64,000 nt of DNA from positions 61,586-125,585 of IMG/VR virus record IMGVR_UViG_3300024308_000021; one strand, 5' to 3'. The stretch's first letter is position 1, and each line of letters begins with the position of its first letter. Under the pieces are notes generated by a model that did no database searches, had not been told where the DNA came from, and worked only from the letters and a program-made list of their open reading frames with translations. Both the position numbers and the translations under genes were made by a program. The DNA is from a virus. Positions 1 through 64,000 of the stretch are shown in pieces.

Positions 1-2
1 GT

Positions 3-788
3 TTGGAGTTAAGAACCAAACTAATGGACGGCCTACGCACTGCCACTACTATTCTAGGGGAGCAGTGTTTGATGGCGGTGCAAAAAGAGATACAACGTGA
101 CGAAGCCGAGTTCTCCGCTAACGGAATCGATTTCATCACAGAAGCCCTTCTGGGGCTGATCTATCAATCTTTCTTGAAGTTCGGTATTACCTTAGATCAG
201 GATGCGATGGAGCATCGCTGGATTACTCCGTACTGCGATACATTGGAGTTGCTGGCTAACTACGAGCAGACTCAGTATGCTGAACAGATAACTTCTATTC
301 TGGAGCTTTCTGATACTTCAGAGGATGTGTTGTTTAACGTCCTACAGCTGCTGGATCCCGATTTGGATCTGTCCTGGGAGGATACGCTGGACTCAGTGTC
401 AATCGCTCTCATAGAGCGTTTCAGGACTGCTCTGCGCGAAGCTGCTACTCAAGTACCAGACACCACTGGTTTAGGATCTGTGGACGAGGAAACCGCATAC
501 CTGGAACGCATCCGGGCTTTCCGCGAACAAGGTAAATACCTGGACACAGTAACCTACCAGTACTACGACTCCGGGGCTAACCTCAGAGTAGCGCCCGAGC
601 TCACTCTGGATCTCCTCAAACATCGTTACTCAGTGCTGGAGTACCCACAACTCGCTCGAGAGTTGATAGTGCTGTGTACCTACGCAGCTCTCCCTAACGC
701 TGAAGTAGTCCCTACAGCTAAACGCATAGCGCAGTCCTTCGACCCAGAAGTAGAACTTGCGTTGGCAGACCTACTCGGAGGTAGATGA
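3..788 (+). CDS. Hypothetical protein, left edge probably truncated
   Basis: Unrecognised acidic, Leu-rich, probably all-helical protein of at least 261 residues. The reading frame is open to the first base of the window, so the TTG at position 3 may be internal and the true start may lie upstream. The stop overlaps the start of the RNA polymerase beta' gene by 4 bases, which suggests translational coupling and a shared late transcript. No signal peptide, membrane segment or catalytic motif is visible. Its neighbours (RNA polymerase, internal head proteins) suggest a virion or transcription role, but that is inference from position only. Confidence 0.8.
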   Translation: MELRTKLMDGLRTATTILGEQCLMAVQKEIQRDEAEFSANGIDFITEALLGLIYQSFLKFGITLDQDAMEHRWITPYCDTLELLANYEQTQYAEQITSILELSDTSEDVLFNVLQLLDPDLDLSWEDTLDSVSIALIERFRTALREAATQVPDTTGLGSVDEETAYLERIRAFREQGKYLDTVTYQYYDSGANLRVAPELTLDLLKHRYSVLEYPQLARELIVLCTYAALPNAEVVPTAKRIAQSFDPEVELALADLLGGR

Positions 789-2086
789 TGACTCGTCTAG
801 ATTTCTTCAGGCTGGCGCTCAAACACCACGCCTGGAGATGGCGTTACTGGATGGTGTGTGGATTTAGCGTAGCTAAGATCTCCGATACCCCCAAAGGAGA
901 AGGGGTTTGTGAAATCGTTCAGGTAGGTGACCAATACGGCTACGTAGATCCTGAAAACAAAACCATCGTTACGATCGAAGACTCCCAAGTAGGTCAAACC
1001 CTTTTCCCTGTAAAGGAAGAGATTGTTCTGCGTAAGGGAGACCTAGCTAACCTCACCAAGGACATCCGCACTACCTACGGAAACGCTATCTTCAACGCAG
1101 CTGCATTAGCTTACTGTTTTGGAGCTACGATTCCTTATCTGAATCGATCAGCCGACGCAGATCAGATCATGGATCTGTACGTGCCTAAGATCGTAGATGA
1201 TCCTGCTGAAGGAGAGGAGTTAGAAGAAGGTAAGGTTAGCGTGGCGCAAGGCTACAAGCACGCTGAGGCGATGTTCAACGTAATCACTCCCATGAGTATC
1301 CAGATTACGCAGTCGTCTTCTGAAGCCATCCTAGGTGTGGATCCTTCAGTAATCGAATTACGTGATCGTTTGCTGGAAGAGCACAAAGACGAGCTAACCG
1401 ACCTGACCGTAGTAGCCAGTATCATCAAGCAGTTGATAGCTGCTGATAAAGCTACCTTCGAGAACGATCCAGCCAAAGGCTTCCTGTTCAAATCCAAAGC
1501 TTTCGATATCGTCCGACTACGTACGCAGATTATGTACGGCGTGGAGTTCAGTTTCGAACAAGACGGTACGTTTACGCTTGTTACGAGATCCCTGGTAGAA
1601 GGTTGGGACATCTCTAAGTTCACCGAGTATAACAACTCGATGCGTGATGGTAGTTTCAACCGTGGTGCGATGACTGCTCTAGGTGGTGAAGCGGTTAAGA
1701 AAGCTTATCGTAGATACCAGAACTCGAAGATTATCGCTGAGGACTGTAAGACTCCTCTTACACTGCGTCGTAGAGTGCTCCCAGAGCTCGCCAAACGACT
1801 TGTGGGGCGTTTCTACGTAGAAGGTGGTAAACTACACGAGACTACTGGCGAATCGATTAAAGCGCTTATAGGACGCGAGGTAGACTTCCGTGATCCTTCG
1901 TGCTGTCGTGCTGGTGGATTCAACCTGTGTCGTTACTGCTACGGCACTAGTCTAGACCTCACCCCAATGGCTGTATCTAATGCGATGTCAGAACCTTACT
2001 CGCAGCAGATGTACATCTTCATGAAGAAAATGCATGGTACTTCATTGAAAACCGTAGACTACGATTTCCATTTCTGGCTATCTTAG
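785..2086 (+). CDS. RNA polymerase beta' subunit, C-terminal fragment (phiKZ-like split RNAP)
   Basis: This 433-residue protein carries C-terminal landmarks of a multisubunit RNA polymerase beta' chain. Residues 283-315 read like the trigger loop (RGAMTALGGEAVKKAYRR). The following IAEDC supplies C321, and with C373/C374, C382 and C385 it matches the four-cysteine second zinc site of bacterial beta'. Residues 401-420 (SEPYSQQMYIFMKKMHGTS) align with the conserved GEPGTQLTMRTFHTGG segment. The N-terminal half of beta', with the catalytic NADFDGD loop, is absent, as expected for phiKZ-like phages whose beta and beta' chains are split. Location beside internal head protein genes recalls phiKZ gp80 of the virion RNAP, so it may be packaged and injected; this is inferred from synteny. 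The start overlaps the upstream stop; 788 is an alternative ATG. Confidence 0.82.
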   Translation: MMTRLDFFRLALKHHAWRWRYWMVCGFSVAKISDTPKGEGVCEIVQVGDQYGYVDPENKTIVTIEDSQVGQTLFPVKEEIVLRKGDLANLTKDIRTTYGNAIFNAAALAYCFGATIPYLNRSADADQIMDLYVPKIVDDPAEGEELEEGKVSVAQGYKHAEAMFNVITPMSIQITQSSSEAILGVDPSVIELRDRLLEEHKDELTDLTVVASIIKQLIAADKATFENDPAKGFLFKSKAFDIVRLRTQIMYGVEFSFEQDGTFTLVTRSLVEGWDISKFTEYNNSMRDGSFNRGAMTALGGEAVKKAYRRYQNSKIIAEDCKTPLTLRRRVLPELAKRLVGRFYVEGGKLHETTGESIKALIGREVDFRDPSCCRAGGFNLCRYCYGTSLDLTPMAVSNAMSEPYSQQMYIFMKKMHGTSLKTVDYDFHFWLS

Positions 2087-2127
2087 TCTAGTCAATGTAT
2101 GACTCATTCAATCCAGGAGTAGAGAAA

Positions 2128-2703
2128 ATGGCTAAGCCTCCGTTCAACAATCAACAACCCCGTCAGCCGTCCCAGACAGCTCCCCAGCAACCTGAAAAGA
2201 AACCCGAGGACAACACTTACCTCGATCAGCCTCCGATCTCTCCTGTGATCGAAGATCTGGCTGCTGGCAACGTAGCTCCTCGTCCGAAGTCTGACACCGT
2301 AGCGATCTTCGAAGACCGCGTGCAGTCTTACCTGAAGGCTTGTGGTCCCACCGTAACCAAGACCCCGTCCTCGATCGGTCAAGCTCAGGGTGGTTTTATC
2401 TACACCATCCAGTCTCTGTGGCGCATGCCGGTACAAGACTTCAAGGAGTGCATGGACTACCTGATGGAAACCTTCCGTCAGAACCCCAAGATCTTCTGCG
2501 AAGCTTTCCTGTTCTCCCACATGGATCAGGTCACCAACGTTTCCTACGAACATCGTCAGCAGCATTACGCTCTGATGAACCTCATGCTCAACGGGGCTAA
2601 CCCGGATGTAGTGCTGAAGGAAGTAGTGGACGTCAACCTGGCCTGTCGTGGTCTGCCGGAGAACGCAGCTGAGTTCCTGTCTGCTTACTACGGCTTGCAG
2701 TAA
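2128..2703 (+). CDS. Hypothetical protein with Pro/Gln-rich N-terminus
   Basis: A 191-residue protein. The start at 2128 is chosen because AGGAG lies 8 bases upstream, whereas the earlier in-frame ATG at 2095 has no good ribosome site. Residues 1-40 are Pro/Gln/Lys-rich and probably disordered. The remainder is helical and includes an MDYLMETF segment. Base composition and codon use resemble the abundant structural genes in this window. It ends at a perfect 11-bp hairpin that separates it from the convergent DNA polymerase gene. No family recognised; a virion or RNAP-associated role is only suggested by its position after the beta' gene. Confidence 0.85.
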   Translation: MAKPPFNNQQPRQPSQTAPQQPEKKPEDNTYLDQPPISPVIEDLAAGNVAPRPKSDTVAIFEDRVQSYLKACGPTVTKTPSSIGQAQGGFIYTIQSLWRMPVQDFKECMDYLMETFRQNPKIFCEAFLFSHMDQVTNVSYEHRQQHYALMNLMLNGANPDVVLKEVVDVNLACRGLPENAAEFLSAYYGLQ

Positions 2704-2724
2704 TCCCTACAAAGGGCATAACTC

Positions 2725-2750
2725 AGGAGGAGGCCAGTCGGCCTCCTCCT
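2725..2750. terminator. Bidirectional hairpin between convergent genes
   Basis: Perfect 11-bp stem (AGGAGGAGGCC / GGCCTCCTCCT) with an AGTC loop, lying between the stop of the 2128 gene and the end of the minus-strand DNA polymerase gene at 2758. There is no clear T-run on the plus strand. TATG follows at 2750-2753. Confidence 0.7.
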
Positions 2751-2757
2751 ATGCCGC

Positions 2758-3015
2758 TTAGGCAGCTAATGCATCACGGTTCTTACGATATTCGCGATAT
2801 TCTTTCAGTACGTCAGTGTGTGTAGGCATCTTGAAGATTTCACGACAGATTTCAGAAGCATTTACATGACCCGCTGTAGCGTTGATACCGAAACGACGAC
2901 GTTGCAGGTCGCTTACGTTTTCGATACGAGCCAGCTCCATCCAGGTAGTTACGCGAGAGATATTCAGTGTATCTTCACCATTAGGATAACTGGCAGCTAC
3001 GTCAAGCAAGTTGTT
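2758..3015 (-). CDS. Family B DNA polymerase, exon 2 (motif A region)
   Basis: Downstream exon of the intron-split polymerase, about 85 residues. It opens with NNLLDVAASYPNG, a clear family B motif A (DxxxxYP) containing a metal-binding aspartate of the palm. Only about 75 residues follow before a stop at 2758. No motif B (Kx3NSxYG) or motif C (YxDTD) is visible, so the C-terminal palm and thumb are missing here. The exon begins near 3015, just after the predicted terminal G of the intron. An alternative reading as an independent short gene starting at TTG (3009) is unlikely, because that would place motif A at the N-terminus. Confidence 0.75.
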   Translation of the reverse strand, partial: NNLLDVAASYPNGEDTLNISRVTTWMELARIENVSDLQRRRFGINATAGHVNASEICREIFKMPTHTDVLKEYREYRKNRDALAA

Positions 3016-3421
3016 CGGTAGAGGCGCGAATTCTACCCGCCCAGCGCTGTTTCACAACAGTACCGGACTGCTCTAGGCTTTCCCTAGATGTTCAGACTAT
3101 ATCATCATCTCCCGTATTACGAGAGAGACCTCCACTTGGAGCCGCCTGGCCTAAGCCGCTTGCGTGCCCTACTCCCCTGCCGGGGATAGTCGTTGAACGT
3201 TCTTCTGTACGAGACAGAAGCTTCGATGCGAGATTCCCCAATCCACAGTCTGTGTTACCATACCCAAGTGATTAGCTTGGCCACTATTACATCACTGCAA
3301 TAGCTTGGTCTACTGGGCTCTAAGCGGGTTCCCGTCAGTTCAAAGGTTGTTTCAGTGAGGATCACTCCTCAAGGGGACCTTGTTTGTTTATCTCATGCGA
3401 CGTGGTGGTATGCTACATGAG
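3016..3421 (-). ncRNA. Group I intron in the DNA polymerase gene
   Basis: Read on the minus strand, this ~406-nt insert has classic group I core elements: an R-like sequence GTTCAACGACTATCCCC (about 3182-3198) and an S-like sequence GATATAGTCTGAAC (about 3090-3103), which together form P7 (GACTAT / ATAGTC). A GACGGGAACCCGC hairpin resembles P4/P5. A hairpin (GGTAG..CTACC) lies just before the predicted terminal G at 3016. Exon 1 runs into a stop inside the intron, so splicing is needed to join it to motif A. The boundaries are placed so that codons stay in frame (..LFT/NNLLDVA..) and are uncertain by a few bases at the 5' end. No endonuclease reading frame fits inside. Confidence 0.85.
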
Positions 3422-4897
3422 AGTAAACAGCCGTTGATCCGCAACGTGAAGGAAGACCAGGGTGCTAAGCTCCGGGAATTCCTTAATACAGCGTAGTCCA
3501 TTATCCGCTACCATGTGCGATGGTAGCGTAACAATCCAGTTATCAACGCCTACTACTAGGTCGTCGAGTTCTGGAACTTTCATCTTATCGGAAGTAGTAC
3601 CGATTGCGTGTTCTTCTTGCAGAGCAAAGAAGTGCAACGCATCACAAGTCCGACGAGGTTGTGAGTGGAACTTGTCCAGGTTCGATACACCAGAGAACAA
3701 GTTGATTTTGTTACACAAGTCCATGTTCATCTCGTCGAGTAACTCAACAGAGATACAGTCGAAGATGTTGTAGATGAGATATTCGACTTTAAACCTAGAC
3801 TGCATGAACTCGTGCCACTTCAGTCCTTCCAAGTGGTCAGCTTGTTTGAACTTAAGTTTACGAATCCCCAAGTGACGATGAAGGATGTTATCCAGCGAGT
3901 AACCACCTGGAACTTTACCACCAGCTATCCGGATTTTCTGATAGACACACATCGCATCTAGGAACTTAAATCCAGCAGCACACTTAAAGAAGTGCCAACG
4001 CTCGGCAGGGGACAGAGGGAAGTTACGTCCACTGGCAGTTACTTTAACAGTGGAGCCTTCCTTCCAGTAACAATACTGATACTTCGTAGGACACCGAGGA
4101 TCCGAGAACACAGTAGCAGGATCAATCCCACCCTTCTGGAGCGCACTCAGCATCTTAGGAATATCGTACGCCATGTTCCAGATAGCTACGATGTCAGGCT
4201 GCCACTCGTGAGCGTAACGCATCAGTACCATGGGGACTTCGTGTTCGTGGTCTACGAACTCGATGTACAGTTTAATGTTCCGTTTGGTTTCGTATTCACC
4301 TAGCAGTTCAGTAAACTTGTCACGGATGTCTTGCTCAGTACAGTAGAACCCTTCCAGGAAGAATCGGTTCACTACCAGTAGTACTCGATCTTTAAAAGTC
4401 AAACTGCCCGAAAGGATTTGTTCAGTCCCGTGGAGAACATCGGATTCTAAGTCGAGTACAGCCACACGGTTCAGTGAGTACAGGTCAGGGTATTTCTCCT
4501 GGTATTTGTGTTTGATGATCTCAGACACACCTACGTCCGCTCCGTAGAGATACGGACTACGAGACATTATCCGAAGGTCGCCTGTGTTAGGTACTTTCAG
4601 TATCCGAGCTATGGTTGGAGCCAACATGCGCTGAGTACACTCGTAGCGCTGTAGGTTCTTTAAAGACTCGAAATCTTTCTTGTGTTCGTGTTTACGTAAC
4701 CCTGGTTTAGTGACGTACAAATCCCGCTTGAAATTCTCCAGAAAGCGCAGGTTAGTGGTAGCGGAACCGTCGTTTAGATGTATGATCTCCTTCACTAAAA
4801 CACAGTCGTCCATTGAGTCGTCTTGCGCTTCTATGTAAGTCGCAAGTTTACACTCAAATCCTTTGATGTTGTCTGTATCCAACTTAACTGTTTGCAT
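3422..4897 (-). CDS. Family B DNA polymerase, exon 1 (N-terminal and 3'-5' exonuclease domains)
   Basis: About 492 residues. All three exonuclease motifs of family B polymerases are visible: Exo I as VLDLES (D149, E151), Exo II as IWNMAYDIP (N241, D245) and Exo III as YNIFD (Y376, D380). This predicts proofreading 3'-5' exonuclease activity in phage genome replication. The start at 4897 has a strong Shine-Dalgarno (AGGAGG, 6 bases upstream). The unspliced frame ends at a TAG at 3413 within the intron. The gene is divergent from the internal-protein gene at 4949, with about 50 bases between the start codons. Exon 2 provides motif A only, giving a short ~577-residue polymerase. Confidence 0.85.
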
Positions 4898-4948
4898 CGT
4901 TACCTCCTAGTGCTCACAGATCTATTAACTTCTTAAAAAGGAACTACC

Positions 4949-6385
4949 ATGTCTTCGATCACAGCCCACCTCCGTGCATTGGGAACAGAGACTCCCGAGT
5001 ATCAGCAGAAACAGTCTCTGAGTCTGGAAGCTCATCTCTCCGAACTCGAACAGATGCAACTCCAGTTTTCAGAAGAGCAGTACAACTACACCGAAGAAGG
5101 TATGTTGGATTCGATCTGGAACGGCATCAAAGCCTTCTTTAAAGCCATTGTCGACTTCTTCAAGCGCCTCTTCGGCAGCGGTCCTACCAAAGAGCAGAAT
5201 GCTACTCTGGACAAAACCGAGAAAGAAATCGATGATTTAGCCGAAGCTATGAAAGACGTCGATTTCACCAAACCCGACCAGGATGCTGAAAAGATCCTTA
5301 AGGAAGCGGGATTGGTGGTAGATACACCCATTCGGCTTTCTGATATACCCACCGGTAGCCTGGCTGACTTTGACGCGTTCATGATCTCAGACAACGGCAA
5401 GCCTCTCACTCCGGATCAGTTTGACAAATCACTCGATCAATCCGAGCGTAATAAACTCACTCGCGTTTGGTTGGACGATCTGGTAAGAGGTGGGCAGCAA
5501 AAACCAGCTCGCACCAAAGAAGAGAAGGCTGGTGAGCGTGTAGCTAAGCGCGCTGCTCAGGTATTGCCTAACGATGCTACTCCGGAACAAGTAGCCAAAG
5601 TCGCGTCTAAGGCCGTCGCCGTTACCGACGCTAAGATGCGTCTGCTGTTGGACGAGGTAGGTCGCTGCAATATCCCAGGTGTGGAGTACGAAGGCTCTAA
5701 GCTGCACATCGCTCTGGCTAACTACCGCATCTACTCTGAGAAGTTCATCACAGCCTCAGTTCTTCTGAGTGAGGCGGAGTCTGTTGCCAAAGAGTTTGAT
5801 AGTAAGAAATTCGATCACCTCACCGAAGATTCTATTGCTAAAGACGGCTTCTTCGGACCGTCCAGCGTACCTTTGCTTAAATGGAATCCTGAAGACAAGA
5901 AATACGTCTTCAAAGAGAAAGGTCACGACACCTCCCCCCAGGGTTTTGTAGAAGACATCTTCGCACGCGCTGTACTGGGCGCTAATGACTACGCTGGTGT
6001 AGTGGCTAACGTTTCCAAAAACACCGATACCAAAACCGTAGGTGCTCTGATCAAATCTGTGCAAGAGCAAATCGCTCAAGCCCGTAAGTCATCTGCTGTC
6101 TACGTTAAGGTTCTGGGCGTGGTGGAAGCAATTTACGCTGCAGTTAATAAAATCGATCCTAAGACAGCAAGCAAGGAAGAGGCCGCAGCAGCCAAAGTCG
6201 CGGCTTCGATCGTCCGTGAGATTGGTCGCCTTACCGCTGGTTCTGCAACAAACCAGCGCAATGCTCTGGCTAACGCACTGCAAGCTGTGCGCATCCTGCG
6301 CCGCAAGGCCGGTAAGCTCAAGGAGTACAACGGTCTGATGAAGAAACTCAACGACGAAGTTGCAGCTATCAAAGCTAAGAAATAA
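4949..6385 (+). CDS. Internal head (inner body) protein paralogue 1
   Basis: A 478-residue protein, first of six paralogues in the window that share an acidic N-terminal segment, a cleavage-like motif and a following amphipathic helix. Here residues 48-51 read TEEG, followed by MLDSIWNGIKAFFKAI and an aromatic-basic end (DFFKRLFG, to about residue 76). The rest is long, helical and Lys/Ala-rich. In phiKZ a head protease is reported to cut after [SAG]-x-E, and the T-E-E/A-M-E/S-M-E sites here fit that type. I infer a packaged inner-body protein whose propeptide is removed in the head. AAAAAGGA precedes the ATG by 8 bases. The gene ends at a strong terminator. Confidence 0.75.
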   Translation: MSSITAHLRALGTETPEYQQKQSLSLEAHLSELEQMQLQFSEEQYNYTEEGMLDSIWNGIKAFFKAIVDFFKRLFGSGPTKEQNATLDKTEKEIDDLAEAMKDVDFTKPDQDAEKILKEAGLVVDTPIRLSDIPTGSLADFDAFMISDNGKPLTPDQFDKSLDQSERNKLTRVWLDDLVRGGQQKPARTKEEKAGERVAKRAAQVLPNDATPEQVAKVASKAVAVTDAKMRLLLDEVGRCNIPGVEYEGSKLHIALANYRIYSEKFITASVLLSEAESVAKEFDSKKFDHLTEDSIAKDGFFGPSSVPLLKWNPEDKKYVFKEKGHDTSPQGFVEDIFARAVLGANDYAGVVANVSKNTDTKTVGALIKSVQEQIAQARKSSAVYVKVLGVVEAIYAAVNKIDPKTASKEEAAAAKVAASIVREIGRLTAGSATNQRNALANALQAVRILRRKAGKLKEYNGLMKKLNDEVAAIKAKK

Positions 6386-6398
6386 AAAGAGCATATCT

Positions 6399-6425
6399 GG
6401 CGAGGGGTACACCCCTCGCCATTTT
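6399..6425 (+). terminator. Intrinsic terminator
   Basis: Ten-bp stem GGCGAGGGGT / ACCCCTCGCC followed by ATTTTATG. It closes the first internal-protein gene. The TATG at 6425-6428 immediately follows. Confidence 0.85.
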
Positions 6426-6451
6426 ATGACCTCATCTCCTAGGAGTACCCC

Positions 6452-7741
6452 ATGCGTAAGTCTAACCTAACTCTCCAGATGGAGGCTATTGCCTACCAGT
6501 CTGGAGTTTCTAAAAACAAAGTATTCCCCCGCCTAGCGGAAGCGTACGATGCTATCATTCACGAAGTACGTAAATCCAAGCGTCTGCGTGCGGGCGATCT
6601 CGAGCGTTTCGGTATCGCTAAGATCATCTTCGAAGAGTGTGGTGTCCGTACCACACAGCAAGTAGACCAAGGCATCTACAATGCCTGTGTGTATCCCCCG
6701 CTGGTGGATCGTAACAATCCAATTGCTGCCGACTTCTGGGTTGAGATGCGTGAGAACGAAGACGCAATGCATTTCATCAAAAGAGCCAAAGGGGCTATCT
6801 CCGGTACAGTAGACCTACTCAACGCTCGAGTAGGCGGTGTCTACTCGGAGATTGAGTGTGAGATGCATGTAGGGGATCAGTTTTTCTTTGACTCGAAATA
6901 TAACGGCTCTCACATCGCAGCGATCATGTGTCACGAGATCGGCCACGTGATGACTTATTTCGAAGCGCTCTCAGAAACAGCTACGATCAACCGCGTTCTA
7001 CAAGCGGTGTGTGCTGACGTACTGCGTGGTGCCGACTACGAACGCCGTCTGGTAATGCTCACTGAAGCCGAAAAGGTTCTTGGTGTTAAGATCGATCTGA
7101 AAGAAGAACACGCCAAGATGGAGAAGATGGAGGGATATCAGATCCTGATCATCGAAACCACAGCGCGCAAACCCAGATCTGCACTAGGGTCTCCACTCTA
7201 CGACTTCAAAGCCTGGGAACAAGCTTCAGACCAGTTCGCTACTCGTCTGGGTTATGGTATCTATCTGTCCGAAGCTTTGGACATTATGTTCCGTAGTTTC
7301 GATTACCCGACTTACTGGAGCGCTCCTCGTTTTTACATGATGGAGGTGTTCAAGTGGATCTTCGGTACGGCGATGCTGATCATCCCAGGATACAACGTCC
7401 TGTTCGTGTTACTTCTGTTTTTGATGGGCAATCCGCTGTGGGATGTCTACGACTCCCCCACTGACCGCATCGCTCGTATCCGTCGTGAGACTTTGGGTGA
7501 GCTTAAGAACGCTAAGATCGATCCTAAGCGTCGTAAGGTACTACTCGAAGACATCGCTGCAATGGATCGGATGTTGGAAGGTATGAAAGACCGTCGTACT
7601 TTCTACGAGCGCGTGTGGATCTTACTGTCCTCTACAGCACGTACCGGTACACGTCAACAACGCATCCAGCAGGAACTCGAGTCCCTCGCTAACAACGACC
7701 TCTTTTTGGCATCTGCTAAGCTTAAGGAGCTTGCATCATGA
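6452..7741 (+). CDS. Predicted M48-like integral-membrane zinc metallopeptidase
   Basis: A 429-residue protein with the zincin signature HEIGH at residues 161-165 (two zinc ligands and the catalytic Glu). A second element EQASD (E256, D260) follows, matching the ExxxD that gives the third ligand in M48 peptidases. A hydrophobic segment lies at about 303-326. SPTDRIARI at 335-343 recalls the HPPxxxRIxRL motif near the C-terminus of HtpX/M48 proteins. It probably cleaves proteins at or in a membrane. It lies between internal head protein genes and shares the coding direction, so it could be packaged or act in virion maturation or entry; this is inference. A good ribosome site (CCTAGGAG) precedes the ATG. 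The stop overlaps the next start by 4 bases. Confidence 0.72.
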   Translation: MRKSNLTLQMEAIAYQSGVSKNKVFPRLAEAYDAIIHEVRKSKRLRAGDLERFGIAKIIFEECGVRTTQQVDQGIYNACVYPPLVDRNNPIAADFWVEMRENEDAMHFIKRAKGAISGTVDLLNARVGGVYSEIECEMHVGDQFFFDSKYNGSHIAAIMCHEIGHVMTYFEALSETATINRVLQAVCADVLRGADYERRLVMLTEAEKVLGVKIDLKEEHAKMEKMEGYQILIIETTARKPRSALGSPLYDFKAWEQASDQFATRLGYGIYLSEALDIMFRSFDYPTYWSAPRFYMMEVFKWIFGTAMLIIPGYNVLFVLLLFLMGNPLWDVYDSPTDRIARIRRETLGELKNAKIDPKRRKVLLEDIAAMDRMLEGMKDRRTFYERVWILLSSTARTGTRQQRIQQELESLANNDLFLASAKLKELAS

Positions 7742-8184
7742 AACTCACAGCATCCCAGTTCAAACAAAATTTCCAGTACCTGCTGGTAGACCAGCGCCTG
7801 TCTCCGGATGATCGTAAGTCCGCCATCGGATTTGCTTTGGCTCGTGGGATCTCCTACGCTCTGGACGTACCGGCTACCAAGGTAACTAACGCACGGATGT
7901 ACTACCTCCAGCAACACCAGCCCGTGGTACAAGGATTGCTCTCTGAACTCGTAGAGCATTACGCGTTTCCCATCGCCTCCACCGAGCGTATCGTAGAGCA
8001 GCTCTGGACAGCCCGCTACCAACTCGTACACATCGCCGACTACGCTCAAGACAGCACCCTGGCTTCAGTAGCCATGACTGGCACCGAGACCGACATCCTG
8101 ACTCCTCGTGTGCGTGAGCTCTATCCGTGTCGTGAACTCGCTTACACAGCGGGTCGCGTGGCAGGTATCCTGAGAGGAGAGTAA
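7738..8184 (+). CDS. Hypothetical protein
   Basis: A 148-residue protein coupled to the metallopeptidase gene by an ATGA overlap and followed 2 bases later by the next internal-protein gene. It is mostly helical, with no membrane segment or recognisable catalytic motif. The tight coupling suggests it works with the peptidase (for example as a partner or inhibitor) or in the same head compartment, but this is only positional inference. No family recognised. Confidence 0.82.
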   Translation: MKLTASQFKQNFQYLLVDQRLSPDDRKSAIGFALARGISYALDVPATKVTNARMYYLQQHQPVVQGLLSELVEHYAFPIASTERIVEQLWTARYQLVHIADYAQDSTLASVAMTGTETDILTPRVRELYPCRELAYTAGRVAGILRGE

Positions 8185-8186
8185 TC

Positions 8187-9380
8187 ATGGTCGGGCGTAA
8201 TCGTTTTTTCGACAATGAAATGTTCAAATCGGAACAGGAGTTGATGGTAGAGGAAATCGAGCGTCAGCAGGCGCTCGAATGCGAAGCCACACTGCAACTC
8301 GAACACCTGGATCGGTTGTTTGAACTCCAGGGTCTACTCTCCAGCGGTGTACAGCTCAACGACGGGATGCGTTACACCATGGAAGAACACATGGGGTACA
8401 TTCCAGAGAACCTGAACCTCGCCATGGAAGGGGTAGTCTCGACTATCTGGGAAGGCATCAAAGCCTTCTTTAAAGCCATCGGGAATTTCATCTACACGCT
8501 GTTTACAGGTAAGTCCAAGTCCTCTACCAGTCGAGTCGACTCCTACCTGGAAAAGCTCAAGGAGTTCGAATCGAAATACGGAAACTTCGTTCGAGCCGAT
8601 CTTGAAAACTGGTATCCCGATCAGATCAAATCAACCAAAGCATCTGCTTTGAAATCTTTTCCGGACGACGCCAAACTTAAAGCCAAGATCGAACACCTCG
8701 AGACGATCTACGAAAAGGAAGTTTTCAAAAAGCATTGCGCTGTGATGTGTCTTCTCCCTCACTTAAGCATCTATGGAAAACTCAATTCCATAGTGACCGC
8801 TCAGTTGGCTGGGATGCCAGACTTTGCCAAGTACAAAGACGCCATCAAGAACCAGTCGAACGGGCAAGTTGTTTCGTACACCCCCCTTAAACTGGACAAG
8901 GCTCTGCCCGACGCCATCTACAAGTCTTATGTCGACTTGTTTAAGAACTCTGGGGAAAAGCTTCCGACGGAGTTGGGTGAAGTCACCGAGCAGTTGCTTA
9001 AAAATGCGCTGATAGGTTCATTGGAATCTCAGAAGTTGGATCGCTATGGTGCGATTTTCCGTCGCTGTGTTGGAACACACCCAATCGATATCATGAAAGA
9101 CTATCAACAGTGGATCGATCGAACTGCTAAAGATCTTCCCAAAGTCAAGAAAGAAATCGATGACCTTGTTAGCAAAATCAACTTGGAAACCCCACCTGGC
9201 GTAGCTACTGGTTTACGACAACTTGGTAAAGATGTCAACGCCCAGATCATCGCTATCAACTTCATCCATACCCTACTGGACGGGTTGATCGCGAGTTCAA
9301 CCTACCTCTTGCAGGTGGATAACTCGATCTGCGATCTAGTAGCGTACACCCAAAACCAAGCCATCAAAGCCGCCCCTTAG
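8187..9380 (+). CDS. Internal head protein paralogue 2
   Basis: A 397-residue member of the internal-protein family. Residues 1-78 form an acidic, Glu-rich propeptide-like segment, ending in NLNLAMEG (75-82). The amphipathic helix STIWEGIKAFFKAI and an aromatic tail (to about 108) follow. The mature part is Lys-rich and helical. The AME site fits the [SAG]-x-E cleavage rule described for phiKZ head proteins. It shares the near-identical IKAFFKAI octet with the 4949 gene. It sits in a run with the peptidase gene upstream and paralogues 3 and 4 downstream, with gaps of less than 10 bases. Confidence 0.75.
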   Translation: MVGRNRFFDNEMFKSEQELMVEEIERQQALECEATLQLEHLDRLFELQGLLSSGVQLNDGMRYTMEEHMGYIPENLNLAMEGVVSTIWEGIKAFFKAIGNFIYTLFTGKSKSSTSRVDSYLEKLKEFESKYGNFVRADLENWYPDQIKSTKASALKSFPDDAKLKAKIEHLETIYEKEVFKKHCAVMCLLPHLSIYGKLNSIVTAQLAGMPDFAKYKDAIKNQSNGQVVSYTPLKLDKALPDAIYKSYVDLFKNSGEKLPTELGEVTEQLLKNALIGSLESQKLDRYGAIFRRCVGTHPIDIMKDYQQWIDRTAKDLPKVKKEIDDLVSKINLETPPGVATGLRQLGKDVNAQIIAINFIHTLLDGLIASSTYLLQVDNSICDLVAYTQNQAIKAAP

Positions 9381-9388
9381 GAGCAGTC

Positions 9389-10546
9389 ATGAAAAACCGT
9401 TTTGTAAGCGAAGAAGTAATCAACCCTCTCGTAGACCCACAACTCTCCTACGAGCATCTGGAAACTCTCTTCGAGATACAACAAGCACTCCAACACGGTG
9501 GGTTCCGTGAAACAATGCTCGCTCAGGAGTCGGCTGAGTCTATCGGTGTAACTTTCACTGAAGAAGGACTGATCGAAACCATCTGGAACGGCATCAGAGC
9601 TTTCTTCAAAGCCATTGCTGACTTCTTCCGCAAACTGTTTGGTATGAAATCCAAGCAGGAAGCCAACTTCGAAAAAGCAATGAAAATCGCAGAAGACCTG
9701 GAACATACAGGTATCACCAAGGTACAGCCTGGTGAGATCTGCTCTGCAAACCGTGAGGCCATTCGTAAAGAAGTTTCCGGTAAACTCGCCGCCGAATTCG
9801 CTGCTGACGCCCAGGCTGTGGCGAAGGAGTTGGACAAACTTACCACCGAGTTTGACTACAACCTCCGCATGCTCATCGGCCTTCAGCGGCTGGGTCTTTT
9901 CCCAGGGCATGGTCGGCAACGGACGTTCGAGGCTAATTCATTCTTCGAAGTCTTCTTCGACGATGGTGCGTTGTCACCATCGCGTGGTCTGAAGAACATC
10001 GCAGATACGCTCAAGTACTACCGTGATGATTATGTGCATTTCGAAGTAGCCGTTTCCAGCGGGGATGTGAATAAGATCATAGCCATCGGCTCTGACTCAG
10101 TATATTTCGGCGACAACTTTAGCAAATTCCTTAAACGGATTCACGATGCCGCTGGCGTGGCTATGCCAAAATACCTTAGTGGTCTGGATCCCAACATCCT
10201 CACGACCGCTTGTGAGTGCATTATGCATAAGCAAGCTTTGAATTTCGAAACGCCCAAAGTTTCCGATATTGAAACCGCGCACGAAAATAGCAAGAAATTC
10301 AGAACCGAGTTTACTCGAAACCGAGAGATCAAAGCTACACTGGATCGCTTTAGTACATTTGACATCAAACCGGCACCCGGTCGCCCGTACGGTGATCAGT
10401 TCGCTGAGCATCTTAAAACGTTGGGTAAGGGCGTCAGGATTTATTTCGCTTTCTTGGAGGCGTGTGATCGACTGGAGACCAAAGCCGGCGAAGCGTTCGA
10501 TACCTACTTGAGTATAGCAGTTATGCTCGAGATGGTTCGTAAGTAG
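9389..10546 (+). CDS. Internal head protein paralogue 3
   Basis: A 385-residue family member with the same layout: acidic N-terminus with a HLETLFEIQQ segment, the site-like FTEEG (56-60), then LIETIWNGIRAFFKAIADFF and RKLFG (to about 85). The nearest relative in the window is the 4949 product, judging by this segment (TEEG..IWNGI[KR]AFFKAI). The C-terminal domain is helical and diverges from its siblings. It follows paralogue 2 by 8 bases with a GGAG ribosome site and is probably co-transcribed with it. Confidence 0.75.
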   Translation: MKNRFVSEEVINPLVDPQLSYEHLETLFEIQQALQHGGFRETMLAQESAESIGVTFTEEGLIETIWNGIRAFFKAIADFFRKLFGMKSKQEANFEKAMKIAEDLEHTGITKVQPGEICSANREAIRKEVSGKLAAEFAADAQAVAKELDKLTTEFDYNLRMLIGLQRLGLFPGHGRQRTFEANSFFEVFFDDGALSPSRGLKNIADTLKYYRDDYVHFEVAVSSGDVNKIIAIGSDSVYFGDNFSKFLKRIHDAAGVAMPKYLSGLDPNILTTACECIMHKQALNFETPKVSDIETAHENSKKFRTEFTRNREIKATLDRFSTFDIKPAPGRPYGDQFAEHLKTLGKGVRIYFAFLEACDRLETKAGEAFDTYLSIAVMLEMVRK

Positions 10547-10554
10547 GAGTTGAT

Positions 10555-12006
10555 ATGGAATTTACACTAGAGGAATTAGAACAGGAACACACTGTTCTAA
10601 TGGGGGAGGCTCAGTCCCTCCTCCTCACCCTGGAGCAGTTAGACTCGCTCCAGTTCCAATACGCCTCTGTAGGCGTTTCACGTAACGACGTACTGAGTCT
10701 CGAACAGATCTCCGGATCTCCTACAGACCTCAATCCCAACTACTTCACTGAAGTTCCTTCCCAGACCAACCTGAACCTCGCAATGGAAGGTCTGATGGAC
10801 AAAATGAACGCTGGGGTTATGGCTCTGTTTGGTGTGGTGATCGGTGTGATCATTGCGGCGTTTGTCTGGATCTCTAAACTGTTCCGTAGTTCCGACTCCG
10901 GCACAGCCTCGGCTAACGCAGCACTAGCAGCAGCTCAACAGCAGCTCAATACCTTAATGGTAGCTGAAGCTGCGCTCAAAGCCAAGGTCGAAGGCGATAA
11001 CGAGTCTAAAGTTATCGAGCTCTACAGAAACCTCGTCATTCCACCTCTGAATGATGTGCTGGTAGCCACAACCTTTGCCGCCCTGGATACCTCAGTGTCG
11101 AAGTTCTCCAGCTCAGGTAATCTGGCTTTCGCTAGACAGCATTCTCACGTTCTTCGGTACATTACCGATGGTGTGCAGTATATCAACCCCAACGACGAAA
11201 TCGTCAAAGGGATGGTTTATGAGAACTTCGAGAACTACCTGACGGCGATGACAGCGCTGATCCAGCCGACTACTCCGACTCAAGAGACCTACAATCGCCA
11301 GCAAACTTCCTTCACGGAAGCTGGTGGACATAACTTCACAGCACAGCCAGTACGTCCGATCCTGGATCTGTTTGCTGTGCAGTCTGGTACGTCTCGGAAG
11401 ATCTACGCTGACGGCAATCCGATGTCCGCTGCGGAGTACGAGTCACTCCGCAAGAAGACTATCGAAGAGTTACGTCAAGTCTCCTCCCCACAGATCACTA
11501 AGAACATAAGTGATTTTGATAAGCTGGCTTTAGGTAAAGGTTCTTTGCTGAATCCCGATACTTACCGCCTCAAAGAGGAGTTTGACAAACTTCTGGCTCG
11601 TCAGGCTGAACTCAGTATCTCAGTTTACTTCGATACCAAAGCAGCCTCTGGTCGTATCAACGAGATCGTTAAGAATCTCGAAGATACCAAAAAGAAAGTG
11701 GATCGTATTCGTAACTCAGGCGGTATGCCAGACAAAGCTCGGTTCAAAGCGTTCAAGGACTCCCTGGACTCCGTACGTGAAGATGCCAAGCTGATGTCGA
11801 ACTACGCCCTGTTCTACGATAACTTCTACAAGAACCAGGCTAAGTTCTTCAGAACCATCTACGAAGGCATGAAGAACGTACAGCGCGAGCTCGAGTCACG
11901 ACTCAACGAAGAAACTTCAGAATCTCTGAAGCATGCCATCCGGGAATCCAAGAAACATCCCGATGAAATGGTAGATCGTCTGAAAGCCATCGCGGACAAA
12001 ATGTAA
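10555..12006 (+). CDS. Internal head protein paralogue 4, with membrane segment
   Basis: A 483-residue paralogue. The acidic N-terminus ends in NLNLAMEG (72-79), identical over eight residues to paralogue 2. Here the amphipathic helix is replaced by a strongly hydrophobic stretch (about 86-106, ALFGVVIGVIIAAFVWI), so this member may insert into a membrane. The rest is long and helical with Ala/Gln-rich parts. Ala-Met-Glu fits head-protease cleavage. A TAGGAG ribosome site precedes the ATG. The gene ends at a bidirectional terminator shared with the convergent 12036 gene. Confidence 0.75.
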   Translation: MEFTLEELEQEHTVLMGEAQSLLLTLEQLDSLQFQYASVGVSRNDVLSLEQISGSPTDLNPNYFTEVPSQTNLNLAMEGLMDKMNAGVMALFGVVIGVIIAAFVWISKLFRSSDSGTASANAALAAAQQQLNTLMVAEAALKAKVEGDNESKVIELYRNLVIPPLNDVLVATTFAALDTSVSKFSSSGNLAFARQHSHVLRYITDGVQYINPNDEIVKGMVYENFENYLTAMTALIQPTTPTQETYNRQQTSFTEAGGHNFTAQPVRPILDLFAVQSGTSRKIYADGNPMSAAEYESLRKKTIEELRQVSSPQITKNISDFDKLALGKGSLLNPDTYRLKEEFDKLLARQAELSISVYFDTKAASGRINEIVKNLEDTKKKVDRIRNSGGMPDKARFKAFKDSLDSVREDAKLMSNYALFYDNFYKNQAKFFRTIYEGMKNVQRELESRLNEETSESLKHAIRESKKHPDEMVDRLKAIADKM

Positions 12007-12010
12007 TAGG

Positions 12011-12036
12011 AGGAGGAGCCTAGGCTCCTCCTCTTT
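12011..12036. terminator. Bidirectional terminator between convergent genes
   Basis: Ten-bp stem AGGAGGAGCC / GGCTCCTCCT with a TA loop, then CTTTTATG on the plus strand. It lies between stops of the plus-strand internal-protein gene and the minus-strand 971-residue gene, whose stop codon falls in the T-run. Confidence 0.85.
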
Positions 12037-14951
12037 TATGCGCGGTTTACTACAAACTCCACAGTAATGTCATCTTCCACACGAGTGGTTTCGTCAGCCA
12101 ATACCACCAGCTTACGACGCACCCCAGTACGCTCGGTCTGATCGTTCAGGATCCAAGTAGTCAGTTTACCATCACTACCTACACCAGCGATGTCTACTGG
12201 AACAGGATCGTTCCCCAGCTTCGATCGAATCACGTCGTTCATCTCAGACAAACTCACCGAAGCTTTAGTGAGTTGTTCGTTGATTACTTGTTTCGCGATC
12301 TTAGCCAGACCATCCCGGTAAGACTGGTTCTCGTAGTTTACACGAGACAGATAGAACTTCACAGTCCAACTCAGGTTAGCTGGAAGCGTACGAGTAAGCT
12401 GGTCTTCCACCAGTACCGTGATGTTCCCCAGAGTTTTACGTGGAAGGAAGTAAAGCTCAGTCCCTTCCAGTAACTCCTTGGAAGTCGGCGTGATGTCTTT
12501 ATCCAAGAACTCAATCAGAGTAGAAGCCACTGCGTTGCGATAAGCTACGTCCTGCGGATTCGTACTGAAACGATAAGCCCCTTCGATGTAGAACAGATCC
12601 ACATAGCGTTGCAGTCGACGAGGAGCTGCTATCAAAGGTTCCTTAGTGACAGGATCACGTTTGATCTCTCCGATCTGATGTTCCCACACAGGACTACCAT
12701 CGTCTAGCAGTACGGGACTACCTTTCTCGTGAGTAACCTTAGGCTGGTACGACCCATCAGGTTGCAGGTAGAACTTCATACTACCATTAGACTCCCGCTC
12801 GAACTGAGTTTCAGGCCAGACCTTAGGAACGTTCTCAGACCATCGTTGGTAGTCCTGCGGACCCACTACCGTACGGGCATTAGCCCAAAGCTTCGTAAGA
12901 GCCTTACCGAAGCGTACAGTGATGAGTTCGTGTGTAACACCACGAGCTCGAGCAGGCAGGAACTGACTACCTACCACAGCATCCATAGCGGCAGGTTCGT
13001 ACTTAGCTGTCTCACTAGCCACAATCCCGTGGAAGAGTTCAAAACCTTCCTCTAGCAGAGTACGCGTATCGCTCGCTGGGTTGTTGAACATACGGAATGT
13101 GTTGAGTATCAGTTCGTGAGCTGTAGTGACGTCAAAACTACTACCCAACACAAACTTCCACACCCGCTCACCGTCGATCATCCCTTCCAGTACGCCGTTC
13201 AGGTAAGCGTAAGTAGACTCACCCGACGGGATGTAAGCTAACTGACACCACACCTCAGCGTCCGGTAGGGATTTGTAGGTGTCATCACTGACCACAGACA
13301 CCCTCAGTATGTATCCTACATCTGCTACGTAATCCACAGCAAAAGCAGAGCTACCTACCCCAATCAGCACGGAGGAGTTCTCTTCTTCAAATCCACGGTT
13401 TACCACACTAGGCATACTGAGCTCGTAACCACGAGCATCGAACGTACGACCAGAAGCATCCAGCACGTAATGGAAAGGAGAGTACAGATAATCCCGAGTG
13501 TTGACCAGATTAGCTATCAGCTCCTTAGAAGCCTTAGGATCAGTTACCTGCGCCAGCTCAGAACCAGTTACCGGAACTACTACTCCGTCGTTCAAACGCC
13601 ACAGAGTAGATGGCAGGATCGTTACACGGGATTGGTGATCGTACACCGAATCCAGTAACACTACTTCTTCGAAGGTAAGCTTCGTAGAAAGTACCGCACA
13701 GTTCGCACCAGCATTCAGGAACTCAGAACCTTCTGGTTTAGGCAGCCCACGGATACCCAAATACACTCGATTAGGAAGATCGTCGATTACTTCCTGAATG
13801 GAGTAACCACGAGACTGCATCTGGTATTCCAACTGAGCATCGGTGATAGCTGTACGTCCTCTACCGGCGTTCAGTTGTTGTCTGGTACGTAGCTCCTCGA
13901 AAGTAAGTCCGTTACTACCGCCTACAGCAGCACCTTGAGACAGAACCATGATCTTCTGGAAACTACTCAGAGGAGTGGTGTAGCGACCTTGGTCAGTGTT
14001 ATCCAGATCATTCCAGCTCGCTTGAAAGTTCTGTACGTCGTAGCTGTCCAACATCATATCCAGCTTACCGCGAGTGGTGTAGATATCCACACGCATACTA
14101 CCACGAGCTAGTCCGTTGGTGAAATAGATGTTAGGAGTTGTAACGCGCAGACGATTACCTTCCACACGCAGTAGCACAGTCAACACTTCTGGGTTGTAAG
14201 TCTGTTCGGAGTGAGTGGTAGAGCATTCCTTCCAGTTCACCCCATCGTCGGCTTGATACACTCGGCAATGATAGAACTGATCACTAAACCCGTATTCGTG
14301 AGTAACCTGACCACCAGCGCCCAGAGTAAAAGTCTGAGATGCGATCTCGAACTGGTACAGTGGATAGTCGATCACCACACACTCACCACCACCAGCTTCC
14401 ACACGCTCCAGGTTAGCGATCTGATATTCCACTACGTTGGACTCTAGTCCGTACAGTGGAGACTCATCCGATACGTCGTATGCTAGTTGCAAACCACCAC
14501 GAGGCAGTACGCGGATATCCAGCGGATACTGCTGGGTGAACTTTACACCACCCACTTCGATCTGGGCGTGTTTGGGAATAGTGATCTTACGGACATCCCC
14601 CTCACCAGTAGCGACAGCCAGACGCTGAATGTCGTCTAATCCCAGTACCACTTGGAAAGAAGCTCTACTCGGAGTAGCGAACCGTCCCACGTAGTCAGCA
14701 TCGGACATATGGCGATACAACTCCGCTGGGTTGTCGGCCATCTCTGAGTACAAGTAACGATGGATAGCTTCACTGGAGTTACAGGCCATTGCCCCTAAGT
14801 GCGCAGCTGCTTCCAATCCCAGAATCATCGGGTTCCCAGGATTACCTACCTCCAGCTCTCCGTTAGTAGCTTTTCTTACAAACTGCAACGCCAGCCGATG
14901 AGCTTCTACTGGATTATTACGAACCAGCATTAGCTGTTCTTGTAAAGTCAT
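12036..14951 (-). CDS. Large probable virion structural protein
   Basis: A 971-residue protein with no recognised family. The start at 14951 is chosen because AGGTGGAG lies just upstream; an earlier in-frame ATG has no such site. The body is rich in beta-type segments and Thr/Val, as in tail or baseplate proteins, and has no membrane segment. It is coupled to the upstream minus-strand gene by an ATGA overlap, making a two-gene operon set against the surrounding plus-strand genes. Size, coupling and location suggest a structural role; this is inference. Confidence 0.8.
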   Translation of the reverse strand: MTLQEQLMLVRNNPVEAHRLALQFVRKATNGELEVGNPGNPMILGLEAAAHLGAMACNSSEAIHRYLYSEMADNPAELYRHMSDADYVGRFATPSRASFQVVLGLDDIQRLAVATGEGDVRKITIPKHAQIEVGGVKFTQQYPLDIRVLPRGGLQLAYDVSDESPLYGLESNVVEYQIANLERVEAGGGECVVIDYPLYQFEIASQTFTLGAGGQVTHEYGFSDQFYHCRVYQADDGVNWKECSTTHSEQTYNPEVLTVLLRVEGNRLRVTTPNIYFTNGLARGSMRVDIYTTRGKLDMMLDSYDVQNFQASWNDLDNTDQGRYTTPLSSFQKIMVLSQGAAVGGSNGLTFEELRTRQQLNAGRGRTAITDAQLEYQMQSRGYSIQEVIDDLPNRVYLGIRGLPKPEGSEFLNAGANCAVLSTKLTFEEVVLLDSVYDHQSRVTILPSTLWRLNDGVVVPVTGSELAQVTDPKASKELIANLVNTRDYLYSPFHYVLDASGRTFDARGYELSMPSVVNRGFEEENSSVLIGVGSSAFAVDYVADVGYILRVSVVSDDTYKSLPDAEVWCQLAYIPSGESTYAYLNGVLEGMIDGERVWKFVLGSSFDVTTAHELILNTFRMFNNPASDTRTLLEEGFELFHGIVASETAKYEPAAMDAVVGSQFLPARARGVTHELITVRFGKALTKLWANARTVVGPQDYQRWSENVPKVWPETQFERESNGSMKFYLQPDGSYQPKVTHEKGSPVLLDDGSPVWEHQIGEIKRDPVTKEPLIAAPRRLQRYVDLFYIEGAYRFSTNPQDVAYRNAVASTLIEFLDKDITPTSKELLEGTELYFLPRKTLGNITVLVEDQLTRTLPANLSWTVKFYLSRVNYENQSYRDGLAKIAKQVINEQLTKASVSLSEMNDVIRSKLGNDPVPVDIAGVGSDGKLTTWILNDQTERTGVRRKLVVLADETTRVEDDITVEFVVNRA

Positions 14952-15973
14952 ACTCCACCTCTTAGTTGAGCATAGATATCCTTGCGAACCCACCACTCGA
15001 GTTCGTTATCACCTTCTTCGGTAATGTAAGGATAGCCATAAAAGTTGTAGAAAGCTTTCTCTTGCTTATCGAGCTTCACCAGGTACTGCTTACGAGACGC
15101 CTCGGTTTTCATAGCAGCACAGTACATCGCTACTTGCTTGTTGAACTCTTTGATCAGCAAAGGATCGTTGTACTCGAACCCAGCGCATTTGAAGCTGAAA
15201 CTCAGCGTGTCGTTATCGACCTGCTTAGACACAGCCTGATCGTAGTTGAAAATCGATGCAGTAGGTAGCGTGTAAGGGAAGCAGATGGTAGAAGCTATGT
15301 GCTGTACGTAGTCCAGATCCTGGGACAGTACCAGACGCCAACATCTACTTACGTAGTCGATCTTGTTTTCAGCTACAGCGTCACTCCAGGGCCACATAGT
15401 CCCTTCGTACATCGCAGTACCGGATTTGATCCAGAGGTTGATCATCCCCAGTAGTGGAGTACCTTTGATATTTCGAGCCTGTACAGTGAGTTCCCAAACG
15501 TCGTAAGACTTGAAATGATCGTCGAACATAGCAAACGACTGACGATACAGACCAGGGTCAGAAGTATAAGTACCTGCTGTTTTATCAGGCCATCCAGAGG
15601 CTGATTGGATGGTGTTCGTAAGCAACGGAATAAAAGGTTGGTTGGGATCCACCAGAGGACTACACCTAGGTCGAACCTTAGCTGCTCCTATGGGGTCTAG
15701 GGTATCGCGAATCATTCGCTGATACGTCACCAAGTTTTCCGTGAGATAAGGAGTCAGCTCCCGATCGGAGGACAAGTTATCGTATGACAAGTTTAGTCGA
15801 GGTTTGCTGAACAGTATCAGACCAGACTGGTCTGTGTTCATTGGTGCTATACTACCGTAACCCCGAGAGTTAAGCCCCAGTAAGGTTTCCAGCGTAGCCC
15901 GCTGCATCCCACCTAGACCCTGCTGTCGTGTCAGCAGGTCTATAAATGAAAAATCAGATAGTTCTGTATCCAT
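14948..15973 (-). CDS. Hypothetical, probable virion protein
   Basis: A 341-residue protein, first gene of a two-gene minus-strand operon. Its stop (TGA) overlaps the ATG of the 971-residue gene. It contains several Trp/Tyr-rich stretches (ELEWWVRKD near the C-terminus) and many Pro/Asp loops, without membrane segments. Its start codon lies only 25 bases from the divergent start at 15999. No family recognised; a tail or baseplate role is possible but unproven. Confidence 0.8.
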   Translation of the reverse strand: MDTELSDFSFIDLLTRQQGLGGMQRATLETLLGLNSRGYGSIAPMNTDQSGLILFSKPRLNLSYDNLSSDRELTPYLTENLVTYQRMIRDTLDPIGAAKVRPRCSPLVDPNQPFIPLLTNTIQSASGWPDKTAGTYTSDPGLYRQSFAMFDDHFKSYDVWELTVQARNIKGTPLLGMINLWIKSGTAMYEGTMWPWSDAVAENKIDYVSRCWRLVLSQDLDYVQHIASTICFPYTLPTASIFNYDQAVSKQVDNDTLSFSFKCAGFEYNDPLLIKEFNKQVAMYCAAMKTEASRKQYLVKLDKQEKAFYNFYGYPYITEEGDNELEWWVRKDIYAQLRGGV

Positions 15974-15998
15974 TTTCTACTGCCCCTGTGAGGTTGAG

Positions 15999-17279
15999 AT
16001 GAATATTAATCCAGTTGTATTAGGTACTGAAGGTACCGTAGGGCTGCTGCAAGGCTTGCTCGAAATCAAACGTCGGATGGGCGGGCCCTCGAGTCTGTCT
16101 GAATTCGCACTGCGTACCATGGTGCGCCCTCGTGTGTTGGTGGAATCTCCGCTGCGTGGTCAGAGTTTCATGAAAGACCTGCTCCAGCACGCCACCAACA
16201 CCTTCACCGGTTTCTATACCGCCTCAGCTACACTCTTGGATGCTGATGTGATTAAGTCACAGGTCCTCGATCGGATGGATCGCCTCAATCCGAATCGCGA
16301 ACCTGCGCTGGATCTGTTCGTGTCAAATGATGGGATTGCTGTTAACTCGCATAGCGTTCAAGGCGCTGTCGATACCAAAGGTAATTACGCATACAGTTTC
16401 GAAGAAGCTGACTTCGCCGATGGCTTGCCGTTCTCCTCCAAGCTGAGCATGGAGTCTAAGAAGAATCGCAACCACCAACACCCTGAACCCAAAATCCCAG
16501 AAGCCCCCAACGAACCCAACAAACCAGCCAAGTCCAAAGACGAAGAAAAAATCCAATATAAGAGAACAGGCGACGGCCCGACTGTATACGAAAAGGCATC
16601 TGATCGTCTGGCTATGGCTACCACGATCACTGCTACAGAAGATCAGGGCCTGGCTGTAGGTAAGATCTTCAGTATGAAGTTCCGTATCAACAAAGAAGAG
16701 CGTGAGCTCCAGCTCGCCTGCGTACTGGCTCCGATGGTTACTGACCCAGCCAGTATGGCTTCTATTCTCAGCCTTTATACCGCCCGTCAAACTCTCAAAG
16801 AGCGCTGGCACGGACTGAAGTCCGGTAGTCTGTCTCCTACCGAGTTTTTGTTCCTGACTGATATCGCCCGTAAACACAAGCAAACCATGCGCAACGACAA
16901 ATCCGGCTACTACGCCGAACAAGCTCGTTTGCAACGCAACGGTAAGCTTGCTGGTGTACTCTCCGGCCAGTCTAGCCTGGCTACTGCTTCTGCGATTATC
17001 GTTACCTCAGCTGCTACTATGGCACGTGCCGAGCTCGAAGTAGGTCGTCCGGTGACTGACTTCGAAACTCGCGAAGCTATGATGGCTGCGAACAACTCGT
17101 TCGTATGGTACATCGTAGACACCGAGTGGGCTACTGTGCGTCAGTACGTACGTGGTATGGAGCAAGGTGCTGAGTGGAACTTCAACGAACTCAAGAAATC
17201 CTCCAAAGGTGATGGCGTGGATGTTGTTGAGTTGGTGAAAGCCTTCTCCTCTGGTCGTCCTCTGGGTCCCTCTTTCTAA
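15999..17279 (+). CDS. Probable virion protein with internal Pro/Lys-rich linker
   Basis: A 426-residue protein in two parts joined by a charged Pro/Lys/Glu-rich linker (about 153-187). The linker directly follows LSMES (149-153), a possible [SAG]-x-E head-protease site. The C-terminal part is helical with Ala-rich segments. The layout suggests processing between two domains during head maturation; that is inference. It starts 25 bases from the divergent 15973 start, with GAGGTTGAG as ribosome site. It is followed 11 bases later by the next gene and leads a four-gene plus-strand run. Confidence 0.78.
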   Translation: MNINPVVLGTEGTVGLLQGLLEIKRRMGGPSSLSEFALRTMVRPRVLVESPLRGQSFMKDLLQHATNTFTGFYTASATLLDADVIKSQVLDRMDRLNPNREPALDLFVSNDGIAVNSHSVQGAVDTKGNYAYSFEEADFADGLPFSSKLSMESKKNRNHQHPEPKIPEAPNEPNKPAKSKDEEKIQYKRTGDGPTVYEKASDRLAMATTITATEDQGLAVGKIFSMKFRINKEERELQLACVLAPMVTDPASMASILSLYTARQTLKERWHGLKSGSLSPTEFLFLTDIARKHKQTMRNDKSGYYAEQARLQRNGKLAGVLSGQSSLATASAIIVTSAATMARAELEVGRPVTDFETREAMMAANNSFVWYIVDTEWATVRQYVRGMEQGAEWNFNELKKSSKGDGVDVVELVKAFSSGRPLGPSF

Positions 17280-17290
17280 AAGGAAAGGTT

Positions 17291-18181
17291 ATGAAATTTA
17301 ACATCGCTTCTTATGTAAAGGGGTTGTTCCCCAGTATCTCCTCTTCCGACATCCACGACCAACTCGACTCCATTCGTCGTGCTGATCGTGATTCAGTGCG
17401 TCCTGCGTTGGAGCTGGCTGCTAAGAAACTCAAGGGACGTAAGTTCCAGTCTGAGATGGTTAAGAAGTTCTCCCGAGAACTCGGAGCTGCTGTACGTCTC
17501 AAAGGCGAATGGCCTGAGCAACTCCTCCAACTCGAAGAGAAAGCACTGGTCAAGGTAGAAATCCTGTTCGGTATGCTGGATTCGAACTTTGACGCTAAGG
17601 TACAGAAATCCTCTGTTACTTTCCGTCAAGCTCAGATCCTGCGTATCATCGAACTTCTGAGTTTCTGGCAGTCTTACGTGATCGCAGTAGTCCCTATGCT
17701 GATCACCGATGAGATCGCTCAGACCGATGGTACTCAGCGACTGCAAGAAGTTTACACTCCGGGCGAGTTCAAGCGCATGGAAGCTCAGGCCGGTGACTTC
17801 ATCTCCACCAGTAAGCTGCTTGTAGAATCCGATGACGCATTCCGTCAGGGTTTGGAAGAGCTACCTACTGCTGTGGTGACCCGTGAGTCTGAGGAGCTTC
17901 TGAGAGCTGCTCAGGGACGCAGTAAGATGGATCCTCTGAGTCTGGGTTTCCTGACCCCAGGGACGTCTCCTATCTTTGCTGTACTGCGCTGGTACGGTGA
18001 ACGTCAGGTGCTGCGTTTGCAGAAAGCCGAACTCGAAGCCAAAGACCTGGAACGCCGGATCATCCAACTCGAGCGGATCAACGACGGTACCTCAGAACAG
18101 CTGCAACGCGAGATCGATTACGATCGTGAGCGTTTGCAAAAGCTGACTGCCAAAATCGCTAAGATGGAGGAGTCGCTATGA
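17291..18181 (+). CDS. Hypothetical protein with C-terminal coiled coil
   Basis: A 296-residue helical protein. The last ~50 residues (ELEAKDLERRIIQLERIN and onward) form a clear heptad coiled coil. No catalytic motif or membrane segment. It has an AAAGGAAAGG ribosome site and overlaps the next gene by 4 bases. Position in a run of probable head genes suggests a structural or scaffold role, but no family is recognised. Confidence 0.82.
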   Translation: MKFNIASYVKGLFPSISSSDIHDQLDSIRRADRDSVRPALELAAKKLKGRKFQSEMVKKFSRELGAAVRLKGEWPEQLLQLEEKALVKVEILFGMLDSNFDAKVQKSSVTFRQAQILRIIELLSFWQSYVIAVVPMLITDEIAQTDGTQRLQEVYTPGEFKRMEAQAGDFISTSKLLVESDDAFRQGLEELPTAVVTRESEELLRAAQGRSKMDPLSLGFLTPGTSPIFAVLRWYGERQVLRLQKAELEAKDLERRIIQLERINDGTSEQLQREIDYDRERLQKLTAKIAKMEESL

Positions 18182-18726
18182 GCACAGTAGTGCGTGAGTC
18201 TCCGTGGGGGTTTCGATCCCCACAACCTCTAGCTCCTCAACTGGACTCTCGTGACGGCGTCGACTCAGAACTGATGGTTCTGTGGAGTGAGTACCAATCC
18301 TTCCCTGAACGTTTCCGTAGCTGGGAACACTCCAGTCGAGTAATCGATGCTGCTATCCGACTGTTCGGTAATCCGGAACTGTGGTTTGGTCAGCAAATCA
18401 ACAATCCGAATCTGTGTCAGGATCGGGTGGAGTTTCTGCTGGACTGCCTTCGGGTAGTTACAGGCGATAAGCGAGAGCTTCGTATCGGGTCAAGAGCAGC
18501 ACTGTTCTCCAAACAGCCTACAATGCGTTTAGACGCATCGGAGCGTCTGCGCAAGGGTCACGAGCAGCTGAAGCTGTATCTGCGTCCTAGCGTCACCAGA
18601 CGCGTTCCTGCACTGCCTCCTAATCCTGATGTGTTCTTGCAGGACTGGTTGGTATACGGCGGAGTCGAAGACTTGCTCTGTAGTCTCGTGGTGCTGTTCG
18701 GACCTGACGACGTAGTGATGGGGTGA
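18178..18726 (+). CDS. Hypothetical protein
   Basis: A 182-residue protein between the coiled-coil gene (4-base overlap) and internal-protein paralogue 5 (3-base gap). GAGGAG lies upstream of the ATG. Arg- and Leu-rich, probably helical, with no recognised motif. Translational coupling on both sides points to one operon. Confidence 0.82.
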   Translation: MSTVVRESPWGFRSPQPLAPQLDSRDGVDSELMVLWSEYQSFPERFRSWEHSSRVIDAAIRLFGNPELWFGQQINNPNLCQDRVEFLLDCLRVVTGDKRELRIGSRAALFSKQPTMRLDASERLRKGHEQLKLYLRPSVTRRVPALPPNPDVFLQDWLVYGGVEDLLCSLVVLFGPDDVVMG

Positions 18727-18729
18727 GTT

Positions 18730-19830
18730 ATGGGATTGGAATTTGGTAAGTTAATGCAGGAGGCAGAACTCGAAGGCTATCAGCTAGAAGAGTTCTGTGT
18801 GGTGGAAACCGAAGAGGTAACAGAGATTCCTGAACAGATTCGTACAGAGTTTGCTCAGCTAGATCTGGCGTTAGAACAGTTCATGGAACTGAGCAACGAT
18901 CTCTACGGAATCCAAACTACCACTCTTACTCCACAGCAGAAGAACATGGTGGTACTGCGCCACAACGCAGTATTCCGTCAAGCTCCTCAGCTCAAGCTGT
19001 CCCAGGAAGATTTCCTGGACGCTACTCTGTCCATGGAGGAAGACTTCAAAGAGCGTTTTGTAAATGGACTGAACGCTGTACTGGATTTCATCGGTCCTTT
19101 GATGCTTCGAGCGATTGAGTTCGTTAAGGATATGACCGATTCCACTCAAGCAGCTCTGCGCCGTTGCAAGTCTCTGCGTGAGAAGATCTCCAACTACTCC
19201 CCGCCCAGCAAGATCCGTGTGAACAAACGCAGACTGCGTGGGGCGTTTGATGACGGTTATGGTAAGTGGTTGTCTCCTGAGACCGTGATGCCACAGCTCC
19301 ACACCGCTACCAAGCACGTGTTCGGTAACTACTGGCGTGACGTCGATTCGTGGATTCGTTCCGCGAAGACTGCCGAGGCTCCAGACAGTATGGGGTTAAA
19401 CACGTATTTTGACCCACTACCGCGTCAGATCCAGTTTCAGATGGTTGCCGAGCGCTATCATTATTTGAATGTTGGTAAGTCCCAAGTTATGCCTGGGGAT
19501 TTGTACGTAGACGCTCCTTCGTCATCCAAGCTTAATTCTTTGGTAGATGCTACCGAAGATACTCTGCGTATTTTGCAGAACAAGCAAACCGGTGTGATCA
19601 GTACACTGAAGATCCTGGAAGCCGAAGGTAGGAAGCTGCGTAAAGCCTTGGGCGGTACTTTGCAGATTATGTTCAACCCTGACACAGCTGCTGAATACAA
19701 GCTGAACGTTGCGAGTATCCGTGTCAAGTCTCGTTTAGCTATTAATGTTGTGAAAACCTTTGCAGCGTATGCGCTTGCATTATGTGAATACTCCAATCAG
19801 TATGTTGCGTTAGTACTCGGATCCAAGTGA
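18730..19830 (+). CDS. Internal head protein paralogue 5 (divergent)
   Basis: A 366-residue protein with the family layout in weaker form: an acidic N-terminus (Glu-rich through about residue 55), the site ATLSMEED (98-105), then an amphipathic/hydrophobic helix FVNGLNAVLDFIGPLML. Ser-Met-Glu fits [SAG]-x-E cleavage. The rest is helical and basic. It lacks the strict IWNGIKAFFKAI signature of paralogues 1-3, so family membership is judged from position, layout and site. Confidence 0.65.
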   Translation: MGLEFGKLMQEAELEGYQLEEFCVVETEEVTEIPEQIRTEFAQLDLALEQFMELSNDLYGIQTTTLTPQQKNMVVLRHNAVFRQAPQLKLSQEDFLDATLSMEEDFKERFVNGLNAVLDFIGPLMLRAIEFVKDMTDSTQAALRRCKSLREKISNYSPPSKIRVNKRRLRGAFDDGYGKWLSPETVMPQLHTATKHVFGNYWRDVDSWIRSAKTAEAPDSMGLNTYFDPLPRQIQFQMVAERYHYLNVGKSQVMPGDLYVDAPSSSKLNSLVDATEDTLRILQNKQTGVISTLKILEAEGRKLRKALGGTLQIMFNPDTAAEYKLNVASIRVKSRLAINVVKTFAAYALALCEYSNQYVALVLGSK

Positions 19831-19899
19831 TCTATGTATGACGCAGCTTTTGCTGCACTGGAAATATCTCGTCCATTTCGAAATGTACTGGAGTCAAAC

Positions 19900-21126
19900 A
19901 TGTCTGATCTGATGAAAACCCTGCTGGCCAACGCCGGTCTGAACACTGCTTCCTTCTCTCAGGAAGAGTTCGAAACCCCGGTTGACGAAGTGATCGCCGC
20001 CGCTACCGGCGAAGAAGACGTCCTGGCCGAAGACGTCGCTACCATCGAAGAAGATTCCGAAGAGCTGGACGCTCAGGTTTCTGATCTCGACACTGCCGGC
20101 GAAGCTGCCGAAGAGCTGGATGACGTTGCTATCTCCCTGGAATCCATGATCGCTGACGGCGGCCTGGATCAGCGTACCCACGGTTACGTGATGACCACTG
20201 CTGCTGCTATCCTGAAGCAGGTCCGCGTGTCTGTACCGAACATCGGCCTGTCCCAGGAATCTTTCGACACCACCGAAGGTCGTGTGCGCGCTGCTACCAT
20301 GACCATGGAAGGTTTCAAAGAAACCGTCGCCAAGATGTGGGCTGCTATCAAGAACGGTATCGACAAAGTCCGTACCTTCCTGAAGAACCTGTGGGTCAAG
20401 CTGACCTCCGCAGCTACTCGTCTGCGTAAGAAAGCCATCGCCCTGAACGATCGCGTCAAGTCCTACGGCAACGCTTCCGCTAACGCTCGTGGTAAGCTGG
20501 CCATGCCGACTTCCGTCATGAAAGTCCTGGGTAAAGACGCCACTACCGGCGCTGCTGTTAAAGGCTACGCTGCGGCTCTGAACACCGCCACCACCTCAGT
20601 ACTGGAGACCTACTCCAAGGCTCTGAACACCTTCATCAAAGACGCCGTCGTCTCTGGTAAAGCCGCCGCCGACTCTGGTGTACCGGTGCCGAACATCAAC
20701 TCCGCCGCGCTCCCGCGTGGTCCGAAGTTCGATAAGGCCGGGGAAGAGTCCTTCGGTTACGTTCTGAAGCTGGGCGAGAAGACCAGTCTGGATAAAGCTG
20801 ACAAGAAAGGCGAAGCCGAAGCGTTCAGCGTATCCGATATGGGTAGCATCTGTGTGTCCGTCAAGGCCGCCATGGAAACCGTAGAACATTACGAGCGTGC
20901 CTGGAAAGACACCGATTCCGCGATCGACGCCATGGTCAAGAAGCTGGACGCTCAAGTCAAGGCTGCCGGCGAGTCCGAGAAGGAAGGTCTGAAAGACAAC
21001 CTGAAGGCTGCTCGCAAAGCTTCCTCTGCTGCTGCTCAGGCTCCGACCAAGTTCGCTTCCTACGCGTGCTCCATCGCCAACGGCTGCCTGACCGCAGTTG
21101 CCTGGTCTCTGGGTGCTTACAAGTAA
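19900..21126 (+). CDS. Internal head protein paralogue 6, probably very abundant
   Basis: A 408-residue protein. The start at 19900 is preferred because GGAG lies 7 bases upstream; the ATG at 19834 has no ribosome site. The first ~130 residues are very acidic (propeptide-like), ending at MTMEG (134-138). An amphipathic helix (about 138-168, ending FLKNLWVKL) and a basic, Ala/Lys-rich helical domain follow. Codons are strongly biased to GC-ending forms, like those of the capsid gene and unlike many neighbours, suggesting a high-copy protein. Tandem terminators follow. Confidence 0.72.
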   Translation: MSDLMKTLLANAGLNTASFSQEEFETPVDEVIAAATGEEDVLAEDVATIEEDSEELDAQVSDLDTAGEAAEELDDVAISLESMIADGGLDQRTHGYVMTTAAAILKQVRVSVPNIGLSQESFDTTEGRVRAATMTMEGFKETVAKMWAAIKNGIDKVRTFLKNLWVKLTSAATRLRKKAIALNDRVKSYGNASANARGKLAMPTSVMKVLGKDATTGAAVKGYAAALNTATTSVLETYSKALNTFIKDAVVSGKAAADSGVPVPNINSAALPRGPKFDKAGEESFGYVLKLGEKTSLDKADKKGEAEAFSVSDMGSICVSVKAAMETVEHYERAWKDTDSAIDAMVKKLDAQVKAAGESEKEGLKDNLKAARKASSAAAQAPTKFASYACSIANGCLTAVAWSLGAYK

Positions 21127-21149
21127 TCTGTTGCAATAACAGAAAACAG

Positions 21150-21174
21150 GAGAGGGCTTCGGCCCTCTCTTTAT
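21150..21174 (+). terminator. Intrinsic terminator (first of tandem pair)
   Basis: GAGAGGGC stem with TTCG tetraloop and GCCCTCTC, followed by TTTATT. It closes the abundant internal-protein gene. Confidence 0.9.
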
Positions 21175-21230
21175 TCGCTCTGTATGTATGACAGTCCATT
21201 GCGATCATAGCCACGATCGTCTTTTTCAAG

Positions 21231-21255
21231 GAGGGCTTCGGCCCTCTCTTTTTTA
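21231..21255 (+). terminator. Intrinsic terminator (second of tandem pair)
   Basis: GAGGGC / TTCG / GCCCTC followed by TCTTTTTT, about 80 bases after the first terminator. The copy is almost identical to the first in stem and loop. No open frame with a ribosome site lies between them. Confidence 0.88.
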
Positions 21256-21296
21256 CGTCTTGGTCAAATCCTGTGGTTACGTACGGAGACAGTACA

Positions 21297-21689
21297 ATGA
21301 GAATTCATTCATTCAAAACAAGATTCGGCACCCCCAGCTCAGCTTATGTGATCTCGCCTTTCTATTCCGGCAAGAACACTGAGGCTTGCATAGAGGATTG
21401 CCTGAACGCCGGGATAAATCGTTTAGTCATTCCTTTCTCCGATAGTAAGGAAGGATTGGATGGGGTTAAAGAATCAGAACTCGTAAGAGTTTTACAGTTG
21501 CGTTTAGACGTCCTAGAACAGCGCCACAGAAGCAACGCTATGTGCGGGAATACTAGCGCACTAGCCAGCGACCACGATCGCTGTATGCGCGTCCTAGGCG
21601 TTATGCGTAACAGCCTACATTCGTTACTAACTCACCTGGATGAGTACGAGGAACTGGTTTATGCCAAAGATAATGATTCCCATCAATGA
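21297..21689 (+). CDS. Hypothetical protein
   Basis: A 130-residue protein. The start at 21297 is taken from the ACGGAGAC site upstream; an earlier in-frame codon lacks one. The C-terminal half is helical. The 3' end overlaps the start of the next gene. It is the first gene after the tandem terminators, so it probably begins a new transcript. No family recognised. Confidence 0.75.
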   Translation: MRIHSFKTRFGTPSSAYVISPFYSGKNTEACIEDCLNAGINRLVIPFSDSKEGLDGVKESELVRVLQLRLDVLEQRHRSNAMCGNTSALASDHDRCMRVLGVMRNSLHSLLTHLDEYEELVYAKDNDSHQ

Positions 21690-23178
21690 TGTATTCACCA
21701 GCATCACACGCCCTGTAGCGCTCCAGGTATCTCGTACCGTCACCCGACTTCTGGGACTGTCGCAAGACACCGACTGCTACATCCAACAAGACGGAGCAGT
21801 GGTACCCCTAGTAGGCTCCACTAACTCAGACTCTGGGGCAGTGGCCAGGTTCTCTCAAAACGAGAAGGTATTCATCGAGATTTCAGAAGAGCAACTCCCG
21901 AGTGGGCTGATCACGATGTATACCACACAACCTAACGAAGTGCCTGTGTTCCACGACACAGATTGCGGTGTGGTGTTTACTCCACAGCGAGTCCAAACCA
22001 GAATGACTCTGAGTTTGAGACTGCGTAGTCAAGACCGAGCTACTGCGTCCAGATGGAGAGACGCGCTAGCACGACGTATAGGACAAGACCTCCAAGAGTT
22101 TATGTTGGAGTTCACTTATGCGTACATCATTCCTAAGCCTGCTAACGAGCTCGTGTTTCTAACACACGAGCGTTTGCGTACCCAGGAGACCATCCAGGAG
22201 TACGTACGTAGGTGTTGGTGTCCTAAGGTAGTGACTGTAGCTAACCAAGCTCAGAAGAAGCTACTAGGGATTCGAGAGCGTCAAGTAGGTGGTACTGGGA
22301 GATTCAACTTCGATGTTCCTCCTCGTGAGGAGAAAGGAGACGGCGGCGCTGTGCATGACTACTCCATCGAATATAGCTTCGAATACGACCAACCCACAGG
22401 ACTGGTACTACAGTACCCAATCCAGGTCTACAATGAAGCTTACCCCGACGAGTGGATCAACCTACCGCTACCCTACGACCCTAACACAGAAGTACTGCAA
22501 AACCCTACTAAGTCACGCAGCGCTTACACAGCTCTGATGCGGATGCACACTCCAGAGCACCGTCCTCTGGTAGACGGGTTAGTAGTACCTGAGTACGACG
22601 ACTGGGTTCCTAAACACCAACCTGGCAAAACCAGTAACTTACTACGAGTGCTGTTGACACTGGATCCCACCAAGCCAAGACACTTATTGAGTCTCACGGA
22701 ACTAGATCCTCAGTTCGTAGATCCCATCCTACACTGGTGGGCTCAGAATCCCAAAGCGATAGCACACACTCATCTCAACCCAGTAGTGATCACTGTGTTT
22801 GAAGAAGACGAGATGTTAGAGCCTGGTACTTATGCTCTGGACGAATACGGAGACCTGGTCACTAATTTCGATCTAGACCTTAACAAGAACTATCGAGTAC
22901 GGTTTGGTATCGTAAACGACCTCAGTATCCTACACGCTGAACCAGAAGCTCGTCTGCGTTTAAATGGGGAGTTAGGACTACTGATCCTTACTACCCTAGC
23001 GCCAGATCTCGAAGCCATCGGGAAACTACCTAAACTCCACTCAGGTGGAGGTATACGTCGTCCAGACTGGGTAGAGGCTCTGAAGTGGATTCAGACTACA
23101 GCACGCCACTACCACTCTTCAGTAGAAGTGGTGAGATGCAACGTAACACGCTTCTTCGTAGAAACTCACAGGAGTTGA
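21661..23178 (+). CDS. Probable virion structural protein
   Basis: A 505-residue protein starting at ATG 21661 (CGAGGAAC upstream; the ATG at 21640 is less well placed). It is rich in Pro/Tyr/Asp/Val with beta-type segments, typical of baseplate or tail components, and has no membrane segment. It leads a tightly packed run of seven genes to 27.6 kb, all with overlaps or gaps of at most about 10 bases. A structural role is inferred from size and context; no family recognised. Confidence 0.8.
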   Translation: MPKIMIPINDVFTSITRPVALQVSRTVTRLLGLSQDTDCYIQQDGAVVPLVGSTNSDSGAVARFSQNEKVFIEISEEQLPSGLITMYTTQPNEVPVFHDTDCGVVFTPQRVQTRMTLSLRLRSQDRATASRWRDALARRIGQDLQEFMLEFTYAYIIPKPANELVFLTHERLRTQETIQEYVRRCWCPKVVTVANQAQKKLLGIRERQVGGTGRFNFDVPPREEKGDGGAVHDYSIEYSFEYDQPTGLVLQYPIQVYNEAYPDEWINLPLPYDPNTEVLQNPTKSRSAYTALMRMHTPEHRPLVDGLVVPEYDDWVPKHQPGKTSNLLRVLLTLDPTKPRHLLSLTELDPQFVDPILHWWAQNPKAIAHTHLNPVVITVFEEDEMLEPGTYALDEYGDLVTNFDLDLNKNYRVRFGIVNDLSILHAEPEARLRLNGELGLLILTTLAPDLEAIGKLPKLHSGGGIRRPDWVEALKWIQTTARHYHSSVEVVRCNVTRFFVETHRS

Positions 23179-23179
23179 C

Positions 23180-24550
23180 ATGTCCCCATTCAAACCCAAA
23201 CCGAAACCAACTCCTCCCACTACCCAGGAGCCGTTTGTTTCCCAGAAAGCTCCGACTTTCGTACAGTCGGATTCTCGTACAGCGAATATAGCTGCACTGC
23301 TTCCTTATGTTTCAGGTTACTCGATGCGAGTGCGGTACTACCGCAACTTACTGACAGAAGCTTCGGAGACTATCTCTACTCAACTGACCTCGGAATTCGT
23401 ATTCCAGGAATACCAGCGGATAGATAACTTCGAGCTCAAAGTAACCTCCCCTTTCTCTCCTAGCTTTGATACTGAGAAATCGGAGCACGTAGTGGAAGGT
23501 GAAGCTCAGGTCTACGCAGGCTTCCGTCCTAACCGTGGCGACGTGTTCATTGCCGATGCTGGTCAAGGACGTGAGTTCGTAGTGACCGTGGAGACCGCTG
23601 AGCTTCGTAACGTATTCGAAGCCTCGGTCTCAGTGATTACCTACCGAGTAGCAGAGTGGGCTAGTAACCCCGAGTGGATTCATGCTCTCGAGGAGCGGGT
23701 GGTCAAACGCACTACTTACGTACGTGATGCCCTGCTCTACGGAAACGATCCACTGTTCCTGGAACAAGACTACGACTACTGGCGTGGATTCCAACAGTCT
23801 CGCCTGGAGCTCGAGAAAGCGTTCCACCGAGAGTTCTGGAACTTCGATTCCCAAACTTACCTGGTACCCCAAGACGAGCGCACTTACGACTCTTACCTCG
23901 TAGGCTTCTTACACGAGTTCCTGGATTATCGTCGTATCGATCCACTGCGTCGTCCTAACGTTTACACGATGGACGGGCATGAGTGTTTCACACGCACTAC
24001 GCTTTGGGATCTGATCCGTGATCGTAGCTGGTTTGGTCTACACTCTGTATTGCAGGAGATGGATCGTGCTCCAGTACAGGGCTACTACCAACCCTACCGA
24101 TACAACTGCATCTCGTATACCGATACGAAGTACGTAGTCACAGACCCACAGGCTATCTGGGTTCATCGTGAGGAAGTACCTCCTATGCCACCACACGACG
24201 CTTTAGAGTCGGGTATGGAGGGAGATGCCTTGCTGGCCGCTCGAGCTGCACGTGATGCGTATTACGCCGCAGTAGACGCAGGAACGCTCCCACTACCCAC
24301 ACAACCCGATATCTTCCCAGTAGCTATCGATCGTTACTACGTGCTGTCTGAGCGCTTCTACAAGCGTCAGCCAGGTCTTACCAAACTAGAGTGGTTGGTG
24401 GAGCGCATGATCTCCAACCAAGAACTCGACTTCGCTGTGCTTCGAGACCTGATTGCTAAGTCCCCGACCTGGCCTCGTCTGGAGCGCTTCTATTACTACC
24501 CACTGCTACTGGTGCTGATCCAGTATGCCCTGATGCGAGTAGGTGCGTAA
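23180..24550 (+). CDS. Probable virion structural protein
   Basis: A 456-residue protein one base after the previous stop, with CAGGAG as ribosome site. The first 20 residues are Pro/Lys-rich (SPFKPKPKPTPPTTQ), suggesting a flexible arm. The rest is Tyr/Arg-rich. Its stop overlaps the next start (TAATG). No family recognised; baseplate or tail role possible from context. Confidence 0.8.
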   Translation: MSPFKPKPKPTPPTTQEPFVSQKAPTFVQSDSRTANIAALLPYVSGYSMRVRYYRNLLTEASETISTQLTSEFVFQEYQRIDNFELKVTSPFSPSFDTEKSEHVVEGEAQVYAGFRPNRGDVFIADAGQGREFVVTVETAELRNVFEASVSVITYRVAEWASNPEWIHALEERVVKRTTYVRDALLYGNDPLFLEQDYDYWRGFQQSRLELEKAFHREFWNFDSQTYLVPQDERTYDSYLVGFLHEFLDYRRIDPLRRPNVYTMDGHECFTRTTLWDLIRDRSWFGLHSVLQEMDRAPVQGYYQPYRYNCISYTDTKYVVTDPQAIWVHREEVPPMPPHDALESGMEGDALLAARAARDAYYAAVDAGTLPLPTQPDIFPVAIDRYYVLSERFYKRQPGLTKLEWLVERMISNQELDFAVLRDLIAKSPTWPRLERFYYYPLLLVLIQYALMRVGA

Positions 24551-25167
24551 TGTGGCAAACAGAAAATGAAAAGAAGGGATACGTCCCTAAACACCTCCAG
24601 AACGCTGCGTACAAAATCTTCCACTGGCCGTTCGAAGTAGCCATCCCTCAAGGCATGGTTCAGTCCGATGAGGAGATTGCTGTCCTGGGAGCGTTTACTA
24701 CAGGCAACCCCGAACAAGACCGTGAGATGATGCAACAACCTTTCTTCTCTTACGTAACTATCGACGCTGTAGTGGAATGGCAACGTAAAGGGATTAACGT
24801 GGAGTTTGCTAATCCTCGCGACTTCAAGAAAATCTACGACATCATCGTGGAGCACTTGCAAGACCTAGCGTTAGCTATACGCAACGGTTGGATGACTGTA
24901 GCCCCACCTGCTGAGGACTTGGAGCTCCTGGAGTTAATAGCTTCACGACTCTACGTTAAAGCTCGTGCCGAGATCATCTCCGATCAAGGTCTACAAGAAG
25001 TCTACAGCTTCCTTACCTTCCAGTCCGCTTCCCCGCTCGGCAACGCTCTGGGTGGTATGGCTGACCGTAAGCGCAAAGAACTGCAAACCTCCGAACACCA
25101 AGAGATCGTTACATCGAAAGATCTCCAGGTATTGGACGAGCGCATTAAACCTTGGATGGAGGGCTAA
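24550..25167 (+). CDS. Hypothetical, probable virion protein
   Basis: A 205-residue helical protein coupled to the upstream gene by TAATG. No membrane segment or catalytic motif. The following gene begins at GTG 25170 almost immediately after its stop. It probably belongs to the same complex as its neighbours; no family recognised. Confidence 0.8.
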   Translation: MWQTENEKKGYVPKHLQNAAYKIFHWPFEVAIPQGMVQSDEEIAVLGAFTTGNPEQDREMMQQPFFSYVTIDAVVEWQRKGINVEFANPRDFKKIYDIIVEHLQDLALAIRNGWMTVAPPAEDLELLELIASRLYVKARAEIISDQGLQEVYSFLTFQSASPLGNALGGMADRKRKELQTSEHQEIVTSKDLQVLDERIKPWMEG

Positions 25168-25169
25168 AC

Positions 25170-26594
25170 GTGTCTATACGCGACGTACATGTCTTCGAAG
25201 ACATCCTAGCTACCTTTCAGAAGCCAGCAACCCTGGCTTCTTTTTCCAAGGAGTCCTGGACACGTCTAGACGACTACAAACCCATCTCCGATGGACAGGG
25301 ACTCAAACCACAACACTCGAAGTACCGTGTAACGATCATCACACCCGTAAAGGAGATACGGGCATTCGAAGTAATCGATGGTAGTGAGCTGCGCGATTTC
25401 GAATCCAGTAACTTCGCCCAGACCAGTATCCGAGTATTACTCACAGCAGGTGTGTACAACCACGAGATCTTCCCTTACCGTGACCGACTCGTAGTGGTAA
25501 GGGAGCGTGTGCCGCTCCAGGAGATCGGTGAAACCCACGACACTCGTCAACCTATCGATGTACAACGTTTCAAAGCTGTGCTGTTAGACGAAGCTTCTGA
25601 ACTGATGGAAGCAGACGCCTCACGCAACACCAATCCGTCTCTGGGCGATCAGAACCTACGGATAGTACGTATGCAGCTGATCAACCAAGTCGCTGAGCAG
25701 CTGCGTTGTATGACGTTTGGAGAGACGTTTCGTAACCACCCTCCGTTTAACATCATCCGTACCAAACTCACCAACTACATCCTGGGTAAAGTAAAGGTAT
25801 CGGTACCTCGCCCTCCAGTCGGGATAGACATCGTAGAGCCGGATGTTAAAGCTGTCCGTCCGATCACGATCATTCCTCCTTCTACTCCCGTAATGCACCT
25901 ACCGCGTTACATTCAGGAAAACGAAGGAGGTCTGTACAACTCAGGAGTAGGTTGTTATTACCAAGACCGACACCTGTGGGTTTACCCGTTGTATGACCTT
26001 ACTCGTATCGACAAGTGCACTAGACCACTTACGATACTCTCTGTTCCTAAAACAGAGATGACCTCTGTCGAACGGACGTACCAGATCGAAGGCAGACACC
26101 TATTCGTACTGGCCATGGGGGACGTCAAGTACCAAGACCCTAAACTGCGTCAGAACCTCAACCAAGGTAACGGCCGTAGGTACACCAAAGCTTCGTCTTT
26201 ATTCGACGGATACGATGTACAGAACAACCGAGGGACATTCGATCGTAAGAAGAACTCCAACGAGTTTTTGTTCGAAGAGTCTCGGGACGGGATGCAGTAC
26301 ACCACGATCCACGGAGGTGGTTTTACAGACAACCACGCTAACGCACGTACGCCCCTGGCTCGCCAGAAAGGCACTTACGCTCAAGTACTGTGGGAGAACT
26401 CAGATCCCTACCTGGTGTATCCTGGTATGGGTGTGGAGCTGCTGTACATCCGCAACGGTAAAGTAATCCGGGTACGTGGTGTAGTACTGTCAGCTGAAGA
26501 CCAGATCGTTCCAGTGGGTACTATCGCCAAAGTCACACGACACAAAACCAACACAGCACTCACGCTGTTCTTGGAACAAACCGAAAGGAACTAA
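25170..26594 (+). CDS. Probable virion structural protein (GTG start)
   Basis: A 474-residue protein. GTG at 25170 is chosen because GGAGG lies 6 bases upstream; in-frame upstream codons would overlap the preceding gene without a ribosome site. It is rich in Arg/Tyr/Pro/Val with many short beta-type segments, and the C-terminal 60 residues look like a small beta domain. No family recognised; grouped with the tail/baseplate-like run by position. Confidence 0.8.
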   Translation: MSIRDVHVFEDILATFQKPATLASFSKESWTRLDDYKPISDGQGLKPQHSKYRVTIITPVKEIRAFEVIDGSELRDFESSNFAQTSIRVLLTAGVYNHEIFPYRDRLVVVRERVPLQEIGETHDTRQPIDVQRFKAVLLDEASELMEADASRNTNPSLGDQNLRIVRMQLINQVAEQLRCMTFGETFRNHPPFNIIRTKLTNYILGKVKVSVPRPPVGIDIVEPDVKAVRPITIIPPSTPVMHLPRYIQENEGGLYNSGVGCYYQDRHLWVYPLYDLTRIDKCTRPLTILSVPKTEMTSVERTYQIEGRHLFVLAMGDVKYQDPKLRQNLNQGNGRRYTKASSLFDGYDVQNNRGTFDRKKNSNEFLFEESRDGMQYTTIHGGGFTDNHANARTPLARQKGTYAQVLWENSDPYLVYPGMGVELLYIRNGKVIRVRGVVLSAEDQIVPVGTIAKVTRHKTNTALTLFLEQTERN

Positions 26595-26595
26595 G

Positions 26596-27006
26596 ATGAA
26601 ACAGTTCATCTTTCTAAATACCGACTTAGGGCTACAAGCCTTAGCTCGGTTTAGTGTCAGTCGTCCGTACAGCATCTCGGAGTCCGTAGTAGCGGACGTA
26701 TTCCGAGTAGCTGTGTTCGAACCCAGTCGCGCGGAGCTTACTGAGATCTGTATCCACTACCCACCGATAGGAGATCCCATCGCTAGCGGAGCTGAGCTAC
26801 TGTGTAACTGGCGAGACTACGCCACTGTGTCAGAGTGGTTAGCCTGTAACCAGTTTACAGACCCAGTTTGGATTCGCTGGGCTGTTCCGATCATGCAAGT
26901 CCTTTACGCTATGAAGACAGCTTTTCCAGAGATCCGTAGTTTCAGCTACACAGTCGATGAAGAAGCTGGTTTGTTCTTCCGTTTTTCAAAGGAGAATATC
27001 TACTAA
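26596..27006 (+). CDS. Hypothetical protein
   Basis: A 136-residue protein with AAAGGAA as ribosome site, one base after the preceding stop and overlapping the next start (TAATG). No motif recognised. Context: the same compact operon. Confidence 0.8.
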   Translation: MKQFIFLNTDLGLQALARFSVSRPYSISESVVADVFRVAVFEPSRAELTEICIHYPPIGDPIASGAELLCNWRDYATVSEWLACNQFTDPVWIRWAVPIMQVLYAMKTAFPEIRSFSYTVDEEAGLFFRFSKENIY

Positions 27007-27311
27007 TGCTGGACTTTAACAAATACGATCCCACTCGCTTAGTGATGACACTGCGAGATGGAAAGAAACTGTACGGGTTTAATCTTTCTAAGGAGGGACA
27101 AGAACTTTACGATCGTGGTCTGATCAACACAGTGATCATGCGGGCTCGTAAGTTAACGGGATGGGAGGTCATCAACATCGATGAGGTGTTGGAGGCTGAA
27201 CGGAAGTTACCGGAACGCAAAACAGGTTACGTGATCAAGTCGCAGTTCAAGTTCTACTACGGAACTGTGTTTGTACGCAATCGCTGGATCTTGGTGGTGT
27301 TTCCAGGCTGA
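27006..27311 (+). CDS. Hypothetical protein
   Basis: A 101-residue protein coupled by TAATG to the upstream gene. Basic, with C-terminal aromatic strands (KFYYGTVFVRNRWILVVF). No family recognised. Confidence 0.78.
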   Translation: MLDFNKYDPTRLVMTLRDGKKLYGFNLSKEGQELYDRGLINTVIMRARKLTGWEVINIDEVLEAERKLPERKTGYVIKSQFKFYYGTVFVRNRWILVVFPG

Positions 27312-27321
27312 GAGGTTTTAC

Positions 27322-27609
27322 GTGCGAGAATCCAAAGAGACCTTAGACCGCATACTGCGGGAGTCTAGGCTTCCATGGAGACAGTTAATACGTTACGCCA
27401 AGCTCTCTAGAAGCCATCCTAACGCATTGCGTACCGAAGTCCTAAGACAGGTAGGGGATTTCTACCACGATTGGACTGAGAGCGATCTAGACGCCCTACG
27501 AGTGGCTTACGATCTGGAAGAGTTACAACTCCGACTAGGGAAGCGCCTGCATTGCGCTGGAGCAGACCTGGAGCTAGCTAGTAGACTGGTACAGAAGATC
27601 CAGAGCTAG
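27322..27609 (+). CDS. Hypothetical small protein (GTG start)
   Basis: A 95-residue helical, Arg/Leu-rich protein. GTG 27322 is chosen for the GAGAGG site 7 bases upstream. Its stop lies inside the stem of the terminator at 27602-27627, so this is the last gene of the operon. No family recognised. Confidence 0.7.
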   Translation: MRESKETLDRILRESRLPWRQLIRYAKLSRSHPNALRTEVLRQVGDFYHDWTESDLDALRVAYDLEELQLRLGKRLHCAGADLELASRLVQKIQS

Positions 27610-27630
27610 GGGGTGGCCCCTAGCTCTTTA
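27602..27630 (+). terminator. Intrinsic terminator overlapping a stop codon
   Basis: Eleven-bp stem AGAGCTAGGGG / CCCCTAGCTCT with a GTGG loop, then TTTATG. The TAG stop of the 27322 gene is within the left arm. Confidence 0.88.
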
Positions 27631-27665
27631 TGCGTTTACTATCGGAATGCAATTAGTTTCAGACC

Positions 27666-27673
27666 TATATTCT
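27666..27673 (+). promoter_or_regulatory. Early-type promoter candidate (TATATTCT)
   Basis: Context CAGACCTATATTCTAATAGTG matches the early-type element at 34411 (CAGACTTATATTACACTAATG). It follows a terminator and lies 74 bases before the start of the 27740 gene. Confidence 0.6.
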
Positions 27674-27739
27674 AATAGTGAACAAAGGCAACCAAGCTTT
27701 TGTTTCTCACACCAAACCCTTACACAGAAGGAACGTTCT

Positions 27740-28114
27740 ATGCGCGAAATAGTCGTAGTTACCAACCCAGAGTTCTCAGGCGAAATCAGAACCACCGCCA
27801 CCTACGGAGATTACGTTAGCCCCAGTCAATCGCTCGAAGTTAAGAACATTGTGGCGTGTGGTGGCAAGGTCTTGCTGGATTTCGGAGACATGAGCGTGGT
27901 GACCGTCCCGATGGAAGGAACTTACCTTCTGGATAGCAGTGTATCTACCTGGGATTCTACTCACAGTACAAGACTCTCGCGTACCGAATGGGATTATGTC
28001 AGTGTCTCGAAGGTGGATGTTATCCTAGACGGAAAACTACGCATGGGATACCTTGCATCTTTCGAAGATACACGAGGTAAATTCGAGAAAACTTTTTTCA
28101 GATTCATCGGCTGA
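27740..28114 (+). CDS. Hypothetical early-type protein
   Basis: A 124-residue beta-rich protein. The start at 27740 is fixed by the repeated leader AAACCCTTACACAGAAGGA just upstream; the upstream in-frame codons precede this ribosome site. It is the first of four genes sharing that leader and lies behind an early-type promoter. No family recognised; possibly a host-takeover factor by position. Confidence 0.8.
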   Translation: MREIVVVTNPEFSGEIRTTATYGDYVSPSQSLEVKNIVACGGKVLLDFGDMSVVTVPMEGTYLLDSSVSTWDSTHSTRLSRTEWDYVSVSKVDVILDGKLRMGYLASFEDTRGKFEKTFFRFIG

Positions 28115-28167
28115 TCGATCAGACGTATCGGCAATTACACAAAACCCTTACACAGAAGGTAAATACC

Positions 28168-28803
28168 ATGTTTAATTTCATCCGTGATGCAATCGCAGTG
28201 TACAAAATCCGCTCAGTAATGGGCAAAGAAGCAAACTGGATCTCCGAAGTCGAGTTCCCCAATGTACAGATCGGTAGTATCCTGCCAGTCATCATAGCTA
28301 CTTTCCCAAGTGGCGATATCCGCAGTATTCACTGCTACCGTAACGATCGTCCGAAAGTAATGGACAAGTTCGTGGAAGCTGGTATCTCGGTAGTAGCCGC
28401 TGACCTTGAAGTCGTGAGTCTGCATTCCGGTAAGATCGAAGGGTTCAAACTGATCCCCGATTACAACACCAAGGTGACTTTCCACAAGTCACCGTCTGTG
28501 TGTGAATACATGCGCCTGAACTCGATACTGAAAGATCTCAGCAGTCGTGCTCAGATGGAGTTTGTAGGTATCGGTAAGATCCGCAACGCTCAAGTAGGTG
28601 ATGTCCACAACCACCTGTGTATCATTCACCCGAGCGGAGCACACAGCTCCAGAATCATTCGTTGCCCGTCTCTGGAGTACGGGTTGGTACTCCTGGAAAG
28701 CGATTTAGCTTTCTTGAAAGAAGCAGGTTACGATGTCCGCGTAACTCGTGCGAAAGTTACCGGCGTACACAAAGGTCGTATTGTCGCTGTTACTCACAAC
28801 TAA
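28168..28803 (+). CDS. Hypothetical protein with internal duplication
   Basis: A 211-residue protein apparently made of two copies of one ~75-residue domain. Residues ~22-93 share with ~133-211 the order: short strand, Q[IV]G[SD]-type turn, hydrophobic strand, PSG turn, then EAG[IY][SD]V-like and [LV]HSGKI[EV]-like segments ending each copy. The leader AACCCTTACACAGAAGG precedes the ATG. No fold can be named. It is likely co-expressed with 27740 and 29016. Confidence 0.82.
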   Translation: MFNFIRDAIAVYKIRSVMGKEANWISEVEFPNVQIGSILPVIIATFPSGDIRSIHCYRNDRPKVMDKFVEAGISVVAADLEVVSLHSGKIEGFKLIPDYNTKVTFHKSPSVCEYMRLNSILKDLSSRAQMEFVGIGKIRNAQVGDVHNHLCIIHPSGAHSSRIIRCPSLEYGLVLLESDLAFLKEAGYDVRVTRAKVTGVHKGRIVAVTHN

Positions 28804-28808
28804 TCCCT

Positions 28809-28826
28809 GGGGAGCTTAGGCTCCCC
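28809..28826 (+). terminator. Short hairpin after the 28168 gene
   Basis: GGGGAGC / TTAG / GCTCCCC, 7 bp, followed by TTAC rather than a T-run. It may be a weak terminator or an mRNA-stability element. Confidence 0.45.
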
Positions 28827-28856
28827 TTACAAACCCTTTAATAGAAGGTACTGAAA

Positions 28857-28940
28857 ATGAAAACTGCAATCTACTCCGCAATCGTATACCCTGGCTTTTT
28901 CGCACTGACCTACTGGGCAGGAATGATCCTGACTCGCTGA
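28857..28940 (+). CDS. 27-residue hydrophobic membrane peptide
   Basis: Short frame encoding MKTAIYSAIVYPGFFALTYW and seven more residues (..AGMILTR), one hydrophobic segment flanked by Lys and Arg. Support for a real gene: the same leader as its neighbours (AAACCCTTTAATAGAAGG) lies at normal distance before the ATG, and hairpins flank it on both sides. Probably a single-pass inner-membrane peptide. Function unknown. Confidence 0.6.
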   Translation: MKTAIYSAIVYPGFFALTYWAGMILTR

Positions 28941-28951
28941 GAGTATTACTC

Positions 28952-28975
28952 GAGCTTATTCGAAAGAGTAGGCTC
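28952..28975 (+). promoter_or_regulatory. GAAA-tetraloop mRNA hairpin
   Basis: GAGCTTATTC / GAAA / GAGTAGGCTC pairs over 10 positions (some G-U) with a GNRA-type loop and no T-run. It lies 40 bases before the 29016 start, so a role in RNA processing or stability is more likely than termination. Confidence 0.5.
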
Positions 28976-29015
28976 TAAGAAATACCCACATCCCTTACAA
29001 AGAAGGAATACACAA

Positions 29016-29744
29016 ATGCGTAACATCGAATCTTTAGTAAAACCCGAAATGACTGCTTTCCTGGATATGGTACTTCCGAAAGAAGCCATGGGTGAAGTCC
29101 GCAAGGAACACCTCGACGCAATTAACGAAATTGTACCCGACGGCAAGATCACCATGCGCAAGATGATCGAGATGCTGTACTGGATCCCTGAAATCGGAAT
29201 CCCTTCTCGCATGGCTGAAGGTGAAGAACTCGATGAGGAGCTTGTGGAATCCACCCTGGAAACCATCTCTACTCTCACCGAAGCTCTGAACAGCGAGGCG
29301 CTTGAAGAACTCAAAGCGCTGTACGAAGGACTGGCTGAACTCAGTCCTGGTGCAATACTCCATGCGAAGTTCCGTCGCTCCGGCATGATCGACCTGGGCG
29401 TACTGACCACCGAGCAAACCCAACTCATTGCCAACGGCACTGGTTACGTAGACGGCTATACCAAGCTGTTTGAACAACGTGACGATGGTTGGTACTACCA
29501 AGACCAACCCATCACTCACGGCGTGTACGTAGCTCGTGAAGCTATGCCCAAAGATCGCGTAGTGGTGATGGTCTTCCGTAAAGGTATCCCCATGGGCGCT
29601 ATGTTCCAACGCTACTCCGATAGTAAGGATAGCTGGGCTAAGTGCGAGCTCCATCCAGAAATGGAGAAGCACTTCGAGAACTACACCAACACCCAGATTG
29701 TCAACACTCTGGCTGGTGCGTGTGATCTCTACAAAGGTAAATAA
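29016..29744 (+). CDS. Hypothetical acidic protein
   Basis: A 242-residue protein, the last of the four genes with the repeated leader (CATCCCTTACAAAGAAGG). The N-terminal half is helical and acidic (EGEELDEELVESTLET); the C-terminal half is mixed, with Tyr/Trp-rich strands. No motif recognised. It ends at a strong terminator. Confidence 0.82.
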   Translation: MRNIESLVKPEMTAFLDMVLPKEAMGEVRKEHLDAINEIVPDGKITMRKMIEMLYWIPEIGIPSRMAEGEELDEELVESTLETISTLTEALNSEALEELKALYEGLAELSPGAILHAKFRRSGMIDLGVLTTEQTQLIANGTGYVDGYTKLFEQRDDGWYYQDQPITHGVYVAREAMPKDRVVVMVFRKGIPMGAMFQRYSDSKDSWAKCELHPEMEKHFENYTNTQIVNTLAGACDLYKGK

Positions 29745-29747
29745 TAG

Positions 29748-29786
29748 AGGAGGGCCTTAGGCCCTCCTCCTGTTTCTTTTTTTTTT
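29748..29786 (+). terminator. Intrinsic terminator with long T-tract
   Basis: AGGAGGGCC / TTA / GGCCCTCCT followed by CCTGTTTC and an 11-T run. It separates the early-type cluster from the convergent helicase gene. Confidence 0.92.
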
Positions 29787-29794
29787 TGGTTTCG

Positions 29795-31333
29795 TTAAGC
29801 AGCATCGTACCAAGCTAGACCACCACCTTGAGCCGCAGGCTTGGCACCTACTTTCAGCAGACTCAGGTCTTCGGAATTCACATCGTCCAGTATCCCACCA
29901 GCTTCTTCGAAGCGGAACACACAGAACAGGTCTTTCTCAGCGGTAATCTCGAACTTACGATGTTTACCACGCATGACACACAGATACGACACACCATCGC
30001 GTTTGACTATGTGCAGGTAAAGCTCCAGGTCAACTTCCTGGTCGATTACACGACACGAGTCCCAGTAACCTTTGTTCGCAATCTCCTTAACGAAGTCTTC
30101 TTGTGGACGACCATCACGCAGCAGAGCTTTAGCATCAGATGCCAGCTGATGCGGAGTCATGAACAGAATACCGCGTGGGTTCGTGAAGTTACGTACACGA
30201 CGGAACAGATCACGAACATCACTCCCCATAGGCCCTTGGTTGCAGCCTTTCTTGGAGATCATGTTCAGGTAGTCAAACAGACACGCATGGATTTCGAAAC
30301 CATCAGCTTCCAGAGCCAGGATTTGATCGAACAGGTCACGATAAGTGTAGTCCGAAGGATTCACCCGCAGCATCTTCACGTAGTAACCGTTCACACTCAG
30401 ACGCTCGTTTACGTAACGAGCAATCTCAGCGGGCGGAATACCACGAACGTCGACGAGTTGCTTGGTTTCGTTTTCTTTGAGGTTTTTGTACAACCACATC
30501 AGGTTGTCTTTTACTGAGTTCTCCGTGGAGATCATCAGCAACATCGGTTTCTTTTCTTTGTCCAACATATACGGCTTGTTGTACAAAGCGAAATGTTTCA
30601 GCTGGTTAAGCATCCACCCCGATTTGAAGTTGTGTTGCAGAGCGCCTACTACAGCAAAGTCGCCACGACGATAATAAGTAGTACCACCCAGCATCCGGTT
30701 GATACCCTGCCAGCCAGACATCAACATGCCTTCGACAGTGTTCTCTTCCAGACTACGCTTAACAGCATCTTCCAGTGAACCCAGGTCACTGAAATCGATT
30801 TCATCTACTACACTGGTACGAGTCAGTACACCCACACCTGAACGCAGTGGTTCCAGGTCTCCGATGACTTCATCTACCAGAGCTTTGAAGTCTACTTGAG
30901 TATTGGAGAAGTGAGCAGTGGAGTAGTGTTTTTTCAATACTTCACGGATTCTAAAATCCCGATTGTAGGTTTTCAGCTCGTCTTGGTAACGCAACACACA
31001 GCGTTTGATTTCAGACTGAGCATCCAGTGGTTTCAGAGCACTGGTAAAAGCTTCATACAGCGCTACATCGTCGCCTACTGCGATGCGTATCCTTTGAAGC
31101 AGGTAATCCATATCCACAGCGGCATCGCTGGGTTGCTCTATGAGATGCAACACAGTAGCGCGCAGCGAGATCAACACCTCACGGTATTTGTCATGCTCTA
31201 TACTGGAGTCCGGCAGTTTGATAGTACCGAGCACTTCTTTTACGAATTCTTTGGAGTCGTAATTGCGCTTTTCGAGCTGTGACTCTCGAAACAAAAGAGC
31301 AATGCAATGCAGAAAAAGAAGTTTGGGTTCCAT
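29795..31333 (-). CDS. Replicative DNA helicase, DnaB-like
   Basis: A 512-residue protein with a RecA-type core in its C-terminal half. The linker segment WQGINRMLGGTTYYRRGDF (208-226) resembles the entry to the DnaB core (TGxxxLDxxxxGLxxGDL). The P-loop is modified: GALQHNFKSG (230-239) has KS but lacks the usual Gly before Lys. Walker B is CLFDYLNMI and a later TPHQL recalls the sensor SQL. The N-terminal ~200 residues are helical and diverged. Predicted 5'-3' unwinding at the replication fork. The start at 31333 is the first Met, with a weak ribosome site. Divergent from 31382. Confidence 0.78.
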   Translation of the reverse strand: MEPKLLFLHCIALLFRESQLEKRNYDSKEFVKEVLGTIKLPDSSIEHDKYREVLISLRATVLHLIEQPSDAAVDMDYLLQRIRIAVGDDVALYEAFTSALKPLDAQSEIKRCVLRYQDELKTYNRDFRIREVLKKHYSTAHFSNTQVDFKALVDEVIGDLEPLRSGVGVLTRTSVVDEIDFSDLGSLEDAVKRSLEENTVEGMLMSGWQGINRMLGGTTYYRRGDFAVVGALQHNFKSGWMLNQLKHFALYNKPYMLDKEKKPMLLMISTENSVKDNLMWLYKNLKENETKQLVDVRGIPPAEIARYVNERLSVNGYYVKMLRVNPSDYTYRDLFDQILALEADGFEIHACLFDYLNMISKKGCNQGPMGSDVRDLFRRVRNFTNPRGILFMTPHQLASDAKALLRDGRPQEDFVKEIANKGYWDSCRVIDQEVDLELYLHIVKRDGVSYLCVMRGKHRKFEITAEKDLFCVFRFEEAGGILDDVNSEDLSLLKVGAKPAAQGGGLAWYDAA

Positions 31334-31381
31334 TGGTCAACCTTAATTTGTTAGTAAACTTTTTCAAGGAGTCATAGTGTT

Positions 31382-32023
31382 ATGTTTTTCAAATTCAACC
31401 CTATTACCCAGCAACACGAACCCCGCCCGATTGTGGTTCCGTACTGGTTGAAGCAGTACCTCGACGAGGAAAACATCAGTTTGAATCGTTTCGTAAAAGC
31501 CCTGAATGGCATCGACGGGGATCTGACATCTATACTCTCAGAGCAGGACATAAAAGTTTACATCGCCATGCAGGGAGTAATCGGAGTCTACGCCGACTAT
31601 AACCCACTGGCTAGTTTGATCCAGGAAGCCGAGTCTACTGACTCCATCATCCGTCGCACCCTAGCTTCCCCTGAGTGGGTTCAGGTTGCCACCGGCATGG
31701 GAGAGTACCCACCACACACCCAAATGCGTGCTATCTACTATGAAGCGATGCTGGGCGCTAATTTTGCCTATGGTTTTAATGGCGACTTTAGTGGCAAGGC
31801 TTGGCTGACTGGAAACACACCACAGATGAAGCTAACACCCGCACTGGTGGAAGACTGTTTGATTATCTGCGTTGAGCCCTCCGGCGATCCTATTGATATG
31901 AAAGCATTTGCCAGTCAGTGTATTGAACTGCTCTACTCATCTATGAGCTTTTCGCAAATCGTTCGTTCACCCTACATGTCCTTGTATATGAAGGCTGCAC
32001 GAGCTTTATTTACTCAAAGGTAA
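31382..32023 (+). CDS. Hypothetical protein upstream of the capsid gene
   Basis: A 213-residue protein with CAAGGAG as ribosome site. It is mixed alpha/beta with no catalytic motif, and lies 60 bases before the capsid gene. In phiKZ-type phages small head-assembly genes precede the capsid gene; a head-assembly role is inferred from this. Divergent from helicase, start codons 48 bases apart. Confidence 0.8.
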   Translation: MFFKFNPITQQHEPRPIVVPYWLKQYLDEENISLNRFVKALNGIDGDLTSILSEQDIKVYIAMQGVIGVYADYNPLASLIQEAESTDSIIRRTLASPEWVQVATGMGEYPPHTQMRAIYYEAMLGANFAYGFNGDFSGKAWLTGNTPQMKLTPALVEDCLIICVEPSGDPIDMKAFASQCIELLYSSMSFSQIVRSPYMSLYMKAARALFTQR

Positions 32024-32084
32024 GCAACCAAGCCAGTGCGGCTAATGGTATGTGAACAAATCTCACTTCGTACGGAGAGTAAAC

Positions 32085-34334
32085 ATGTCTTTCTTTAATA
32101 AGCAAAACGAGCAGGAAAAAGGTTTCGGCCACCTGGTAGGTGCACTGCGCTCTAGCCTGAGCGATGGCAGCATCGGTATTCAATCCAACCACGCTTCCAT
32201 GGTTTTCTCCACCGAGAGCCTGGACGCTACCGCAGTCCAGGACATGAACCGTCTGGGTTCCACCATCGGTGCTACCATCGATGCAGTCCTGTCTCAAGAA
32301 GAGATGGAACTGGTTCCTCAGTTCGAATCTGCTGACGGTGCCAAGTCCGACTACCTGACCAAAATGGCAGAGCGCTCTGCCAACGCAGCTAAAGAAGCTG
32401 CTACTATCGCCATGATCGGCGGTAAAGGTAACCCGACCCAGTACGTTGAGCAAGCCAATGCCGTCGGTTACTCCACTGAAGGCGCTGACGTTGTAACTCC
32501 GTATCTGCCGGGTGGTGACTTCGACCTGAACGGTCTGGGTGCCTCCAACCTGACCTACGAAGCTTTCGAAGGCAAAGACTTCGATCGCGTTGCTGCATGG
32601 GCCGGTTCCTGGAACCTGGGCGCTGCTCGTCAGGATACCTTCGTTGAAGCGTTCTTCCCGACCACCGTTCTGAACCCAGATCAGAACGCCTACGACATGA
32701 CCATCAACCGCACCATGACCATGCGTGGCGTACGTCGTAAGCTGTCCGGCGACCCGACCGACCTCGGCTACAAGAACATCCTGGAAGCGTACAAGAATGG
32801 TGCCATGCTGAAGAACCAGCACACCACTCTGACTCCGTACCGCGCTGCCGACGATTCCAACGCCGACAAGTTCATCGACGAAGCTCTGTTTGCTCCGGAA
32901 ACCAAGACCATCGATGGCGTCGACTACATCACCGCTCCTCTGGCGATGAACGTACCGGTTGACATCATGGGTGTTTCCCAGAACCCGAACGTTCTGGAAG
33001 GTACCTTCTCTCAGACTGACCAACTCGACGGCTTCATGCGTGTTGACCAGCTGTATATGAAGGTCACTCACACCGAAGGTGCTGAGACCAAGACCTCCGT
33101 GCTGAAGTTCAACACCATTGCCATGGATCGCAGCCAGTTCGTCAAGTCCCCGACCGGTGACTGGATGGAATTCCTGCTGAGCATGCCGACCAAAGACATC
33201 GCTGTTCAGCACGATCAGCTCGACGCCAAAGGTAACGTAGCTGAAGCTCTGGCCGCTCTGAAAGCCGCTGGCTACAACGTACGTTTCTCTGTAAACGTTT
33301 CCGGTGAAGCCAACGTACAGACTGGTACTGTTAACGTGTTCTCCAACAAGCCGACCGTTGTTGAAGTACGTAACAAGACCACTGGTGAAATCGTAGATCA
33401 CAAGTCCGGCGCTGTTGCTGCACTGCTGGCCAAGATGACCTTCGAATTCGTTGCGTTTGACGGTACCTTCCGTCGTACCAACGGTAACCGTCGTACCCAG
33501 GGCCTGCTGATCGACCGTAACGTGCGTAAAGTTCGCTACGTCGTGCCCATCGGTGCTCCGATCTCCGTACAGACCACTCTGAACGAAGCCGAAGATACCC
33601 AGAGCATCAACGACCTGATCAACGGTACCCGTCTGCGTAACAGCATCATCGGTGTCGACACCGTCCACGAGAAGTTCGAAGCTCTGCTCGAACTCAAGAA
33701 GAACGCTCCGGAAGTCTTCCTGGGCGAGCGTATTCCTGAGTCTCTGGAAGGTCCTGGTAAGTTCCTGTGCCGTCCGTTCGTCAAGCACCTGGATCTGGAC
33801 GTTTACGCCAAGCTGCAGTCCCTGAACTCTGGCGATCGTATCGAAGACCTCAACGCTCTGCTGTGCAACACCATCCGTGATGCCGGTAACGAGATGATGA
33901 TCGACTCGAACTACCTGCCGGTGCTGGCTACCTACACCCAGGGTGCCGAGACTCGTCCGCACATGCTGGTCGGTACTGACCTGAACATCCCGCAGTACCT
34001 GATGACCAAAGGTGATCCGCGTAGCTTCGGTCCGAACCTGGACTCCACCGTGGTTGCCTCTCCGCAGGACTCCATGGAGAACTACATCTACCTGGTGTTC
34101 TCTCGTGTCAACCGTCAAGGTCCGGATCCCCTGTCCTTCGGTAGCCACCTGTGGATTCCTGAGCTGGTGCAGATCGGTCAGGTCTACGACGCTGGCGCGA
34201 ACATCAAGCAGCTCACAGTGTCTCCGCGTAACATCCACACCATGCAGTTGCCGTGTATGTACCGGATCAAGGTCATCAACCTCCAGAAGGCTATCACCGA
34301 GCTGGTCAAGTTCCCGACCAAAGAAATGGCTTAA
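32085..34334 (+). CDS. Major capsid protein (phiKZ gp120-like)
   Basis: A 749-residue protein, close to the length known for the phiKZ-type capsid precursor. The start at 32085 follows TACGGAGAG; upstream in-frame codons lack a site. The N-terminal ~100 residues are helical with several possible [SAG]-x-E head-protease sites, then a beta-rich region as expected for an HK97-type shell protein. Codon use is the most GC-ending biased in the window along with the 19900 gene, indicating high expression. A strong terminator follows. I call it from length, bias and synteny rather than from a signature motif. Confidence 0.75.
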   Translation: MSFFNKQNEQEKGFGHLVGALRSSLSDGSIGIQSNHASMVFSTESLDATAVQDMNRLGSTIGATIDAVLSQEEMELVPQFESADGAKSDYLTKMAERSANAAKEAATIAMIGGKGNPTQYVEQANAVGYSTEGADVVTPYLPGGDFDLNGLGASNLTYEAFEGKDFDRVAAWAGSWNLGAARQDTFVEAFFPTTVLNPDQNAYDMTINRTMTMRGVRRKLSGDPTDLGYKNILEAYKNGAMLKNQHTTLTPYRAADDSNADKFIDEALFAPETKTIDGVDYITAPLAMNVPVDIMGVSQNPNVLEGTFSQTDQLDGFMRVDQLYMKVTHTEGAETKTSVLKFNTIAMDRSQFVKSPTGDWMEFLLSMPTKDIAVQHDQLDAKGNVAEALAALKAAGYNVRFSVNVSGEANVQTGTVNVFSNKPTVVEVRNKTTGEIVDHKSGAVAALLAKMTFEFVAFDGTFRRTNGNRRTQGLLIDRNVRKVRYVVPIGAPISVQTTLNEAEDTQSINDLINGTRLRNSIIGVDTVHEKFEALLELKKNAPEVFLGERIPESLEGPGKFLCRPFVKHLDLDVYAKLQSLNSGDRIEDLNALLCNTIRDAGNEMMIDSNYLPVLATYTQGAETRPHMLVGTDLNIPQYLMTKGDPRSFGPNLDSTVVASPQDSMENYIYLVFSRVNRQGPDPLSFGSHLWIPELVQIGQVYDAGANIKQLTVSPRNIHTMQLPCMYRIKVINLQKAITELVKFPTKEMA

Positions 34335-34358
34335 TCTCCATTTCGATGTATATAAAGC

Positions 34359-34385
34359 AGAGGGGCTTCGGCCCCTCTCTTTTTT
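34359..34385 (+). terminator. Intrinsic terminator after the capsid gene
   Basis: AGAGGGGC / TTCG / GCCCCTCT followed by CTTTTTT. Confidence 0.93.
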
Positions 34386-34410
34386 GCCCGATTCGAAAAT
34401 ACCTCAGACT

Positions 34411-34418
34411 TATATTAC
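34411..34418 (+). promoter_or_regulatory. Early-type promoter (exact TATATTAC)
   Basis: TATATTAC in an AT-rich gap right after the capsid terminator, 73 bases before the 34484 start. The core equals the consensus reported for phiKZ early promoters used by the virion RNA polymerase. It shares flanking sequence with the 27666 site (CAGAC..TA..TAATRTG-like). Confidence 0.72.
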
Positions 34419-34483
34419 ACTAATGCCCCTTAGCTGAAAAACAATAACAATCCTTTTAACCAACGATAAATCGGTTGACAACT

Positions 34484-35527
34484 ATGCAATGCTTATTGGC
34501 TAAGACATTAGAACCAAAAGAAGATTTGCAGTTTTTAGGGAGTCCGAATATAGCTTATACAGCTATTCGTTCGGTAGTAAATGAAACCACGGAAACGATT
34601 TACGTGGTGGACGGTCAAGGGATACTTACTACAATCCCCCCTCTCGATCCCGTCGAGAACAGATTGCAGTACCCAGGCTGTGTAACAGTTAGTCTGAAAA
34701 TGGGCTTTAGTCCTCGCGACATCGACCCACGCAAACCTTCTGTAACAGCTCGAGTACCAGATCGCGTAGCCGACATTCTTCCTGAAGAGAATCTCAAAGT
34801 AGCTCGCCATCTGGCCAACCCCAGTCGCGGTAATCCTAACTGCCATTGGAATCGTCCCGCTGATGTTATTCTACCATCCGGTATGATGCTGAGTGACAGT
34901 GTTATGCACATCACTCTAGATGAGATCAAATCTGACAGCACTAACGCTAAGTTCGTGGCTCAGGTAGGTCTTTACATCGGATTGGATGAAGACTTTATGT
35001 TGAAAACTACGCATCCGTTTATTGCTATGCGTAATGATCATTGCTTGGAGATGTTGGAAGCAGAACGCAGAGCTTCTTCAGGAGTGGTGTACGAACTCGT
35101 AGATCCCGGTAAAAGATACGGAACGATTTGGTATCTGGAGGGAGAGACCGCTCGTAGTGTAACGGCTTGTCCTAACACACAACGAGTAGCTGGGTTGTAT
35201 ATCAAACGTACAGAACACTCCAAAGGTTGGACTGAGCAGCATTTTCCGCTGGAAGGTTTGTTAGATGGTCCAAAAGACGGTATCAGGTTTTGGGCTACTG
35301 CGGAAGAAGCTAGCAAAAACACAGCCGAGGCTCTTGCTGCTTTAGAGTTGGAAAACACCAAACTCCGAGCAGAGCAAACTAAAGCACAAGCACGAGTCGA
35401 AGCCGCTGAGTTAGATCGTATCAGCGCTGCACGTAAAGATGCTAGTGACGGGATTAAGTTCTGGGCGACATTAGTTACTGCTTTGGTAACTATTATCAGT
35501 GGATTAATTGCTATATTCAGGAGATAG
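34484..35527 (+). CDS. Tail-anchored early-type membrane protein
   Basis: A 347-residue protein with a beta-rich N-terminal body (to ~265). A charged Ala/Glu/Lys coiled coil (~275-320) and a C-terminal transmembrane helix (LVTALVTIISGLIAIF) ending in RR follow. This is a tail-anchor layout, with the body in the cytoplasm. The start is uncertain: ATG 34484 is used, TTG 34475 is possible, and no strong ribosome site is visible. An exact early-type promoter lies upstream. Codon use is more A/T-ending than the capsid gene, consistent with different timing or origin. Function unknown. Confidence 0.75.
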   Translation: MQCLLAKTLEPKEDLQFLGSPNIAYTAIRSVVNETTETIYVVDGQGILTTIPPLDPVENRLQYPGCVTVSLKMGFSPRDIDPRKPSVTARVPDRVADILPEENLKVARHLANPSRGNPNCHWNRPADVILPSGMMLSDSVMHITLDEIKSDSTNAKFVAQVGLYIGLDEDFMLKTTHPFIAMRNDHCLEMLEAERRASSGVVYELVDPGKRYGTIWYLEGETARSVTACPNTQRVAGLYIKRTEHSKGWTEQHFPLEGLLDGPKDGIRFWATAEEASKNTAEALAALELENTKLRAEQTKAQARVEAAELDRISAARKDASDGIKFWATLVTALVTIISGLIAIFRR

Positions 35528-35529
35528 TT

Positions 35530-37152
35530 GTGATCGACGAGAATCTATTTGATTTCATCTTCGAGAGTCAACCCAAGTTCAACCCAGTATTGGCGAAAGG
35601 TATTGCGACAACGGAGCTGCGTGCACCTGAGTTGCTGATCGATCGGACGTGGCGCTGTGCGGCACGTCTTTTCCCGCCAGGATTGACCTACGAGGGGTAC
35701 GAGATCTGTACTCCTCAGGAAGAACTCTTCGAACTCACTCGACGGTCAGGTAAGCAAGCTTACGAGCTTGCTCACTCTGATGTGTATCTGGTTAAGTTCA
35801 ACTTCCACCTGGATGGTAAGTTTCTGATCTCTCGCGGGCAGTACATGCCCGCACCAGACGAAGCGAACGCCATCACACTGCGAGGATCCAAGTTTACGCT
35901 GTCACCAGTCCTCGCAGATCGCTGTCTGTCGGTTTCCAAGGATACTCTGTTTATCCCACTACTGCGTGATCGTCTGAGCTTCCTACAGCTCGTACACACG
36001 CTACTGGTGGATGGTCAACCTAAACAGGTATTCGTGGAGTACTCCCGGATCCACCACCACAAACAACCACCAGAAGTGAAACGTTATCCAGGTAACGTGA
36101 ACGCTTCTACTACACTCGTACATTATCTGTTGTGTATGTACGGGATGTCTGGACTGTTTGCATTAGCCGGAGCAGTTCCTATTCTGATTCCAGAAGGAGC
36201 TGATGACACTCCTTACCGAGCCGACCACGTTATCGTGGCTTCCAACGGTTGGAGTGACTTGGGGAATCCTTCCCGTCTGCGTCCACGCGGTGTACGGAAT
36301 CGGGATTGGCAACCTCCGAAGTTCCGTCTGGCTATCCGTAAGGAAGAGTGGTCTACTACAGTAGAGTCCTTTGCAGCTGGATTCTTCTACGTGTGTGACG
36401 TGTTCTCCGATCGCATACTGGAATGTGACCTCGAAGACACGCACTTGTGGCGGGTACTGCTGGGGATTGCTATCTTCGGTAACTCCGTGTCCGAAGGTAA
36501 GCTCTACGAAGACGTAGTAGCTCACCTGAGTTCTCTGGAGGAGTACATCGATGAGATTGCTCGAGAAGATCTCTCAGCTGATCGTATCATGGTTTCTTCA
36601 GCGTTTGAGTTGTTTGTTTACGTTATTGAAAACATGACGAGCATGGTTGTGTCTACCGACGTTACTAACCTGGAAGGTAAACGTCTCGTGACCTGGAAGT
36701 ACGTGCTGTTCGGATTGATCACAGCTATCTTTAAGTTTGCGTATTCACTGCGTAGTAAGAATCGTAAGCTTTCCGAAAGGGATCTGATTACTCGTTTCAA
36801 CCGAGGGATCACTCCTGAGCTGATCATGCGTATCAACAGTATCACTGGGATTGTTTCCAGTATCTCCTCCCCAGGAGATTCCATGGTACTGAAATACACT
36901 TCCACTGTAATACCACAGTCTTCAGCATCCACGTCTAATCGTGGTAAGTCTGCGGAACTGTCTTTGGATGACCCTACACTGCGTCCCAACGCTACAGCGC
37001 TGTCCGTAGGTAGTTACCTAAACTTACCTAAGAGTTTACCATCACCACTGTCTAAGGCGAATATGTACGGCTTGTTAGGCCGTAACGGAGAAATCCTGAT
37101 CCGCGAATCCGATCGGGAATTCCTGGAAAACGTAGACGCCGATCTAATCTAA
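35530..37152 (+). CDS. Possible RNA polymerase beta N-terminal subunit (phiKZ gp123-like)
   Basis: A 540-residue protein with GTG start (CAGGAG 7 bases upstream). Two stretches resemble beta-subunit regions: residues ~90-150 (FHLDGKFLISRGQYMP then SPVLADRCL) and the C-terminal ~70 residues (DDPTLRPNATALSVGSY..PKSLPSPLSKANMYG), which recall the region after the rifampicin pocket. In phiKZ a non-virion beta N-terminal subunit is encoded a few genes after the capsid gene, so synteny agrees. The resemblance is weak by eye and it could be an unrelated virion protein. Confidence 0.45.
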   Translation: MIDENLFDFIFESQPKFNPVLAKGIATTELRAPELLIDRTWRCAARLFPPGLTYEGYEICTPQEELFELTRRSGKQAYELAHSDVYLVKFNFHLDGKFLISRGQYMPAPDEANAITLRGSKFTLSPVLADRCLSVSKDTLFIPLLRDRLSFLQLVHTLLVDGQPKQVFVEYSRIHHHKQPPEVKRYPGNVNASTTLVHYLLCMYGMSGLFALAGAVPILIPEGADDTPYRADHVIVASNGWSDLGNPSRLRPRGVRNRDWQPPKFRLAIRKEEWSTTVESFAAGFFYVCDVFSDRILECDLEDTHLWRVLLGIAIFGNSVSEGKLYEDVVAHLSSLEEYIDEIAREDLSADRIMVSSAFELFVYVIENMTSMVVSTDVTNLEGKRLVTWKYVLFGLITAIFKFAYSLRSKNRKLSERDLITRFNRGITPELIMRINSITGIVSSISSPGDSMVLKYTSTVIPQSSASTSNRGKSAELSLDDPTLRPNATALSVGSYLNLPKSLPSPLSKANMYGLLGRNGEILIRESDREFLENVDADLI

Positions 37153-37171
37153 AACCGAATAGGAGTAGGAC

Positions 37172-39418
37172 ATGCATCAAGTTAACACAACTTACTGGCG
37201 TCAAGATCCCCTGAACTGTTCAGAGAACTGCTACCCCCTGCCGAATTACCCGCAGGACATCCGGGACTCTCAACCGACCGTGGAGCGCCTCTTGCGCGCG
37301 TACATTCAGAATGAGTCTGGCAAGAACCCCGTACGTGCTAAAACTTACAACGTATTGTCAGATGGCAATTATTCCAGCACCATGTGGCAGCAAACCGTAG
37401 TATTCGCAGGACAACTCCTGCGTTTCTACTTGAACACACTGGGAAACCAAGTCGATCGCAATGCACTGGCGCAGCGTGCTGCTAAAGATGCATCGGACTT
37501 CATGACTCTCAAGGTCTTCGAAGGATCGCCGGAGTACTGTAACCCGAACTGCCCTCCGGCCATCGCACAAGGCTTTGCTGCGTTTAAGAACTACATCGGT
37601 CAAATCCTCAACCAGATGCAGCAGTCTCAGTGGGGCGGTGGTCAGCAGTCCTCCTGGGGGCAGCAACAGTCGAATGCTTGGGGTAGCCAACAACCCAAAC
37701 AAGACTCTGTACTGAGCATGTTCCAGGGAACCGGTGCAACAGCATCAGAAGCTCTGTTCCGTCGTCAGGACGAGTCTGGTGTAGCATCCAGCGGCAACGC
37801 TATGATGGATGCTATCGCCGAGCGGGATCGTTTGCTGGATGAAGCGGAAGCTCGCCGTAAGGAAGCCGAAGCGAAGAAGAGTCGTGAGATCTTCGGGTCT
37901 GGTCTGGACTACGATCAGTTCTCTGGCGGTCCCGACGGCTACAACACCGGAGCTGCGGATACTGGTCACGGATTCTCCGACCACTTCCAACCCAGCCAGA
38001 GCTCCACTCATCCCGGAGCGCCTGATCTGGATTGGTTGTCTGGTGGTAGCGGTACTACCACCACTACCAGCGAGCAATTCCCTGACACCACTTACGTACA
38101 CGACCCCGAAACCGTCGAGATCGAAGACGCAGTACTGGTCGAAGAGTGGGTTCAGACTCCCGTGGGCGATGACGTCACCCGAGCTATCCACCCAGCGTGG
38201 GATCTCAGTATGGGTAAACCTCCGTATCTGCCGTATGTACACGCAGATACTCCTGTACCGAATCCGAAACTGCCTGTACCGCTGGCTCCTGCTTTCTGCA
38301 TGGGAATCCGCGTTGCGCACAACATCTACACCCAAGTCGTTCTGGACGGCTGGATCTATTCTGCTAAGGAACTCCACGAGATGGACGAAACCAAACATCA
38401 ACTCCGTTACGACCTCCGCCCGCGTCAGGAACCCGTAGGACGCGTCGTACCGATTTACGAACTGCAACAAGACGACACTGTAGTAGACCAGGACTTCGTA
38501 ACCGAAGCTCCGGTCAAACTCGAACAAATCGTCGTAGGTCTGGAGATCGACTCTGCTGCGAACTCCGTGATGAATACCTACAACGTAGTAGGCTCCAATC
38601 GCCCAGCGCATTTCACCTACATGAACTCCCGTGCGGTTCAAGTAGACCAGCGCTACAACATCGAAGAACTCCTCGGGAACTTCGTGTGGACTGGTAAACA
38701 CGCTAACGCGGATCTGTCTGTACTGGCGCATGGTCTCAAAGGACTTCAGGTTACTTCCGAGTACCTGTACGGTCTGCTGAACACCTTCGCTACCCAGGCT
38801 ATCAACCGTGTGCTGCGTTACGAGCTCAACACCATTGCTCGCGTAGAGAGCTTCGCTGACGACTACTCAGAACTCCTGGAGGTACTGCGTAAGAAATACG
38901 GCGACTCCATCCTGCCTGCTCTGGCGCGTTGTGCACCACTCGTAGCGCGTAGCGTAGCGTGTGTCTGCCCGCCTCAGTACGAAGACCGTCTGTTCCTGAC
39001 CACAGTAACTCCGTTTACTGCCATGGCCTCGGGCTTCGTGTCTACTCCGAAAGGCGTGGACTACTGCGGTGAAGAAGAGTTTACTCGTCTGCAAACTGAA
39101 ATTGGCGATCCCGATACTCCCATCGGTAATGCTTGCAGTTACTTCGTAGGTATGGTACGTCTGAACTACATGGCGTGTGTACCTTGGACTGTAGCTGAGA
39201 TGGGTCTGGGTTCCCTGAAAGCAGGTGAGCGTTTGCTGTTTGCATCCACCAACGAATACCATGCTTACTTCGAGTCTGTACTGCAAGAAGCAGAAGCCGG
39301 TGCTCCTGTGTCTCGTGTGACTATCGTCACCCCGCAATTCGAAGCAATCGATCTGCATCGCAGTGAAGTAGGTACTCAAGGCGCTATCGTGGTGGAGCGT
39401 CGTAGCATTTTCGGTTAA
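37172..39418 (+). CDS. Large probable virion protein with Gln/Gly-rich linker
   Basis: A 748-residue protein with TAGGAG as ribosome site. The N-terminal ~150 residues are helical with several Cys. A low-complexity Gln/Ser/Trp/Gly stretch (~150-175) and a long acidic, Ser/Thr-rich disordered region (to ~300) follow. The C-terminal ~400 residues look globular. Codons are biased like the abundant structural genes. No family recognised. It is followed by a terminator and then the RNA gene at 39.5 kb. Confidence 0.8.
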   Translation: MHQVNTTYWRQDPLNCSENCYPLPNYPQDIRDSQPTVERLLRAYIQNESGKNPVRAKTYNVLSDGNYSSTMWQQTVVFAGQLLRFYLNTLGNQVDRNALAQRAAKDASDFMTLKVFEGSPEYCNPNCPPAIAQGFAAFKNYIGQILNQMQQSQWGGGQQSSWGQQQSNAWGSQQPKQDSVLSMFQGTGATASEALFRRQDESGVASSGNAMMDAIAERDRLLDEAEARRKEAEAKKSREIFGSGLDYDQFSGGPDGYNTGAADTGHGFSDHFQPSQSSTHPGAPDLDWLSGGSGTTTTTSEQFPDTTYVHDPETVEIEDAVLVEEWVQTPVGDDVTRAIHPAWDLSMGKPPYLPYVHADTPVPNPKLPVPLAPAFCMGIRVAHNIYTQVVLDGWIYSAKELHEMDETKHQLRYDLRPRQEPVGRVVPIYELQQDDTVVDQDFVTEAPVKLEQIVVGLEIDSAANSVMNTYNVVGSNRPAHFTYMNSRAVQVDQRYNIEELLGNFVWTGKHANADLSVLAHGLKGLQVTSEYLYGLLNTFATQAINRVLRYELNTIARVESFADDYSELLEVLRKKYGDSILPALARCAPLVARSVACVCPPQYEDRLFLTTVTPFTAMASGFVSTPKGVDYCGEEEFTRLQTEIGDPDTPIGNACSYFVGMVRLNYMACVPWTVAEMGLGSLKAGERLLFASTNEYHAYFESVLQEAEAGAPVSRVTIVTPQFEAIDLHRSEVGTQGAIVVERRSIFG

Positions 39419-39451
39419 CTGGCGCGTCCTACTCCAGTTGTAACTAAAGAC

Positions 39452-39477
39452 GAGGGAGGTCGCGCTCCCTCTCTTTT
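39452..39477 (+). terminator. Intrinsic terminator
   Basis: GAGGGAG / GTCGCG-type loop / CTCCCTC then TTTT, with TATG at 39477-39480. It closes the capsid-region operon. Confidence 0.85.
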
Positions 39478-39499
39478 ATGCCCTTTTCTACGGCTGTGT

Positions 39500-39912
39500 G
39501 TTTTAGGACACGTGGCTGTTGTAGGAGTGTTACTGTCTGCGGCCAGCTAAGGGTCGCACCGCAGATTACTTAGTATCTAGTTGTCCCTGGAACCAGAGCA
39601 TTCTCCTTATCCCCCACTGGGAGAGGATCGATAGAGCAGTTTGTACCGGAATTAACTGGCAACCGCTGTTCTCAAGTTAAGTGCGTAGAAGGCAAGAAAG
39701 GACAAACGACTAGCAGTAACACTACCAAGTCTACTAGATTACAGTAGGCGCATTCCTTGATCGATTAGATCAAGGGGATTACATGGGGTAATCCAGGAGA
39801 CGTCATCACTCCAGAACTGACTGGCTTTAACTAACGGAGGTATTGCATATGCAACTCGAAATGGTTTCGGGCCTCTAAGACTTCGCCACTGGTGGAGTCT
39901 TTTTTTTTTTGG
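39500..39912 (+). ncRNA. Predicted structured non-coding RNA (~400 nt)
   Basis: A ~530-base gap between two genes holds no plausible gene but much paired structure. A 10-bp long-range helix joins 39526-39535 (AGTGTTACTG) to 39714-39723. It stacks on CTAG pairing (39577-39580 / 39710-39713) and TTGTCC / GGACAA (39581-39586 / 39700-39705). Inside are TCTGCGG/CCGCAGA (39536-39565), AGAGCAGT/GCTGTTCT (39633-39672) and a small TCCC/GGGA hairpin. The 3' part has hairpins CTACT/AGTAG (39731-39747), CCTTGATC/GATCAAGG (39755-39775), GGATTAC/GTAATCC (39776-39794) and CGAAA/TTTCG (39857-39869), then an intrinsic terminator. It does not read as a tRNA, tmRNA, RNase P or group I intron. Ends are approximate. 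Confidence 0.7.
39877..39911 (+). terminator. Intrinsic terminator of the structured RNA
   Basis: AAGACT..CCAC / GTGG AGTCTT stem (TCG bulge) followed by a 12-T run, giving the RNA a defined 3' end. Confidence 0.85.
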
Positions 39913-39923
39913 CTCAAAGGGAC

Positions 39924-39947
39924 AAAAGAGGAGGCCGAAGCCCCCTC
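39924..39947 (-). terminator. Intrinsic terminator of the portal gene
   Basis: On the minus strand: GAGGGGGC / TTCG / GCCTCCTC then TTTT, just after the portal stop at 39955. Confidence 0.85.
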
Positions 39948-39954
39948 CCCTAGA

Positions 39955-42720
39955 TTACTCTTCTTCAGTATCCTTCTCATCGGTAGGAGGTTCATCAGTC
40001 TCCTTAGGTTCCTTATCCTCATCCTCTGCTGTAGCGTCAGCGTCCTCCTCGGTTTCTGGAGGAGCATCTGCATCAGCATCGGCATCCTGGTCGATGCTAT
40101 CGAAACCACCAGCCTCGTCTTCAGTACCGCCACCAGTTTCAGTGTCTGTACCGTCTGTCTCGTCCTGACCCATCGCATCCATCTTGGCTTCGAACTTCAT
40201 ACCACGCTTGCTACATTCAGTAAACAGATCTTGCAGGGTCTTCTGAGTAGAGTCCAGCAACTCCTTCACATCCACAACCATACCACTACCAGCTGTGTCT
40301 TGGTTACCCATCAACTCCTGGAGCTCAGGCATGATAGAGTTAGCCACCATGAACTTACGTACGAAATAAGCTTTGACGTGTTGGAAGAAAGCTTCGATAG
40401 CACTGGATTCACGAGAATCAATCAGACCAGAGATCATATCCGCAGAGATCCACTGACGCAGACCTACGTCCAGACCTTCGATGTACTCGTCCATCTGCAT
40501 CTTCTGCATCTCGAACTTCTTAGTATCAGGAGCAGGAAGCGAGATACTAAAACGCTTCACCAACTCGTCAATACAAGACTCGATCAGCAGCTCAGACTTC
40601 GAACGCTTCTCTTCGTTAGCGCGAGTAGCGATGTCCAGATAGTCCATGATTTTAACCAGGTCTTTCTTAGACATCTCCTTGAGTTCTTCCACCACAATCT
40701 CCTGGAGTTCTTCCAGTAGCTGTCCAGAGTTCCAGATGTATTTGTGCATGTGGTCGTTGAACAGATTCGTAGTAGGTTCCTGGTAAGCCAGGATACGTTT
40801 AGCAAACAGCAGATTACTAGACGTGATAGACTGAGCGAACTCCACGTTACCCAGAGAATCCACCAGCTCAGGAGGTAAACCGAATCCCAAGAAGTGTTCG
40901 CGCTTCTTACGCTCTTCCAGATCTTCGAAAGGTTGAGTGTTAGGAATAGTGCGTTCTTCCTGCGTTACAGAAGTCTCTGGGTAGTTCGGGTTACCGGTCG
41001 CTACAATACTCACACCAGCGTTTTGCAAGTAACTCACGAGGTCGTATGCGTTGTCTACAGACAGCGGCATCGACTGACTGCGAGTACGAGCGAGCTCGTG
41101 TCTGATGACTTGCATGGTTTGGTCTGGGTTAGCATCGTCCGGATCCAGAGCAACGTTTACCTGAGTAGAACCCACAGCACTGCGCACAGCACGCATGATG
41201 TTAGCAAACTGCAACGTAGCACGCTGAGTAGCCAGGATCTTGGTTTTGTCCAGCAGACTACGACCAGTCCCGTCTTCGTTGTAGTCGTATGCGAAATACG
41301 TCATGAGTTCCACAGGAACCATCAACAACTGAGTGCCTTTGTTAGCCAGGTGTCGAGCTAGCATGATCTCGTAAGCGTTGTTGTTAGCAGCGATCTCGAG
41401 GTTAGCGTTCACACGACCATTCTTCAGACGAGACAGGATGTCTTGCTGTACCACAGACTGAGCAGTAGCACGCAGCTCCATCAGTTCAGTGGAGCTAGTA
41501 CGCTGACGGTTACCATACACACCACGGTTAGCGATATCTGCCAGTGTGTTGTTCAGGTCTTGACCAGGAGCTTGGGTCTGAGTGTACTCGAGTTGACGGT
41601 AGTAGTCAGAACCCTTAGCACGGTACAACGGAGAACCGTATTCGTCCAGTAGAATCAGATGGTAGATCGGGCACTCAGGCTTACCAGCCGGGTGGATGTT
41701 GATCACACACTCAGGAGGCAACCGCATTACCAGAGGATGTCCGACAGGTTTACGTGAGTAACGATCCATCGGGTGGAGCTGGATAGTGTAACCTGGACTA
41801 CTACGATCACGAGCCATCTCGCCACGTATAGCTGCCATCTCTTGGTCACCGAGCTCCAGAGCCTCAGTGTTCCATTCCACGTTAGAACGAGCACGTCTAC
41901 CGTAAGCGTTAGACATAGCCCGCTTACGCATCTTGGCCTGACCTTCCTCGAGAGCCGCTGGGTATTTCAGAACGTTCACGTTGTCAGAGAAAGTCAAACT
42001 CAAATACTCGGACTTAGCTTCTTCAGCGGAGAGTAAAGGAGCCAACCCACCGAGCTGCTCTGCTGAAAACACAGGAGCTGTTTTACGCTCAACCAGTTTG
42101 CGTTTACCGTCCTTATTCTCCAGAACGAAATCAGAAGGTCCGAGGAGACCGATACTCGGAGCAGTGCCGGAGTTAGGGTCGTAGTAGTCCTCACCGAACT
42201 CCTCCAGAGACATCGACCCCCCGTAGTTGATCACAGAGTCCAGGCCAGTCTCCGGTACTACCAGCAGAGGATACGAACCTGTGTTGAACAACGCATCTTC
42301 TATCGCGGTGGATATAAAAGAACGGATCGGATAAACGTTTGTGAAGAAATCGGATAGGTGTTTAGACACCCGACTTACCAGGTTAGTGGGAAAATCGTCA
42401 AATGGTAGCTTGTAGTAGATGTCCCTGGAGACCATATCCTGTGGCGACAGAATAGACGACACCAACAACTGCGCTGCCATCTCGATATCCGGAAGCATCT
42501 CACGCAGGTTTTGAGCTGTGGTGATGTCACTACTCAACCGCTTGGCTTGGTTTTGGAGAATCAGACTGTTGGGGTTACGGCCGTTGGTGCCATTAACCCC
42601 CGTCAGGTTCATTGTACGCGCTTCTACGAGCTTGGTAGCGATAGCCGCTGCCTGGTTATTCAGGAATGGTAAACGTTGTCCAGCGAGAGCTGGAGTGCGT
42701 GTAGGCTTATTGGTAGACAT
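39955..42720 (-). CDS. Probable portal protein
   Basis: A 921-residue protein. The start at 42720 is chosen because AAGGAGTT lies 7 bases upstream. The central part has portal-like features: helical stretches around a segment reading FLGFGLPPELVDSLGN and then a long helix near AYQEPTTNLFNDHMHKYIW, resembling the stem/clip region of large-phage portals. The last ~70 residues are almost all Asp/Glu/Thr/Pro, an extreme acidic tail. It would form the dodecameric DNA entry ring of the head. In phiKZ the portal (gp129) lies a few genes after the capsid gene, consistent here. A large virion protein of another type remains possible. Confidence 0.62.
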   Translation of the reverse strand: MSTNKPTRTPALAGQRLPFLNNQAAAIATKLVEARTMNLTGVNGTNGRNPNSLILQNQAKRLSSDITTAQNLREMLPDIEMAAQLLVSSILSPQDMVSRDIYYKLPFDDFPTNLVSRVSKHLSDFFTNVYPIRSFISTAIEDALFNTGSYPLLVVPETGLDSVINYGGSMSLEEFGEDYYDPNSGTAPSIGLLGPSDFVLENKDGKRKLVERKTAPVFSAEQLGGLAPLLSAEEAKSEYLSLTFSDNVNVLKYPAALEEGQAKMRKRAMSNAYGRRARSNVEWNTEALELGDQEMAAIRGEMARDRSSPGYTIQLHPMDRYSRKPVGHPLVMRLPPECVINIHPAGKPECPIYHLILLDEYGSPLYRAKGSDYYRQLEYTQTQAPGQDLNNTLADIANRGVYGNRQRTSSTELMELRATAQSVVQQDILSRLKNGRVNANLEIAANNNAYEIMLARHLANKGTQLLMVPVELMTYFAYDYNEDGTGRSLLDKTKILATQRATLQFANIMRAVRSAVGSTQVNVALDPDDANPDQTMQVIRHELARTRSQSMPLSVDNAYDLVSYLQNAGVSIVATGNPNYPETSVTQEERTIPNTQPFEDLEERKKREHFLGFGLPPELVDSLGNVEFAQSITSSNLLFAKRILAYQEPTTNLFNDHMHKYIWNSGQLLEELQEIVVEELKEMSKKDLVKIMDYLDIATRANEEKRSKSELLIESCIDELVKRFSISLPAPDTKKFEMQKMQMDEYIEGLDVGLRQWISADMISGLIDSRESSAIEAFFQHVKAYFVRKFMVANSIMPELQELMGNQDTAGSGMVVDVKELLDSTQKTLQDLFTECSKRGMKFEAKMDAMGQDETDGTDTETGGGTEDEAGGFDSIDQDADADADAPPETEEDADATAEDEDKEPKETDEPPTDEKDTEEE

Positions 42721-42741
42721 CAACAACTCCTTGGAGGAAGA

Positions 42742-44829
42742 ATGAACGCCCTCTATCAGATTTTCAGAGACGAGATACACGTGTTGTGTAACACGCTCGT
42801 CTATAAGTCAGTAGCTACGGCTGAGGCTTTAAACCGCGCATTAATAGAAAGGGGTTGGTCGGTTGATCCAGACGATCCTTATACATGGAAGTACTACTTA
42901 AATTTAGCAGGAAATTACCACGACATCGATCTACCAATGACCGTAGTGTCTCTGGATAACCTGGAAGAGATTGCTTTCACGAAAGCTAATTTGGCCCAGC
43001 ATAGAGCCACTGCTAAAGCTTACGCGTATGGTTCGCCATACTATCTGGAATTGGTACGTCGGTATCCCAAGCAGGAAGATCTGATCAAAGGGATCCTACA
43101 ACCTATCCCTAGAGCTAAGTCCATCCCAGCCGCAGATCACGAGATCCTCTACTACGACCCCGTACTAGTAGAACCTCAAGAACAGAACCTGATTCCTAGA
43201 TTGCAGCAGTTTATCGATGCGTTCTGGTATAACTGGCACAACCCAGCCTACGCTATCACGCACGACCTGGTAGACGGATACAGCATCGGGATACTGGCTA
43301 CTCAGTTACCTGCTGAGATCGAGCGTATCCGTCTGGATAACGCTCACACCGAACAAGCACACAGCTTCCACATCTGGATGTATCTGCGCAGTAACGGACG
43401 TCTGGATGAGTTTCGTAACTACCTGACTACGAAACAAGCTCTGTGGTTGTATCGCAACATTCGTTTCCTACAAGCTAACGCTGGGAAACAATCCACGTTT
43501 GAGTTACTGATCGAACACCTGTTGACCGAGCGAGGGTTGCCCGTAGTACACTACGAGGCACAGAAAGACCTCACACCACTCACACAAGACCAGCTCGTAG
43601 CTAACGTGCAGTTCCATCCAGTGGGGCTGAACCTACCAGACCGTCAGGAAGTAAACCCTACTCCTCGTACTCCGGAGTATCTGCTCCAGAAAGAATGGCC
43701 TCTAGCTCCTGGAAACCAAGATCAGTATCCAGAGTCATTGGCTTTTATTAAAGAGAAGTGGGCTACTACTATCCGCGCTAAGTCTCCTACGAAAGTATTG
43801 GAGTCTCGAGCTGTAGATCGTTCGGGTAACGTTCCTTTCTTGCTGGAAGACGTGGTGGTGAACCACTGGCTGTACTGGGCGTGTACTAACCGCTACAACG
43901 TTATGTTCCAGTTCCAGTCTCCGATCTCCGGTGAGGGTTTCAACCTCAACCCACGTGATGCTTTCTGTTTGTGGGTGTGGTGTGTAAACCGTGGTTCTGG
44001 TAAAAAGGAGGATCGGATCGTAGATTGGGTAGCGGAGCGAGTGCGTCGTAATCGCATGCCGTCGACTGAAGAACTCAGAGCCCTCGTAATCCCCTCCAGA
44101 CTGCCTGACACGATGTTTGAGCGTGTGTACAGTAGCATGCCTGCGGTGTCGCCTGTAGTGTCTGTGGATGCGTTCTACAAGCAGTGTGTGGCTATCCACA
44201 CCTATGCACTCCAACAGTACGACTACTACACTCAGTTCCAGAACTACCACGACCGTGCGGCTGCTGAAGCCGTAGTAGGACACTTCTACGCCGACGTGGG
44301 AGTACCTCTGGCTACCGAAACCACTTACACCCAGTGGTTCCGTAATCGCGGCCTGCCGTTTGACGAGATGTCCCCTAAAGATGCCACAGAACTTGGGGAA
44401 CAAATCGTCAAGCAAGCTACGGGGATTGGTTCTGTGACCACGTACAGCATTCGAGAGATCCAGGAAGCGATGCTACGCTTACTGCATCGTTTGAGTTCGT
44501 ATACCATCCAGTCTATCCGTTCGGAGTCTTCAGACGCTTCAGTGCCTGTGGGTGTACCTATCATCCGTGTAGGAGATGAGGACTGTAGCCTGTCTGGTAG
44601 CACCCCGGTCCGACTGCAACCGGTACGAGTAGAACACGACGACTCTCGAGTACGTGACGCTCTGGCCGTAGCTGGTCGTCTGGGTAATCTGACTGTAAAA
44701 ACGAGCTCTCGCGAATCCAGTGTTACACAGATCGATGTATGTCCCGACATTAGAATCGTAAACTCTCAGACCGAAACCATACGAGTGCGAGCAGGTAGTC
44801 TCCGCTACCGAGACGTTACTCCAGAGTAA
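42742..44829 (+). CDS. Probable virion protein
   Basis: A 695-residue protein starting at ATG 42742 (TTGGAGGA upstream). Its start codon is only 21 bases from the portal start on the other strand, so both ribosome sites share one short spacer. The N-terminal ~550 residues are Tyr/Trp/Arg-rich and helical; the C-terminal ~100 residues are Val/Thr/Ser-rich beta. No family recognised. Confidence 0.8.
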   Translation: MNALYQIFRDEIHVLCNTLVYKSVATAEALNRALIERGWSVDPDDPYTWKYYLNLAGNYHDIDLPMTVVSLDNLEEIAFTKANLAQHRATAKAYAYGSPYYLELVRRYPKQEDLIKGILQPIPRAKSIPAADHEILYYDPVLVEPQEQNLIPRLQQFIDAFWYNWHNPAYAITHDLVDGYSIGILATQLPAEIERIRLDNAHTEQAHSFHIWMYLRSNGRLDEFRNYLTTKQALWLYRNIRFLQANAGKQSTFELLIEHLLTERGLPVVHYEAQKDLTPLTQDQLVANVQFHPVGLNLPDRQEVNPTPRTPEYLLQKEWPLAPGNQDQYPESLAFIKEKWATTIRAKSPTKVLESRAVDRSGNVPFLLEDVVVNHWLYWACTNRYNVMFQFQSPISGEGFNLNPRDAFCLWVWCVNRGSGKKEDRIVDWVAERVRRNRMPSTEELRALVIPSRLPDTMFERVYSSMPAVSPVVSVDAFYKQCVAIHTYALQQYDYYTQFQNYHDRAAAEAVVGHFYADVGVPLATETTYTQWFRNRGLPFDEMSPKDATELGEQIVKQATGIGSVTTYSIREIQEAMLRLLHRLSSYTIQSIRSESSDASVPVGVPIIRVGDEDCSLSGSTPVRLQPVRVEHDDSRVRDALAVAGRLGNLTVKTSSRESSVTQIDVCPDIRIVNSQTETIRVRAGSLRYRDVTPE

Positions 44830-44867
44830 CGGTGAATTTATGAACTTCCCATCTTAGGAGTATAGCC

Positions 44868-45755
44868 GTGAGTAATGTAGTGAGAACGCTGTGGGGGGCT
44901 GGACTCCAGTCTTCCTTGTTTTTGAAAACTCAGTACGAGGTACTGCCGTTTACCACTCTCAACGAGAAACACGAGATCCAAAAAGGAGTATTGCCGGCTC
45001 CTGGTGAGACCCCTACCGAGATGTTGTTTGTAATGGGCGTAGGTGGCCACTACTACGAGGACAACGCTACCAGTATCCCGAAGATCAAGTACTATCGTCA
45101 CGAGCCAGACCACGCCGCTCTGTTCCGTCAGCTCCCGATGGTTAAGCGTTTGCTCTCCAACGACCTGACTCAAGAACAGCGCCAACAATACGCTGGTCGT
45201 AAGGTAGTTACTGAGAACGGTATCAAGAAAGTCGAGTACTGGGCTAAGCGCCTGAACTTGGCTGATGTAGAAACCAAGTACTACCGGATTACCACGATCA
45301 ACGGTGTGGAAGACATCAAGCCGTATGTGCCTGACTCTACCAACCTGAACCCACAACCCAAGAAAACCCCAGCGGATTCTTCGATCACCACTTCCAACGT
45401 GAAGCTGGCCGTGTCTACTATCGTGAAAATCCAACTGACTCCGTTTGACGTATCGGAGTGGTTGTCGGTGTGTAACCAAGAACTCGGTGACGCTGAATTC
45501 GGTATCGTGTCTGAGATGGCTATCGTTTCAGGTGTGAACAAAATCGTGCAGTCAGAAGCCTCTGGTGGTGCGAGTTTCAACTTCCAGGAAGTGATCGCTC
45601 AGCAGATCACCAGCTTCCTGGATGCTCGTTACGACTTGGTAGGCGCAAACCTGGGTGTGGAGAAAGTCCTCGACCTGGGCGACGCCGAACTGTTGATGAC
45701 TGGTGTTACCAACCTGACCGGTGGGACTACTCCTGCCGCATTCAGCGGGACTTAA
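44868..45755 (+). CDS. Probable virion (tail-like) structural protein
   Basis: A 295-residue protein with GTG start (TTAGGAG 6-7 bases upstream). The C-terminal half contains an alternating beta pattern followed by Gly/Thr/Ala-rich ends (DLGDAELLMTGVTNLTGGTT), common in tail tube or sheath-type proteins. Codon bias is moderate to high. No family named; the structural role is inference. It is followed 3 bases later by the resolvase gene. Confidence 0.72.
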   Translation: MSNVVRTLWGAGLQSSLFLKTQYEVLPFTTLNEKHEIQKGVLPAPGETPTEMLFVMGVGGHYYEDNATSIPKIKYYRHEPDHAALFRQLPMVKRLLSNDLTQEQRQQYAGRKVVTENGIKKVEYWAKRLNLADVETKYYRITTINGVEDIKPYVPDSTNLNPQPKKTPADSSITTSNVKLAVSTIVKIQLTPFDVSEWLSVCNQELGDAEFGIVSEMAIVSGVNKIVQSEASGGASFNFQEVIAQQITSFLDARYDLVGANLGVEKVLDLGDAELLMTGVTNLTGGTTPAAFSGT

Positions 45756-45758
45756 AAG

Positions 45759-46346
45759 ATGGCTGCTCCGGTAGAAGACTACATCTACCGGGTGGTTGGG
45801 ATAGACCCAGGTACGGAAACCCTGGGATGGGCTGTAGTAGACTTAGACTTGAAGCACCGGCAGATTACGATTCGAGCTGCTGGCACGTATTACGCTTCTC
45901 GGCTATCCAGCTCCCCATTCCAGGACTACGAACTAGCGTGCGGTAATCGCCTACAGCGTATCAAGCTGTTAGGGCGAGCTGTACGCAGTTTACTGGGTTA
46001 CTACCAACCTCATCGGGTTTTATCTGAATCTCCTTTCTTAGGACGCTTCGCTGCGTCGTATGAGTCCTTAACGCAGTGCATGATGTCACTACGCGAGGCT
46101 GTGTACGACTACGACCCCAGTACTGTACTATGGGGGATAGATCCGATCTCGGTGAAAAAGAATGTAGGGTTTGAAGTGAAACGGAAGATGTCTAAACAGC
46201 AACTGAAGGAAGGAGTGCGTGATGCACTTCGTAAACTCAGACTGATTTGGGCTGATGGTGTCAACCTAGAGTCGCTTACAGAACACGCTGTGGATGCTAT
46301 CGCAGTAGCGCTGTGGGAGGCTCGTAAATATTTCTGGTGTGGCTGA
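45759..46346 (+). CDS. RuvC-like Holliday junction resolvase
   Basis: A 195-residue protein of the RNase H-like RuvC family. The first metal aspartate is in VVGIDPGTETLGWAVVD (D16), the glutamate in LSESPF (E90), and the C-terminal acidic residue in EHAVDAIAVALW (D179). This is the complete DEDD-type triad in order and spacing close to bacterial RuvC (~170 residues). It would cut branched DNA before or during packaging. Its stop shares a base with the next start (TGATG). Confidence 0.85.
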   Translation: MAAPVEDYIYRVVGIDPGTETLGWAVVDLDLKHRQITIRAAGTYYASRLSSSPFQDYELACGNRLQRIKLLGRAVRSLLGYYQPHRVLSESPFLGRFAASYESLTQCMMSLREAVYDYDPSTVLWGIDPISVKKNVGFEVKRKMSKQQLKEGVRDALRKLRLIWADGVNLESLTEHAVDAIAVALWEARKYFWCG

Positions 46347-46963
46347 TGGAAAACAATTATATCGTAGTGGAAGGTTCTGATTTCGCAGGTAAGTCTGAGC
46401 TGATTGTAAAACTCAAAGAGCATTACGAATCCAAGGGTCGTCGTGTGACTGTGGTGCGTGAGCCGGGTGGTGATCCTGTAGCTGAGGAACTCCGTCAGAT
46501 CCTCAAATACTCGAAACATCCGATCTGCAACAAAGCCGAGACTTATCTGTTTATGGCAGCTCGTGCCCAAGTTCTGGAGCACGTCGTACTGCCTGCACTG
46601 AAACGAGGCGATCTGGTAATCTCGGATCGCGCTTACTACACCACGGTTTGCTATCAGATTGGAGACTACACTTCCTCAGAAGCAGACCTGGTGTGTGAAC
46701 AAACCTACAACGTACTGGGTATCGCTCCTATCAATCTGATTCTCAACATCGACTACGAGACACTGCTGGCACGTCAAGCCTCACGTGGTATCGAGGTCGG
46801 AGAACGCATTGAGGCGCGTGGTGAGGAGTTCTTCCGTAAGGCAATACGTCTGTACCAGGAGATCTCTCAAACCTTCCCAGACGCTCATTCAATCGATGCT
46901 ACAGGCAGTCGTGAATCTACACTCGATCAGTGTATCACGCTGCTGGATGCCATAGGGGTGTAA
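46346..46963 (+). CDS. tmk: Thymidylate kinase
   Basis: A 205-residue kinase that phosphorylates dTMP to dTDP using ATP. Visible motifs: P-loop EGSDFAGKS (9-17), REPGGD (39-44), and ISDRAYYTT with the DR[YHS] motif. A C-terminal lid segment rich in Arg/Glu (RIEARGEEFFRKAI) is present. Length matches the family (~205-215). The start at 46346 overlaps the resolvase stop. It pairs functionally with the thymidylate synthase gene at 48985 in dTTP supply. Confidence 0.93.
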   Translation: MENNYIVVEGSDFAGKSELIVKLKEHYESKGRRVTVVREPGGDPVAEELRQILKYSKHPICNKAETYLFMAARAQVLEHVVLPALKRGDLVISDRAYYTTVCYQIGDYTSSEADLVCEQTYNVLGIAPINLILNIDYETLLARQASRGIEVGERIEARGEEFFRKAIRLYQEISQTFPDAHSIDATGSRESTLDQCITLLDAIGV

Positions 46964-46964
46964 G

Positions 46965-47540
46965 ATGGGTAAGCTGTTAGACATCGCACGTACCGCAGGG
47001 GATGCTGCGATTAATTTGATCTTCGGTCCTCGGGTAGCTGATGCGGTGGCTAGCGCTGTAAACTCTGTATCAGATGCTGAAGACCTAGACCCAGAGTCTG
47101 TAACGGGTAATGAATTACTAGCTCACGTAGAGACGCTTCCACCTGAACTACGCAGTACACTCCTAGAACGAGCGTTCGATATCGAACAGCTTCGTTTGGA
47201 GCAGGAACACGAGATGATGGACGTACTGGCTGATGCCGATAAAATCGGTAAGAGCTTTCGTCCAGCTATCGCTCTGATTATGTCTCTGATCTTAGGGGTG
47301 CAGGTTGGGGCGATGTCTGTACTGCTGGGGATTATCTGCTACCAGCAACTACGCTTGCCAAACGAGATCGAACTACTGATCACGATGGGACCTCCTGCTC
47401 TGATCGTACTGACGTACTTCGGCTTCGCTTCTAAGGAGCGTAAAGAGTTCCTGAAGCTGATTACGACTCGAGGGATAGGTGGTATAGCCACTGGAGCCGC
47501 TGGGCTGTTAAACGCAGCTGCAAGCGCTCTGAAGAAATGA
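46965..47540 (+). CDS. Holin-like protein (3TM holin family type)
   Basis: A 191-residue protein resembling the phage 3TM holins. An N-terminal amphipathic or weakly hydrophobic segment is followed by a charged helix (ERAFDIEQLRLEQEHEMM), the RPAIALIMSLILGVQ segment with a first strong membrane helix (~96-120), and a second (~133-150, MGPPALIVLTYFG). A short basic linker and a Gly/Ala-rich tail ending in KK follow. It would permit lysis by disrupting the inner membrane. The lytic transglycosylase lies 6 kb away at 53499. Terminator follows. Confidence 0.65.
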   Translation: MGKLLDIARTAGDAAINLIFGPRVADAVASAVNSVSDAEDLDPESVTGNELLAHVETLPPELRSTLLERAFDIEQLRLEQEHEMMDVLADADKIGKSFRPAIALIMSLILGVQVGAMSVLLGIICYQQLRLPNEIELLITMGPPALIVLTYFGFASKERKEFLKLITTRGIGGIATGAAGLLNAAASALKK

Positions 47541-47560
47541 TACACCTATATTCCTAACAG

Positions 47561-47587
47561 GAGGAGCTTCGGCTCCTCTTTTATTTT
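47561..47587 (+). terminator. Intrinsic terminator
   Basis: GAGGAGC / TTCG / GCTCCTC followed by TTTTATTTT. Confidence 0.92.
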
Positions 47588-47633
47588 ACGCCTCACCGAA
47601 ACGATATGACCTTTACCAACGAGGATACTCAAG

Positions 47634-48593
47634 ATGCCTAATCCAAACCAAACTGGCTTTAGCAAGATGGCTGCTGAAGCTCTGGGGCTCGATCCGGCCG
47701 TAACCAAAGAAGTAGCAGATTCCTTCAATGCTTTTTTGAACAAACTTCCCCGTCCCAAAACTGAAGCTGATTTTGATCGTCAGCAAAACCCTAATGTTTT
47801 CGTAGATCAGATCCCCGAAGAGGAGGAACTTCCTTGGGTGATGAACCACCACTCTACTGACTACGGGGTGTGGATTGATTACGACGGCAGTCGTTTCAAA
47901 GACTATTACGCACTGCGTCTGAAGAACGGTAGCGTGGTGAACCTCGCACTGCCTAACGCTGACGTCTGGATTGCTGACGTATTGGCAGGTGGTACTGACC
48001 CTAAAGGCGTGGTATGGAACATCCATCCAGGCACTACGTTTAAGGATGACGAAGTCGCTCAGATCCAACTCGTATCGGATGCTTATCTGTCTACGTTCGC
48101 GTCACACGCAGCTACTGGCGTAGAGCGTATCAAACGTAATCGTCAGATGTTCCGTGACAACCTTCTCCCTACCGAAGATCCTAAAGTAACGGAGCCTGCC
48201 AAGATCATGGCGCGTCACTTCGGACTCTACATCGGGGAAGAGCAGATCGCCGGTAGTCATCGTAACCAACTGAAAGGAGAACTCTTCCATCGTAACGAAG
48301 ATGGGACCTGGAGCTACAACTTCAAAGCTCACGTCGATTTCGGAGCTATCTCTGGTTACAATCCCAAACTTATGAAACTGGTTAAACAGTTTGGGGCTGT
48401 ACTGCGTTTTCAGATCGATACCGTAGTGACTATTAAATCAGATGACCTGGTCGCTGACCAAGTAATCACTGACGGTAAGTTCGAAGTAGTGAACCCAGGA
48501 CGTCGCCCAGATTACGACTGGGCTGCTTACCTGGCTAAGCTACCTCCGATGGTACTGCGAGTACACTTCTCGCACAGCTATCGTAAGAACTGA
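47634..48593 (+). CDS. Hypothetical protein
   Basis: A 319-residue protein with GAGGATA upstream of its ATG. It has an acidic N-terminal third and a mixed alpha/beta rest with a beta-rich C-terminus (LPPMVLRVHFSHSY). No catalytic motif or membrane segment is evident. It stands alone between a terminator and the 48638 gene. No family recognised. Confidence 0.82.
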   Translation: MPNPNQTGFSKMAAEALGLDPAVTKEVADSFNAFLNKLPRPKTEADFDRQQNPNVFVDQIPEEEELPWVMNHHSTDYGVWIDYDGSRFKDYYALRLKNGSVVNLALPNADVWIADVLAGGTDPKGVVWNIHPGTTFKDDEVAQIQLVSDAYLSTFASHAATGVERIKRNRQMFRDNLLPTEDPKVTEPAKIMARHFGLYIGEEQIAGSHRNQLKGELFHRNEDGTWSYNFKAHVDFGAISGYNPKLMKLVKQFGAVLRFQIDTVVTIKSDDLVADQVITDGKFEVVNPGRRPDYDWAAYLAKLPPMVLRVHFSHSYRKN

Positions 48594-48637
48594 TACACAG
48601 TACTGCTAGGACACACACTAAGCACGGGAAATGCGAT

Positions 48638-48985
48638 ATGAGTGAAATAGCCGTAGGATACGTAGGAGACCTGGACACACTACAAGGACGTGTGCGTTCG
48701 GAGTTAGAAGCTCGCCCCTGGTGGGGACACGTAGGGGAACTTCCACGCTGTATAGGCGTGGATGTTTACAACCGCCAACGTGAACTCATCGAGATCGGGA
48801 GTCTAGTACTGATCAACCCCCGAGTGGAGCGAGTGGACATCCACTCTGATTACTCACGTGTAGTTTACGATATCGTGGAAGGCGTAGGTGCACTCTACGC
48901 TAAAAACGTATTGCACGGGAATCTGGGGCTGCTACGTGTCGAGCAACACAATGGAAAAACAAAAGCAACAGTGAGGTTGGTGTAA
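48638..48985 (+). CDS. Hypothetical protein
   Basis: A 115-residue protein coupled by TAATG to thymidylate synthase. Val/Arg-rich, likely alpha/beta, no motif. The ribosome site is poor (GGGAAATGCGAT). Confidence 0.75.
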   Translation: MSEIAVGYVGDLDTLQGRVRSELEARPWWGHVGELPRCIGVDVYNRQRELIEIGSLVLINPRVERVDIHSDYSRVVYDIVEGVGALYAKNVLHGNLGLLRVEQHNGKTKATVRLV

Positions 48986-49971
48986 TGAAAGTTTTCCAAA
49001 ACTACTTACGGGATATACTAACGAACGGTCGCTACAAACGCGATCGCACAGGCACTGGATGTTATTCTCTGTACGGACCTCAGTACGTTTACAACCTGCG
49101 TGAAGGTCTTCCGGTGATGACCTTGCGTAAGTTCAGTCCTAACGCCTGTATCCACGAACTCATCGGTTTCATCCAAGGACACACTAACCTGCGCGACCCG
49201 ATTTTCAATGGGATTAAGATCTGGGACGAGTGGGCTCTGAAGGAGTCTTGTGTTACTCCTCAGGGCGTGGAGCTACAGCCTGGTGAAATCGGACCGATGT
49301 ACGGCCACAAGTGGCGTCACTACAACGGCGTAGATCAGCTCAAGGAACTCGTAGAGAACCTGCGTAATCGACCGAACTCTCGTCGACACGTAGTGACTGC
49401 ATGGGATCCTGCTCTACTGCCCGACGAATCGATCTCACCCGAAGAGAACGTGATGTTGGGACGTGGTGCTCTGGCTGAGTGTCATTGCTTCTTCCAGTGC
49501 TTCCCTTACGAGCTCACGCTCGAGGAGCGCTGCGCGATCTCTCCGATGTCTTACTCGGATTACTTCCGTGATGATGACGAAGTGTTCCCAGGCGCAGCAG
49601 ATCGCCTCCAGTCGCTTCTGACGAAGTATGACGTACCTGAGTATGGAATGGATCTCAAACTCTACCAGCGCAGCAATGACGCTGTCGTAGGAGGTCCTTC
49701 GAACATAGCTCAGTATTCCGTGCTGCTGCACATGCTGTGTCATGACCTGAACTACGCTGTAGGGAACTTCATCCACTCGCTGGGAGATGCGCACATCTAC
49801 TCTAACCACCTGTCTCAGGCTGAGGAGTTACTGCGCCGTGAGCCTCGCGGTCTGTCTCAGATCCGGATCACCGCTCCCAAGCGTACCAGTATCTTCGACC
49901 TGCGGTTTGAAGACATCGTGATCACTACACCAGAGCAACACCCAGCTCTGAAGTGTCCTATCTCGAAGTAA
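48985..49971 (+). CDS. thyA: Thymidylate synthase (ThyA type) with insertion
   Basis: A 328-residue enzyme that methylates dUMP to dTMP with methylenetetrahydrofolate. The active-site cysteine is in LAECHCFFQ (C166). The nucleotide and folate motifs QRSNDAVVGGPSNIAQYSVLLH (228-249) and LGDAHIYSNH (266-275) are present, as is RTGTG near the N-terminus. Between C166 and QRS there are about 60 residues instead of the usual ~15, so an acidic insertion of ~45 residues sits in the core. The enzyme is longer than bacterial ThyA (264). It works with tmk in dTTP supply. Confidence 0.93.
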   Translation: MKVFQNYLRDILTNGRYKRDRTGTGCYSLYGPQYVYNLREGLPVMTLRKFSPNACIHELIGFIQGHTNLRDPIFNGIKIWDEWALKESCVTPQGVELQPGEIGPMYGHKWRHYNGVDQLKELVENLRNRPNSRRHVVTAWDPALLPDESISPEENVMLGRGALAECHCFFQCFPYELTLEERCAISPMSYSDYFRDDDEVFPGAADRLQSLLTKYDVPEYGMDLKLYQRSNDAVVGGPSNIAQYSVLLHMLCHDLNYAVGNFIHSLGDAHIYSNHLSQAEELLRREPRGLSQIRITAPKRTSIFDLRFEDIVITTPEQHPALKCPISK

Positions 49972-49981
49972 GGAGGCTGTA

Positions 49982-50206
49982 GTGGACTTGAAACAAACCC
50001 TACAGACTCAGCTAAAGTCTGCGAAGTCTGTGAAGATCACTCGTAACGGCGTACCACTGAGTTCTCGTAGCTTCCGTGAACAACGTGAACGCTTGATCCA
50101 ACAGGTTGTCAAAAAAGATGTGTCTGTAGAAGCTATGGAAACTGGTCGGCGTAGTGTTTACCACGTTCAGATCGGTCTAGGTAGCTACACCGTCGTAATC
50201 GGTTAG
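49982..50206 (+). CDS. Small basic hypothetical protein (GTG start)
   Basis: A 74-residue basic protein. GTG 49982 has AAGGAGG 5 bases upstream. The N-terminal half is a basic helix, the C-terminal half short strands. No family. Its stop is followed by the AT-rich promoter region at 50239. Confidence 0.72.
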   Translation: MDLKQTLQTQLKSAKSVKITRNGVPLSSRSFREQRERLIQQVVKKDVSVEAMETGRRSVYHVQIGLGSYTVVIG

Positions 50207-50238
50207 TGCTCGCTCTGGGTTGCAGTTGTAAGTGAACC

Positions 50239-50246
50239 TATATTAC
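50239..50246 (+). promoter_or_regulatory. Early-type promoter (exact TATATTAC)
   Basis: TATATTAC in context TGAACCTATATTACTACACTG, 38 bases before the start at 50277. Matches the 34411 core exactly. Confidence 0.72.
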
Positions 50247-50276
50247 TACACTGCAACCTAACTAAAGGAAAAGAAG

Positions 50277-50849
50277 ATGATTGTAACTGCTGTTTGTAAG
50301 AAAGGATTTGTGGATCCGGTACTGGTACAGAACTTCGTACTGGTAAATGCCATCGAAGAATTCGTAAAAGATAACCCTGGTACTGAGTCGGTACTGAGCT
50401 CGTCTTTCCGTACCCTACGCCCAGCTGAATGGGCCGCTGGTCAGCGTGAGTACACTGTACTGCCCTGGACTACCACTCGTGAGCTGGATTACACCATCGT
50501 GTTGTGGATGTCGCCGAACGTACACCACTTCGATCGTCCGGTTAAGAAGCAGTCTGCGAAGACTCGTAAAGAAGGGGACGATGCTCGTCTGTATATGACT
50601 GCCATGGGCGAAGCGCTGGGCGCTACTGAAGTGCGTCCGAAGTTTGTTGCTATTCGTTTGCCTAACGGCGACCGTGTAGGTTTTATGATGGCTGTGTTTA
50701 AAGGACACCTGCGTCACACCGAACCTGGAACTCCGACTGAAGTTCCAGCGGATTCCGTATTCCATCCAGAACCCGTTACCGAAGCTCCGGTAGAAGTTCT
50801 GGCTTCCACCGACCCCGTACCTCATTCCCGCGATATGGAGGGACTGTAA
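50277..50849 (+). CDS. Hypothetical early-type protein
   Basis: A 190-residue protein with AAAGGAAAAG as ribosome site behind an early-type promoter. The globular N-terminal ~140 residues are followed by an acidic Pro/Glu/Val tail. It ends in ..DMEGL, and its stop shares the ATG of the next gene (TAATG). No family recognised. Confidence 0.82.
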   Translation: MIVTAVCKKGFVDPVLVQNFVLVNAIEEFVKDNPGTESVLSSSFRTLRPAEWAAGQREYTVLPWTTTRELDYTIVLWMSPNVHHFDRPVKKQSAKTRKEGDDARLYMTAMGEALGATEVRPKFVAIRLPNGDRVGFMMAVFKGHLRHTEPGTPTEVPADSVFHPEPVTEAPVEVLASTDPVPHSRDMEGL

Positions 50850-51316
50850 TGTCCGTATTGGCTGTATTCATTACACACAACGTCACTGCCGAGCAGTTGC
50901 TGACAGACAACTACGCCAACTCCCTGGTAGCTGTGTGTCTGGGTATCGATCCGATTCACGTCGACCCCACTCGTATCCGTCTGGATCTCGAGGAAGTAAA
51001 TGAGCTCGACGATTCCAAGCGTATGTGTATCTTCTCCTACGATCCTGCTTTTGCCAGTGACGACTCCGACATCACCGCCGGTATCGCTTACGTAGGTCCG
51101 GAGTTGGTCGGTGTAGATCCTTCCAAACCGGAATGTGAAAACGAAGAGTGGTATCAGAACGCTACTTCCAGTATGTGTACTGTAGCGGCTCTGGTAGGTC
51201 TACCCGAAGTCACCCAAGCGGGTGTGATGGAGTTCTTCCACACCACTCGTCCTCAAGAAACCCTACGCTACCTGATCGGTATCTCTGGAGCTGAAGATGC
51301 AAAACCCGAAGTTTGA
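50849..51316 (+). CDS. Hypothetical acidic protein
   Basis: A 155-residue acidic protein coupled by TAATG to 50277 and overlapping the next gene by 20 bases. No motif recognised. Confidence 0.8.
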   Translation: MSVLAVFITHNVTAEQLLTDNYANSLVAVCLGIDPIHVDPTRIRLDLEEVNELDDSKRMCIFSYDPAFASDDSDITAGIAYVGPELVGVDPSKPECENEEWYQNATSSMCTVAALVGLPEVTQAGVMEFFHTTRPQETLRYLIGISGAEDAKPEV

Positions 51317-51938
51317 AACCGTAACTACCTGCAAAACAGTAGATCGCCTGGCGATGACTGATCACGAGTACCTCGTGTGGTGGGCTGAGCACTCCAGTGA
51401 ACATCGTTGTGCTGACCTCTCCTCGGCTGGCGTAGATATGACCAAGGAACGCGAGGGTTACCTCGTACGTTACCAATCCGGTACTGACCAGGAATACTAC
51501 TCCTGGAGTCCGAAAGAGATCATGGCTGCTGCGGTACTGCCGCCTCTGATCAAGATCGATCTCGAAGCCTTGGCTGTGGATCCTGGTTTTCAGGAAACCG
51601 TCACACGAGTTCGCAGTAGACTCCTCGCCGTTCAGCGTGATCTCGAGAAAGCTCGAACAGCTACTTTCACACTGCCGGAAAACTGCACCGACCCCAGTGA
51701 AATCATTCAAGCCCTGCTGACGAGTCTTTCAGTAGCGCCGAAAACTATCGAATCTGCGTGTCCCAAAATCAGCGAAGTTGCTGACACATCGGTTCGGCGG
51801 TGCGAGCCGAACTTCAGTCCTCTGTTTGAGAAAGTGCACGCCGAGTTCCTTCGGAAACTGAGCGTGACTTCTCTGCCTCAGGCTCTGGAAGCTGCGCTGA
51901 TGGTTTACACCGATGGTCTGACCTACACCGAAGAATAA
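51297..51938 (+). CDS. Hypothetical protein, paralogue of 51989 product
   Basis: A 213-residue protein. Its N-terminal ~75 residues share with the 51989 product MTD[HI]EY near the front and then [ED]GYLVRYQSG..EYYSW, so the two carry one small domain. The C-terminal half is a helical extension absent from the partner. No function known. It overlaps the preceding gene and ends at a terminator. Confidence 0.8.
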   Translation: MQNPKFETVTTCKTVDRLAMTDHEYLVWWAEHSSEHRCADLSSAGVDMTKEREGYLVRYQSGTDQEYYSWSPKEIMAAAVLPPLIKIDLEALAVDPGFQETVTRVRSRLLAVQRDLEKARTATFTLPENCTDPSEIIQALLTSLSVAPKTIESACPKISEVADTSVRRCEPNFSPLFEKVHAEFLRKLSVTSLPQALEAALMVYTDGLTYTEE

Positions 51939-51946
51939 CCTAACCA

Positions 51947-51974
51947 GAGAGGAGGCTCGAGCCTCCTCTCTTTT
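51947..51974 (+). terminator. Intrinsic terminator
   Basis: GAGAGGAGGC / TCGA / GCCTCCTCTC, 10 bp, followed by TTTT. Confidence 0.92.
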
Positions 51975-51988
51975 GCACGGAGTTACTA

Positions 51989-52336
51989 ATGGACAGTTTA
52001 AACTTTGTAAAGATGAAGGTAGAATTACCAGTAGAGTGTGTACCGATGACTGACATCGAATACCACGGTCACTACGTTACAGGTAAAGGTAAGTTTATAC
52101 CACCAGCCCTCGGTAGTCTGGATCGTAACAATCCTCGGGATGGCTGGTTGATGCGGTTTAACTCAGGAAAGTCGAATGAGTACTACGCTTGGTATCCACT
52201 GCCAGAGCTCGCCGAACAGTTATCTGTAGAGTTTTCTAATCAGGCAGAAGCTTTCGATGGACTGCGACAAATGGCCAGTAGCGTCCTACAACAAATCCAA
52301 TCCGGTGTAAGCTATTACGACGTCTTCAAGAAGTGA
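51989..52336 (+). CDS. Hypothetical protein, paralogue of 51297 product
   Basis: A 115-residue protein with ACGGAG as ribosome site. It contains DGWLMRFNSGKSNEYYAWYP, matching the upstream paralogue. It is the small-domain form of the pair, without the long helical extension. Function unknown. Confidence 0.8.
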   Translation: MDSLNFVKMKVELPVECVPMTDIEYHGHYVTGKGKFIPPALGSLDRNNPRDGWLMRFNSGKSNEYYAWYPLPELAEQLSVEFSNQAEAFDGLRQMASSVLQQIQSGVSYYDVFKK

Positions 52337-52385
52337 TTTAATACGCTTACGACAACTTTATGTTCACTAATAAGGGGTTTTGTAA

Positions 52386-52877
52386 ATGAGAATAGAGTTA
52401 CGACATCAGTTCTCCAGTATCGACTCAGTGGAGACTTTACTGCAAGCTATCACAGCTAACGTACTGGATGCACTGCAACATCCACATGTCGGGTATTTCG
52501 AGTCTACTGTCATGTATTCTTCAGGTCCTGGTCAGCGATTCGAAGACCATTACTACGACCTGGCTGTAGTGTCGCAGGTAGCGCCTTCTGTGCGCATCTA
52601 CGCACAAACCATACCTACCCATTACCGACTGGATCCGGAGTTACTGAACAAGATCTGGGAGCGTGTGAGCGGCGTCCAGGATGTTAAGCAAATCCCACTG
52701 GCTCTGCGTGGGTTTGATTCTTGGTATTGGAACCTAGCTCAGGTAGCTTGGATGGCTGCTGATCGACTGGGTGCAGATCCTATCCTGACCTATGTACTTC
52801 CAGCTGTGGATTACGAAGGTACTCCACTACCGCCTACCTTTATAACCGTATATGTAAACGTACCAGAGGAAGACTGA
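52386..52877 (+). CDS. Hypothetical protein
   Basis: A 163-residue protein with the CACTAATAAGGGG leader upstream. Mixed alpha/beta, acidic, no motif. Its stop overlaps the next start by one base. Confidence 0.8.
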   Translation: MRIELRHQFSSIDSVETLLQAITANVLDALQHPHVGYFESTVMYSSGPGQRFEDHYYDLAVVSQVAPSVRIYAQTIPTHYRLDPELLNKIWERVSGVQDVKQIPLALRGFDSWYWNLAQVAWMAADRLGADPILTYVLPAVDYEGTPLPPTFITVYVNVPEED

Positions 52878-53416
52878 TGCGCTTAACCATTCTCTTCCAC
52901 GAGACCACGTATCCTAACGAGGTTACGGAGATCCTGCGTAAACTCTTACCGGACGAGCCTAATGTGGAATCCATACACCACGTGCCAGATGATGGTGTGA
53001 ACATAGCCACTTACAACCTCCCATGGCGTAAGGATCCTGATCTGGTAGTGGGAGTCTTCCCGGAAGGTACTCCCGTGCGGTTTATCGCACAGCGTGCTTT
53101 CAGCGAATGGCAACGCAAGTTCCCAGACGCTCGCACTATCCAGCTTCAACAACAAATCCCTACGCTCGAAGAAACCAACCCCATCCAACACCCAGACCCA
53201 GTACTGCGTACCATCGGGAGTATCGTGGTGTCTGTACTTTATGTAACCTTCTCACTTACTTATCGTAAGGATTTGTGTGAGTTACTGACAGGTTACCCCG
53301 AGAATTGGTTGGTGCTAACCGATCACACCGACGGAGGTGTCGGGAAGATGTTTCACATCCACGCTGAGGAATATGATTCCGAAATAGAAAGTAGCAACCC
53401 CGGAGTAGTCCACTGA
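52877..53416 (+). CDS. Hypothetical protein
   Basis: A 179-residue protein coupled to 52386 (TGATG). A central hydrophobic stretch (TIGSIVVSVLYVTFSLTY) might be a membrane segment but is short of charged flanks. No family recognised. Confidence 0.78.
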   Translation: MRLTILFHETTYPNEVTEILRKLLPDEPNVESIHHVPDDGVNIATYNLPWRKDPDLVVGVFPEGTPVRFIAQRAFSEWQRKFPDARTIQLQQQIPTLEETNPIQHPDPVLRTIGSIVVSVLYVTFSLTYRKDLCELLTGYPENWLVLTDHTDGGVGKMFHIHAEEYDSEIESSNPGVVH

Positions 53417-53498
53417 CACATTCCGTGTCTGGAACTCCCGCATGGGTGGGTACGGCAGTATCCCACCCCCTTCCAACCCTCTAAAGGAGATCGTAAAA

Positions 53499-54134
53499 AT
53501 GCGATATTTGCTGCCTATGCTGTTTGCTCTGTTGAGTCTGGTAACTACACCCACTCAAGCCTACAGCTCTACCTCCGGCTGGTCTAGCCAGTCTCGTACC
53601 ATCGTACTAGCAGCCGACCGAGTCGGCGTAGATGCTACTACGCTTTCCGCTATCGGTTGGATTGAATCCAGGTTCAATCCTCGCGCTGTAAACCGACACA
53701 CTCAGGCTACTGGTATGTTCCAGTACAAAGCTTCCACCTGGCGATCGCATACCAAACGCTATGGGCGAGCCTACGGCATCACGCCAGGCACTCCTCGTAC
53801 CAATGCACTAGCTAACGCTACGATGGCTGCCATCGACCTCAAGCGCCACCAAGACGCACTCCAGCGCGTCCTAGGACGTCCTCCTGTTCCAGGGGAACAG
53901 TATATGGCACACTGGTTGGGCTTGGGAGGAGCAACTCGTATTCTCAAAGCACCTGGGTATCGTAATGCGGCAGTAATGTTCCCAGCAGCGGCATCTAAGA
54001 ATCGTAGTTTGTTTTACACTTCCAAAGGCAAGCCTCGTACCGTAAGACAGTTGCGTGACTACGTGAACTGGAAATTCGGAGTGATTGGGGCTCAATTCGA
54101 ACAAGATGTAGAGATCCTCACAGCGAGGTTGTAA
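53499..54134 (+). CDS. Exported lytic transglycosylase (SLT-type endolysin candidate)
   Basis: A 211-residue protein. ATG 53499 has AAAGGAGA 7 bases upstream and begins a Sec-type signal (MRYLLPMLFALLSLVTTPTQA, likely cut after ~21). The SLT signature follows: AIGWIESRFNPRAVN with catalytic Glu E56, and ATGMFQ (70-75). The rest fits a goose-lysozyme/SLT fold. It would cleave the peptidoglycan glycan strand. PhiKZ and EL endolysins also use a transglycosylase domain but are mostly built with a binding domain and no signal peptide; here neither a peptidoglycan-binding domain nor a second membrane segment is seen. It may be a Sec-exported endolysin released by a pinholin, or a virion enzyme. Confidence 0.82.
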   Translation: MRYLLPMLFALLSLVTTPTQAYSSTSGWSSQSRTIVLAADRVGVDATTLSAIGWIESRFNPRAVNRHTQATGMFQYKASTWRSHTKRYGRAYGITPGTPRTNALANATMAAIDLKRHQDALQRVLGRPPVPGEQYMAHWLGLGGATRILKAPGYRNAAVMFPAAASKNRSLFYTSKGKPRTVRQLRDYVNWKFGVIGAQFEQDVEILTARL

Positions 54135-54238
54135 TGTTACTGACACACGGCGTACCGCTGGTCATCCCAGCCCCTAGTGTAAGTGATGAAGAACTAGCAG
54201 TACAGCAAGCCGTGACACTACATCTGGAGGGAGCCTAG
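54134..54238 (+). CDS. Possible 34-residue protein
   Basis: Starts in a TAATG overlap with the transglycosylase gene (GCGAGG upstream). It encodes MLLTHGVPLVIPAPSVSDEE and 14 more residues, and its stop falls inside the terminator stem. The coupling supports it; the length does not. Function unknown. Confidence 0.42.
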   Translation: MLLTHGVPLVIPAPSVSDEELAVQQAVTLHLEGA

Positions 54239-54251
54239 GCTCCCTCCCTTT
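54226..54251 (+). terminator. Intrinsic terminator
   Basis: GGAGGGAGCC / TA / GGCTCCCTCC then CTTTATG. It closes the lysis-region transcript. Confidence 0.9.
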
Positions 54252-54278
54252 ATGTCCGAATGGAAATAAATAAAAACA

Positions 54279-54286
54279 TATATCAT
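54279..54286 (+). promoter_or_regulatory. Weak early-type promoter candidate (TATATCAT)
   Basis: AT-rich block AAATAAAAACATATATCATTTCC, 41 bases before the 54320 start, after a terminator. It differs from TATATTAC in two positions. Confidence 0.4.
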
Positions 54287-54319
54287 TTCCGTGTGAACCT
54301 AACAATAAGGGATTTTAAG

Positions 54320-54718
54320 ATGGAACGTTATTATTTGTTTGTTGGAACTGTATCTCGAGCCAAACCTCCCCTGATAGAAAATCTTCGCGAGGTTAATCTG
54401 GAAAGACGCACCATCGGTATAGATGGAAAGAGACTTGCACTTATACTTACCGTAAGCTCCAAAACCGATAAAGTTTTAACATTTTATTTCGATGCCAGCT
54501 ATATGTCGGAACCGGCACCTGGCGAGCAGTTTTTACTCGAAGAGCAAGAATGCATCTTTATTCATCCCAAACATACCAGCGGCAACACCCCGCTAACAGT
54601 TAGTCTTGGGCAATTGATGAGCCGCAACGGTTCTGAATCAGACCTATACACCCAAGAGAGTTTCGATGCTACCTATTCTGTAGATTCCTTTAAACGACTG
54701 ACACTGAAAGGAAAGTAA
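54320..54718 (+). CDS. Hypothetical early-type protein
   Basis: A 132-residue protein. The start at 54320 follows AACAATAAGGGA. It is beta-rich. Its middle (DGKRLALILTVSSKTDKVL) loosely resembles the start of the next gene product (DGKYHVVLTIDRKTGSF), a possible shared small beta domain. Codon use is more A/T-ending than its neighbours, which may mean recent acquisition. Function unknown. Confidence 0.8.
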   Translation: MERYYLFVGTVSRAKPPLIENLREVNLERRTIGIDGKRLALILTVSSKTDKVLTFYFDASYMSEPAPGEQFLLEEQECIFIHPKHTSGNTPLTVSLGQLMSRNGSESDLYTQESFDATYSVDSFKRLTLKGK

Positions 54719-54719
54719 C

Positions 54720-54989
54720 ATGGAAAACGAAATCGATCTCGTACCTGTTCCTGTTAAAGGACGTATCGTACGTCGTGACGGCAAGTACCACGTCGTACTG
54801 ACTATCGATCGTAAGACTGGTAGCTTCTTTCTGTGGTGTCGTCGCGGTACTCATGACCGTAAGGTCTCAGGTCACACACTGACACTGGAAGCCGACGACG
54901 TAATCACTGTTAGTCGTACTGAGCAGTTCCCACAAGACACTCTGAGCGCTATGCGTTTGGAAGAGTATTACCCAGTAACTAAGGATTAA
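54720..54989 (+). CDS. Hypothetical protein
   Basis: An 89-residue beta-rich protein one base after the preceding stop, possibly related to it (see 54320). No other motif recognised. Confidence 0.78.
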   Translation: MENEIDLVPVPVKGRIVRRDGKYHVVLTIDRKTGSFFLWCRRGTHDRKVSGHTLTLEADDVITVSRTEQFPQDTLSAMRLEEYYPVTKD

Positions 54990-54991
54990 GC

Positions 54992-55615
54992 ATGCAAGTC
55001 ACAATGAAGCACTACACCTCTACTCGCTACACTAAGGATCAACTAAAATCTCTGCGTCAGCGTATCCAGATCGTTTCTAGCGCTCCAGTGAATTTCTTCT
55101 ACAAGGGGGAGAAACTCGAGATTGACCACATCGGCGTACACCTGACGGAACGTCGTTATGGGTTTGATCTGACCTTCGCCAAGGTGCTGGAATTCCCCGA
55201 GATTCCAGAAGGGCACGAAGTCACCATCCAGATGATCAGTACCCACGGTGACCCTGACACCGAACGACACATCGGTAGTTTCAACATCGAGATAGCTCTC
55301 CCCACACTCCAGTCTCGTTTCCACGAATACTTCACCAAAGACGTAATGCCAGTACCGCTGTCTTCTACACTCGGGGACGTCGCTGAAGACGTGGCTGAAC
55401 TAGCCCAACTGACCGGTCATTCCAAATGGAATTTCGGAAAGACCACCACCGAATATGAAATCCAACTTGATACGCATCTCGCGGCTGTCGGAACTACCTT
55501 GGAACAAGTTCACTCGGAGTTCCTGCGGGGAGTGGTTCTGTCCGCGCGTTATCCGGACGAAACTCGCTATCTGAACGGTTGTTTGTCTTACGGAAGAACA
55601 GGTAAATGTCAGTAA
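54992..55615 (+). CDS. Hypothetical protein
   Basis: A 207-residue alpha/beta protein with AAGGATTAAGC before its ATG. It overlaps the following gene by 10 bases. No membrane segment or catalytic motif. Confidence 0.8.
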   Translation: MQVTMKHYTSTRYTKDQLKSLRQRIQIVSSAPVNFFYKGEKLEIDHIGVHLTERRYGFDLTFAKVLEFPEIPEGHEVTIQMISTHGDPDTERHIGSFNIEIALPTLQSRFHEYFTKDVMPVPLSSTLGDVAEDVAELAQLTGHSKWNFGKTTTEYEIQLDTHLAAVGTTLEQVHSEFLRGVVLSARYPDETRYLNGCLSYGRTGKCQ

Positions 55616-55806
55616 TCACTCTACGTGTGTCCCGTAAAGGAGTCTGGGCATACCGAATGTTTTTACTTACGCTTGTAGCGCTTACTGTGTATCACACCTA
55701 CCAGTTCCTACAGCACACTCCCAACCACCCCAAACCAATACCCAGTAAAGTAATCGACTCTACTGGTGATGTAATCTACTACCCAAGCACTCACGAGGTA
55801 AAATAA
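55606..55806 (+). CDS. Small single-pass membrane protein
   Basis: A 66-residue protein with basic N-terminus (RVSRKGVWAYR), a hydrophobic helix (MFLLTLVALTVYHTYQFL) and a polar C-terminal tail. Probable N-in inner-membrane protein. It overlaps the upstream gene, so it is translationally coupled. Function unknown. Confidence 0.7.
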   Translation: MSVITLRVSRKGVWAYRMFLLTLVALTVYHTYQFLQHTPNHPKPIPSKVIDSTGDVIYYPSTHEVK

Positions 55807-55807
55807 A

Positions 55808-56047
55808 ATGGCCGATCTCGACCGCAACGTAATGCTCTCCACTCAAGTCGCTTTCGCAGACCAGACCGAACTCGAGCAGTTCCAATCCACTAACGTACTG
55901 CCGCGCGAAGTTATGGAGCGTGGTATTGTGGTGAACCGCTACGGCCACCAGGATACCGTGACCCAACAAGCTTTCGAGCTGCCCGACGAGCTCGAAATGG
56001 TGATCTGTGAAATCGATGAAGTCGATGATGAACCGGAGGATGAATAG
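55808..56047 (+). CDS. Small acidic protein
   Basis: A 79-residue strongly acidic protein ending in EIDEVDDEPEDE. It has no good ribosome site and is placed one base after the previous stop. Acidic small proteins are often host-enzyme inhibitors or DNA mimics; no sign proves that here. Confidence 0.7.
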   Translation: MADLDRNVMLSTQVAFADQTELEQFQSTNVLPREVMERGIVVNRYGHQDTVTQQAFELPDELEMVICEIDEVDDEPEDE

Positions 56048-56049
56048 TA

Positions 56050-56337
56050 ATGTCTGTCCAAATCGATCCCAAGTACGTTAAGAAACTGGCTCGCAACCGG
56101 GGTACTGTAAAGCAGTTGGATCCGCTGATGGTAGCCTGCCCTAAAACCGGCTTGCTCTACCCAGTCACTACTGACGCCCCCGTGAACTACAACATCGGTG
56201 ACGTACTGGAGTTCTCCTCCAGTGGCGACCTGGTAGCTCACACCCCGAAAAAGACCAAGGCTCGTTCCAGTAACGCTTCCTCTGGTATGACTCTACACAC
56301 CACCACGTTCTCCAAAGACAAGTGGCTGAGTTGGTAA
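56050..56337 (+). CDS. Small basic hypothetical protein
   Basis: A 95-residue basic protein with a Ser/Lys-rich C-terminal part. It follows the acidic protein at 2 bases' distance; the two may act as a pair. A terminator follows. Confidence 0.72.
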   Translation: MSVQIDPKYVKKLARNRGTVKQLDPLMVACPKTGLLYPVTTDAPVNYNIGDVLEFSSSGDLVAHTPKKTKARSSNASSGMTLHTTTFSKDKWLSW

Positions 56338-56356
56338 GGAAACCAGGGTATCTTAG

Positions 56357-56386
56357 GGAGGGGCTTCGGCTCCTCCTTTTTATTTT
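56357..56386 (+). terminator. Intrinsic terminator
   Basis: GGAGGGGC / TTCG / GCTCCTCC followed by TTTTTATTTT. Confidence 0.9.
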
Positions 56387-56403
56387 GTTTCAGGGGGTTG
56401 TGG

Positions 56404-56811
56404 ATGATAGACCCAGCTACTTTGGAGAGTTGGTTTGGAGACGAAGCTGGTCTTCAGATCTGGTATGACGTAGAAGAGTTCGCAAGACTACCTGATGGTG
56501 GGTTTCTAAACCACTGTACATCAGGAGCTCTGTATATACAGTCCGTATTAGGAGAGGGAGAGATCTACGGGTGGTTTGAAGGTACTAACCCAGATCGTCA
56601 TCCCAAGATCTTAGGTGGTCACGACTTCCTAGTGTATCGTGATAGATGGATAATCGATCCGTGGTTGTCGGTGTATCGTTGTATAGCCCCTAAAACGGTT
56701 TGGGACTTACACACTGAGTTAGACACCATACGTGCATACTACGGAGATCCTACGACCTGGGTAGTACTACGTCCCGAGGGCTTCGTAAAAGTAGAAGGAA
56801 AATGGAAATGA
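56404..56811 (+). CDS. Possible papain/transglutaminase-fold cysteine peptidase
   Basis: A 135-residue protein, start ATG 56404 (CAGGGGG upstream). It has C38 at the start of a helix (NHCTSGALYIQSVLG), H73 in GGHDFLVYRD and D85 in RWIIDPW. That Cys-His-Asp order, with His at a strand start and Asp in IDPW, is typical of papain-like or transglutaminase-like hydrolases. Small size leaves only a core fold. It overlaps the first Ntn-hydrolase-like gene by 4 bases, so it is part of the same operon. The assignment is from pattern only. Confidence 0.5.
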   Translation: MIDPATLESWFGDEAGLQIWYDVEEFARLPDGGFLNHCTSGALYIQSVLGEGEIYGWFEGTNPDRHPKILGGHDFLVYRDRWIIDPWLSVYRCIAPKTVWDLHTELDTIRAYYGDPTTWVVLRPEGFVKVEGKWK

Positions 56812-57293
56812 GTTTGATCGCATTGGATCCTGAATGCGTGGTATTTGATACCTCGTTTGTTACCAGTAAAGGTTTTATAATCCAGCAACCCAAAGGACGC
56901 TGGTATCCTGAAGATAAGATGTGGGTACTGGGGTGTGGTGGGATGTTCAACGAAGCTGCGTATGAAGAGATACGCCAGCTCGCTAAGGAGTATCTGGCTA
57001 CTGGTGTGGCAGTGGAACACAAGAATGAAGAGTTGTTCTTCCATCCGGCACTGATCACTACACCAGATCGTGCGCTACGACTGCATTGTGGTAAGCTACA
57101 GGAGGTAATCGAGCCTGAGCAGTGCGATGGTATCCTGGATCGTAGCTGGATTTTGTGTCAAGCCCAGGGACTCGGTTACTTGGAAACATTTCGGGTGATG
57201 TCTGTGGTGTGTCCTACGCTGCGTTACATCGCACATTATTCCCGTCTAACTGGTGAGATACAAGGAGCTTTCGATGCAACTACTGGTATGTAA
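56808..57293 (+). CDS. Divergent HslV/proteasome-like Ntn-fold protein (Ser at mature N-terminus)
   Basis: A 161-residue protein. AAGGA sits 7 bases before ATG 56808 but only 1 base before the earlier ATG, so 56808 is the start. After Met removal Ser is residue 1, and D13 (VVFDTS) matches the aspartate of the two Thr-type paralogues. A glycine-rich segment WVLGCGGMFNEAAYEEI corresponds to their AG[ST]xxxA[DE]-like turn. The basic residue at position ~32 is not conserved (K28 nearby). Probably a related subunit with altered or lost activity. It overlaps the next gene by 20 bases. Confidence 0.5.
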   Translation: MSLIALDPECVVFDTSFVTSKGFIIQQPKGRWYPEDKMWVLGCGGMFNEAAYEEIRQLAKEYLATGVAVEHKNEELFFHPALITTPDRALRLHCGKLQEVIEPEQCDGILDRSWILCQAQGLGYLETFRVMSVVCPTLRYIAHYSRLTGEIQGAFDATTGM

Positions 57294-57855
57294 TGGTGCG
57301 CTGTGGATTCCCACAAGCGTGATCCCTAACCCCACTACCGTACAACACCTAGACCCCGGTACGTTCTACACCGAGTATGGACTGGTGGTGGCAGCTAGCT
57401 GGAATGGAGCCGAGGTGTTCAGAGAGTACCTCGAAACAGGGCACTTTAGTACAAACCTCCCCATCGAAGCTCCGATGGATCTGGGGGTAACCTACGGACA
57501 CGACCAGAAACTCCGTGTATGGCAGCGTATCGGTAAAAAGATCATCTCGCGTGTACTGCCGGTAAACGAACGTATTCCGAGAGCTGTGTTTGGGTTTCAG
57601 GATGAAATCGAACCGTTAGATCTGGCTACCGCTGTAGCGTTGCAGCAGTTCGCTGTAGAGGGGATGGACTACGACGGAGGTTTCCTGTCCAGAAACCCGA
57701 ACTGGACGTGTCACGTTCCTATGTTGATCGACACGCTCTCAGCCAACATACTGCTGGTACGACCTAGCAGAGAATGGACAGGGGTGTCGCTGATGAGGCT
57801 TGGAAGTGATTTTAAACCGATCCCTGTAATAGTAGGGAAGAAAACGAAGGGATAA
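57274..57855 (+). CDS. Degenerate Ntn-fold-like paralogue
   Basis: A 193-residue protein from ATG 57274 (CAAGGAG upstream). Its N-terminus MQLLVCNGALWIPTS follows the same strand-turn-strand pattern as its neighbours, and GLVVAASWNGAEVFREYLE corresponds to their glycine-turn helix. It lacks the N-terminal Thr/Ser and the aspartate at position 13. It is likely an inactive subunit of the same family, or unrelated; the case rests mostly on tandem position and pattern. Confidence 0.4.
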   Translation: MQLLVCNGALWIPTSVIPNPTTVQHLDPGTFYTEYGLVVAASWNGAEVFREYLETGHFSTNLPIEAPMDLGVTYGHDQKLRVWQRIGKKIISRVLPVNERIPRAVFGFQDEIEPLDLATAVALQQFAVEGMDYDGGFLSRNPNWTCHVPMLIDTLSANILLVRPSREWTGVSLMRLGSDFKPIPVIVGKKTKG

Positions 57856-57859
57856 GGTA

Positions 57860-58519
57860 ATGACAGTCGTCGTAATAAAGGATGGCATACTGGCCATCGA
57901 TCGGTGCGTTACTTCCTCACGCGAGGGGAGATTTGTTTCTAAAAAACCGCAAACAAAAATGTTGGAGTTTTCCAAGGACAGTGAACTTACTATCAGAGGA
58001 GAACCTCTGGTCAAAGCTTTCATTGCTGGTAGCCTGACCAACGCACACACGATCCTCACCGCAATACATTCAGAGAAAACTGCGAAGTCTCTAGAGCAGT
58101 TCCTGGAGCTACACCGTCTCTACAGTGTCACTATGGCTGGGATGTATTGGTTCATCCCTTCCAGTAAGAAACCAGGAGTCTGGTGGATTGTAAACTGGAA
58201 TACTGGCGTAATACGAACAGTACCACATACGGAAAGCTACGTTACTCGCCCTACGGACGCCAACGCTACTGAGCTGGAAAAGTGGTTTGACACACCAGAA
58301 GAGGTCGTGTGGTTCTACAACAAGCTGAGCTCCGCGTGTGGGTTTGGTGTAAACATCTACAATCCTTGGACTGGAGTACTCGAGCAGATAGACGAGCCTA
58401 GTCCTGAGGTAGCTGAGAAAATCAGACAAACACTGATACGCAGCATAGACCTCTGGTTCCTGCGAGAACCAGAACCTAATGCAGAACTAAGTGCTGGAGA
58501 TAAGGAGTTGGTTAAATGA
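57860..58519 (+). CDS. HslV/proteasome-like Ntn hydrolase (Thr1 type)
   Basis: A 219-residue protein. After Met removal the N-terminus is TVVVIKDGILAIDR: Thr1 as nucleophile, D13 in the position of the HslV/proteasome Asp17, and K32 (KKPQTKM) in the place of Lys33. Then VKAFIAGSLTNAHTIL matches the AGxxADAxTL turn of HslV. Lys-type Ntn peptidases use exactly these residues. The C-terminal ~100 residues differ from HslV (~175 residues). ATAAGG is the ribosome site and the gene overlaps the next by 4 bases. Substrate unknown; proteolysis or amide hydrolysis predicted. Confidence 0.6.
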   Translation: MTVVVIKDGILAIDRCVTSSREGRFVSKKPQTKMLEFSKDSELTIRGEPLVKAFIAGSLTNAHTILTAIHSEKTAKSLEQFLELHRLYSVTMAGMYWFIPSSKKPGVWWIVNWNTGVIRTVPHTESYVTRPTDANATELEKWFDTPEEVVWFYNKLSSACGFGVNIYNPWTGVLEQIDEPSPEVAEKIRQTLIRSIDLWFLREPEPNAELSAGDKELVK

Positions 58520-59184
58520 CAATTTCTGTTTACTGGAAGGGGAAGTTTGCAACGGATCGGCAGATAAGTATAACAAAGGCCGGGAAGACTGTAGGTAAGT
58601 TGAGTCAAACGAAGATCAGAACGTTTGATGAACATAGTCCTTTTCTGTTTAATGGACACCACGTTCGCGCAATAGCTGTGGCTGGAACCCCTGCTGAGTT
58701 GGATGAAATTCTAACGGATGTGTCAGTTGAGGACCGTCCATTCCACGAAAAGGTAAACTACGATTTACTAAACTACTACTGTATACGTAAAGAAGGGGGT
58801 GGTAAATACGACATCCTCACGTGGATTTTAGCCGACAAGCTGTATCGCGTCAACTGGACTGCGTTTACTTGTCGAACTTACCGGAACGATAGCATAGATA
58901 CAACTTTATTTATTTCAGAACCTTCAGACGTACAGTTACCACTTGAAACTATCAGGTGGTGTAATTCAGCAGAAGAGATAGCGTGGCTTTACAACGCCTT
59001 CTCACGTGGTTGTGGTTACGGTGTAGATGTGCTGGACATCCACACTGGGGAGGTTACCTACCACCCTTACCCTTCCGAAGACACCAGACAGCGTATCCGT
59101 CGTACGCTGCTGGACAACTTGGATCGTTTCTTCTGTCCCCCTATTCCAGAGGACCGTGAGGAACTACTGGTTTACGAAGTCTAA
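58516..59184 (+). CDS. HslV/proteasome-like Ntn hydrolase (Thr1 type), paralogue
   Basis: A 222-residue paralogue of 57860. After Met removal: TISVYWKGKFATDRQ with Thr1 and D13, K32 in SQTKI, and VRAIAVAGTPAELDEIL for the glycine turn. The C-terminal halves also align in outline (RWCNSAEEIAWLYNAFSRGCGYGV versus KWFDTPEEVVWFYNKLS..GFGV). T1/D13/K32 are thus conserved in both. The two may form a mixed-ring peptidase with the two divergent neighbours. AAGGAG is the ribosome site. The gene ends the operon before an early-type promoter region. Confidence 0.6.
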   Translation: MTISVYWKGKFATDRQISITKAGKTVGKLSQTKIRTFDEHSPFLFNGHHVRAIAVAGTPAELDEILTDVSVEDRPFHEKVNYDLLNYYCIRKEGGGKYDILTWILADKLYRVNWTAFTCRTYRNDSIDTTLFISEPSDVQLPLETIRWCNSAEEIAWLYNAFSRGCGYGVDVLDIHTGEVTYHPYPSEDTRQRIRRTLLDNLDRFFCPPIPEDREELLVYEV

Positions 59185-59209
59185 TCCAGGCTCCATTGGA
59201 TCTGAAACC

Positions 59210-59217
59210 TAAATTAC
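59210..59217 (+). promoter_or_regulatory. Early-type promoter candidate (TAAATTAC)
   Basis: Context TGAAACCTAAATTACTTTAATG, one mismatch from TATATTAC, 75 bases before the 59285 start. Confidence 0.6.
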
Positions 59218-59284
59218 TTTAATGACTTGTGGTTCTTTAGAGAACCACCATACCTACGTAGCCTACTAATAAGGAAATATCGCT

Positions 59285-59644
59285 ATGTTCGAATCAATAC
59301 GTAAAGCTTACCACCTTCTGCGTTCCTTCCCGATGATCCGTGAAGTTTGTCGGCTCGGATACGATCTGGTTCCGGCCGGGTCTCAACTCCACCCCAACCC
59401 CGAGGTACGTCGTGAACACTATCGGGGGTTCCGTGTGATCGACTCCAAAGGTCGTGAAGAGATCTTCCGTCCTACTCGTGAACTCGGGATTGTAGAAGAG
59501 AAGCGCATCCTGCAAACTCTCTATGATCGTGGTTACACCGTCGAGTGTGTGTGGGTGGAAGAACAATACCGCTCTCGTGAATGTATCGATTGGGTTTACG
59601 AAGAGCGCTACTACAACTTCTGGGGCTATATCCACAATGCTTAA
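59285..59644 (+). CDS. Hypothetical early-type protein
   Basis: A 119-residue basic/aromatic protein, leader CTAATAAGGAAAT before ATG. It ends in WVYEERYYNFWGYIHNA. It overlaps the next small membrane gene by 8 bases. Function unknown. Confidence 0.82.
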   Translation: MFESIRKAYHLLRSFPMIREVCRLGYDLVPAGSQLHPNPEVRREHYRGFRVIDSKGREEIFRPTRELGIVEEKRILQTLYDRGYTVECVWVEEQYRSRECIDWVYEERYYNFWGYIHNA

Positions 59645-59867
59645 ATTCGTAGTATCCCGACTCGTGGGGTGGGAACCCCACGGTCGTATTGCTTGGCTGA
59701 TTGCTATTCGCGTGGTATGGTTTCGTTTGCTTATAGCCGCAAGCATGGCTCTCGCCTGGAACTCCGACTACGGTTGGTTTACTAAGGCGGTAGTAACCCT
59801 GGTACTGATTCTCTTCTGGTCTGCGGAACGTCGTGGACACTTACAACAACTGGAGCGTATACAATGA
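59637..59867 (+). CDS. Small two-helix membrane protein
   Basis: A 76-residue protein with two hydrophobic segments (IAWLIAIRVVWFRLLIAASMALAW at ~18-41 and TKAVVTLVLILFW at ~49-61) separated by a short polar loop, with basic C-terminus. ATG 59637 lies inside the end of the 59285 gene; its stop overlaps the ligase start by 4 bases. Function unknown. Confidence 0.7.
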   Translation: MLKFVVSRLVGWEPHGRIAWLIAIRVVWFRLLIAASMALAWNSDYGWFTKAVVTLVLILFWSAERRGHLQQLERIQ

Positions 59868-61825
59868 CTCTCGAAGAACTCCGTACACTGACCGATACGC
59901 TTCGTTACTACTCGGATGCGTATCACCTACGCAACGAGCCTCTGATTTCTGATGCTGAGTACGATGCTCGGTATCGTTTACTGGAAGCCGCTGAGGCGAT
60001 CCACGGAGCTCTCCCCAACTCTCCTACCCGACTCGTAGGGGGCGCTGTTAAAATCGATTTCAGCACTGCTCAGCATCGCATTCCTATGCTCTCACTGCGA
60101 GACGTCTTCGTAGCCGAAGAACTCGTGGAGTGGTTGGAGTGGTGTACTCGTCAGTCTCAAGACCAAGCCTGGTTTATTGCCGAACCTAAACTCGACGGTT
60201 TGGCTCTGAGTCTGACCTACGAACACGGACGCTTGGTACAAGCTCTGACTCGTGGTGACGGGACTACTGGTGAGTTAGTAACAGCACAAGCCATGGCTAT
60301 CCAAAACGTGCCTCTGCGTATTCCAGCTCAGGAGCGCATTGAGTTCCGTGGTGAAGCTATGCTCACTCGTCAGCAGTTTGCTAAGCTGCGTACCAAAGGC
60401 GTAGAGCTCGCTAACTGTCGTAACGGAGCAGCTGGTGCTATGCGTAACAAAGACCCACGTAAGACTGCTGAACGTGGTCTGCGGTTCTACTGCTACCAAG
60501 TACAGCGGGACGTAGTAGGAGCTACGCAACAAGCTGAACTCGCTTTCGCTAAAGAACAAGGCTTCGAGATCTCGCTCGATCTCCTCTCCCCTTACGTAAA
60601 CCAAATCGTAGGACGTTCTCGTGAGTGGTTGCTGGCTACTGTAGCTACCGTTAAAGAACGTCGCGATGAACTCCCGGTGGACATCGACGGGATAGTGTTC
60701 AAAGTCACTTCCATTCCACTTCAGTCTGCACTAGGTTGGGTTTCCCGTACTCCTAAGTGGGCTGCTGCTTGGAAGTACTACGGGGACACAGCTGAGACTA
60801 CGCTGGACGACATCGTAGATCAAGTCGGACGTACTGGAGCTATCACTCCTCGTGCGGTACTGCAACCCGTTCGCATCGGCGGTGTTACGGTTTCCTCAGC
60901 TACGCTGCACAACTACGACGAAATCCGTAGACTCCAAATCCGTCCTGGCGTCAGAGTCCTACTGGAACGAGCTGGCGACGTTATCCCGAAGATCCGTGGT
61001 GTGGTGGGACATCCTAGTAAGGTAGTGTACACACCTCACGCAGAGCCTACTGAGTGCCCTGCTTGTGGTATTGCTTTAGTGCGTGCGGAAGGTGAAGTAG
61101 CGCTACGCTGTCCTAACGCGTCAGGCTGTCCCGCCCAGTCCCTACGTAGACTGATGCAACTCGTGTCTCGTAAAGGATTCGATGTGGAAGGAGTGGCTGA
61201 AGCTACTCTCATCCAGTCTGGAGTAGACATCGCCAATGCAGGACTTCTGTGGACCTACGACGCAGCGAAGTGGCAGTCCTTAGGGTTGGGTCCGGTAGAA
61301 GCTCAGAACGTTGTAAAAGCGTTCCAGAGCCGTCTGGATATCCCTGCGCACCAGTACTACTTCGGGTTAGGTATTCCTGGAGTAGGAGAGTCTACCGCGA
61401 AGCTTTTCGCTAAGCATTATCCGAATGTTCACGCTCTAGCTAAAGCCGCTATCGACGGAGTGCTGATAGCTCTGCCAGACGTAGGGGTAGTCACCCAAGC
61501 TTCTGTGTGTGAGTTCTACGAAACCAACCGAGCTTTCCTGGAATCGTTAGACACAGTAGGAGTTACTCCTGTAGTGACTACCACTGGAGTAGAACAGCGC
61601 TTGGCTGGTAAGACCTACGTAATCACCGGTAGTTTCACCAACTACACTCGTCCCGAGATCCAGACCGCACTAGAAGCTCTTGGAGCTAAGGTTTCAGGTT
61701 CGGTCTCTAGTAAAACCACAGCAGTGTTTGCAGGTGCAGACGCTGGTAGTAAATTAACCAAAGCCCAGGAGTTGGGAATCCCAGTCCTGGGAGAACCCGA
61801 GCTCATTCTGGAGTTAGGAGCTTAA
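59864..61825 (+). CDS. ligA: NAD-dependent DNA ligase
   Basis: A 653-residue ligase with the full bacterial layout. Domain Ia has YYSDAYHLRNEPLISDAEYD. The adenylation motif is EPKLDG (nucleophile K109), with GDGTTGE (131-137) and IDGIVFK (275-280). An OB fold, a four-Cys zinc finger (C398, C401, C416, C422), HhH repeats and a C-terminal BRCT domain (~577-653) follow. It seals nicks using NAD+. Full-length LigA is unusual in phages, which more often carry ATP ligases or short forms; size matches bacterial LigA (~670). It overlaps the small membrane gene by 4 bases. Confidence 0.95.
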   Translation: MTLEELRTLTDTLRYYSDAYHLRNEPLISDAEYDARYRLLEAAEAIHGALPNSPTRLVGGAVKIDFSTAQHRIPMLSLRDVFVAEELVEWLEWCTRQSQDQAWFIAEPKLDGLALSLTYEHGRLVQALTRGDGTTGELVTAQAMAIQNVPLRIPAQERIEFRGEAMLTRQQFAKLRTKGVELANCRNGAAGAMRNKDPRKTAERGLRFYCYQVQRDVVGATQQAELAFAKEQGFEISLDLLSPYVNQIVGRSREWLLATVATVKERRDELPVDIDGIVFKVTSIPLQSALGWVSRTPKWAAAWKYYGDTAETTLDDIVDQVGRTGAITPRAVLQPVRIGGVTVSSATLHNYDEIRRLQIRPGVRVLLERAGDVIPKIRGVVGHPSKVVYTPHAEPTECPACGIALVRAEGEVALRCPNASGCPAQSLRRLMQLVSRKGFDVEGVAEATLIQSGVDIANAGLLWTYDAAKWQSLGLGPVEAQNVVKAFQSRLDIPAHQYYFGLGIPGVGESTAKLFAKHYPNVHALAKAAIDGVLIALPDVGVVTQASVCEFYETNRAFLESLDTVGVTPVVTTTGVEQRLAGKTYVITGSFTNYTRPEIQTALEALGAKVSGSVSSKTTAVFAGADAGSKLTKAQELGIPVLGEPELILELGA

Positions 61826-61826
61826 G

Positions 61827-62291
61827 ATGTCATACGCAAAACCAATGAGTGAGCAGGAAGTTGAATACATGCGGGGTCTAGAACCCCGCGATCTACTGAC
61901 AGCTTCTATCCAAGACTGTCGTATCCAGTCTGATCCCCGTCAAGCCCACAAGCATTCCCGTAAAGTAGATCTGTTTATCCGGGCAATCCAACCTACTGGG
62001 GAAGTGAAACTCTACACCTCTCCTAAAGAGTGTATTGAGCTGCTGGAGCTTGCGGCTAAAGCGTTCGAGGGAGGAGACTACCGTAACCTTACCGACAAAC
62101 GCCAAACCTCTTACGATCGCACCTACGCTCGTAAGAAGACCTGCAAAACCCGTACTACTATTCTGGAGTTCGACACCTACCGTCAGGTCGGTGAGTTAAA
62201 GAAAACAGATGTGCAGTATTTCGTGAGTATTACCACCCCGACCGTATTCGATGACCCAGGTATCGAACTCGGCCCTGAAGACCTCAAGTAA
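61827..62291 (+). CDS. Hypothetical protein
   Basis: A 154-residue basic protein one base after the ligase stop. A Lys/Arg/Thr-rich stretch (KRQTSYDRTYARKKTCKTR) in the second half may bind nucleic acid. No family recognised. It is followed by AAAGGAG for the next gene. Confidence 0.8.
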   Translation: MSYAKPMSEQEVEYMRGLEPRDLLTASIQDCRIQSDPRQAHKHSRKVDLFIRAIQPTGEVKLYTSPKECIELLELAAKAFEGGDYRNLTDKRQTSYDRTYARKKTCKTRTTILEFDTYRQVGELKKTDVQYFVSITTPTVFDDPGIELGPEDLK

Positions 62292-62307
62292 CTGAAAGGA
62301 GTTTTAC

Positions 62308-62616
62308 ATGAATCGTTCCGCTGTAGCAGTAGCCCGTCGTATCGTTTCGGTAATGGAAAAGCAAGAGCGTACTCTGGTACAAATCCCCCGAGAGGAATTC
62401 AAACAACTCTCGGGCCGTAGTCAGCTTCGTAAGTCGTTTGAACAAGAAGTGCTGGGCCATCTGGCCGAGCAAGGTTACCTGGGTGTATTCGGTGACTCGT
62501 CGGTATTGGTATCCTACGACGAACTCCAACCTGAGCTTCAATTGGAGCCTGGTAGCCTCCAGTTCCGTCGTCGTAAGCGTAAGTTCCGTAAGCCCGCCGC
62601 TGTAGCGGCTGAATAA
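62308..62616 (+). CDS. Small basic-tailed protein, possible DNA-binding
   Basis: A 102-residue protein. It has an N-terminal helical part (EKQERTLVQIPREEFKQL) with a possible winged-helix layout and a C-terminal tail RRRKRKFRKP. AAAGGAG precedes the ATG. Nucleic-acid binding is suggested only by the basic tail. Confidence 0.7.
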   Translation: MNRSAVAVARRIVSVMEKQERTLVQIPREEFKQLSGRSQLRKSFEQEVLGHLAEQGYLGVFGDSSVLVSYDELQPELQLEPGSLQFRRRKRKFRKPAAVAAE

Positions 62617-62640
62617 GTCGGTTCCAAAATACCATAGGTA

Positions 62641-62648
62641 CATATTAC
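62641..62648 (+). promoter_or_regulatory. Early-type promoter candidate (CATATTAC)
   Basis: Context TAGGTACATATTACCTAAGTG, one mismatch from TATATTAC, 69 bases before the 62710 start. Confidence 0.55.
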
Positions 62649-62709
62649 CTAAGTGCAATTCTGATTGTAAATGCGCTAACGCGCCCAACTGCTAATAAGG
62701 AAACTCGTA

Positions 62710-63096
62710 ATGAATCGTCATGACAACATCGGTTTTGAAGTAATGCTCAACCTGGGTACTCTGGGTAACGCCAACCAAGGCGGCGGCGCTTGGGTAACTC
62801 GTCTGTGTGTGGTAGTAGACGCCCCCACTGTTGGTGCGGATGGCGTCGACAAAGCTGGTAAGGTGGTTGCTGACTTCATCCGCAAACAGACTGACGTGTG
62901 CCCGTATCTGAACCTGGGTGGTGGTGAAGTCGCAGCGGAGCAAGTCGGTAGCTGGTTGTCCCAGGTAGCTGACGCGGTGGAGGAAGAACTGCTTCCTCGC
63001 TGGGGGTTCTTCGGAGCCGAGCTCCAGCATGAGAACTACGAAGGTAAGTTGGACAAAGCTGTGCTGCGCATCCAGCCGCACTGGCATCAGTTCTAA
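62710..63096 (+). CDS. Hypothetical early-type protein
   Basis: A 128-residue protein with the CTAATAAGGAAAC leader. It has a Gly/Asn-rich N-terminus, then alpha/beta with an acidic helix (VGSWLSQVADAVEEELL) and a His/Trp end. Codons are GC-ending, like the abundant proteins. A terminator follows. Confidence 0.82.
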   Translation: MNRHDNIGFEVMLNLGTLGNANQGGGAWVTRLCVVVDAPTVGADGVDKAGKVVADFIRKQTDVCPYLNLGGGEVAAEQVGSWLSQVADAVEEELLPRWGFFGAELQHENYEGKLDKAVLRIQPHWHQF

Positions 63097-63120
63097 CAGC
63101 TACTGCGCATAAGCAGTACC

Positions 63121-63151
63121 GAGTGTAGGGGGCTACCCCCTACACTCTTCT
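63121..63151 (+). terminator. Intrinsic terminator
   Basis: GAGTGTAGGGGG / CTA / CCCCCTACACTC, 12 bp, then TTCTTTTTC. Confidence 0.93.
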
Positions 63152-63176
63152 TTTTCTTTATCGCAAAGGAGTCGTG

Positions 63177-63662
63177 ATGAGCAAAGTTCCTCGTCACCAG
63201 TGGCCTATCTACCAAATCGATGATGGTCGTCCTTGCCGTATCCAGGGTTTCCATTACTCTGAGACACCGCTGGTAGGTACTCTGAAACCTCAACCGATGT
63301 TTGTGTCAGACCACCCCACGGAGTATGACGCACCGTGGCTTAAAACCAACCGACCGGAGTGTTACACCGGGTGGTTTGAGTTACGTCAACCTAAGGTGGT
63401 AGAGTCGCGTACTCCATTCGACCACTTGGGCAGTATCACTGACTGGAGTGAACAAGGTTACGATTCGGTGGTGTGGCGCGACCCACTAGCTGAGTCAGCT
63501 CAGTTCCCCGCCGAGATCTGGTTGTTTAACGCGCAGGACGCGCAGATGACCCCGATGTTCCCAGTGGTCCCAATAGCTAGAATCATCGCGGAGCAGTCCC
63601 CGCCTCCGATGTTTACTCCACCAGAAGACTCGGAATACGAATACCTAGTACAAATCGTCTAA
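63177..63662 (+). CDS. Hypothetical protein
   Basis: A 161-residue protein from ATG 63177 (AAAGGAG 5-6 bases upstream). Rich in Pro/Trp/Tyr, no motif recognised. The following gene's ribosome site (TAATAAGGA) begins at its stop. Confidence 0.8.
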   Translation: MSKVPRHQWPIYQIDDGRPCRIQGFHYSETPLVGTLKPQPMFVSDHPTEYDAPWLKTNRPECYTGWFELRQPKVVESRTPFDHLGSITDWSEQGYDSVVWRDPLAESAQFPAEIWLFNAQDAQMTPMFPVVPIARIIAEQSPPPMFTPPEDSEYEYLVQIV

Positions 63663-63676
63663 TAAGGAAATACATC

Positions 63677-64000
63677 ATGTACCAAGATTCCACCAAGCCC
63701 GCGAAAGAGTTCCAACCACCTAAAACTATCCTAGAGACAATCGGTTACCTGCGTCGACTACTGCAAGGTTCTACTCGCATACATTCCCGCTCACCACACA
63801 CGTACCAGTACCGGTTGGCTAGTGGGGTTATGTGCGTACTTTCTAGTTGCAGTGACCCAGAAGCCCGTTACGAGAAATTCGAGCGAACAGTCTGGAAAAG
63901 ATTGTTCGAACGTCCTACCCTACGGATCTGGGTGAAGAGTTTTCCGGGGCTTAGTTTGCTCGATCTGATAACATTGGTTAACGGTGAGGTCGATTTGTCG
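63677..64000 (+). CDS. Hypothetical protein, cut by window end
   Basis: Open frame of at least 108 residues from ATG 63677 (TAATAAGGAAAT leader), running off the window. Basic, with a helical N-terminus (TILETIGYLRRLLQG). The leader is of the early-type kind seen at 59285 and 62710. No family recognised. Confidence 0.72.
   Translation, partial: MYQDSTKPAKEFQPPKTILETIGYLRRLLQGSTRIHSRSPHTYQYRLASGVMCVLSSCSDPEARYEKFERTVWKRLFERPTLRIWVKSFPGLSLLDLITLVNGEVDLS

Follow-up and report, generated by a model that had tools for sequence, protein, structure and literature searches.

A candidate HslV-like peptidase locus with predicted active and dead subunits in a probable jumbo phage fragment

Can a phage encode a proteasome-like peptidase assembled from both active and inactive subunits? 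The question is raised by four tandem genes in a 64,000-nucleotide window (the whole stretch of DNA that was analysed), which corresponds to bases 61586-125585 of the 125,585-base virus record IMGVR_UViG_3300024308_000021. A sequence-only reading of the window had proposed a multi-subunit peptidase related to HslV and the proteasome, with two full catalytic sets among its genes and a layout without phage precedent. Here, the assignment to HslV/proteasome-like Ntn hydrolases and the presence of a residue-less neighbour were upheld, while the number of full sets was corrected to three and the novelty of the enzymes was not retained. We consider it rather probable, on the evidence of gene sequences, that the locus encodes an HslV-like phage peptidase built as a hetero-oligomer in which some subunits are dead.

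Source phage and gene layout of the locus

The capsid protein of the window (32052-34334) shares approximately 30% identity with those of pEa_SNUABM_54, FLC9, LucasX, and PhiEaH1, all of which are phiKZ-like jumbo phages. It is probable that the window also belongs to a phiKZ-like jumbo phage, of which the record, being smaller than all of the compared genomes (218-322 kb), represents a fragment. No close relatives were found in IMG/VR by searching with peptide patterns of window proteins, MCP or alignment A2; alignment A3 gave no matches among GTDB genome contigs, and alignment A2 gave none among PDB sequences. Elsewhere in the window, an RNA polymerase beta-prime-like ORF (785-2086) reaches its stop shortly after ...MKKMHGTSLKTVDYDFHFWLS, which may reflect a split subunit or an interruption of the gene. 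Several ORFs within 4949-12006 have a common region like EEGLIDTIWNGIRAFFKAIADFFRKLF and form a paralogous inner-body-like set, and a tRNA-Val (tac) is predicted on the minus strand (61863-61955) within the plus-strand ORF 61827-62291.

The four proteasome-like ORFs, beginning at 56808, 57274, 57860, and 58516, were all found at the places given for them earlier, on the plus strand. The ATGA joins that had been described are present between 56808 and the upstream ORF (56398) and between 57860 and 58516, and the start of 57274 overlaps the end of 56808 by 20 bp. Downstream, an NAD-dependent DNA ligase is encoded on the plus strand (59864-61825, recognised by tblastn to phage LigA). In SNUABM_54, LucasX, Kodama, and Totoro, too, a DNA ligase gene lies beside a proteasome-like gene or close to one. 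Upstream, a plus-strand gene at 56050-56337 encodes a small protein of 95 aa with a Ser/Thr-rich tail, the putative first gene of the cassette described below according to a small-protein profile. When the 264 ORFs of the record were compared with a profile of the ~100-aa protein found ahead of the active subunit in eight jumbo phages, this ORF ranked first (HHalign E = 0.0021), over a short aligned part of 24 columns, and none of 150 shuffles equalled the real score. A probable intrinsic terminator (56355-56388, plus strand), composed of a 10-pair stem, a TTCG loop, and a T-rich tail, separates this gene from the following operon (56398-59184); both the terminator and the 56398 gene sit between 56050 and 56808. 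The first gene of the operon (56398-56811, plus strand) carries the motif NHC...GGHDFLVYRDRWIIDPW, which hints at a Cys-His-Asp hydrolase of the papain/transglutaminase type. The "possible cysteine hydrolase" suggested earlier thus shows a Cys...His...Asp sequence pattern, with no match in Pfam, PHROGs or NCBIfam, and a counterpart of the gene was not seen in the cassette of other jumbo phages.

Predicted active subunits and their known relatives

PPH, reported by Fuchs, Alva and Lupas in 2021 (PMC8665760), is a short homologue of the proteasome that occurs in phages and in the hosts of those phages, and it probably makes up much of PHROG_1040, "peptidase HslV family". When PHROG_1040 was compared with the whole 125-kb record, only 57860 was matched (E = 5.5e-5). 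A strict DNA pattern for MTTIxxxDGxxAAD retrieved 104 viral stretches, and a PPH profile was built from 52 non-redundant proteins among these; with this profile, 57860 gave E = 4.8e-6 and 58516 gave E = 0.0078 (E-values for a seven-protein set), and comparison of 58516 with PPH by HHalign gave E = 2.7e-4. The two proteins (57860-58519 and 58516-59184, both plus strand) are homologous (29% identity, E = 9e-21). They are sisters with support of 100/99 in the active-subunit tree, which resolves only this pair plus a few others. Both carry Thr1, Asp13, and Lys32 after removal of Met, as had been stated. 57860 is predicted to be active from PHROG_1040, the PPH profile, and alignment A4, in which Met1, Gly9, Ala12, Asp14, and Lys33 are invariant across 27 sequences including 57860 itself; 58516 is predicted to be an active paralogue of it from similarity, tree, and profile rank. 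Against a profile of jumbo-phage active subunits, 58516, 57860, and 56808 ranked first, second, and third by E-value among the 264 ORFs of the record, and shuffled copies equalled the real score in 0 of 150 cases for 57860 and likewise for 58516. Similarly to PPH, the two proteins are phage-encoded, possess no propeptide, and display the same N-terminal motif with Asp13, a Lys, and a Thr1 exposed by predicted Met removal. They are longer than PPH (219-222 aa against ~140 aa), carrying extra sequence inserted ahead of the glycine strand as well as an extended C-terminus, and the locus differs in that three predicted-active copies stand together with a dead neighbour.

The third of these copies is 56808 (56808-57293, plus strand), predicted to be active with Ser1, Asp13, and Lys28 from its profile rank, its AF2 model, and Foldseek. 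In-frame ATGs are present at 56802 and 56808, and the AAGGA at 56795-56799 lies 2 nt from the former and 8 nt from the latter, a spacing that favours the start at 56808 and hence Ser1. The sequence-only reading had recognised Ser1 and Asp13 correctly and overlooked Lys28, with which the catalytic set is complete, so three ORFs rather than two hold a full set. In alignments A4 and A7, Thr/Ser1, Asp, Lys, and the oxyanion-hole glycine are present in 57860, 58516, and 56808 and absent as a set from 57274. The match of 56808 to the jumbo active profile (HHalign E = 0.013) extends over 99 collinear columns starting at residue 1, and 2 of 150 shuffles equalled the real score; its link to PPH/PHROG_1040 is via this profile only. 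Neither 56808 nor 57274 was similar to other cluster members in the pairs tested by BLASTP, and tblastn of both in phages returned chance-level matches only. The AF2 model of 56808 (pLDDT 68.6, pTM 0.64) shows the strand and helix order of HslV, and in a Foldseek comparison with the PDB its top 50 matches were made up entirely of chains from HslV, Anbu, BPH or the proteasome (E = 6e-3 and probability 1.00 for the best), which is supportive rather than independent, the input alignment consisting mainly of PPH sequences. The alpha-beta-beta-alpha Ntn fold proposed earlier was accordingly found, for the 56808 model. As 56808 occupies a very long branch of the active-subunit tree, its orthology to the paired active subunits of other phages rests on gene order.

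As far as the enzymes are concerned, the claim that no phage-encoded system of this layout was known has to be dropped, since PPH, PHROG_1040, and the annotations of EL and CR5 precede it. The annotation "peptidase HslV family" is attached to EL gp15 and CR5_121, "putative protease HslV" to DT01 PA10_00290, and "proteasome-like hydrolase" to AH06 gp60, and two HslV genes without HslU have been reported in pSal-SNUABM-04 (PMC7823757). These proteins and that of Moabite belong to the same phage group as the window proteins and have the same residues; although already annotated as HslV-like or described so (PMC7823757), they are uncharacterised. The gene that follows them is listed only as hypothetical, of unknown function. 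Profile A4 matched PhiEaH1 (two), SNUABM_54, Noxifer, Kodama, pVa-21, LucasX (three), DT01, FLC9, and EL, the matches to PhiEaH1 and EL being by construction since the profile contains window, EL, and PhiEaH1 sequences. It found no match in phiKZ, OBP, Goslar, SURPRISE13, SNUABM_37, and Proteus phage 10. Five jumbo members match PHROG_1040 independently (1e-9 to 2e-22), and the homologues keep the residues, with Thr/Ser1, Asp and a Lys in 16/16 jumbo-phage active subunits examined. Stand-alone active copies occur in EL, Noxifer, LucasX, pVa-21, FLC9, and the other PhiEaH1 locus. The three proteasome-like genes of LucasX (loci L153, L152, and L151) are dispersed, one being located directly 3' of the DNA ligase gene; the FLC9 protein (L160:2801-3778) has a long C-terminal extension resembling a coiled-coil; and one large viral contig of 225,611 bases carries two proteasome-like genes (L010 and L067) ~36 kb apart.

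The residue-less neighbour and the gene pair in other jumbo phages

A residue-less protein of 159-193 aa, resembling 57274, is encoded directly 3' of the active gene in PhiEaH1, Kodama, SNUABM_54, Totoro, Ea35-70, AH06, CR5, and DT01, the eight sampled jumbo phages whose neighbourhood was read. The two genes mostly overlap by 4-8 bp and are otherwise separated by no more than 12 bp. PHROG_8172, listed as "unknown function", is matched by the partners of seven phages, and in all eight the equivalents of Asp13 and Lys are missing. Among 23 records searched with the partner-family profile, the family was found only in those eight genomes; it was not found in jumbo genomes with stand-alone active copies only or without active copies. 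HHalign of the partner family against PPH gave E = 5e-5 with a score of 35.2, whereas 150 column shuffles scored 10.3 on average and 15.1 at most, and the homology is limited to the C-terminal half. From a score so far above the shuffle maximum, the dead partner family is a diverged proteasome-like homologue, as judged by profile comparison. The earlier idea of active and inactive subunits thereby receives independent support, both from the pair in eight other jumbo phages and from this remote homology. Furthermore, the active gene is preceded in 8/8 phages by a gene for a ~100-aa protein, which in most cases has a tail rich in Gly/Ser. In RAY, the partner gene was matched by tblastn, and at locus L181 of a 271,182-base contig the small, active, and partner genes follow one another in that order; by its gene sequences, RAY also carries the three-gene cassette. 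The phage HslV-like enzymes are not new; the literature searched, in which subscription papers were mostly outside reach, contained no description of the three-gene cassette or of the partner as a dead subunit of proteasome-like type.

In the window, ORFs 56050, 56808, and 57274 fit this small/active/partner cassette in their predicted products. 57274 (57274-57855, plus strand) is a predicted catalytically dead proteasome-like partner and a probable relative of PHROG_8172, on the basis of its position, the partner profile, and a low-confidence model. As reported earlier, it is devoid of the catalytic residues, with Gln1, Thr13, and no aligned Lys; like PHROG_8172 members, it is residue-less and directly 3' of an active subunit, and it fits them in position and layout. 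Its HHalign match to the partner profile covers 87 collinear columns at E = 0.045, ninth among the 264 ORFs and below significance, and 1 of 150 shuffles equalled the score. HMMER with the partner-family profile did not match 57274, and tblastn of 57274 found no partner-family match. Its AF2 model, from a three-sequence alignment, is of low confidence (pLDDT 41). The best viral Foldseek matches of this model are proteins of PhiEaH1 (180 aa), Ralstonia RSF1 (183 aa), and Erwinia Bosolaphorus (172 aa) and a 159-aa protein, a hint only, as two partner sequences are in the alignment of the model. The PhiEaH1 and Bosolaphorus proteins are partner-family proteins by length and phage, and the 159-aa protein probably is. 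57274 is a probable member of the conserved cassette from this evidence, and the least certain one.

A mixed-subunit peptidase weighed against other readings

In the hetero-oligomeric reading, 56808 and 57274 would be the local copy of the conserved pair, an active Ser/Thr1-Asp-Lys subunit followed by its dead homologue from the overlapping next gene, and 57860 and 58516 would be an additional, duplicated pair of active subunits. Once expressed, the active subunits would be processed by a host aminopeptidase, the loss of Met exposing Thr1 or Ser1 as the nucleophile, which Asp13 and Lys28/32 would activate for hydrolysis while the conserved glycine behind the next strand would supply the oxyanion hole. 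A ring or barrel would probably be assembled from active and dead subunits together, and the dead subunit may shape the ring, the gate or the docking surface for an ATPase in the manner of proteasome alpha subunits. The 20S proteasome is composed of dead alpha and active beta subunits. The phage proteins share with it and with HslUV the Ntn fold and the nucleophile-Asp-Lys set; they differ in having neither a propeptide nor a recognisable alpha N-terminal helix, and in being known from genes, with a ring that we infer.

HslU, the partner of HslV in HslUV, was seen in only some of the phage relatives. HslU-like ATPases occur in CR5, Ea35-70, and AH06, all with the active and dead pair; those of CR5 (E = 1e-62) and Ea35-70 (E = 3e-74) match TIGR00390 below the equivalog cut-off. 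The gene is located ~1.8 kb behind the pair in CR5 and elsewhere in the genome in Ea35-70 and AH06. The AAA+ ATPases of CR5 (L165:1501-3564) and Ea35-70 (L167:1483-3192) contain large insertions. The search of the 125-kb fragment, an incomplete genome, yielded no HslU-like ATPase. An AAA ATPase beside the HslV-like gene of DT01 was considered and set aside, being not HslU by NCBIfam and having no match in the record. The Erwinia phage RAY has a protein of the HslUV family, gp116, whose site of localisation is the phage nucleus (PMC10299810).

Three other readings were weighed. The genes may encode three separate homo-oligomeric PPH/HslV-type peptidases, with 57274 an unrelated small operon protein. 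The stand-alone active copies of EL and the other phages named above point in this direction, as does the weak sequence support for 57274, missed by HMMER and tblastn and only ninth by HHalign. However, a dead proteasome-like homologue holds the position of 57274 in eight phages, the collinear match of 57274 is rarely equalled by shuffles, and the best viral fold matches of its model are partner-family proteins, so we regard this reading as unlikely. Less probable still, at a low level, is a specific processing enzyme or peptide ligase. Connectase, a proteasome-like protein acting as a monomeric ligase, illustrates that such a function is attainable (PMC8665760), and the ~100-aa small protein with its disordered-looking tail, which precedes the pair in eight phages and whose family ranks 56050 first in the record, could be a substrate or adaptor. 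That HslU was not found in most genomes searched is also in its favour, whereas the HslU-like ATPases of three pair-bearing phages argue for unfoldase-coupled proteolysis there.

In phiKZ-like phages, head and inner-body proteins undergo extensive cleavage, and several inner-body-like ORFs are present in the window, which would suit a virion-maturation protease acting on inner-body proteins. This proposal is nevertheless hardly credible: phiKZ, OBP, and Goslar are without a match to the family profile, and such processing is the task of another enzyme, the prohead protease phiKZ gp175, as cited in PMC7823757.

A wider proposal, which is offered tentatively and is somewhat doubtful as a whole, is that jumbo phages with kinship to the phiKZ group, which forms a nucleus, build a proteasome-like machine of their own from mixed subunits. 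One barrel would contain both active and dead Ntn subunits, the small tailed protein would serve as an adaptor or substrate tag, a phage HslU would in some phages act inside the phage nucleus, and the window phage would have expanded the set to three active subunits. If the active subunit and its partner form one complex, phages have a division into active and inactive subunits like that of the cellular proteasome. Among its roles might be the clearance of host or defence proteins, as well as quality control in the phage nucleus. The pair is found in isolated phages with laboratory hosts (Kodama, RAY, CR5, and DT01), so that direct testing is possible. As a separate observation, an FtsH-like ATPase is encoded near one of the LucasX proteasome-like copies.
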